From NCBI GenBank assembly GCA_949123685.1, contig CASBHZ010000033.1, forward strand, positions 1-31,234: DNA of 31,234 nucleotides, in the 5' to 3' direction. The notes beneath the pieces are model-generated. The model was given only the letters and a program-made list of their open reading frames with translations, had not been told where the DNA came from and searched no databases. Origin of the DNA: an uncultured Bacteroidales bacterium (GTDB taxonomy: Bacteria > Bacteroidota > Bacteroidia > Bacteroidales > Muribaculaceae). This document shows, in pieces, positions 1-31,234 of the stretch. Each line of letters opens with the position of its first letter. Within the stretch, counting starts at the first letter, position 1. Both the position numbers and the translations under genes were made by a program.

Positions 1-50
1 GCATCTGCCTTACAAGCAGAGGGTCTGCGGTTCGAATCCGTAATCGCCCA
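1..50 (+). tRNA. tRNA-Val(UAC), 5' part missing at window edge
   Basis: These 50 bases are identical to the last 50 bases of the complete tRNA-Val copy at 86-160. They cover the end of the D arm, the anticodon arm with anticodon TAC at 11-13, the variable loop, the T arm and the 3' acceptor strand. The 5' part lies outside the window. As in the second copy, the gene is followed by CCG rather than an encoded CCA, so the CCA end must be added enzymatically. Confidence 0.9.
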
Positions 51-85
51 CCGATTATAACAACAATTCTTTTCAAAACGCTATC

Positions 86-160
86 GGGCGATTAGCTCAG
101 CTGGTTTAGAGCATCTGCCTTACAAGCAGAGGGTCTGCGGTTCGAATCCGTAATCGCCCA
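86..160 (+). tRNA. tRNA-Val(UAC)
   Basis: A complete 75-nt cloverleaf can be drawn. The acceptor stem pairs GGGCGAT (86-92) with ATCGCCC (153-159), with discriminator A160. The D stem is GCTC/GAGC. The anticodon stem TCTGC/GCAGA encloses loop CTTACAA with anticodon TAC at 121-123, which reads valine GUA and, by wobble, other GUN codons. The T stem is TGCGG/CCGTA with loop TTCGAAT. It is the second of at least two tandem identical copies, separated by a 35-nt spacer, and is followed at once by a terminator-like hairpin. Confidence 0.95.
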
Positions 161-162
161 CC

Positions 163-198
163 GATAAAAGGTCTTTTCGAGAGAAAAGACCTTTTATC
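163..198 (+). terminator. Terminator-like hairpin after the tRNA-Val pair
   Basis: A perfect 16-bp inverted repeat (163-178 with 183-198) closes a GAGA loop and starts 3 nt after the tRNA. The 3' arm contains CTTTTATCTT, so a U-rich stretch lies in and just after the stem. The position suggests an intrinsic terminator or 3' processing signal for the tRNA transcript. From about 200 to the promoter near 300 nothing else is recognisable. Confidence 0.75.
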
Positions 199-296
199 TT
201 ATTCCATCCTGCCTAATCTCATGCTATCCCGTCATCAAACTTTAGTTCCTCTACTGAAACTTTTTACAACAACCTCTTCGAAAAACCAACAAATCA

Positions 297-328
297 TTAG
301 CATTTTACGTATTTTTAGACTATTTTTG
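297..328 (+). promoter_or_regulatory. Probable promoter of the yqeY-serS cluster
   Basis: TATTTTTG at 321-328 matches the Bacteroidetes -7 consensus TAnnTTTG. A degenerate -33 element (TTAG at 297-300) lies 20 nt upstream. Transcription would start around 335, leaving a leader of about 105 nt before the ATG at 442. The assignment rests on motif and position only. Confidence 0.5.
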
Positions 329-441
329 CAAGTTGAAGTTATTATGTCCATAAAACTTCATCAATAGGCAAATTAACATCACGGCTAATCAACGTGATTC
401 TGCCGCACTTAAAATGAATAAAAAATATTATCATTATAGAT

Positions 442-894
442 ATGAATCTTTTTGATCAGGTTAGCGATGACATCAAAAAAGCGATGCTCGCACGCGAAAA
501 AGTACGTCTCGAAGCTTTGAGAGGCGCAAAAAAGGAATTTCTTGAGGCTAAAACCGCCAAGGGCGCCAATGGTGAACTTTCTGATGAAGCTGCCACCAAG
601 ATTTTGGTGAAAATGGTGAAACAGCGCAAGGAAAGCGCAAAAATATATACCGAAAACAACCGCCCTGAACTCGCCGAAAACGAACTCGCCGAGGCTTCGG
701 TGCTTGAGGAATATCTCCCCAAACAGCTTACCGCTGAAGAACTTGAAAAAGAAATATCTGCGATCATCGCGGCTACCGGTGCTACCGGTCCCAAAGAAAT
801 GGGGAAAGTGATGGGAGTGGCATCCAAAAGCCTCGCTGGACGCGCAGAAGGACGTGCGATATCTGAAATGGTCAAAACTCTCCTAAACAAATAA
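442..894 (+). CDS. GatB/YqeY domain-containing protein
   Basis: The product is a 150-residue soluble, mostly helical, charged protein spanning the whole YqeY family length. It begins MNLFDQVSDDIKKAMLAR and has the family hallmarks of a basic N-terminal helix pair, the segment ASVLEEYLPKQLTAEEL (about residues 86-102) and a glycine-containing C-terminal part (GPKEMGKVMG). The fold is related to the tail domain of GatB in the tRNA-dependent amidotransferase. Stand-alone YqeY proteins are thought to bind tRNA or act near aminoacylation, but no reaction is established. The gene ends 6 nt before serS, so the two are very likely co-transcribed, which fits a tRNA-related role. Confidence 0.9.
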   Translation: MNLFDQVSDDIKKAMLAREKVRLEALRGAKKEFLEAKTAKGANGELSDEAATKILVKMVKQRKESAKIYTENNRPELAENELAEASVLEEYLPKQLTAEELEKEISAIIAATGATGPKEMGKVMGVASKSLAGRAEGRAISEMVKTLLNK

Positions 895-900
895 TCCGAA

Positions 901-2172
901 ATGCTTACTATAAATGTCATAAAGGCTGATCCCGAGTTTGTGATCAGCCGCCTCGCCGTCAAGGGGTTTGACGGCAGAGCCGTAATTACGGAAATACTTG
1001 AAATAGATGCTGAGCGTCGTCGTCTCCAGCAGAAAACAGATAATGACGCCTCTACCTTGAAAAAGTTGGCAGCATCCATTGGTGCTCTGATGAAGCAGGG
1101 AGAAAAAGATGAGGCAGAAAAAGTAAAAGGGGAAGTTGCCCGCATTAAGGGTGAAACGAAAGGTTTGCAAGATCGTCTTGCTGAATGTGAGGAAAAGATG
1201 CGCAATCTTCTGCTCACTGTCCCCAACCTGCCTTGCGCTGCAGTGCCGGAAGGATTAACGGCAGAAGAAAACGTAGTCGAAAAGACAGGTGGCGAAATTC
1301 CCGAACTTCCCGCCGATGCCCTGCCCCACTGGGAACTGGCAAAGAAATACAACCTCATAGATTTTGAAACCGGAGTCAAGGTTACAGGTGCCGGCTTCCC
1401 TTTCTACGTAGGCAGAGGAGCACGTCTCCAGCGTGCCCTCATACAATTCTTCCTCGACGAAGCTTGGAAAGCAGGATATGTAGAGGTTGAGCCTCCGTTC
1501 GTTGTAAATGAGGCATCAGGCTACGGCACTGGTCAGCTTCCAGACAAGGAAGGTCAGATGTATCACGTGACACTTGACAATCTCTACCTGATTCCAACAG
1601 CGGAAGTACCGGTAACAAATATATATCGCGACGAAATAATACCCGCGGCGGAGCTTCCAAAGAAGAACTGCGCATATTCACCTTGCTGGCGCCGTGAAGC
1701 CGGCAGCTACGGCAAAGACGTGCGCGGACTTAACCGTCTTCACCAGTTTGACAAAGTAGAGATCGTGCGTATCGAAAAGCCCGAAAATTCCTACGCAGCC
1801 CTTGAAGAAATGAAAGATCATGTGCAGGGACTGCTCGAAAAGCTCGGACTACCGTGGCACATACTCCGTTTATGTGGTGGCGACATGAGCTTCACTTCTG
1901 CTATCACATTCGATTTCGAAGTGTGGTCGGCAGCTCAACAACGATGGCTCGAAGTGTCTTCTGTCAGCAATTTCGAATCATATCAGGCAAACCGTCTGAA
2001 ATGTCGTTATCGCGATGAAGACAAGAAAATACAGCTTTGCCACACTCTCAACGGATCGGCTCTCGCGTTGCCTCGCATCGTTGCCGCACTGCTTGAGAAC
2101 AACCAGACACCGGAAGGTATCATAATTCCCGAGTGTCTGCGCAAATACACAGGATTCGATATTATCAATTAG
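901..2172 (+). CDS. serS: Seryl-tRNA synthetase
   Basis: This class II aminoacyl-tRNA synthetase charges tRNA-Ser (and tRNA-Sec where present) with serine in the cytoplasm. Its 423 residues are the usual bacterial SerS length. Residues about 1-110 hold the N-terminal tRNA-binding domain with a long charged antiparallel coiled coil (about 35-100). The catalytic core follows: PTAEVPVTN, the class II motif 2 region with CWRREAGSYGKDVRGLNRLHQF around residue 260-280 (shown here only as a motif label), and motif 3 with the segment ALALPRIVAALLENNQ near 380-395. The start codon ATG at 901 lies just after the yqeY stop. The gene sits second in a compact + strand cluster, and nothing in it looks damaged. 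Confidence 0.98.
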   Translation: MLTINVIKADPEFVISRLAVKGFDGRAVITEILEIDAERRRLQQKTDNDASTLKKLAASIGALMKQGEKDEAEKVKGEVARIKGETKGLQDRLAECEEKMRNLLLTVPNLPCAAVPEGLTAEENVVEKTGGEIPELPADALPHWELAKKYNLIDFETGVKVTGAGFPFYVGRGARLQRALIQFFLDEAWKAGYVEVEPPFVVNEASGYGTGQLPDKEGQMYHVTLDNLYLIPTAEVPVTNIYRDEIIPAAELPKKNCAYSPCWRREAGSYGKDVRGLNRLHQFDKVEIVRIEKPENSYAALEEMKDHVQGLLEKLGLPWHILRLCGGDMSFTSAITFDFEVWSAAQQRWLEVSSVSNFESYQANRLKCRYRDEDKKIQLCHTLNGSALALPRIVAALLENNQTPEGIIIPECLRKYTGFDIIN

Positions 2173-2192
2173 GAAGTTAAGGGGAATGCCGC

Positions 2193-2969
2193 ATGGAAGA
2201 TCTAAAATACATAAGCAAAGAAGAGAAAAAAATACCGATCAATGATCCTTCGGGAAAATGGTCGGATCTCACATTGCTCCCTGAATGGGGCGAAAAATAC
2301 TATGACGTATATACAATACGGAAACATGGTAAGTGGGTAATGCTTAAGGCTCTTAAAAAAGAATATGCCGACAATCCCGAATATCGCAAGATGCTTGAGA
2401 ACGAGTTTGACACCCGTTATAATCTTGCGCACCCAAACATTGTGATGGTCAACGACCTGGAGGAGGTGCCGGGTGTAGGGCTCGCCATAATCACCGATGA
2501 CGTGTATGGGTATTCACTCAGAAGACTCATTGATGAAAAGCGACTAACCCCTAAAATCGTGCATCGCCTTGAGACTCAGCTCCTCGATGCTATGGAATAT
2601 ATCCAAGAGAACCATCTCGTGCATGACCCTATAACTCCGGAAACAATAATATTTACGGAGTATAATGAGAACCTGAAATTAATTAATGTAGGATACGCAC
2701 AGAAATCAAGCATCACTCCATTCGACTCATGTGAAGACATACGAAGCTACGGCAAAGTATTGAATGAGGTGCTTGATCACCTGCCCACATCTCTTCCCCG
2801 CCTGCGCCGCATCGCAAACAAGTGCGAAAACGACAGCCCTGCGTATCATTCAATTTCAGATCTTCAACTCGCTATAGAGAAACGTAATTCAGGCCAACTC
2901 TTCACAATAATATGCGTATTCATACTCCTGATGGCTGCGCTCTTGATATGGCTGACGGTTAAAAGCTAA
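2193..2969 (+). CDS. Tail-anchored protein kinase-like protein, probable pseudokinase
   Basis: The 258-residue protein has a recognisable eukaryotic-like kinase core: VMLK with the VAIK-type lysine at K52, a helix C glutamate candidate at E69 or E71 before AHPNIV, and a hinge around residues 97-107. The catalytic loop expected as HRDLKPEN instead reads HDPITPET (144-151), so the catalytic Asp is Pro146, the Lys is Thr148 and the Asn is Thr151. The DFG motif is NVG (165-167), and no glycine-rich loop is obvious. Residues about 236-255 form one hydrophobic helix followed by VKS, which makes this a C-tail-anchored membrane protein with a cytoplasmic domain. It lies 20 nt after serS and 9 nt before the next gene. 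Loss of phosphotransfer is inferred; some unusual kinases remain active. Confidence 0.8.
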   Translation: MEDLKYISKEEKKIPINDPSGKWSDLTLLPEWGEKYYDVYTIRKHGKWVMLKALKKEYADNPEYRKMLENEFDTRYNLAHPNIVMVNDLEEVPGVGLAIITDDVYGYSLRRLIDEKRLTPKIVHRLETQLLDAMEYIQENHLVHDPITPETIIFTEYNENLKLINVGYAQKSSITPFDSCEDIRSYGKVLNEVLDHLPTSLPRLRRIANKCENDSPAYHSISDLQLAIEKRNSGQLFTIICVFILLMAALLIWLTVKS

Positions 2970-2978
2970 TTTACTATT

Positions 2979-4106
2979 ATGATTGAAATCAAACAGATTG
3001 AGCCGACAAAGGCGAATCTTAAGAAATTCACTCAGTTTCAGATAGACCTTTACGACGGCAACCCCTACTATGTGCCGCCATTGATATCGGACGACGTATC
3101 CACTCTCCTTCCGGAAGAGAACCCGGCATTCGATTTCTGCGAATCCGCATATTTCATGGCATACCGTAATAAAAAACCGGTAGGGCGTATAGCAGCAATT
3201 ATAAACAAGCAGGTAAACGAGAAATCTAATTCCAAGGATGCCCGTTTCGGATTCATAGACTTCATAGATGACCCCGAGGTGTCGTCCGCTTTGCTGAAAG
3301 CCGCAGAAGATTGGAGCCGCAAGAAAGGGATGACCAAGATAATCGGTCCGTTAGGATTTACGGATCTTGATCATGAAGGCATGCTGATATCCGGATTTGA
3401 GGAACTGTCAACCATGGCAACAATCTACAATTATCCTTATTATCCGGAACATCTGGAGAAACTTGGATACAAGAAAGAATCCGACTGGCTGGAATTTTTA
3501 ATGGAAGTGCCCGACGGCATACCTGAAAAATACAACCGTATTGCAGAGATTGTAAAAAAGAAGTTCGGTCTTAAAGTGTTGAAATATACCAACCGCAAGC
3601 GCATAAAGATGGAATACGGACATGCCCTGTTCCATCTTATAAACGATGCCTACAAAGACCTATACCAATACTCCACCTTGACAGAGCGCCAGATAGACCA
3701 CTACATCGACATTTATCTGAATCTGCTGAACCTCGACCTTGTGACACTTATTGTCGATGCCAATGGCAAACTCGTAGGTGTAGGAATTTCTATGCCCTCC
3801 ATGAGCAAGGCACTCCAGAAATCAAAAGGAAAACTTATGCCCATGGGTTGGTATCATCTGCTCAAGGGTCTTAAAGGTAAAAACGATAGGGTGGATCTCC
3901 TTCTCGTTGCGGTGCATCCGGACTATCAGAACAAAGGAGTCAACGCCTTGCTATTTCAGGATCTTATTCCTTATTATATAAAGAACGGCTATAAATATGC
4001 CGAATCAAATCCGGAAATGGAGAGCAATGCAAAAGTGCAAAGCCAATGGGAATATTTCACTACGCGTCAACACCGCCGACGTCGTTCTTTCGCTAAAAAG
4101 CTATGA
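2979..4106 (+). CDS. GNAT-family N-acetyltransferase-like protein
   Basis: The 375-residue soluble protein resembles the large Bacteroidetes proteins annotated as GNAT-like. The N-terminal half carries NPYYVPPLISDD and FGFIDFIDDPEVSSALL, and a central segment reads IIGPLGFTDLDHEGML. The C-terminal half has an acetyl-CoA-binding-like stretch, VDLLLVAVHPDYQNKGVNAL (about residues 305-324), matching the beta4/alpha3 region of GNAT enzymes. The substrate is unknown. The stop codon overlaps the ubiE start by 4 nt (ATGA at 4103-4106), so translation of the two is coupled. Codon use and composition match its neighbours. The family call is good; the reaction is not known. Confidence 0.75.
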   Translation: MIEIKQIEPTKANLKKFTQFQIDLYDGNPYYVPPLISDDVSTLLPEENPAFDFCESAYFMAYRNKKPVGRIAAIINKQVNEKSNSKDARFGFIDFIDDPEVSSALLKAAEDWSRKKGMTKIIGPLGFTDLDHEGMLISGFEELSTMATIYNYPYYPEHLEKLGYKKESDWLEFLMEVPDGIPEKYNRIAEIVKKKFGLKVLKYTNRKRIKMEYGHALFHLINDAYKDLYQYSTLTERQIDHYIDIYLNLLNLDLVTLIVDANGKLVGVGISMPSMSKALQKSKGKLMPMGWYHLLKGLKGKNDRVDLLLVAVHPDYQNKGVNALLFQDLIPYYIKNGYKYAESNPEMESNAKVQSQWEYFTTRQHRRRRSFAKKL

Positions 4107-4867
4107 CAGACAACAAAAGTGGTGCGGAGTTAGTAAATCCTTATTCCAAGGAAGGTCAGAAGAAGGATCAGGTGGAACAGATGTTCGATTCAATAGCCCC
4201 GGCATACGACTTCATGAACACGGCTATGACTTTCGGGCTACACCGCTGGTGGCGTTCCAAAGCACTTGACGCTGCGTCAAAAGCGTTTCCTTCCGGATCT
4301 CCGTCGGCAATACTCGATATAGCCACCGGCACCGGTGATGTCGCATTTGATCTGCACCGGCGTTTCCCGGAGGCTGCCATCACAGGCATTGACCTGTCTG
4401 CAGGAATGCTTGAAGTGGCAAACGCCAAGCTCGAAAAAATGAGCGTAAATGCATCGCGCCACATATCATTCATTCAGGGAGATTCCCTGAATCTCTCACT
4501 GCCCGACAATTCTCAAGACCTCATCACCGTGGCATATGGAGTGCGCAATTTCGAACATCTTCGTCGCGGATACGACGAGATGCTTCGTGTGCTCCGCCCG
4601 GGAGGGATCTTATGCGTAATAGAACTGTCTTGTCCGTCTGCCAAGATTCCTCTGGCATTATATAAAATTTACTCCCGCGGCTTGATCCCGTTCATCGGCA
4701 AGATGGTGTCGGGAGATTCGCGGGCATATTCGTATCTTCCGGAGAGTATCGCAGCTGCTCCCCAACGTTCGGATATGACTTCAATAATGGAAAGCTGCGG
4801 ATTCACAGGCTGCAGGTGGAAATCCCTCACCTTCGGTGCCGTAACATATTATATTGCACACAAATGA
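4103..4867 (+). CDS. ubiE: Demethylmenaquinone methyltransferase (UbiE/MenG)
   Basis: This SAM-dependent methyltransferase catalyses the last step of menaquinone synthesis, demethylmenaquinol to menaquinol. Its 254 residues are the usual length. It shows the family start region DQVEQMFDSIAPAYDFMNT (about 22-40), SAM-binding motif I in LDIATGTGDV (71-80), an acidic motif near GIDLSAGML, and the family blocks VAYGVRNFEH and LRPGGILCVIELS. Because the likely host respires with menaquinone, the menaquinone role is more probable than ubiquinone synthesis. It is translationally coupled on both sides: its start overlaps the GNAT-like gene by 4 nt and its stop overlaps the U32 start at 4864-4867. Confidence 0.95.
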   Translation: MTDNKSGAELVNPYSKEGQKKDQVEQMFDSIAPAYDFMNTAMTFGLHRWWRSKALDAASKAFPSGSPSAILDIATGTGDVAFDLHRRFPEAAITGIDLSAGMLEVANAKLEKMSVNASRHISFIQGDSLNLSLPDNSQDLITVAYGVRNFEHLRRGYDEMLRVLRPGGILCVIELSCPSAKIPLALYKIYSRGLIPFIGKMVSGDSRAYSYLPESIAAAPQRSDMTSIMESCGFTGCRWKSLTFGAVTYYIAHK

Positions 4868-6102
4868 CCCGTAAGGACTTTGAAATAATGGCTCCGGTTG
4901 GGAGCCGCGAATCTCTGGCGGCGGCCCTCGCCGCCGGTGCCGATGCCGTGTATTTCGGCATTGAGGGACTGAACATGCGTTCCCGTTCGAGCGCAAACTT
5001 CACAGCCGACGATATGGCTGAAATAGCAGCTATATGCTCGGAAAAAGGAGTAAAAACATACTTGACGGTCAATACCGTGATTTATGATTCCGACATGGCA
5101 ACCATGCGGATGATAATATCTCGTGCCAAGGAAGCCGGGATCTCGGCAATAATCGCTTCCGATATGGCTGCGATCCTATACGCTCGCGAAATCGGACAGG
5201 AAGTGCATATATCAACTCAAGTCAACATCAGCAACACGGAGGCAGTGCGTTTTTATTCTCAATTCGCTGACGTGATGGTGTTGGCAAGAGAGCTAAACAT
5301 GGATCAGGTTGCTGAAATCCACCGAGCAATCGAAGAGGAGGACATCTGTGGTCCCAACGGCAAGCGGATACGTCTCGAAATGTTCTGCCACGGTGCGCTA
5401 TGTATGGCAGTCAGCGGCAAATGCTATATGAGCCTTCACGAAATGAACTCCAGCGCCAATCGCGGAGCTTGCAACCAGATATGCCGCAGGGCATACACCG
5501 TGAGGGACAAAGAGACGGGAGATGAACTTGAGATCGATAATCAATACATAATGAGTCCCAAAGATCTTAAGACTATACATTTCCTCAACAAGATGGCAGA
5601 TGCCGGAGTAAGGGTGTTCAAGATCGAAGGTCGTGCTCGAGGTCCCGAATACGTAACCGAAGCGGTAGCTTGCTATTCGGAAGCGCTTCAGGCTATATCC
5701 GATGGCAGCTACAACGATGAAAAGATTGCGGAATGGGATTCGCGTCTTGTAAAAATATTCAACCGGGGATATTGGAACGGGTACTACATGGGTGAACGTC
5801 TCGGAGAATGGAGCGCCAAGTACGGGTCAAGTGCCACCCGGGTTAAAAGCTACGCGGGTAAAGCGATGCGCTATTTTTCAAAAATCGGAATCGGTGAATT
5901 TCTATTGGAAGCGGGTGAACTGAACGTCGGAGACGAAGTGGTCATTACCGGACCTACGACAGGAGCCTTGATATTCACCGTAAAAGAATTGCGATTCGAC
6001 CTTAACCCTGTAGACAATGTAAAGAAAGGACAACTTTTTTCAATGCCTGTTCCTGAAAAGGTGCGTCCATCTGACAAGTTATATCTATGGAAAGTTAAAT
6101 AG
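4864..6102 (+). CDS. U32-family protein, TrhP-like (tRNA U34 hydroxylation)
   Basis: The 412-residue protein starts at the ATG at 4864, which overlaps the ubiE stop (ATGA). An in-frame GTG at 4816 lies inside ubiE and gives an extension without family character. The N-terminus has the U32 pattern EIMAPVGSRESLAAALAAGA and AVYFGI. The cysteine set C175, C180, C187, C203 and C207 frames CHGALCMAVSGKCYMS and RGACNQICR, as in U32 proteins whose cysteines bind an Fe-S cluster (UbiU/UbiV). Although called peptidases historically, family members of this length (YegQ/TrhP, YrrO) act in prephenate-dependent 5-hydroxyuridine formation at tRNA U34. A protease role cannot be excluded. The neighbours serS and yqeY fit a tRNA role. 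Confidence 0.85.
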   Translation: MTRKDFEIMAPVGSRESLAAALAAGADAVYFGIEGLNMRSRSSANFTADDMAEIAAICSEKGVKTYLTVNTVIYDSDMATMRMIISRAKEAGISAIIASDMAAILYAREIGQEVHISTQVNISNTEAVRFYSQFADVMVLARELNMDQVAEIHRAIEEEDICGPNGKRIRLEMFCHGALCMAVSGKCYMSLHEMNSSANRGACNQICRRAYTVRDKETGDELEIDNQYIMSPKDLKTIHFLNKMADAGVRVFKIEGRARGPEYVTEAVACYSEALQAISDGSYNDEKIAEWDSRLVKIFNRGYWNGYYMGERLGEWSAKYGSSATRVKSYAGKAMRYFSKIGIGEFLLEAGELNVGDEVVITGPTTGALIFTVKELRFDLNPVDNVKKGQLFSMPVPEKVRPSDKLYLWKVK

Positions 6103-6162
6103 TTTTCGGTTTTCAGTTTTCAGTTTTCGGAAATTGCTACTGAAAACTGAAAACCGAAAACT
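6101..6162 (+). repeat. Large inverted repeat built from TTTTCGG/TTTTCAG units
   Basis: The arms 6101-6124 and 6139-6162 are perfectly complementary over 24 bp, with a 14-nt loop. The left arm overlaps the stop codon of the U32 gene. The arms consist of short degenerate units (GTTTTCAG, GTTTTCGG). A further stretch of the same units follows at 6192-6215, directly before the next ATG. The structure could attenuate or terminate transcription, or stabilise the upstream mRNA. Confidence 0.8.
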
Positions 6163-6168
6163 GAAAAC

Positions 6169-6190
6169 CCAAAGCCAAAGCCAAAGCCAA
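6169..6190 (+). repeat. Short tandem repeat of CCAAAG
   Basis: About three and a half copies of the 6-mer CCAAAG run between two blocks of CTGAAAACCGAAAA-type units, 30 nt upstream of the DUF2027 start. Such a short tandem array is a candidate for slippage and could vary the spacing of the leader between strains. Confidence 0.7.
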
Positions 6191-6219
6191 GACTGAAAAC
6201 CGAAAACCGAAAACTAAAA

Positions 6220-6927
6220 ATGCCAAAAATAGGAGATACAGTCCGGTTCCTGAACACCACAGGAGGGGGCAAAATAACAAAAATAGAAGGACGCATCGCA
6301 TATGTTGAAGAAGATGGCTTCGAGACTCCGGTGCTTTTAAACGAAATCGTAGTCGTGCTACCGGCGGGACATGAACCGGCACACAACGGTGCGCGGATGA
6401 TGTTCGACCAGAAAGCATTCGACGAAGGGAAGAAGGCTGTCAGGGAAACCGCAACCTCTAAAACACCCGCTATCGAAGTCAACGAGCCGGAACTACCCGT
6501 TGAAGAAACCGAATACGGAGAGGACATCACTACCGTATTGGTATTTGAGCCGGACAACGTAAAAGCTTTGTCAACTTCCAAAATCAACGCGGCATTAGTC
6601 AACGACTCGAATTACTTCCTGTATTTCTCGATTCTGGTTCGCGACAATGAAGCCAAAGCTTGGAAATCGCTTTTCACCGGAGAAGTTGCTCCCAACGAAA
6701 TGATAGACCTTGCGGTATTCAACCAACAAAATATTTCTGAAATCGAAAGGGTCGTATTCCAGGCAATGGCATATAAGAAAGGAAAATCATTTCAGGTAAA
6801 ATATCCGATAAGCGTATCTAAGAAAATAGATTTGACAAAATTCTTCAAAGCGCATTGCTTCCGCCCCGGAGTATACCTTGACACGCCCTCAATTGAAATC
6901 CCGTTATATTCAGAGCGCAGACATTGA
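6220..6927 (+). CDS. DUF2027 domain-containing protein lacking a C-terminal Smr domain
   Basis: The 235-residue soluble protein begins with a small beta-barrel-like segment (PKIGDTVRFLNTTGGGKITK, VEEDGFETPVL), typical of Bacteroidetes DUF2027 proteins. An acidic linker follows (about 75-105), then a second beta-rich domain (about 107-225) that ends in PLYSERRH. From what I know of the family, many members continue with an Smr domain, a nuclease-type domain involved in DNA or RNA processing, which is absent here. The protein may therefore be a natural short form or a truncated gene; no Smr remnant is visible before the next start at 6972. Its function is unknown. It follows the U32 gene after the repeat-rich 117-nt spacer. 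Confidence 0.7.
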   Translation: MPKIGDTVRFLNTTGGGKITKIEGRIAYVEEDGFETPVLLNEIVVVLPAGHEPAHNGARMMFDQKAFDEGKKAVRETATSKTPAIEVNEPELPVEETEYGEDITTVLVFEPDNVKALSTSKINAALVNDSNYFLYFSILVRDNEAKAWKSLFTGEVAPNEMIDLAVFNQQNISEIERVVFQAMAYKKGKSFQVKYPISVSKKIDLTKFFKAHCFRPGVYLDTPSIEIPLYSERRH

Positions 6928-6971
6928 AATGATTTAATTTTTACAAAAGATTAAGAAACGACTGTTTAAAT

Positions 6972-7415
6972 ATGAAAGATCGTTGGTGGTCCGCTCCTAC
7001 GGAAGCGGATAACGGACATACAATAATCGTCACAGGACGTGACTACATGGATGAAATAATTGCCAAAGGCAAATTCATCTATAGGGTCACCGTATCCTGG
7101 AATTACAACGCGCTCCCGTCGGGAATGCCGGAAGATCAGGATGCTGAATTGATGGAAAAAGCGACTGACGCGCTGATGTCTGAATTTAAGAAAGACAAAA
7201 TCGCATACATGACAGGAATCTATACCGGAGACGGATGTCGCGAATGGGTGTTTTACACCAAGAACCTTAACATCTTCGGAAACGTATTCAACCGCGCACT
7301 TGCCGATCTTGAACAGATGCCATTGCTGATTGAAGCCGAATCCGATCCTGAATGGTCGGAATATCACGAAATGCGCGACATCACCTACATCGCCCCCGAC
7401 GACGAGGAGAAATAA
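6972..7415 (+). CDS. DUF695 domain-containing protein
   Basis: This 147-residue cytoplasmic protein has no signal peptide or membrane segment. It resembles DUF695 proteins, with a YRVTVSWNY strand near residue 37-45, the segment GDGCREWVFYTKNLNIF and a C-terminal LEQMPLLIEAESDPEWSEY. Family function is unknown. It starts 44 nt after the DUF2027 gene and is probably the last gene of the cluster. The following C-rich tract separates it from the amylase gene. Confidence 0.65.
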   Translation: MKDRWWSAPTEADNGHTIIVTGRDYMDEIIAKGKFIYRVTVSWNYNALPSGMPEDQDAELMEKATDALMSEFKKDKIAYMTGIYTGDGCREWVFYTKNLNIFGNVFNRALADLEQMPLLIEAESDPEWSEYHEMRDITYIAPDDEEK

Positions 7416-7556
7416 CCCCCTCTCACCCCTATCCTCCCTCCTCTCGCCTCCTCTCTCCCCACTCCCCTCTGCCTCCGCCCCCATCCAACCCTACCACACC
7501 CCATCCAACCCTACCCCATCACGCCCCATATCACCCCATCCCGCCCCATACATATT
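7416..7556. repeat. C-rich, purine-poor tract with 20-nt periodicity
   Basis: The spacer between the DUF695 and amylase genes is almost free of G on the + strand and dominated by CCCC and CTC runs. From 7481 it falls into 20-nt units: CCATCCAACCCTACC starts at 7481 and again at 7501, and CGCCCCATA recurs at 7522 and 7542. The - strand therefore carries many GGGG runs at regular spacing. No convincing protein is encoded; the short open frames across it are low-complexity proline and serine stretches. Confidence 0.8.
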
Positions 7557-7580
7557 TCATTAACTAAATAAATTCTCAAA

Positions 7581-10382
7581 ATGCTTAAAATCTACTTACT
7601 AACCGCAATCGCGATCGTTGCCTCCCTTTTCGGCATTAACGCCCAGGTCGTGACCTCAGATCCTACACCCTTGCAGGAAGACTCGCAAAATGTTGTGATC
7701 TATTTCCATGCGGACCAAGGCAACAAAGGTCTCATCAACCAACCCGCCTCTGCCGGATTATATGCCCACACCGGCGTATCCATAGTTGGCAAAGACGGTA
7801 AAATTTCAGACTGGCAATACGTGCCTGCCGACTGGAGCACAAACCTGCCAAAATGCAAACTCGAATATGTGTCATCGAACCTTTGGAAACTGAACATCGG
7901 CGACATCCGCACATTCTACGGCGTTCCGGCAGACATAAAGATCACAAAATTATGCTTTGTATTCCGAGGAGCAAACGGGAAACCGGAAGGTAAAGACGTT
8001 GGAAACGCGGATATATTCATTCCCGTTTCCGACAAAGGATTCCAGATTGCATTCACGTCATCGGTTGCCGAAGGCATAGTATCGGAAAATACAGGCATCG
8101 TCAACTTCACCGTGTCTTCAACCAAAGCTGCGGATCTCTCCATATCAGTGAACGGATCCCTGATCAAGACAGCTTCAGCAACAAAAACACTGAGCACATC
8201 CTACAAATTTCCGGGCGTAGGAGACTACACCATAACGGCAGAAGCCAATGACGGCTCCGAAACCAAAAACGAGACATTATCTTTCTGTTGGGCTGAAGCT
8301 TCAAAACCGGAAACATCTGCCGAGATCCCGGAAATGGGAGCGACACGTAACGACGATGGCTCGGTGACATTCTGCATAGCCGCCCCGGGGAAACAGAACG
8401 CAATGATAGTCGGGAGCTGGAACGATTATAAAACCTCCGGATCGCAGGTCATGAACTATGTTGATCAGCAGATTGACGGAGGCACATTCAGGTTCTTCAC
8501 AATCACCCTTCCCGAAAATTTGGTTCCACGCAACACCCCCGTGATATATTATTACATTATTGACAACAACATTAAGGTTGGCGATCCATATGCCCGTCTC
8601 GTCCTTGACCCTTATAATGATAAATACATATCGCCTGACGTATATCCCGATCTGCCTCAATATCCGGAAAGTAAAGTAAGCGGCACTCCTGTCGCATTAT
8701 TTGCCGACAACCTTACGGATTATGACTGGACAGTATCTGACTTTGCAGCCCCCGACAAAACGGACCTCATTATATATGAATTGCTTATCCGTGATTTTAC
8801 AGGCACTGAAGGGAAAGCTGATGGAAACGGCACTATACGGGGTGCCATAGAGAAAATACCTTATTTGAAATCTCTCGGAATAAATGCTGTAGAACTTCTT
8901 CCGATAAATGAGTTTAACGGAAACATTTCTTGGGGATATAATCCAAACTTCTATTTTGCCATTGACAAGGCATACGGAACACCACAGGATTATAAAGAAT
9001 TTATCGACAAATGTCACGCTGAAGGAATAGCTGTCATTCTGGACATGGTTTTCAATCAGTCCGACGGTTTGCATCCATGGTACATGATGTACACGCCCGA
9101 AGAAAATCCGTTTTACAACCTGAACGCCCCACATTACTACAGCGTGCTCAACGATTGGAATCAAGGATATCCTCTGGTGGAGCGCCAATGGAAAGACGTG
9201 CTACGCTATTGGCTAAAGGAATATAAGATAGATGGCTTCCGCTTTGACCTTGTAAAGGGACTCGGAGATAATAATTCATATGCTAATTCAGGATCCGCCG
9301 CAACAGATGCTTTCAACCAGAGCCGCATCGACCGCATGAAACGCCTGCATCAATATATGAAAGAGATAAATCCCGATGCCTATTTCATCAATGAAAACCT
9401 TGCAGGCGCAGCGGAAGAGAATAAGATGGCAGCCGACGGAGAACTGAACTGGGCAAACATAAATAATGCCGGATGCCAATTCGCAATGGGTTACTCGTCG
9501 GAATCCAACCTGAACCGCATGTGGGCACTTCAAGACAACCGCACCGCTGGCTCTACTGTATCATATCTTGAAAGCCACGACGAGCAGCGTCTTGCATATA
9601 AACAGGCAACATATGGGGCTGAGGGAATTAAAAACAATACCCTGACAAGCTGCCAGAGACTCGGATCAGCAGCGGCACAGATGCTTCTTGTGCCCGGAAG
9701 CCATATGATATGGCAGTTCTCGGAAATGGGTAACGCTCAGAATACCAAGACTTCCAGCGGTAAGAACGACACAGATCCCAAAATAGTGAACTGGTCGCTT
9801 CTTGATAAACCGGATAATAAAGCCCTGTTCGAATCATATCAGCAGCTTATATCATTACGCCTTGCAAACAAGGAGCTGTTCACGTCTGAAGCCGGAATAG
9901 ATTTCACGATGCAATGCAATATATCCAACTGGGCGAAAGGGCGCATAATAACAGCGAGAAATGAAAACAAGGAACTGTATTGCGCAATAAATCCTAACGT
10001 TACAGGTTCGATAGACGTAACAATACCTTTCCGCACAAAAGACAACTCTGCTTATGAGATATATTCCCAAAGCCATGAATGCTCAGGATCATTCGATGCC
10101 ACAGCCGGGATAATCACGGTTCCTGCCAACTGCTATGTTGTGGTATGCTCAAAAGATGTTAGCGGTGTGGAAAACCTTGTGTCAACTCCTGACAGCACCA
10201 TATCCGTCACAAGCGGATACGGAACCTTGACCATCCGTAACGCATCATCCCGAACTTCCATTCTTGATATAACAGGTAGAAATGTCGCCATTTCTGATGA
10301 ATCAGATTTCACAATTTCACTACCTTCGGGCATATATCTGGTCAAATCCGGAAAGAACACCTCAAAAGTGCTCGTAAAATAA
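7581..10382 (+). CDS. Secreted GH13 alpha-amylase-family glycoside hydrolase
   Basis: The 933-residue exported enzyme probably cleaves alpha-glucans such as starch or pullulan at the cell surface. Residues 1-21 are a signal peptide (ends INAQ). Two beta-sandwich regions follow, the second (about 250-360) with a CBM48/E-set look (CIAAPGKQNAMIVGSWNDY). The GH13 barrel (about 390-770) shows region I DMVFNQ (488-493), region II GFRFDL with nucleophile D556, region III INENL with acid/base E605, and region IV ESHDEQ with D667. The C-terminal 70 residues (SISVTSGYGTLTIRN to LVKSGKNTSKVLVK) resemble a surface-sorting tail (type IX secretion-like). Region I has Gln493 where family members usually have His. 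The exact substrate is not determined. Confidence 0.9.
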   Translation: MLKIYLLTAIAIVASLFGINAQVVTSDPTPLQEDSQNVVIYFHADQGNKGLINQPASAGLYAHTGVSIVGKDGKISDWQYVPADWSTNLPKCKLEYVSSNLWKLNIGDIRTFYGVPADIKITKLCFVFRGANGKPEGKDVGNADIFIPVSDKGFQIAFTSSVAEGIVSENTGIVNFTVSSTKAADLSISVNGSLIKTASATKTLSTSYKFPGVGDYTITAEANDGSETKNETLSFCWAEASKPETSAEIPEMGATRNDDGSVTFCIAAPGKQNAMIVGSWNDYKTSGSQVMNYVDQQIDGGTFRFFTITLPENLVPRNTPVIYYYIIDNNIKVGDPYARLVLDPYNDKYISPDVYPDLPQYPESKVSGTPVALFADNLTDYDWTVSDFAAPDKTDLIIYELLIRDFTGTEGKADGNGTIRGAIEKIPYLKSLGINAVELLPINEFNGNISWGYNPNFYFAIDKAYGTPQDYKEFIDKCHAEGIAVILDMVFNQSDGLHPWYMMYTPEENPFYNLNAPHYYSVLNDWNQGYPLVERQWKDVLRYWLKEYKIDGFRFDLVKGLGDNNSYANSGSAATDAFNQSRIDRMKRLHQYMKEINPDAYFINENLAGAAEENKMAADGELNWANINNAGCQFAMGYSSESNLNRMWALQDNRTAGSTVSYLESHDEQRLAYKQATYGAEGIKNNTLTSCQRLGSAAAQMLLVPGSHMIWQFSEMGNAQNTKTSSGKNDTDPKIVNWSLLDKPDNKALFESYQQLISLRLANKELFTSEAGIDFTMQCNISNWAKGRIITARNENKELYCAINPNVTGSIDVTIPFRTKDNSAYEIYSQSHECSGSFDATAGIITVPANCYVVVCSKDVSGVENLVSTPDSTISVTSGYGTLTIRNASSRTSILDITGRNVAISDESDFTISLPSGIYLVKSGKNTSKVLVK

Positions 10383-10389
10383 TGCATGA

Positions 10390-10409
10390 TTAACAATTGC
10401 AATTGTTAA
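10390..10409. repeat. 20-bp perfect palindrome downstream of the amylase gene
   Basis: The sequence TTAACAATTGCAATTGTTAA is self-complementary and starts 8 nt after the amylase stop. It is AT-rich, so a poor terminator, and could equally be a dimeric regulator site. The AT-rich stretch from here to about 10480 holds nothing else recognisable. Confidence 0.55.
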
Positions 10410-10484
10410 ATTCTGCAATTATTTTAAGTTAAAAATGTTAAAATTTACAATTCTTAAGCAAAAACATTAAAAAAAATGAAGTTT

Positions 10485-10517
10485 TTTGCTTTGTAAACGA
10501 AATTTATATTAACTTTG
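10485..10517 (+). promoter_or_regulatory. Promoter of the small lipoprotein gene
   Basis: A -33 TTTG (10485-10488) and a consensus -7 TAACTTTG (10510-10517) are separated by 21 nt, which matches the Bacteroidetes sigma-ABfr promoter layout closely. Transcription would start near 10524, giving a leader of about 45 nt that is AT-rich, as expected for strong translation in this phylum. Confidence 0.8.
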
Positions 10518-10569
10518 CATCGTTTTTGATAGCAAAGAATATTGTTTTATTATTTTAAATTTTAAAGAG

Positions 10570-10782
10570 ATGAAAAAATTAGTTTTCTCGCTTGCTGTTC
10601 TTTTCAGCGTAGCTATGGTTTCTTGCGGTGGTAACAAAACTACAGATGCTGCTGCTGACTCTGACACAATGGTAGTTGTAGAAGAGACTGTTGAGGTTGT
10701 AGCTGACTCTAACGACACAACTGTAGCTGCTGAGGCTGCTGTTGAGACTGTTGAGGCTCCCGCTGCTGACTCTGCAAAATAA
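10570..10782 (+). CDS. Small acidic Ala/Val/Glu-rich lipoprotein
   Basis: The 70-residue protein has a SPII signal peptide ending in the lipobox MVSC, with the lipidated cysteine at C19. The mature part of about 52 residues is a low-complexity mix of Ala, Val, Glu, Thr and Asp with recurring motifs (ADSDT, ADSND, ETVEVVA, ETVEAPA). It has no aromatic residue and no basic residue beyond the first few and the last. It is probably a lipoprotein anchored in a membrane and largely extended. The gene is a monocistronic unit with its own near-consensus promoter and terminator. It uses a narrow codon set (GCT, GTA, GTT, GAC), unlike neighbours, which suggests high expression. No function is recognised. 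Confidence 0.8.
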   Translation: MKKLVFSLAVLFSVAMVSCGGNKTTDAAADSDTMVVVEETVEVVADSNDTTVAAEAAVETVEAPAADSAK

Positions 10783-10819
10783 TTTTGCACCAATACAGCA
10801 AGACGAAAGTCAAAGATTA

Positions 10820-10860
10820 GAATCGGTGATTCCCTTCGGGAATTGCCGATTCCTTTTTTT
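10820..10860 (+). terminator. Rho-independent terminator of the small lipoprotein gene
   Basis: A 15-bp stem (10820-10834 with 10838-10852, two G-U type positions), capped by TTC, is followed by a T-rich run at 10854-10860. It lies 38 nt after the stop codon. Confidence 0.9.
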
Positions 10861-11039
10861 ACAACCGCAGCCCAGTCTTGACCTATTCGCAAACGAAGTT
10901 GCATAAAAGGCTATGCGACTTCCAAAATATTGGAAGATCTATGATAAAGAGAACATTTATTATCGGTTTTTAGTAAAAGTTTAAATCACTTCTTAATGTT
11001 ATAAGTTTAATTTGATTACCTACTTATCTATTTTTTTCG

Positions 11040-11047
11040 TAACTTTG
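11040..11047 (+). promoter_or_regulatory. Probable -7 element upstream of the coiled-coil gene
   Basis: TAACTTTG is a perfect match to the Bacteroidetes -7 consensus, 28 nt before the ATG at 11076. The nearest TTTG (11011-11014) lies 25 nt upstream, longer than the usual spacing, so the -33 contact is uncertain. The stretch 10861-11039 otherwise holds only a small 7-bp hairpin at 10919-10936. Confidence 0.6.
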
Positions 11048-11075
11048 CCAAAAGTTTAGAGTAAAGACGCAATAT

Positions 11076-12011
11076 ATGGACATGAACACAAATCAGAAGA
11101 AACTTCTAACAGCCGGCATAGCCGTGCTCGCCTGTTTTGTCGCCCTTATAATATGGCTTATAGTTGCCAATTCGCGAAACACGGCTGCCGTAAACAAGGC
11201 GGAAGCCCGAGCCGACAGCCTTGCCATTGCCAACGATCAACTTGTGCTCACAAACGAATTTAACCAACTTAGCGCGGACTTCAACCAATATGAGGGACAA
11301 CAGATATATCTGAAAAATGACTCCCTCGTGCATAAGTATAACGAAGCCCGCATGAAAGTGGAAGGTCTCATTCAGGAACTTAACGACGAGAAGAGCAAAA
11401 ACGCCAAGAACATGGCTGCCTCCCGTGCAAAAATCAAACAGCTCGAGGGTGAGATAGCCACCCTCAAGAATATCGTGCGCCATTATCTTGAAGAGATCAA
11501 ACGCCTTGGCGAAGAAAATGAAGGACTTAAACAGGAGATCCAACAGGTTCAACAGAAAAACGAACAACTATCTTCTCAATATACCGCCGCAACCAAGAGC
11601 AACGCAGAACTATCTCAAACTGTGCAGCTTGCAAAGAAACTTAATATCACTGGAGTTTCATTCAAGGCATATAACAAAAAAGGTAAAATAGAAAAAAATA
11701 TTACCAAAGCCCGGCAACTTGGTGTGCATTTCACTGTAAGCCCCAACAACACTACCGCCCCCGGCATGAAGGATTTCTATATAAGGATTCTTTCTCCCGA
11801 AGGCACGCTGTTAGGCGGAGGTCCGTCATTCCAACTTGACGGTTCAACAATTTCGTCAACCTCCCATCGCAAAGTGGAATATGCCAACGAAGAGCTATCC
11901 GTAGCGGTATATTGGGACGTAAATACCACTCTAACCCCCGGAGATTACACCGTGGAGGTCTTCTGCGACGGTTACCGACTCGCTTCACGTCATTTCACAA
12001 TGAAGAAATAA
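11076..12011 (+). CDS. Membrane-anchored coiled-coil protein of unknown function
   Basis: The 311-residue protein begins with a short cytoplasmic stretch and one membrane helix (about 10-30, LLTAGIAVLACFVALIIWLI). A long heptad-like coiled coil follows (about 36-185, rich in E, K, Q, L). The C-terminal globular, beta-rich domain (about 190-311) contains ITGVSFKAYNKKGK, FYIRILSPEGTLLGGG and LTPGDYTVEVFCDGYRLA. The topology predicts a periplasmic coiled coil carrying the C-terminal domain. Bacteroidales encode many proteins of this shape with no assigned role. ATG 11076 is used; ATG 11082 would remove two residues. It stands alone between its promoter and a strong hairpin. Confidence 0.8.
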   Translation: MDMNTNQKKLLTAGIAVLACFVALIIWLIVANSRNTAAVNKAEARADSLAIANDQLVLTNEFNQLSADFNQYEGQQIYLKNDSLVHKYNEARMKVEGLIQELNDEKSKNAKNMAASRAKIKQLEGEIATLKNIVRHYLEEIKRLGEENEGLKQEIQQVQQKNEQLSSQYTAATKSNAELSQTVQLAKKLNITGVSFKAYNKKGKIEKNITKARQLGVHFTVSPNNTTAPGMKDFYIRILSPEGTLLGGGPSFQLDGSTISSTSHRKVEYANEELSVAVYWDVNTTLTPGDYTVEVFCDGYRLASRHFTMKK

Positions 12012-12060
12012 TGAAGAGACCGACTCAAAATGAGCCCGGATAAACTCTGATTAAATATAA

Positions 12061-12103
12061 ACGTCTTTAGAGAGTGCGCCAATGGCGCACTCTCTAAAGA
12101 TGT
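12061..12103 (+). terminator. Strong hairpin downstream of the coiled-coil gene
   Basis: A perfect 17-bp stem (12064-12080 with 12084-12100) with loop AAT can be extended by three further pairs including one G-U. It lies 50 nt after the stop codon. No T-run follows. Instead a 16-bp AT-rich palindrome, GTATTTACGTAAATAC (12102-12117), adjoins it. A terminator or mRNA-stabilising role is likely. Confidence 0.65.
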
Positions 12104-12165
12104 ATTTACGTAAATACAATAAATTAAAACAATTAATAACAATCCTTACTAAAAATTTTATCACA

Positions 12166-12194
12166 GAACAAGTTCTGACATATTGAGCTTGTTC
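12166..12194 (+). promoter_or_regulatory. Inverted repeat just before the C10 protease start
   Basis: GAACAAG (12166-12172) and CTTGTTC (12188-12194) form 7-bp arms around a 15-nt centre, ending 11 nt before the ATG at 12206. Its position in the 5' leader could make it an operator or a translation-affecting hairpin. No consensus -7 element is clear in 12104-12165. Confidence 0.35.
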
Positions 12195-12205
12195 ACAATT
12201 AAGTT

Positions 12206-15200
12206 ATGTTTATGCATTCCTTAAAACTGTTAGTTTTATCTGTGTGCGTAATGTTCTCTGTTCATGGAGCATTAGCAGCGTCACTCGGTGAAAACCAGGC
12301 TCGACGCATCGCAGCTGATTTCTTCGCGGCAGGAGGCTGCGAACGGCTTTCAAAAGAGTCTGCACTCGAACTGGCGCAGACATCCGTAAATAGCGCAGGC
12401 GAGTGCGCTTATTATGTATTTAACGCCAAAGATGGGCAAGGTTTCATTATTGTCAGTGCCAATGACAACATCGAGCCTGTTATTGCCTATGCATATGACG
12501 GCTCGTTCGAAGGAAATTCAGTGCCTGAAGCTACGGCATCCGTACTTCTGAACGTAAAGAAACACATCGCTTCCGCAAAGGTTGCCTCTCCGCGACGCAA
12601 GACAGCTGCAACGACAGCTGCGGTGTCTGGCAACAAATTGCTTAACACTGCCACATGGAGCCAGGAAGCCCCGTTCAACAACCTGATACCCAATCGCCGT
12701 CTCACTGGATGTGTCGGTGTGGCAATGGCTATAATCATGCGCCATCATGCTTATCCGGAGAAGGGCAAAGGTTCTATCGGCAATGTAAATTTCGATGCAA
12801 CCTATGACTGGACAAACATGAGAACCGATAATTACCGCAATGGATATACAGCCGTGCAGGCACAGGCAGTAGCAACATTGGTTTCTCATGCGGCGCAATC
12901 AATCCTCACAGACTTCGGCATGTCAAGTTCAAGTGCATTTGAAGTCCGCGTGCCTTCCGCTCTTATAAACCATTTCGGATATGACCCGGGAGTCTCATAT
13001 AAGAAACGCGCAGAAATGGACAAAGCTTCATGGGATGCGCTCATCGCGTCTGAAATTGAGGCGGGACGTCCTGTGCTTTATAGTGGACAAGATGTGTCAG
13101 TAGGACACGCGTTCGTATGCGACGGCTATGAGACTCGTGGTTCTGAGACTTATTTCCATATAAACTGGGGATGGGGAGGCACCGCCAACGCATATTTCGC
13201 GTCAGATGCCCTCAACCCCAGTGTAAGCCGCGATTATCATTTCAATGACCAGACAACCATTGTCTATAATATCAAACCTGCGGCAATGGCAGGAGCATGG
13301 TCTCCCATACACCTCACAAGCGACGGCAGCCAGATCGGTATGACATCAGACATTACCGACATGTCGGCAGGAACATCCTTCACGGTTCGCGCCGGAGCAT
13401 TGAAAAATATCTCCAACGATAACTTCACCGGCTCTATCGCCATTGCCATTTATGACGGAGCGGGGGCATTCAAATCTCTTGTCAGCGATCCCCGTGGTTT
13501 CAATCTCCCTTCGTTGCAAATAAATCAGTACACCGACTTCACTTGCAACGTGCCTGCGGCATCAAACGTTGTGAAAGGGGATGTCGTGAGACTTGTAACC
13601 AAAGCTAACGGCACAGACAACTGGCTGCCTGTGGCGGGAGATCTTCTCGTAGCAGGAGAGATTCCGGCAATCGGCAACGAGATACCATATTTCGCGGTGC
13701 AGATGCCGACGGCTGTTGAAGGTGCAGTGATATCAGCACCAACAGGCAACAAGGTTATAAAGGGACGTGATTTCTCTTTCAACGTGACTTCTCAGTCTTC
13801 CGACAAGGTCATTACGGTAAAAGCAAACGGCTTTATTCTCACCCCAAACACTGCAGGAAACTATGTTATACGCAATGTCAACTCTGACCAGAAAGTCAGC
13901 GTGACTGTGCAGAACGCGGCAGACGTCATATCCAAACGCAATGTATGGGTAACGGCAGGTAACCTCTCCAATCTCATAAACGACACCGATGCCGGAACAA
14001 TCAAAGACCTTACTATCTATGGAACGATAGACGCTACCGACTTCACATTCATTCGTGAACGCATGAAGCTAACACGTCTTGACATATCCAGTGCCCGCAT
14101 TCTCGCCAACGGAAGCAATCCCGCAAATGCCATCCCGGCAAAAGCCTTCTATTGGTACGGATCTCTTCAGGAGGTCGTGCTCCCTTCAAACCTCACCACT
14201 CTAAAAAGCGGATGTTTCACAGGCACAGGGCTGAAATCTGTTGAAATTCCGGCATCTGTCGGTACATGGGAATACAATGTGTTCCTTGGTTGCGAATCGC
14301 TCAGGGAGGTTATATCTCGCCGCACTTCTCCGGCTTGGATAAACTGGTGTGTTTTCAACGGCTCGCCAAGAACGAAACTGATCGTGCCGGTAGGTAGCAA
14401 AGCTGCATACTCGGCTAAAGAGTATTGGAAAGATTTCAAGGAAATCATTGAGCAGAATCCTGTTCCGGCAAGCTCATATTCCATCGACATCCAAGAAATA
14501 CCGGGTGTAAAGATAACCGCAGAAACAGAGGATACGGAAGTAGCTCCGGGATCATCATACAAGTTTAAAGTGGAAACGGATGATTCTTTCGGCGACGCCA
14601 CAATGGAGGTATATGCAAACAGCACCCGTCTCAATGCTGACGCATCGGGATATTACACGGCTGTGATCAATTCCAATACGCTCCTTCACACCAATTTCAA
14701 ATATCCTGAAGCAGTCTCAGACAGACCTTCAACTTGGAAAATAACCGGTGCTAACAACGGTGCAGGACTTGTGACTGACGTTATAAATGTAGCACCCGGC
14801 AAGACATTCTCCATGCGTGTGAACGCACTCGCGATCCCGGCTAACGACGCAGCGATGTTCTATGCCGCTGTTCTCACCGACAGCAAGGGAGCTATTAAAG
14901 AATTTATTTCACCCGTAATAACAAACAGCAGCGACAACCACGGCAACCTCCCCTGCACATTCTCATGTCAGGTTAAAGAAGCATCCGTGCGTGAAGGAAA
15001 CCTTATCCGCATAGTGACTTCATACAACAAAAAGAACTGGTATCTGGTGGATGCCGAATCTGAAACCGTCTGCGACCGTCTCAAGGCTGTAGGCAATGAG
15101 GTCAAATACCATAACGTGACAATGCCTGAATCTATTGAAGGAGCAACCATCACCGGCAACGTTACCCAGGTGGTGCATGGCATGCCCCTCAATATAACGG

Positions 15201-17896
15201 TAGTGCCTGTATCTGAGAATGATCTCGTAACTATTTCTGTGAACGATGTCGTAAAAATAGCGGATGCCGCCACTGCCAAACTTTCAATCGGCTCTGTGAT
15301 GGATGATCTCAATATCTCCATCCAGGTTAATCCCAAAGGCACACAGGTGTATACTGTGGTTCATGTGCATGAAGGAGAACTTGAAACAAAGATAGCTTCC
15401 GCCCCTGCCAGACTCAAAGTGGTAGGCACTATCAACCAGTCTGAATTTGCGGCATTCAAGAAACATATAACAAAAATCAAAGCTCTTGACCTTGCAGATC
15501 TCACTATAATCAATGACGGTAAAGAGATTCCGGTATTACCGGCATTGGCTTTCTATGATGACAAGAATTACCGGAATCTCTCAGCTCTGGAATCCATAAT
15601 CCTGCCATCAAATCTTAAGCGCATCGAAACGCAGGCTTTCTATCGCAATTTAAAACTGAAAGAAATTACACTTCCTGCGTCAATCGAATATATCGGTAAT
15701 TCTGCATTTGATTATTGCTTGGCACTTCAGAAAATCATCGTTTTGCGTCCCACGCCATGTGAACTTGGCAATATGGGTGTATTCCCTACCACCAAAACTA
15801 TCACCATCGAGGTGCCAAAGGGATCACTCGCCGCATATCAGGCTCCAACTACCCAATCATATTGGAAAGAACAGAACCTCGTCGAGTCGGCTATATTCTT
15901 TAATGTGCAGGTAGACCAGAAGCGTGTTGTCAACGTGGATCCGACAAACGTGCAGCTCAGCAAGATCGCTTATCCTGAAACTGCGACATCTGTTGAACTG
16001 GGTCTTCCGAACTCAAAAACGCAATTGAACCCGTCGCAGGAATTATACCCTGGCAAAGCTTTCCGTCTGTATGACAATGGTGTTGACGTTACTGAAACAG
16101 CTTCTTCAATAAAAGAGGGTAAATACAATGTAACATTCGATCCTGCAATAACTGACGAAGCTAACCTTGCATATCCCCAGAACCATAAGGTAGATGTAGT
16201 TCTATTCCATACCGTAGCATTCAACAAGTCTTCTGATAAAATATCGGTAAAAATGATTGTCACAAACGAGGAAAACATCTGGCAGAATGTTGCAATGTCA
16301 ATATTCGACAGCTCCTCTTCGGAAGTTCGTCCGGCAGTATACAAAGAACACAGAAACTATGGATTCAAGGTGATGTCTGAGGTTCCCGGCATGGAACCCA
16401 AGGTTAAGATAACAGATCATTCAGGCGAGACTCAGACTGTAATCCCGGATGAAGAGGGTGTCTACATGATATCCGACCTTCAGGGAGATGTCACCGTTGA
16501 CATAACAATGGTTCCGACAGAGGGAGCAATACTCAAGTCTGATGAATTGGCTGCAGTCGATAAGGAAAGCGCAGCCGACATAACTTCAATAGGCATGTCG
16601 GGCAATGTTTCTTCCGAAGACTTCGAAACAATCAGGGAAAACTTCAGCAACCTCGAGACGCTTAACCTCTCGGATATGGAGAACACCTCTATACCTGCGA
16701 ATGCGTTTACAGGCATGAGCAATCTGTCAAGCGTGGTAATATCTGACAATGTAACTGAGATCGGTGAAAATGCATTCAGTGGCTGTAGCAACCTTGAATC
16801 TATCTCCCTTTCATCCGTTGAGCAGATCGGTGCCGGAGCATTCAATGGCTGTTCCAACCTTACAAGCATATCAATTTCGGGTAACGGAACTCAGAGCACA
16901 AGAAGCTTTGCGTCTCGCGCAGTCGGCATAAACGATGACTCTTTCAAGGGAATCAACCCGAACTGTCTGATATTCGTTCAAGACCAGGGACTGTCGCTCT
17001 CCGGCAGCAACGTGATCTATAATAGCAATGGCATGCGTCAGGCTATGACCGATATAAATATTTCAACAGAATATCCTTTCAGCACTCCGGGAAGTTTCAA
17101 TCTTGGCGACAATACCATATCTCTGAAAGCTACAGCCGGCTACAAAACCGGTAACGGAGAAAACTGGAGCGGTATCGTGCTTCCATTCGTGCCGACATCT
17201 GTTACGGCAGACGGGAAAGCGGTAGCTTTTGCTGAGAAAGGAGACGCGACAATGCGCATCATGACCTTTGCAGATGCAAATGCCGAGACGCTTACAGACG
17301 CATCGGTGATAGAGCCAAACACTCCTTATGTGATCCGTCTTAATGACAAGGGAACCGGAACTGCCGATGTAGTGTTCAGCGCAACAGGCAAGAGCACTGG
17401 ATCTTCCGTAGCAAGCGATGACCTGACCACTGCAGATTTCGACGTACAGACAACTCCCGCTCCTGAGGCAATCGTCCGCACAGGTAAAGATTTCTCTATC
17501 TTTGCAAGCTATACCAACCGTCCATACGCAGCAGGGGATTACACACTCAACGAGGCTGGTTCAATGTTCGTCCTGACAGATGGCACCGAAGCCGGTTCTG
17601 TCGCTCCCTTCTCAGCCTACATGCGTGCAAACAACGGTTCTGCACCTGAATCCTTTGCAATAGGCGGTAACGATGAGACTTCATCCATCAATACTGTCAT
17701 CGGCACAGAGAATGGAAATATCTCCATATATCGTGACGGTTCGGTTCTGGTTATAACCGCCGTTACCGAGGGGTCTGTAAATATCTACAACCTTCAGGGC
17801 AATATCGTCAGAACCGTCACCCTCTCGGAAGGACGCAACACAATCGAACTTCCTGCCGGAATCTATATTCTGGAAGGAATCAAGGTAATGATGTAA
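12206..17896 (+). CDS. Giant secreted C10-family cysteine protease with LRR blocks and sorting tail
   Basis: The 1896-residue exported protein has a signal peptide (1-25, ends GALA), a streptopain-type pro-region (about 27-140) and a C10 peptidase domain (about 150-355). The catalytic cysteine is C169 in TGCVGVAMAI, the histidine H301 in VGHAFVCDGY, and N320 with the tryptophans of INWGWGG completes the site. After the protease a module of about 150 residues (361-510) recurs at about 838-985. LRR_5/BspA-like blocks occur at about 575-747, 1048-1228 and 1442-1560. The last about 65 residues (VNIYNLQGNIVRTVTL, LPAGIYILEGIKV) resemble a type IX-like sorting tail. A surface protease that binds and cleaves host or dietary proteins is likely. 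The 3' end overlaps the convergent antiporter gene by 34 bp. Confidence 0.92.
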   Translation: MFMHSLKLLVLSVCVMFSVHGALAASLGENQARRIAADFFAAGGCERLSKESALELAQTSVNSAGECAYYVFNAKDGQGFIIVSANDNIEPVIAYAYDGSFEGNSVPEATASVLLNVKKHIASAKVASPRRKTAATTAAVSGNKLLNTATWSQEAPFNNLIPNRRLTGCVGVAMAIIMRHHAYPEKGKGSIGNVNFDATYDWTNMRTDNYRNGYTAVQAQAVATLVSHAAQSILTDFGMSSSSAFEVRVPSALINHFGYDPGVSYKKRAEMDKASWDALIASEIEAGRPVLYSGQDVSVGHAFVCDGYETRGSETYFHINWGWGGTANAYFASDALNPSVSRDYHFNDQTTIVYNIKPAAMAGAWSPIHLTSDGSQIGMTSDITDMSAGTSFTVRAGALKNISNDNFTGSIAIAIYDGAGAFKSLVSDPRGFNLPSLQINQYTDFTCNVPAASNVVKGDVVRLVTKANGTDNWLPVAGDLLVAGEIPAIGNEIPYFAVQMPTAVEGAVISAPTGNKVIKGRDFSFNVTSQSSDKVITVKANGFILTPNTAGNYVIRNVNSDQKVSVTVQNAADVISKRNVWVTAGNLSNLINDTDAGTIKDLTIYGTIDATDFTFIRERMKLTRLDISSARILANGSNPANAIPAKAFYWYGSLQEVVLPSNLTTLKSGCFTGTGLKSVEIPASVGTWEYNVFLGCESLREVISRRTSPAWINWCVFNGSPRTKLIVPVGSKAAYSAKEYWKDFKEIIEQNPVPASSYSIDIQEIPGVKITAETEDTEVAPGSSYKFKVETDDSFGDATMEVYANSTRLNADASGYYTAVINSNTLLHTNFKYPEAVSDRPSTWKITGANNGAGLVTDVINVAPGKTFSMRVNALAIPANDAAMFYAAVLTDSKGAIKEFISPVITNSSDNHGNLPCTFSCQVKEASVREGNLIRIVTSYNKKNWYLVDAESETVCDRLKAVGNEVKYHNVTMPESIEGATITGNVTQVVHGMPLNITVVPVSENDLVTISVNDVVKIADAATAKLSIGSVMDDLNISIQVNPKGTQVYTVVHVHEGELETKIASAPARLKVVGTINQSEFAAFKKHITKIKALDLADLTIINDGKEIPVLPALAFYDDKNYRNLSALESIILPSNLKRIETQAFYRNLKLKEITLPASIEYIGNSAFDYCLALQKIIVLRPTPCELGNMGVFPTTKTITIEVPKGSLAAYQAPTTQSYWKEQNLVESAIFFNVQVDQKRVVNVDPTNVQLSKIAYPETATSVELGLPNSKTQLNPSQELYPGKAFRLYDNGVDVTETASSIKEGKYNVTFDPAITDEANLAYPQNHKVDVVLFHTVAFNKSSDKISVKMIVTNEENIWQNVAMSIFDSSSSEVRPAVYKEHRNYGFKVMSEVPGMEPKVKITDHSGETQTVIPDEEGVYMISDLQGDVTVDITMVPTEGAILKSDELAAVDKESAADITSIGMSGNVSSEDFETIRENFSNLETLNLSDMENTSIPANAFTGMSNLSSVVISDNVTEIGENAFSGCSNLESISLSSVEQIGAGAFNGCSNLTSISISGNGTQSTRSFASRAVGINDDSFKGINPNCLIFVQDQGLSLSGSNVIYNSNGMRQAMTDINISTEYPFSTPGSFNLGDNTISLKATAGYKTGNGENWSGIVLPFVPTSVTADGKAVAFAEKGDATMRIMTFADANAETLTDASVIEPNTPYVIRLNDKGTGTADVVFSATGKSTGSSVASDDLTTADFDVQTTPAPEAIVRTGKDFSIFASYTNRPYAAGDYTLNEAGSMFVLTDGTEAGSVAPFSAYMRANNGSAPESFAIGGNDETSSINTVIGTENGNISIYRDGSVLVITAVTEGSVNIYNLQGNIVRTVTLSEGRNTIELPAGIYILEGIKVMM

Positions 17897-19314
17897 ATCA
17901 TGCTTCCCGCCAACCCGATGATGAGCAGAGCGAGGGTTATACGGTCTGCATGCGTAAAACGCAGCGACCCATCCTCGCGACGCTCAGCCCGGGCTTTAAG
18001 ATAGAACCCGATGCCGGAGATATAGAATATTGAAGTCAGCATAAAAAGCTTCAGTCCTCCGGCATAAATCATCCAGATGCAATAAAGCGTGCAGAGGATA
18101 CCGACAGCGCGATAGCGCAACAAGGTTCCCTTGCGCGCTTTATTCATTCCGGACCTGCCGAAACTTTCTTTACATAGATACATACCACCGGAAAGATATG
18201 CCGGCAGAACCATCATCCCCGTGATCGTCAGGGCTGCCATGTAGACGTCATCCGCCATCATCACCATAACGAGAAACACCTGCATGACTACACTTGACAC
18301 CAACAATCCGTAACCGGGCATGCCATGACGGTTGGTTTTGAGAAATGAACGCGGAAATATTTTTACCACCGCAGCCTCATATGGCACCTGTGCGCATATC
18401 AGAGTCCACGCAAGCCACCCTCCGAGCAGAGAAACGATCACTGACAAGACTACGAAATAATAAGCCCAGCCTCCGCAAATATCGCGCAATACATAAGCGA
18501 CCGACGGATCATCAAGACCGGCAAGCTTCGCCCTGTTCATGACACCGAAACAAAGCATCGACACCAGTACATACAGCAACCAGGCTATGAAGAATCCCGT
18601 GACACCTGCTTTCCCGACATCGGAATGACGCTTGGCACGCGCCGACATCATCACGGCTCCCTCTATACCTATGAAGCACCATAAAGTGACCATCATAGTG
18701 TTCTTAACCTGAGTCCAAAGGGATTCTTCTCCCAAAGACTCTTCCATGAAATTACCCGTGAACACACCTGCCTTTACATTGATAACCAGTAATACCGCTA
18801 TCAGCAGAATAGCTGCCACCTTAATGACGGCAAGTAGATTGTTGAGGAGTCTTGCAGTCTTGATACCTCCGGCAACTAAAAAATACATAGCCCAAATCAA
18901 CACCGAACCGAATATGAGGGTTTGCCAGCCGTGACCGAGCAATGCCGGAAAGAACGCTCCGAATGAATCGTTAAGCATCACAGCATATGCAACGTTGGCA
19001 AACGCTGTGCAGAGCCAATAGCCCCAGGCTATGTTGAAACCGGCGAAATTACCGAACCCGACCTGTGCATATTGATATATACCGGCATCAAGATCAGGAC
19101 GACGGTCGGAAAGGATCTTGAACGTAGCAACGAGCAGCAACATACCGGCTGCCGTAATCACCCATGACAGTGCCACCGCGCCCGGACCGGCACCGGAGGC
19201 AAGGTTCTGAGGGATATTATAAAGTCCCGATCCGACCATCATGCCGAACACAATCGCAACCAATGTCCCGAACCCCAGTTTTCTACTATCCCCTTTTTCA
19301 ATCTCTTTTTTCAC
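17863..19314 (-). CDS. ArcD-like amino-acid antiporter (APC superfamily)
   Basis: The 483-residue polytopic inner-membrane protein has about 12-13 hydrophobic segments. The N-terminal APC signature GMMVGSGLYNIPQNLASGAG is followed by RPDLDAGIYQYAQVGFGNFAG and NIAWGYWL, closely like the basic amino-acid/polyamine antiporter (arginine:ornithine, ArcD/LysI) subgroup. Substrate remains an inference. The start is GTG at 19314; the frame closes at a stop three codons upstream and the next ATG (residue 25) would delete the first part of helix 1, so the GTG is needed. The gene follows the small HExxH gene by 30 nt and may be cotranscribed with it. Its stop lies inside the convergent protease gene. 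Confidence 0.85.
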   Translation of the reverse strand: MKKEIEKGDSRKLGFGTLVAIVFGMMVGSGLYNIPQNLASGAGPGAVALSWVITAAGMLLLVATFKILSDRRPDLDAGIYQYAQVGFGNFAGFNIAWGYWLCTAFANVAYAVMLNDSFGAFFPALLGHGWQTLIFGSVLIWAMYFLVAGGIKTARLLNNLLAVIKVAAILLIAVLLVINVKAGVFTGNFMEESLGEESLWTQVKNTMMVTLWCFIGIEGAVMMSARAKRHSDVGKAGVTGFFIAWLLYVLVSMLCFGVMNRAKLAGLDDPSVAYVLRDICGGWAYYFVVLSVIVSLLGGWLAWTLICAQVPYEAAVVKIFPRSFLKTNRHGMPGYGLLVSSVVMQVFLVMVMMADDVYMAALTITGMMVLPAYLSGGMYLCKESFGRSGMNKARKGTLLRYRAVGILCTLYCIWMIYAGGLKLFMLTSIFYISGIGFYLKARAERREDGSLRFTHADRITLALLIIGLAGSMIYIITLIPSRI

Positions 19315-19344
19315 CTTACCTTATATTTTTACAACGACCTGACT

Positions 19345-19671
19345 TCATTTGCGCCATTGTGCGAAACATCGTCGCCGGGACAGATATCCGGGATCCCGGC
19401 AATACTCATATGCTTCCCGCTCGAAAGATATGCGACGGTACGCCTCATAAGAGTTACCTTGCGATTGCACAAGCCTTATAAGCCACTCTATAATATAGAT
19501 CAGATAGAACGGGATAAACAGCAACTCGCGTATCTGGGCGCTGTGTATAAGTTCATGATTCATCACTTCTCCCGAAAGATGCATGTCTCGTTTGGCAAAC
19601 AACACTCCGAACAGATTGATCGCCCCGTATCTCTTCCCGAAAGGGATGATACTGTTCCTGATCACCTTCAT
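19345..19671 (-). CDS. Small membrane protein with HExxH motif
   Basis: This 108-residue basic protein is of unknown function. HELIH (residues 39-43), preceded by GEVMNHE, matches the zinc-metalloprotease HExxH signature. A hydrophobic helix (about 50-68, LLFIPFYLIYIIEWLIRLV) follows, then SFEREAYEY with E84 and E86, either of which could be the third, gluzincin-type metal ligand. Such minimal zincin-like proteins are known, but activity here is inferred only. The start is ATG 19671; an in-frame TTG at 19683 is a less likely alternative. It lies 30 nt upstream of the antiporter and probably shares its transcript. Confidence 0.65.
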   Translation of the reverse strand: MKVIRNSIIPFGKRYGAINLFGVLFAKRDMHLSGEVMNHELIHSAQIRELLFIPFYLIYIIEWLIRLVQSQGNSYEAYRRISFEREAYEYCRDPGYLSRRRCFAQWRK

Positions 19672-19854
19672 ACCTTCTCGCAAACGTTTTTATAAACCTT
19701 AAGTAAGTGTTCCGATTCTTAAACTGTTTAAAATAAATCAAGATAACTCCACTTACTTATATATAACATCCATCCCGCCCCAAGGGGTCACACCCGACAG
19801 CAGATTCTCACCGATTCCACCGCCAGCACCGTCAACCTCAAATTAAATTCGTAT

Positions 19855-20481
19855 TTAATTCTTTCTGCGCGGGCTGTCATTAAGCACCGGCAGGGAAAGA
19901 TTATATCTGAGAGCCAGGAAACGTATTATGATGATGGTTAAAGCGCAACTTAGCTGGCTGACATATGCCGGGCACTCCAGATACCTGGTTATCCAGTATA
20001 TGAATCCCCCTGCGAGACATGCTGTGGCATAAATGTCTTTATGAAAAATCAAGGGTTCTTCATTGATAAGGATATCTCGAAGCACACCTCCGAACGCACC
20101 GGTGATAATACCCATGATGAGTGCCACCCACATGGGATAGTCGATGGCGAGGGTCTTGTCTATACCGATAACCACAAACATGGCGAGACCGATGCTGTCG
20201 AAGATGAAAAGCATCTTGTCGCGACTCACGAGATGATCCCTGAAGATAATTACAGCCAATAGAGAAAGAGCCGTGACTGCGAGATACCACCAATTGTGCA
20301 TCCAGAAAACCGGAATGTCAAGCAATATATCACGCAATGTGCCCCCGCCGATGGCGGTAACAAGACCTATGATATAAGCTCCGAACCAGTCAAAATTTTT
20401 GGTGGCTGCAAGACGGATGCCACTGATGGCACATGCGATTGTGCCTATTACCTCAAGAATAAAAGAGATTGTAATGTCCAA
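19855..20481 (-). CDS. TRIC-type cation channel / UPF0126 membrane protein
   Basis: The 208-residue protein with about seven membrane helices belongs to the trimeric intracellular cation channel family (YadS/YicG type). It contains the two family repeats, each with a conserved glycine-arginine-aspartate motif: IGGGTLRDILLD (about residues 43-54) and GAFGGVLRDILI (about 127-138). In bacteria these are thought to be monovalent cation channels or transporters. The only usable start in frame is TTG at 20481 (a stop lies six codons upstream), giving MDITISFILEVIGT. A promoter-like element sits about 75 nt upstream. The stop codon lies in a weak AT-rich hairpin (19841-19860). Confidence 0.88.
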   Translation of the reverse strand: MDITISFILEVIGTIACAISGIRLAATKNFDWFGAYIIGLVTAIGGGTLRDILLDIPVFWMHNWWYLAVTALSLLAVIIFRDHLVSRDKMLFIFDSIGLAMFVVIGIDKTLAIDYPMWVALIMGIITGAFGGVLRDILINEEPLIFHKDIYATACLAGGFIYWITRYLECPAYVSQLSCALTIIIIRFLALRYNLSLPVLNDSPRRKN

Positions 20482-20554
20482 AATTACTACATTTAGTTAA
20501 AAGCCGCTTTGGTGCATATCACTGTGCAGCGCATGTAATTCAAGAATCCGGACG

Positions 20555-20588
20555 CAAAAGTAGCGAAAAAACATGATATTTCTACAAC
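20555..20588 (-). promoter_or_regulatory. Probable promoter of the TRIC gene
   Basis: On the minus strand TACTTTTG (20555-20562) matches the -7 consensus TAnnTTTG. GTTG (20585-20588) stands as a near -33 element 22 nt upstream. Transcription would start near 20548 and give a leader of about 65 nt. Confidence 0.5.
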
Positions 20589-20614
20589 AGCAGACTAAAA
20601 AGATGAACAATTTA

Positions 20615-20645
20615 TAAGAGCCCGTATCGTAGATTCAAGAACGAA
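20615..20645. repeat. Left copy of a bipartite direct repeat flanking the hairpin/IS segment
   Basis: TAAGAGCCCGTATC (20615-20628) followed after 8 nt by AAGAACGAA (20637-20645) recurs in the same orientation at 21838-21865 with a 5-nt gap. The two copies bracket the 20693-20759 hairpin and the IS30 element. Confidence 0.75.
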
Positions 20646-20692
20646 GTGCAAAAATAACTGTACTGAATAGCCCCCTATTTTTTGAGGCACAA

Positions 20693-20759
20693 GGCTTGAT
20701 ATCGGATTGGGGATGGGGCTTCACAAGCCCACAGCCCCTCCCCAATCCGATATCAAGCC
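20693..20759. repeat. Long GC-containing inverted repeat next to the IS30 element
   Basis: The left arm 20693-20720 and right arm 20733-20759 pair over 27 bp with one bulged base. The loop is 12 nt and itself contains AAGCCCACAG. The right arm ends 12 bp from the inferred IS left end. No T-run follows, so it is not a typical terminator. Confidence 0.85.
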
Positions 20760-20796
20760 GCCCAAAATGTAACTTTCAACTTGCAATACAAAAAAA

Positions 20797-20831
20797 GGAG
20801 ACCGAAGTCTCCCCGAGATCAACTAACTTTG
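20797..20831 (+). promoter_or_regulatory. Transposase promoter with a small upstream hairpin
   Basis: TAACTTTG (20824-20831) is a consensus -7 element only 9 nt before the transposase ATG. The start site would fall at about 20838, giving a very short or leaderless mRNA. A 6-bp hairpin, GGAGAC-CGAA-GTCTCC (20797-20812), sits in the -33 region. Confidence 0.55.
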
Positions 20832-20840
20832 TGTTGCAAT

Positions 20841-21830
20841 ATGTATCATCAGTTAACCTCGCAGCAAAGGTCGCAAATTTTCGCCTTACTGCAAAGAAAA
20901 ACTCCGAGAAAAGAAATCGCCCTCATTGTGGGGTGCAGTCAGTCGACACTCAGCCGCGAGATAAGGCGCAACTCGACAGGGAAAGGCAACTACCTGTGGG
21001 ACAAGGCACATGCAAAAGCCTTGGAACGCAGGAAGAGGGCTACGTCAAACCGGGCGAAGGATCCGCTTGTCGTCTGGGAAGCCTTGAACCTGCTCAGGGA
21101 CGAGGACTGGTCACCCGAACAGATCTCGGCTGACATGAAACGCCGCGGCTGGCATATCTCCCACGAACTCATATACCGCCACATCCGCGCTGACGGAAGC
21201 GGGGCACTTGCAGCCCATTGCCGCCACAGGATGAAATATAACCGCCACGGACGTCCCGACCGGACTACAAAGGTGAAGAATATCCCCGGACGTGTGAGCA
21301 TACACCAGCGGCCGGCCGAAGCCGACGGCAGGCGCTTCGGCGACTGGGAGATGGACACTATCGTGGGCAAGGACGGCAAGGGGGCTGTCGTGACCCTCAC
21401 GGAACGGAGCACAAACATGGTCCTCATGCAAAGGCTGCCCGATGGCAAACGTCCGGAGCCGCTGGCAAAGGCCGTGATCCGTATGCTGTTCCCATACAGG
21501 TACACGGTCCGCTCCATTACCACCGACAATGGATCCGAGTTCTGTGCACACCGGTTAATATCCAGTGCTTTAGCTCCGAAAGGTTCAAAGAATCCAAATC
21601 TGGTGTTTTTCGCCGACTCATATTCCTCCTGGCAGAAGGGTGCCATCGAGAACGCAAACAAACTCATCCGTCAATACATCCCCAAAGGAACTGATTTTGC
21701 ATCATTGACGGATGCTTTCATACGGAAAGTCCAGCATAAAATCAACCGCAGACCTCGTAAAAAACTAAATTTCGACTCTCCTAAAAATGTTTTCTTCCGA
21801 CAAATCGCTAATTTTGCACTTGCCAGTTGA
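20841..21830 (+). CDS. IS30-family transposase
   Basis: The 329-residue DDE transposase has an N-terminal helix-turn-helix (about 1-45: LTSQQRSQIFALLQRK, IALIVGCSQSTLSREIRRNS) and a catalytic core with the family segments WSPEQISADMKRRGWHISHE (about 91-110) and GDWEMDTIVGKDG. The acidic triad appears intact: D172 in EMDTIVG, D229 in TTDNGSEF and E270 in GAIENANKLIRQYIPKG. The C-terminus NRRPRKKLNFDSPKNVF is characteristic. ATG 20841 is chosen because family members start MYHQLT-like and the -7 element lies just upstream. A TTG at 20781 in the same frame falls inside the terminal repeat. The gene looks complete and possibly active. Confidence 0.93.
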   Translation: MYHQLTSQQRSQIFALLQRKTPRKEIALIVGCSQSTLSREIRRNSTGKGNYLWDKAHAKALERRKRATSNRAKDPLVVWEALNLLRDEDWSPEQISADMKRRGWHISHELIYRHIRADGSGALAAHCRHRMKYNRHGRPDRTTKVKNIPGRVSIHQRPAEADGRRFGDWEMDTIVGKDGKGAVVTLTERSTNMVLMQRLPDGKRPEPLAKAVIRMLFPYRYTVRSITTDNGSEFCAHRLISSALAPKGSKNPNLVFFADSYSSWQKGAIENANKLIRQYIPKGTDFASLTDAFIRKVQHKINRRPRKKLNFDSPKNVFFRQIANFALAS

Positions 21831-21837
21831 GAGTAGG

Positions 21838-21865
21838 TAAGAGCCCGTATCACAAGAAGAACGAA
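21838..21865. repeat. Right copy of the bipartite direct repeat
   Basis: TAAGAGCCCGTATC (21838-21851) and AAGAACGAA (21857-21865) match the left copy at 20615-20645. It starts 3 bp after the inferred right end of the IS. Confidence 0.75.
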
Positions 21866-21906
21866 ATAAGAGTGACACTGGATTTTTTATTTTCACATTT
21901 TTTTCT

Positions 21907-21914
21907 TAACTTGG
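21907..21914 (+). promoter_or_regulatory. Possible -7 element of the lipoprotein gene
   Basis: TAACTTGG differs from the consensus TAnnTTTG at one base and lies 51 nt before the ATG at 21966. No TTTG is found at the proper -33 distance in the T-rich upstream stretch. Confidence 0.35.
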
Positions 21915-21965
21915 CGGGCATTAGTTTAAACAAATTCAGACGTAAGTAATAAATTTTAGAATCTC

Positions 21966-22466
21966 ATGAAGAAATTATTTATGATGGGAGCCATTGCCGC
22001 GACAGTAATGTTTACGGCTTGCTCCAGCAACGGAAAGAGTGGCACAGGCGATTCCACATCGTCGGATACAACAGCCTTGGAAACAACGCTTCCCGTAACC
22101 AGCGGTGAATACCGCGCCGTATCTTTCCAGGACACTGCATCCGGTGCCGTGCGCACCCGTTTCGACGGACGAATACTCATGGCGCTCGATCCGGGCAATG
22201 CGGCTATCTATATATACGAGAACGGCAACCGAACCCATTTCAAAGCCAAGTCCATATTATCCAAGACTTTCGAGCAGCGCGACAGCGTCTTTGTGGCAAC
22301 CGACAATGACAATCGCGAAATCAAGATTATTCCCGGAAAGGATATTGACACCCTGCTTGTATATAGAGGCGACAAACCTGTAAAGGTTTCATATGAAACA
22401 AAGCCAATGTCAACATTGACTCCCGCAGAAGTCTGGAGCCGCATCTCTTCCCTGCTCTCTAAATAA
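21966..22466 (+). CDS. Hypothetical lipoprotein
   Basis: The 166-residue protein has a SPII signal peptide with lipobox FTAC (lipidated C19), a Ser/Thr/Asp-rich linker (about 20-42) and a beta-rich domain of about 120 residues. That domain contains GEYRAVSFQDTASGAVRTRF, GRILMALDPGNAAIYIYENG and VFVATDNDNREIKIIPGKD. The repeated strand-turn-strand pattern suggests a small beta-barrel or beta-sandwich. I do not recognise the family, although small NlpE/DUF4923-like lipoproteins are similar in size. It is an independent + strand unit downstream of the IS and converges on the ATPase operon. Confidence 0.75.
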   Translation: MKKLFMMGAIAATVMFTACSSNGKSGTGDSTSSDTTALETTLPVTSGEYRAVSFQDTASGAVRTRFDGRILMALDPGNAAIYIYENGNRTHFKAKSILSKTFEQRDSVFVATDNDNREIKIIPGKDIDTLLVYRGDKPVKVSYETKPMSTLTPAEVWSRISSLLSK

Positions 22467-22476
22467 GTTAAGTTAA

Positions 22477-22532
22477 AACATAATATACAGGGTCCCGAAA
22501 CCGATCGGTTTCGGGACCCTGTATATTATGTT
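22477..22532. terminator. Perfect 56-bp palindrome, bidirectional terminator
   Basis: The arms 22477-22504 and 22505-22532 are exactly complementary with the centre CCGATCGG. The palindrome starts 10 nt after the lipoprotein stop and lies 7 nt from the stop of the convergent ATPase gene. The AT-rich outer parts (AACATAATATA / TATATTATGTT) give U-rich 3' ends on both strands around the GC-rich core, as expected for a terminator working in both directions. Confidence 0.9.
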
Positions 22533-22539
22533 GAAAATA

Positions 22540-25248
22540 TTATCGGCGTGTAACTACACGGAAGAGTTCACCGCCCCATAGCACGAAAGAGGTGGAGGCG
22601 ATGATCAGAAGCCAGTCGCTCCAGCGGAGAGGCACGACATTGAAAAAACCGTAACCTACAGTCACGATAATAAACTGACCTATCAGTATCACCAAGGCGA
22701 TAGTGAGAAATCCATTACACCCTTTTAAATGCAAGGCGGAACGTCCGGTGCCGAAAGCACGGGCGTTAAACATGTTCCAGAACTGGAGGAAAACAAAGAA
22801 CGTGAAGAAAAGAGACAGTTCATATGCCGTCAGTTCATGAAATCCACCAATGCCCGAACTTATCAATGAAACTATAGACTCTGCATTGTTGCCTGAGGCT
22901 ACTGCATGCTGCAGGAAGCTGAGAGCCATAAACAATACTATGAAGAAACCGAAGCCTACCCCCACGATACGTCTCCACATGGCTGGTGTTATTATGAAGG
23001 CAGTGCGGGAACGGGGCTTGTCACTCATCACATCTCCGGATGGCGGCAACGAAGCAAGCGCCATAGCCGCAAATGTGTCCATAATGAGGTTAACCCACAG
23101 CATCTGCGTCACTGTCAAAGGAGATTCCATACCCATGAATGCACCGGCAAGGACTATCAGGCATGCACAAACATTGACCGTGAGCTGAAACATTATGAAG
23201 CGCTGCAGGTTGCGATAAAGCGAACGTCCCCACATCACAGCCCTGCCTATGGAGGAGAAGGAATTGTCGATTATGGTTATGTCCGATGCCTCTTTTGCCA
23301 CGGATGTTCCGTCGCCCATTGAAAGCCCTACGTGGGCGGCTTTCAATGCCGGAGCATCATTGGTGCCGTCTCCGGTCACGGCTACAACCTCATTGTTGCG
23401 CTGAAGGGCCTCCACGAGACGTTTCTTGTCCATCGGTCTGGCACGGGCAATGATCTTTATCCCACCGACACGACGTTCAAGTTCTTCATCGCTCATGGCT
23501 GCAATCTCCGCTCCGGTGGTTATGTTCTCTTCCGTGTCTTTATCGGTCCACAGACCTATCTGACGCCCGATCTCGCGGGCAATTGCCGGAGTGTCACCGG
23601 TCACGATCTTCACCTTGACTCCGGCATCAAGCACTTCACGGACTGCCATAGGCACATCCTCACGAACCGGATCGGAAATGGCGACAATACCGAGGAAAGT
23701 AAGGTTATCGCCAATGAATTTATTATCTTCTATCACATCCTCGCCCTCCGCAAGAGTCTGGTATGCGAAAGCCAAGGTGCGCATAGCCTGGTTCTGATAG
23801 CATAATAGCTGATCTTCTATCTCCTGTTTGGTAACACCGTCAGGGAGATTCCGGCACATTGACAATACAATTTCCGGAGCACCTTTGACATATGCGACAT
23901 TGACATTCTTGCCTTCGGACGATTTAATCACATCCGATTCCACGACCGTCGCCATGTATTTCCGCTCAGTAGTGAACGGCAGTTCATCGACAGTGGTGAT
24001 ATGTTTCTTTATTTCCGCATAATCTATCCCTTTGCTGCGAAGCCACAGAAGCAATGCCCCCTCCGTTGGATTACCCAAAACTTTCGGTTTACCGGCATCG
24101 GAGAGGTCAAGTTGGGCGGTAGAATTGGCAGCAACGCCCTCTATTATTGTCCGGCTTAATGTATCCTGACCGATTTCTTCCGTCGGAAGACCATAGAAAT
24201 TGGTTTTATACACCTGCATCTGGTTTTGCGTCAACGTCCCGGTCTTGTCTGTGCAGATGACGGTGGTCGCACCCATCGTTTCACAGGCATGCATCTTGCG
24301 CACGAGATTATTTGTGCGCAACATCCTGCGCATGGAATAGGCAAGCGACAATGTGACAGCCATAGGCAATCCCTCGGGAACCGCCACGACAACAAGTGTC
24401 ACCGCAATCATAAGTGTCTGAAGGGTATATTGTATGAAATCTATCCATTCGAATTGCGCATTGTGGGTGAAATACATCACCATTCTCCCCAATACAATTA
24501 TGGCAGCAATGATATAGCTTGATATGGAAACAAGCTTGCCGAGACGATCCAGCTGTTCATTAAGGGGAGTCTTGACGGAATTGTCAATCTGAGACTCTTT
24601 GAAGACCTTACCGTTTTCGGTCTTGTCTCCAACCGCCATCACCTCAAACACTCCGTGACCTTCCATCACTTTGGTTCCCCTCAACAGTGCATCGGAATGA
24701 TATGTAGCTTCCGGATCAAACTGTGAACTGTCAGTAGTCTTCATGCAAGACGGCTCACCGGTGAGCGACGATTCGTCTACGTTGAGCGAAGTCGCCTCAA
24801 GGAGAACACCGTCTGCCGGAATTTCGTCACCGGTATTGACAACCACAATATCTCCGACAACAATCTCTTTACGGGGAATCTGTGTCACCGCACCGTTACG
24901 CCACACCTGCACCGGCTCTTCGTCATTGACCTGATTTAGAATCGCAAACTCCTTGTTCGCCTTCATCTCAAACCAGAAACTTAAACCGGTGGCAAGAAAT
25001 ATTGCCGCAAAAATCCCGACAGGCTCGAAAAACGGTTTAAAGGAATGATCGGCATCTATATATGCCTCATAAATCGCGATGCCTACGGATAAAGCCAACG
25101 CTACAAGCAATATAACAATCAGTGGATCTTTAAATCCCCTTAAAAACTGTTTCCAGAGGGGATCTCGTTTCACGGGAGTAAGCACATTCTCCCCATGCAG
25201 ACGCCAGCTTTCGGCAACCTGCACATCATTCAAACCTTTATAATTCAT
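22540..25248 (-). CDS. Calcium-translocating P-type ATPase (type II)
   Basis: The 902-residue inner-membrane pump couples ATP hydrolysis to Ca2+ export. Hallmarks are the actuator motif LTGEPS, the M4 motif VPEGLPMAV, the phosphorylation motif DKTGT with phosphorylated D334, the hinge motif GDGTNDAP and the M6 motif NLIMDTF. About ten membrane helices fit the type II plan, with a C-terminal transport domain after residue 700. The M4 and M6 motifs resemble plasma-membrane-type Ca2+ ATPases, but Mn2+ or other cations are possible. It starts 2 nt after the upstream Gate-domain gene, so the two are one operon. Transcription ends at the palindrome 22477-22532. Confidence 0.93.
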   Translation of the reverse strand: MNYKGLNDVQVAESWRLHGENVLTPVKRDPLWKQFLRGFKDPLIVILLVALALSVGIAIYEAYIDADHSFKPFFEPVGIFAAIFLATGLSFWFEMKANKEFAILNQVNDEEPVQVWRNGAVTQIPRKEIVVGDIVVVNTGDEIPADGVLLEATSLNVDESSLTGEPSCMKTTDSSQFDPEATYHSDALLRGTKVMEGHGVFEVMAVGDKTENGKVFKESQIDNSVKTPLNEQLDRLGKLVSISSYIIAAIIVLGRMVMYFTHNAQFEWIDFIQYTLQTLMIAVTLVVVAVPEGLPMAVTLSLAYSMRRMLRTNNLVRKMHACETMGATTVICTDKTGTLTQNQMQVYKTNFYGLPTEEIGQDTLSRTIIEGVAANSTAQLDLSDAGKPKVLGNPTEGALLLWLRSKGIDYAEIKKHITTVDELPFTTERKYMATVVESDVIKSSEGKNVNVAYVKGAPEIVLSMCRNLPDGVTKQEIEDQLLCYQNQAMRTLAFAYQTLAEGEDVIEDNKFIGDNLTFLGIVAISDPVREDVPMAVREVLDAGVKVKIVTGDTPAIAREIGRQIGLWTDKDTEENITTGAEIAAMSDEELERRVGGIKIIARARPMDKKRLVEALQRNNEVVAVTGDGTNDAPALKAAHVGLSMGDGTSVAKEASDITIIDNSFSSIGRAVMWGRSLYRNLQRFIMFQLTVNVCACLIVLAGAFMGMESPLTVTQMLWVNLIMDTFAAMALASLPPSGDVMSDKPRSRTAFIITPAMWRRIVGVGFGFFIVLFMALSFLQHAVASGNNAESIVSLISSGIGGFHELTAYELSLFFTFFVFLQFWNMFNARAFGTGRSALHLKGCNGFLTIALVILIGQFIIVTVGYGFFNVVPLRWSDWLLIIASTSFVLWGGELFRVVTRR

Positions 25249-25250
25249 AA

Positions 25251-26456
25251 TTACATAACAATCATAATCAGCTCATAGATTAAATGAGCTGCAACTGCAG
25301 CGCAAAGTCCCCCTATGGTATGAGCTAAGATCGCTTTTGACGTAAGCTCTCGGAAACCGAGGGAATCAAGCATGGCGGTGTGGGTAGAGAGATATCCGCT
25401 CCAGCACATTCCTATGGCGGTGCACACGGCGATAGCATTGCCGTCCATCCAACCTTGGCTTAGGAAATTAGGTACGAGGCTCAATGCCGCACCTACGGCT
25501 CCGAGCGAAGTTATAGGGAAAGCAATCAGGTGTGGGTCATGAAACCCGAAAAGCCATTCGAATATAATATTTATTTTCTGTGCCAACCATGGTAAGGCTG
25601 CAACACCTTCATACGCTGCACCTGTGTATTCTCCATTGGCAGAAGGTCCGAAGGTGAGAAGCATCACGAGAGTGGAGATAATCAACACTCCGGGAATAAT
25701 GGCAATGCCGACGTCAACACCCGATTTACCACCATCGAGCAATGCCGACAATATCCTTACAAATGCCGATTTCCCTTCTGTCTTGTTGTCTTCCTCTTTT
25801 TCATCTCCGGTTTTCACCACCGCATCCTCCACAAGATAGTTCGGATAATTCTTGATTACAAAATATTGCATAAGGCGCGTGGAGACAATGCAACCGATAA
25901 AGGCTCCGGCAAAACCTACCACCGGTTGCCAGAAAAATCCCTGTCCCACCATGAAGACCATAACCAGAAGCCCCATGCCGAATGCCGTGCCGAAATTGGT
26001 AAGGGAGATGAGTTGATACTTTTTGAAATAGGAACTGAAGCGTTTGTCTGAAGCCAAGGATATGATTGCGGGATTGTCACTGAGGAAAGTCATGACAGCT
26101 CCAAGCGAAGCGACTCCGGGGAGATTGAATAGCGGCTTCATAAGCGGACGCAAGATCTTCTCTAAAAGTTTGACCACACCAAACTCTACAAAGATCCTGC
26201 CGATAGCCCCGGTAAGGACACATATCGACATTAGATAGAACACGGTGTTGAGAAGAAGGTCATGGGCGGTGTTCATCATTGTCTTCAGCATATTGGCAAC
26301 ACCCATTCCCTGTCCTAAGAAATAGAACAGACCGAACACCATGAGAAGACATATGACACCGCTACGCGCGGAAGCCTCTTTCTTCCCAGACTTTTTTATT
26401 TCTCCCTCCGCAACCTGGTTCTCATCGCCGGTCGCCCTTTCAGTTGAACTATCCAT
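25251..26456 (-). CDS. Nucleoside recognition (Gate) domain membrane protein
   Basis: The 401-residue polytopic membrane protein has a charged cytoplasmic N-terminus of about 30 residues and about eight to ten hydrophobic segments. A charged loop (about 215-235, TGDEKEEDNKTEGK) splits two halves. Segments such as GVASLGAVMTFLSDNPAIIS and the second-half GVDVGIAIIPGVLII, with ITSLGAVGAALSLVP, fit YjiH/SpmA-like Gate proteins. The family includes transporters of unknown substrate. It is the first gene of a two-gene operon with the Ca2+-type ATPase, 2 nt apart, which suggests a shared physiological role; that link is inferred. Confidence 0.8.
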   Translation of the reverse strand: MDSSTERATGDENQVAEGEIKKSGKKEASARSGVICLLMVFGLFYFLGQGMGVANMLKTMMNTAHDLLLNTVFYLMSICVLTGAIGRIFVEFGVVKLLEKILRPLMKPLFNLPGVASLGAVMTFLSDNPAIISLASDKRFSSYFKKYQLISLTNFGTAFGMGLLVMVFMVGQGFFWQPVVGFAGAFIGCIVSTRLMQYFVIKNYPNYLVEDAVVKTGDEKEEDNKTEGKSAFVRILSALLDGGKSGVDVGIAIIPGVLIISTLVMLLTFGPSANGEYTGAAYEGVAALPWLAQKINIIFEWLFGFHDPHLIAFPITSLGAVGAALSLVPNFLSQGWMDGNAIAVCTAIGMCWSGYLSTHTAMLDSLGFRELTSKAILAHTIGGLCAAVAAHLIYELIMIVM

Positions 26457-26464
26457 CTACGCTC

Positions 26465-26495
26465 AATTTGCACCTAAATTTATATTGTGCAAATT
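26465..26495 (-). promoter_or_regulatory. Operator-like inverted repeat upstream of the Gate/ATPase operon
   Basis: The perfect 9-bp arms AATTTGCAC (26465-26473) and GTGCAAATT (26487-26495) surround a 13-nt AT-rich centre and end 9 nt before the ATG at 26456. The symmetry and location suggest a dimeric regulator site or a leader hairpin. The regulator is not identifiable. Confidence 0.5.
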
Positions 26496-26564
26496 AAATT
26501 AAATTTCCACCTCTTTCCTAAAATAAATTGTTAAAATTTTATTAATTGTTAACAAAACTCATTG

Positions 26565-26606
26565 AAAAATCGGCATGCCTATGGTCAGTTCCGTAGACAT
26601 GCCGAT
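26565..26606 (-). terminator. Rho-independent terminator of the fimbrial operon
   Basis: Read on the minus strand, a 16-bp stem (26591-26606 with 26569-26584, two wobble pairs) with a 6-nt loop is followed by five T residues (complement of 26565-26569). It lies 28 nt after the stop of the DUF4906-like gene. Confidence 0.85.
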
Positions 26607-26633
26607 AAATGAGTCTTGAAAGTGTTTTTTGAC

Positions 26634-29165
26634 CTATTCAGCTTTGTAGAAAGCCCGGATGCGTAAGGGCTGCGTTCTCAGCACGCTTCCAACCGGATGA
26701 GTATATGTGGGATTAAACAAACCACTGCGGGTGCTGTTACTCTCCACATAATTGCCATTGCTGTCAATACCGGTTGCTCGTGCCCGATCACTAAGTTCGC
26801 CTTGTCCCAAACCCGAATATTTTCCGGCTGAAGCCGACAAATAAAGATTGGGGGTGTGAAATTCGGGGAATATCGGATAATTGTTGCGCAATGCGCCTTC
26901 AAGCTCAGTGATGCCGGGCATATACCATCCACGCGTACCGGACAATACATTACCGTTACTGTCTCGCTTCCCTTTTCCTGCACAATAATGGAATGCAGTG
27001 GCAGGAGGAACATCGTTAAACAGTTTCACCCCGCTCATGGGTTTTGCGCCATCTCTGGCAAGCACCTGCGTAGTCATCTGATAAGCCGGACCTGTCAAGT
27101 AAACCTCATATGTATTCCCGTCGACACGATTCCCGAATGCACCATCCGTTGCCAAATTCCGCAACGTACTCGCATCATGCGCCCATGGCAATCCGGTGTA
27201 ATATTCTCCGGGTTGGCTGTGCTTGTCAAGAGGATCTTGATGATCCATATACTCTTCATAATACTCCATCCATGAGTTCACGGTTCCATTGCTGGAATTA
27301 TAGATGACATGGATAAGCGCACGCTGTTCGATTTCGAGTATGCGTTCCCGCGCAGGCTCAAGAAGGTTTCCATCTTTGTCTTTGCGTTCATATTTCACCT
27401 CGATTCTCGCCATCCGGTCACCATAACCCACAGGATTATTATTTTCCGGCACGTTCTCATCAATATAGAAATATATTCTGGAGCGGGAATTGTTTATCTC
27501 GGGAGTGCTCTCTATCTTAACTTTATATCCACATTGTGCGCCTTCATCATGATTCTCAAGAATTAACCTGTTGTCAATCCGAGAAAACAGGTCCTCATAA
27601 AAATAAGGTTCCGCTCCACAACCGGCAACAAAATTACCCTTCTCCATCTCCGTGCGGGGTATCATCACCATCCTAATCCAGCTTCTTGACTCTTCCGGAA
27701 TAGTCACTGTGACGGTGGAATAATGAGTTACCTCCGGCACTTTCTGATCAGGATCGTCAGGCGAAGGTTCGCGAAGGAGAAGCCAGACATCCATCGGAAG
27801 CGCCGTAGCGTGGGCATCCACTTTGCGTTCGTTCACTATGGCAAGATACACCGGATTGTCGCTGACCACATTCACTCGACCATCGAAAGTGTAAGCGTCA
27901 TCATCAGAATTGCGGACATAGTCGAGACCATGTATCGTGACATAATTGTTATATTTCCTGTTTCTGATAACCTTGAAATCCTGAACAGGATCTTCACCCA
28001 TATAGATCGTGAACTTCGCTTTATAGGTCAGCCCCTGATGAGTGGTGTAGGAGCCGTTGATCACGAGAGCCGATGCCTCTTCTTTCTTGGCGATCGTCGG
28101 CTTCCAGCGTTGTGTCCTCCCTATATTGTCGGCATGCATCGGATCATCGTTGCCCGAAGCGAGCACACCCTCCGGGAAACGAAGATTGCCCGTGGCATCA
28201 AAAGCCGGAGTCCCGTCGGGACGCGTAGCCGACATATTCGGCTGCTGGATATTCTCATAAGTATAATATGTGAAGGTGAGTGGTTCGGAGTCTGCCGTGA
28301 TGGTCTTTCCATAATTTGTAATAAACTCACCGGTCAGCTTGTCATCTCCGCTGACATCAGTAGATTCGTCACCTTCGGGTTTCACAAACGGAACCATGTT
28401 GGGCATGTTCTTCACACCGAAGCTTTCAATAGTCATGGTCGGAAGCGACCGGTCCCCGTTGGTCTGGTTGGGATCAAGTTTCACCTGCACGTCCACCCTT
28501 GCCATCATGGCAACCATGTCGACAATGATACGCCCCGCATTGATCTCATCTTCCGTAAATTCCTTGGGACCTGCAATCATAGGCATTCCCGCATCGGGGA
28601 TTTTGGTGATATCCCCGCTCCCATCGGCACCTATTCGCAACCTAGGGGCATAGATCCAGCTTTCAATGTCACTGAGCTTTTCGATCTTATAGGGAGAACC
28701 GGTACGCGAACCGGTCGTGATCTGTCCCGTAGGTGTCAGGTCCGTATAAAATGTGTTCGGATCCGTGCTGCCTGTATTATCCGTTGCGTCAATATTGGCG
28801 ATCGCCACCATCTTTACATTACGTAGGTTTCCTAAAGCCGCCTCATTGATCTCGAATACACTGTTCTCAAACTTCTGATATCCGTTAAGGTTACCAAATT
28901 CAGTAGTGATAAGTTCACCGCTATACTTGTCAAAGAAAAAGAGATGCACGGTCTTTATTCGTTTCTCATCTTCATCCTTGGGTCCTGCGGCACGCGTGAT
29001 CTGTCCCGGAGCCACAAATTGGGGGATCATGTCTGAAACTGAAAACTTTAATACAGTTTTCCCCGATTCTGAGGGATTGTTATCGAATATTTCATCAGAG
29101 CAGGAGGTTAAGCCGGAAAACAAAAGCAAAACCGCCACCATATATGATATGATTCTGAATTTCAT
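26634..29165 (-). CDS. Large DUF4906-like fimbrial lipoprotein (probable minor or tip component)
   Basis: The 843-residue exported lipoprotein has lipobox LTSC (C22). ATG 29165 is preferred over an in-frame TTG six bases upstream. The N-terminal part has the fimbrillin-like fold signature KTVHLFFFDKYSGELITTEF, then IVDMVAMMARVDVQVKLD. A middle region (about 430-620) has beta-rich repeats. The C-terminal part carries the DUF4906-type YHCAGKGKRDSNGNVL and GWYMPGITELEGAL blocks and ends in LRTQPLRIRAFYKAE. Such proteins are the large minor or tip proteins of FimA/Mfa-type fimbriae, possibly adhesins. It is last in the operon, 18-25 nt after the fimbrillin gene, and precedes the terminator. The ligand is unknown. 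Confidence 0.8.
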   Translation of the reverse strand: MKFRIISYMVAVLLLFSGLTSCSDEIFDNNPSESGKTVLKFSVSDMIPQFVAPGQITRAAGPKDEDEKRIKTVHLFFFDKYSGELITTEFGNLNGYQKFENSVFEINEAALGNLRNVKMVAIANIDATDNTGSTDPNTFYTDLTPTGQITTGSRTGSPYKIEKLSDIESWIYAPRLRIGADGSGDITKIPDAGMPMIAGPKEFTEDEINAGRIIVDMVAMMARVDVQVKLDPNQTNGDRSLPTMTIESFGVKNMPNMVPFVKPEGDESTDVSGDDKLTGEFITNYGKTITADSEPLTFTYYTYENIQQPNMSATRPDGTPAFDATGNLRFPEGVLASGNDDPMHADNIGRTQRWKPTIAKKEEASALVINGSYTTHQGLTYKAKFTIYMGEDPVQDFKVIRNRKYNNYVTIHGLDYVRNSDDDAYTFDGRVNVVSDNPVYLAIVNERKVDAHATALPMDVWLLLREPSPDDPDQKVPEVTHYSTVTVTIPEESRSWIRMVMIPRTEMEKGNFVAGCGAEPYFYEDLFSRIDNRLILENHDEGAQCGYKVKIESTPEINNSRSRIYFYIDENVPENNNPVGYGDRMARIEVKYERKDKDGNLLEPARERILEIEQRALIHVIYNSSNGTVNSWMEYYEEYMDHQDPLDKHSQPGEYYTGLPWAHDASTLRNLATDGAFGNRVDGNTYEVYLTGPAYQMTTQVLARDGAKPMSGVKLFNDVPPATAFHYCAGKGKRDSNGNVLSGTRGWYMPGITELEGALRNNYPIFPEFHTPNLYLSASAGKYSGLGQGELSDRARATGIDSNGNYVESNSTRSGLFNPTYTHPVGSVLRTQPLRIRAFYKAE

Positions 29166-29189
29166 TGTCAATAGATTATAAGAAACTGT

Positions 29190-30371
29190 TTAATGGATAT
29201 CAATAGAATTATCAGAGCCGTTCTCCCAGTTAGTCTGGTTGTCAGCCTGAAAAACAAGCACTATGTTATCGTCCACAAAAGTCAGATTGGCGGTGTGGCG
29301 AGTGTTTGGCTGAGGATTGTAATTAAGCCGTAAGATGTCTATGGCAAAAGGGTTACGGGGTTCACCACCGACAGTATATTCCACAATAATTCTTTTGTTT
29401 GCTCCCAAGGGATGCTCAGCGGCACCTGAATTTGGATTCGGGAGGAGCAGTAGAACATTCCCTTCGGGATTTTCATCTGTTTTTCCGAGAAGCGCGCTAC
29501 CGTCATTGACAACAGTCTGGTTACCGTCGAACACGGTATATGTACCGCTGTAAGAGCTTGTCTCAAGCGGCACGGTCTGGGTTATCATACGGTTAGTCGC
29601 GAAGTTATAGGTAGCCGTGCGATAAAACTGCCCTTGAAACGTAAGTTTCGTCACTACCAATTCGCGCCCTGTCTTGTTGTTGACACGGAACCTTATACCT
29701 GTAAGGATGTGGTCAAAACTGAGATTCACCTTACCCAAAAGGCGAGTGCGGTCAAAAGTCGAGGCAACAAGGGCATCCGGGATGTCTGCCCGGTCAAGGG
29801 CATCTCCGGTATTTCCTCCGCTGAATGGCATATTGAAAGTAAGCACCGGAGTGTGGTCTGAAGAACTTAACCTTCCCATCGAGAAACCACCTTGACTGTT
29901 TCCACCCACACCATTGGCAGCGGCTATAAAGCTATAATTATAATCATAAGATGCGTCGATGTCGTTATTATTGACAATCCATGGTTTCAAAGTGCCATAA
30001 TCCGTTTTACCGCCGGACACATTCACTGTTGTTCCGCCCATACCATTATCGAACACGTTAGGCGCGCACATCGCTGATTTTGTGTTCCAGTCTCCTGAAG
30101 CACTCTCATAATTAAGTGTTTCAGTATTTATAATATAAGGCACACAATAGCCCCATACCATAAAAGACGTTATGCCTCCTTCTCCGAAGCTTTCCGCCAA
30201 CCGGGCGCGTGTATGCCCCGCCCCGTCATATTCAAGACCGGGAGCGGCAAACGTGATGTAGGATCCGGAATCCGGTTCCATCTCAGGAGCATCATGATTG
30301 TCGGAACATGATGCCGACATTATAGAAATCAGCACCAACGCCGTCCACGATATATATGCGTTTTTCTTCAT
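29190..30371 (-). CDS. Fimbrillin family lipoprotein
   Basis: The 393-residue protein is a Mfa/FimA-type fimbrillin precursor. The signal peptide ends in lipobox SASC (C22). Such precursors are lipidated, moved to the outer surface and cleaved before polymerising into a stalk by donor-strand exchange. The Mfa_like_1 pattern is seen in ITSFMVWGYC, LSFDHILTGIRFRVNN (about residues 215-230), LLLLPNP and the C-terminal IDILRLNYNPQPNTRHTANLTFVDDNIVL. ATG 30371 (MKKN) is chosen; an ATG two codons upstream at 30377 is an alternative. It follows the truncated fimbrillin gene by 5-11 nt and precedes the DUF4906-like gene, so all three form one transcript. Confidence 0.88.
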   Translation of the reverse strand: MKKNAYISWTALVLISIMSASCSDNHDAPEMEPDSGSYITFAAPGLEYDGAGHTRARLAESFGEGGITSFMVWGYCVPYIINTETLNYESASGDWNTKSAMCAPNVFDNGMGGTTVNVSGGKTDYGTLKPWIVNNNDIDASYDYNYSFIAAANGVGGNSQGGFSMGRLSSSDHTPVLTFNMPFSGGNTGDALDRADIPDALVASTFDRTRLLGKVNLSFDHILTGIRFRVNNKTGRELVVTKLTFQGQFYRTATYNFATNRMITQTVPLETSSYSGTYTVFDGNQTVVNDGSALLGKTDENPEGNVLLLLPNPNSGAAEHPLGANKRIIVEYTVGGEPRNPFAIDILRLNYNPQPNTRHTANLTFVDDNIVLVFQADNQTNWENGSDNSIDIH

Positions 30372-30382
30372 TGTCATTAAAA

Positions 30383-31181
30383 TCAGATAATGTAATTGCC
30401 ACCTTCGGAATCAACCCATTCGCTTACGGTCGGCACTCCGAATATTATATTGTCGGTATCTTGAATTGTCATCGTGTATCCATAAGTATAGCCGGACCTC
30501 CATCTGCCACCATGCTGTTGCGATGGCGCGAACAAAGACACGTTAGCATTCCTTTCCGCCCCGGAACCGATTCGATAAGTTACCGAAATGGTTGCATTGT
30601 TCCTCACACTTTGCGGAATCAGCAGCAAGGGAGTGTTATCATTGATGAAAAGTTCCGCAGACTCACCGGGATTCAATACCCGCTCTTCATCCTGACTTAC
30701 AAGAGGCGAATCCTGTGACGTAGGAGTCCTGCCAGCAACATTCCAGTTTGATAAGGTGGAGCCGTCATTATTGACGCCAAGCTCAAATGCCGCAGTCCCG
30801 TACACTCCGTGTAGACGCGCTGAGACTATGGTTACAGCCTGGTCTACAGCAAGTGCTGCGTCAGCCTTCACCTTAATATGAACCACGGCAAGCGCATGCT
30901 TGAAGTCAAAAGACACCTTTTTGGTAGAGTTTATATCAAGATTGGGCATGCATTCCCTCCGGTGCGCGGCATAAAGCAAGTCGACAGTACGGTTATCAGC
31001 CGTTGAAAAGTCATACGACAGGCTGCCTTTCGCCACGTCATAAGCCGAAGCGGTTGCCGGTGCAGGATGAAGAGCCAAGAATTTATATATCTGTCCCGGA
31101 AACCAATATTGAACATTGTCATATCCCCAGTTCCCACCGGTAAATGCAACCTCCTCATTCTCAAAAACAAGAGCCGGAGCC
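30383..31181 (-). pseudogene. Fimbrillin family gene, 5' part lost at an IS end
   Basis: The open frame encodes the C-terminal about 265 residues of a fimbrillin (VSFDFKHALAVVHIKVKA, LLLIPQSVRNNATISVTYRI, GYTYGYTMTI, ending EWVDSEGGNYII). No ATG with signal peptide or lipobox is present. Going upstream the frame runs through YLQAPALVFENEEVAF, where fimbrillin homology begins in mid-domain, and enters repeat-rich DNA with in-frame stops TAA and TGA near 31215. I infer that an insertion sequence beginning near 31182 removed the 5' part from this locus. The rest of the gene may lie beyond the window on the other side of the element. The remnant could be translated only from an alternative TTG start (31078), without export signal. 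Confidence 0.75.
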
Positions 31182-31234
31182 TGTAAATACTCACTGAAAA
31201 GTGGGCCGTTCGCTCATTAAAAAATGGGCCACCG
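31182..31234. mobile_element. Terminal sequence of an IS21-type insertion element (continues beyond window)
   Basis: The sequence begins TGTAAATACTCACTG at the break in the fimbrillin gene and contains two imperfect direct copies of TCACTGAAAAGTGGGCC (31191-31207 and 31214-31230; 14 of 17 identical). A TG terminus plus tandem, GGCC-containing subterminal repeats is the arrangement of IS21-family ends, which bind the transposase IstA. No transposase gene lies in the window, so the family is inferred. Confidence 0.6.

Follow-up and report, generated by a model that had tools for sequence, protein, structure and literature searches.

The window, by which we mean the whole stretch of 31,234 nucleotides analysed here (contig CASBHZ010000033.1 of an uncultured Muribaculaceae bacterium), contains an operon-like run of genes in the order yqeY, serS, pseudokinase, GNAT, ubiE and U32 peptidase. 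The pseudokinase gene is separated from serS by 20 bp and from the GNAT gene by 9 bp. A scan of the window returned 15 promoter-like sequences versus 8.7 in shuffles, and 9 terminator-like sequences versus 6.8; these counts were set aside as evidence. The features of the locus are given below; classes A, B and D are the groups of related loci described in the following paragraphs.

901..2172, + strand: serS, the upstream neighbour in class A only
2193..2969, + strand: pseudokinase gene (P0001), 258 aa, kinase fold plus C-terminal membrane helix
2250..2513, + strand: N-lobe, residues 20-107, retained in classes A and B, missing in short class D
2346..2348, + strand: K52, the VAIK lysine, kept in 134/134 loci
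2514..2957, + strand: residues 108-255, homologous to C-lobe-only orthologues (hhalign 99.6%, 141 columns)
2622..2645, + strand: degenerate catalytic loop HDPITPET at the HRDLKPEN position, residues 144-151, P146 replacing the catalytic Asp
2685..2693, + strand: NVG at the DFG position, residues 165-167
2694..2735, + strand: 14-residue remnant of the activation segment, without APE motif
2736..2753, + strand: alpha-F motif DIRSYG, residues 182-187, D182 in 134/134 loci, motif recognisable in class D
2898..2960, + strand: hydrophobic stretch of the C-terminal membrane helix, residues 236-256
2979..4106, + strand: YghO-family tandem GNAT, candidate ceramide synthase (CerS), constant partner in classes A and B
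4103..4867, + strand: ubiE methyltransferase gene, 4-base overlap with the GNAT end, lineage-specific neighbour

Several further features were seen in the window. A tRNA-Val (TAC) gene is located at 86-162 (+), and the first 51 bases of the window repeat its 3′ part when compared by eye; the window thus seems to start inside a second tRNA-Val copy. A protein of 1896 residues at 12206-17896 (+) combines a Spi inhibitor propeptide, a peptidase C10 domain and BspA-type leucine-rich repeats. An IS30-like transposase at 20781-21830 (+) has an HTH_38 domain and a sub-cut-off integrase-core match. Two adjacent proteins at 26634-30377 (-), one fimbrillin-like (Mfa_like_1) and the other with DUF4906, perhaps form a fimbrial locus.

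The kinase match of the 258-residue protein is clear (PF00069, E 3.1e-11; CaMK1, E 2.8e-10). Structure prediction, proposed as a check in an earlier note made from the sequence alone, gave a bilobal kinase-type model with one terminal helix that ends at residue 257 of 258. The best of five models had a pLDDT of 84.6 (58-79 for the others), and PknB was the nearest structure in the structure comparison. By its curated profile match and bilobal fold the protein is a member of the kinase superfamily (Pkinase fold), and K52, E71 and H144 are retained. It lacks what marks a Hanks-type active Ser/Thr kinase, namely the catalytic Asp, the Asn, the DFG Asp and a full activation segment with an APE motif. 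The residues read in the earlier note (K52, the helix C Glu, HDPITPET at 144-151 and NVG at 165-167) are correct.

Orthologues and the nearest other kinases were compared with the window protein. The 161 loci gathered, several genomes being represented twice, were split by profile E-value into class A (111 loci), class B (23) and class C (27). Class C consists of the 27 nearest other kinases, from genomes of the order, with profile E-values of 1.5e-13 to 4e-36. Classes A and B together make 134 loci with 104 distinct aligned sequences. In a large protein set 2731 candidates were scored, 2173 of them matching at E 1e-3, and the best 120 of these 2173 were 75-100% identical to the query. Copies in two genomes (G605 and G518), with intermediate E-values, were considered as divergent forms and rejected, since they are cut at a contig end or hold an N run. 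A plasmid search for the pseudokinase returned 5 records, with distant kinases only.

Orthologues with an intact HRD motif, named in the earlier note as the evidence that would speak against a pseudokinase, were sought in the 134 class A and B loci, and the catalytic Asp was found in none of them. The catalytic-loop Asn (Asn151) is present in 13/134 and lost in 121, and the DFG Asp is kept in 45/134 and lost in 89. K52, E71, H144 and the alpha-F D182, in contrast, are each found in 134/134. The activation segment is 14 residues long in every A and B locus; in the 24 of 27 class C kinases where it was measured its median length is 35, with an APE-like motif in 22 of the 24. The class C proteins further differ from the pseudokinase in keeping the HRD Asp, the Asn and DFG in 27/27 and in having a large region after the helix. 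The two groups are alike in their membrane segment: a hydrophobic C-terminal segment is present in 134/134 A and B loci, and a strong hydrophobic segment in 25/27 class C kinases, in many of them directly after the kinase domain. The anchor was thus, most simply, inherited from a membrane kinase. The description of a tail-anchored pseudokinase is supported by the missing catalytic Asp and the constant hydrophobic segment.

Substitutions are under strong constraint, with dN of 0.06-0.18 and saturated synonymous sites in 5 comparisons. In class A the N-lobe is the best conserved part (pN 0.01-0.09 versus 0.07-0.18 in the C-lobe, five close pairs), so that a nucleotide- or ligand-binding function is possible there. 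This conservation, together with the invariant K52, E71 and H144 and the DFG Asp still present in 45/134, would be expected if the pseudokinase still bound nucleotide, either as an unusual enzyme (SelO-like AMP transfer) or as a switch that senses ATP, the GNAT being its substrate or target. We regard this explanation as unlikely in view of the complete loss of the catalytic Asp, the frequent loss of Asn151 and of the metal-binding Asp, the missing activation segment and the occurrence of short forms without the N-lobe, described below.

The gene neighbourhood was examined in all classes. In class A, serS is directly upstream in 105/107 loci, a count that leaves out the 4 of 111 loci ending within 100 bases upstream, whereas it is directly upstream in 0/23 class B loci, each with at least 1.39 kb of upstream sequence. 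On the other side, the next gene downstream is the GNAT gene, in the same orientation, in 133/133 testable A and B loci, the remaining locus ending at a contig edge. The loci were collected via the kinase, and the count of GNAT adjacency is therefore not circular. The median gap between the two genes is 35 bp in class A and 14 bp in class B. By manual reading, any other non-overlapping gene family occurs in at most 8 of the 20 compared class B loci. A link of the pseudokinase with serS or with menaquinone was rejected because these neighbours are lineage-specific. The earlier note had placed the gene between serS and a GNAT-like gene, embedded in a tRNA/menaquinone cluster. This describes the window accurately and is misleading for the family: only the GNAT side is constant, and of the two things whose conservation it proposed to check in orthologues, the altered catalytic Asp is general and the serS neighbourhood is a trait of class A. 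The gene pairing itself could reflect co-expression alone.

The GNAT has a tandem GNAT fold (5kf1, E 2.9e-14), a fold which names no substrate. An assignment as an amino-sugar or antibiotic acetyltransferase was tried and rejected, the profile hits being generic or sub-cut-off and the PDB sequence search giving nothing convincing. Full-length homology was found with E. coli YghO (27% identity) and with a protein of Roseomonas gilardii (27.9%, E 5e-37). The yghO gene is among the plasmids of a lysine-acetyltransferase screen in the excerpted text of PMC6199490, which gives no result for it. The Roseomonas homologue (L275 10086-11243, +) is annotated as a dATP pyrophosphohydrolase, an annotation which the homology does not support. 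It stands after LptF/LptG-family genes and a sterol desaturase gene, and a nucleotidyltransferase gene comes next; within ~7 kb there are also genes for an acylglycerol-kinase-family protein, a CDP-alcohol transferase and a metallophosphoesterase. This setting is much like that of the Caulobacter ceramide synthase CC_1154, presumably the same as CCNA_01212. A point against the comparison is that the gene table of the 25 kb Roseomonas stretch, which is incomplete, lists no serine palmitoyltransferase. The Caulobacter region, as given in excerpts of PMC11324152, comprises LptF2/LptG2, CerS (CC_1154), a CofC-like nucleotidyltransferase (CC_1153), the ceramide kinase CC_1160, and CC_1159, which carries a CDP-alcohol domain. 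In the part of PMC10865984 available, CerS reference proteins are named for B. fragilis and Caulobacter, and CerS hits are given in Prevotella copri. The synteny of the Roseomonas homologue indicates that the GNAT is homologous to the CerS family.

Exactly one GNAT copy is present in 367/380 GNAT-bearing Muribaculaceae genomes (manual count). Among genomes of the order the GNAT was found in 159/198 and the pseudokinase (E<1e-80) in only 3 of the same 198. Thus, the GNAT does not need the pseudokinase in general.

Serine palmitoyltransferase was sought in 77 genomes at E below 1e-150. The query matches the enzyme of a PDB entry (E 3e-145) whose organism is presumably Sphingobacterium. Outside the family the sample consisted of the 20 listed of the 39 GNAT-less genomes, and of 20 of the 159 GNAT-positive ones, the latter hand-picked down the list. 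Serine palmitoyltransferase was present in 12/20 genomes with any GNAT match versus 0/20 without (Fisher 5e-5, kinship ignored). Among genomes whose GNAT match was strong (E<1e-150, a limit chosen after the data were seen) it was present in 11/12, versus 1/28 of the others (6e-8, kinship ignored). Inside Muribaculaceae it was found in 17/20 genomes with the GNAT and in 13/17 without a detected GNAT, so that there is no contrast within the family; the 13 GNAT-less genomes may reflect assembly gaps or another enzyme. The kinase-derived gene is missing from all 17 GNAT-less family genomes (P 2e-11 if independent). This was discarded as evidence because incomplete assemblies lose adjacent genes jointly and because serine palmitoyltransferase is present in 13 of the 17. 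Taken together, the homology to YghO and the Roseomonas protein, the CerS-like gene setting and the co-occurrence with serine palmitoyltransferase outside the family make the GNAT a good, though unproven, ceramide synthase candidate; most likely it is the one that these bacteria use.

Some kinase match was obtained in 340/397 Muribaculaceae genomes, and the pseudokinase itself is present in 274/397, of which 272 matched below 1e-50 and two are copies cut by contig ends or N. In an order-level sample of 295 genomes the pseudokinase was found at E<1e-80 in 4, all of which also belong to the Muribaculaceae set, and the next best match had an E-value of 5.5e-34. In the sample used, the pseudokinase family is therefore a Muribaculaceae speciality. 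The earlier note had spoken of pseudokinases of this kind in Bacteroidales, without an assigned role. The order-wide scope does not hold, the four matching genomes all being Muribaculaceae-like; with the serS cluster it is the part of that interpretation to be given up, while the pseudokinase with a membrane anchor stands. As to the role, no report on the pseudokinase family, the GNAT pairing or the C-lobe-only forms was found in the open-licence literature among the matches listed, and the GNAT partner gives a starting point for proposing one.

Shortened forms of the pseudokinase were found next to the GNAT. Besides two loci with cut copies, 28 GNAT loci were inspected in family genomes without a full-length pseudokinase. 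In 9/28 an ORF of ~145-190 residues directly upstream of the GNAT matches just the final portion of the pseudokinase profile (class D). In a profile comparison with hhalign, class D aligned with residues 108-255 of the pseudokinase over 141 columns (99.6%, E 7.9e-24); no Pfam match was obtained for the three class D proteins tested. A class D search gave a match in 298/397 family genomes, one in each except for two each in G356, G479 and G645. A full-length pseudokinase match is absent from 37 of the 298, and in the 35 of these 37 that are among the matches listed with a position the open frame is 146-215 residues long. Class D proteins lack the N-lobe with K52 and helix C. They keep a C-lobe remnant, the alpha-F motif, the juxtamembrane segment and the membrane helix, the last in 29/29 proteins examined. 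One class D protein (L211 2759-3331, -) is longer; judged by eye, the 60 residues at its N terminus could represent a reduced N-lobe. No genome with both full-length and short forms was seen in the family set, so that class D is best read as shortened orthologues of the pseudokinase. Orthologues reduced to a C-lobe remnant and a membrane helix call for a non-catalytic role.

In the GNAT tree class A forms one clade (support 100). Classes A and B together come close to forming one (87), which encloses a single kinase-less row; around them class D and other kinase-less loci are scattered, the deep branches being weakly supported. The C-lobe tree recovers A, B and D as three separate groups, jointly set off from ten class C rows (99); class D is joined there at support 87, with long branches. 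As one tree scatters class D and the other joins it, the N-lobe may have been lost a single time or repeatedly. A graded loss of parts from lineage to lineage, together with GNAT loci that have no kinase-derived gene upstream, is also what would be seen if the gene were functionless and decaying, tolerated through its position in the operon. The strong constraint, the copies in 274/397 genomes and the retention of the hydrophobic C-terminal segment in all 134 A and B loci and all 29 short forms make this highly improbable.

A zinc-ribbon membrane protein is encoded directly upstream in 25/29 class D loci. It has a zinc ribbon plus a membrane helix in ~440-500 aa (L255, L258, L259, L262, L263 and others), and no Pfam family at cut-off was found beyond the ribbon in the four tested. 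In four kinase-less loci (L204, L216, L221 and L222) the zinc-ribbon protein is directly upstream of the GNAT. This order suggests that the ancestral arrangement was zinc-ribbon protein, kinase-derived gene, GNAT. Of the 29 class D loci, 9 were found via the GNAT and the other 20 were chosen partly because they seemingly did not adjoin it; among these 20 the GNAT is within ~600 bp in four and at ~4 kb in one, and was not found in the stretch in 15. Class D thus lies beside the zinc-ribbon protein and often not beside the GNAT, and the GNAT partnership may hold only for classes A and B. Both observations would also fit a membrane scaffold serving another process, for example with the zinc-ribbon protein, the GNAT being a co-expressed passenger. 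For classes A and B this explanation appears improbable: the zinc-ribbon protein was not detected in the A and B loci examined, many with flanks of only 1.5 kb, and GNAT adjacency there is without exception.

Among known systems, EssB/YukC offers the nearest working model. According to excerpts of PMC9600267 and PMC12599244 it is a PknB-like pseudokinase with an attenuated activation loop and one membrane helix, and acts as a scaffold without ATP binding. The window protein likewise has a pseudokinase domain followed by a single membrane helix. This precedent indicates that scaffolding without ATP binding is possible for a PknB-like pseudokinase whose activation loop is reduced and which carries a single helix. 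The two differ in that YukC, as described in these excerpts, has an extracellular domain (residues 244-384), whereas at most 2 residues follow the helix in the window protein, and in that EssB/YukC has type VII secretion partners in Bacillota, in place of which the window has yqeY, serS, GNAT, ubiE and U32 peptidase. EssB/YukC was absent from the best 50 matches listed in each of two structure comparisons. The bacterial pseudokinases ActPs1-3, CP1, DYD and DLHK of PMC12599244 resemble the window protein in having a bacterial Ser/Thr kinase fold with degraded motifs. CP1, by excerpts of the same paper, is without membrane regions and carries a linked COG3899 domain; the window pseudokinase, unlike CP1, has a membrane helix and no second Pfam domain above cut-off. 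The main text of PMC12599244 holds no word beginning with Bacteroid-, Muribacul- or GNAT. On the acyltransferase side, the GNAT resembles CerS/bCerS (Caulobacter CC_1154) and E. coli YghO through its full-length homology to YghO and the Roseomonas protein. Ceramide synthase activity is a prediction for the GNAT, and the excerpts on Caulobacter mention no kinase-like partner.

The loss of the catalytic Asp and of the activation segment, the membrane helix, the constraint, the strict pairing of the two genes in A and B loci, the GNAT's homology to the CerS family and, outside Muribaculaceae, its co-occurrence with serine palmitoyltransferase form the basis of our main reading, to which we give a probability of roughly 55%. 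The pseudokinase would be a catalytically dead, membrane-anchored and dedicated partner of the CerS-like GNAT, docking or regulating the acyltransferase. In the proposed mechanism serine palmitoyltransferase would make the sphingoid base and the GNAT, as a putative ceramide synthase, would N-acylate it. The kinase-like domain would probably face the cytoplasm, with its single C-terminal helix in the inner membrane. There it may contact the peripheral acyltransferase and dock or regulate it at the membrane, in a role that could be one of anchoring, activation, or nucleotide- or lipid-sensing.

For the origin of such a partner a tentative history can be offered, which we hold to be somewhat less probable than the partnership itself. 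Early Muribaculaceae would have recruited a transmembrane Ser/Thr kinase to regulate ceramide synthase at the membrane, and the kinase would then have lost its kinase parts stepwise. The catalytic Asp and the activation segment may have been lost first and the metal-binding Asp later; in some lineages the whole N-lobe would have gone, so that only a stub of the C-lobe with its membrane helix was left.

Bacterial pseudokinases are widespread, and few have a known partner or role, as stated in the excerpted PMC12599244. Bacterial pseudokinases are already known, and the present family, its pairing with the GNAT and the C-lobe-only forms appear new when set against the open-licence papers listed. 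If the proposed history is true, bacterial sphingolipid synthesis would have a protein regulator dedicated to it, and the family would show a rare series of stages from enzyme to adaptor. The shortened orthologues suggest that the nucleotide-binding lobe is dispensable and constitute a natural experiment on the purpose of a pseudokinase. Through the gene pairing, a probable ceramide synthase is singled out as a partner that can be tested. Muribaculaceae are prominent in the mouse gut, and their sphingolipids, if made, could reach the host.
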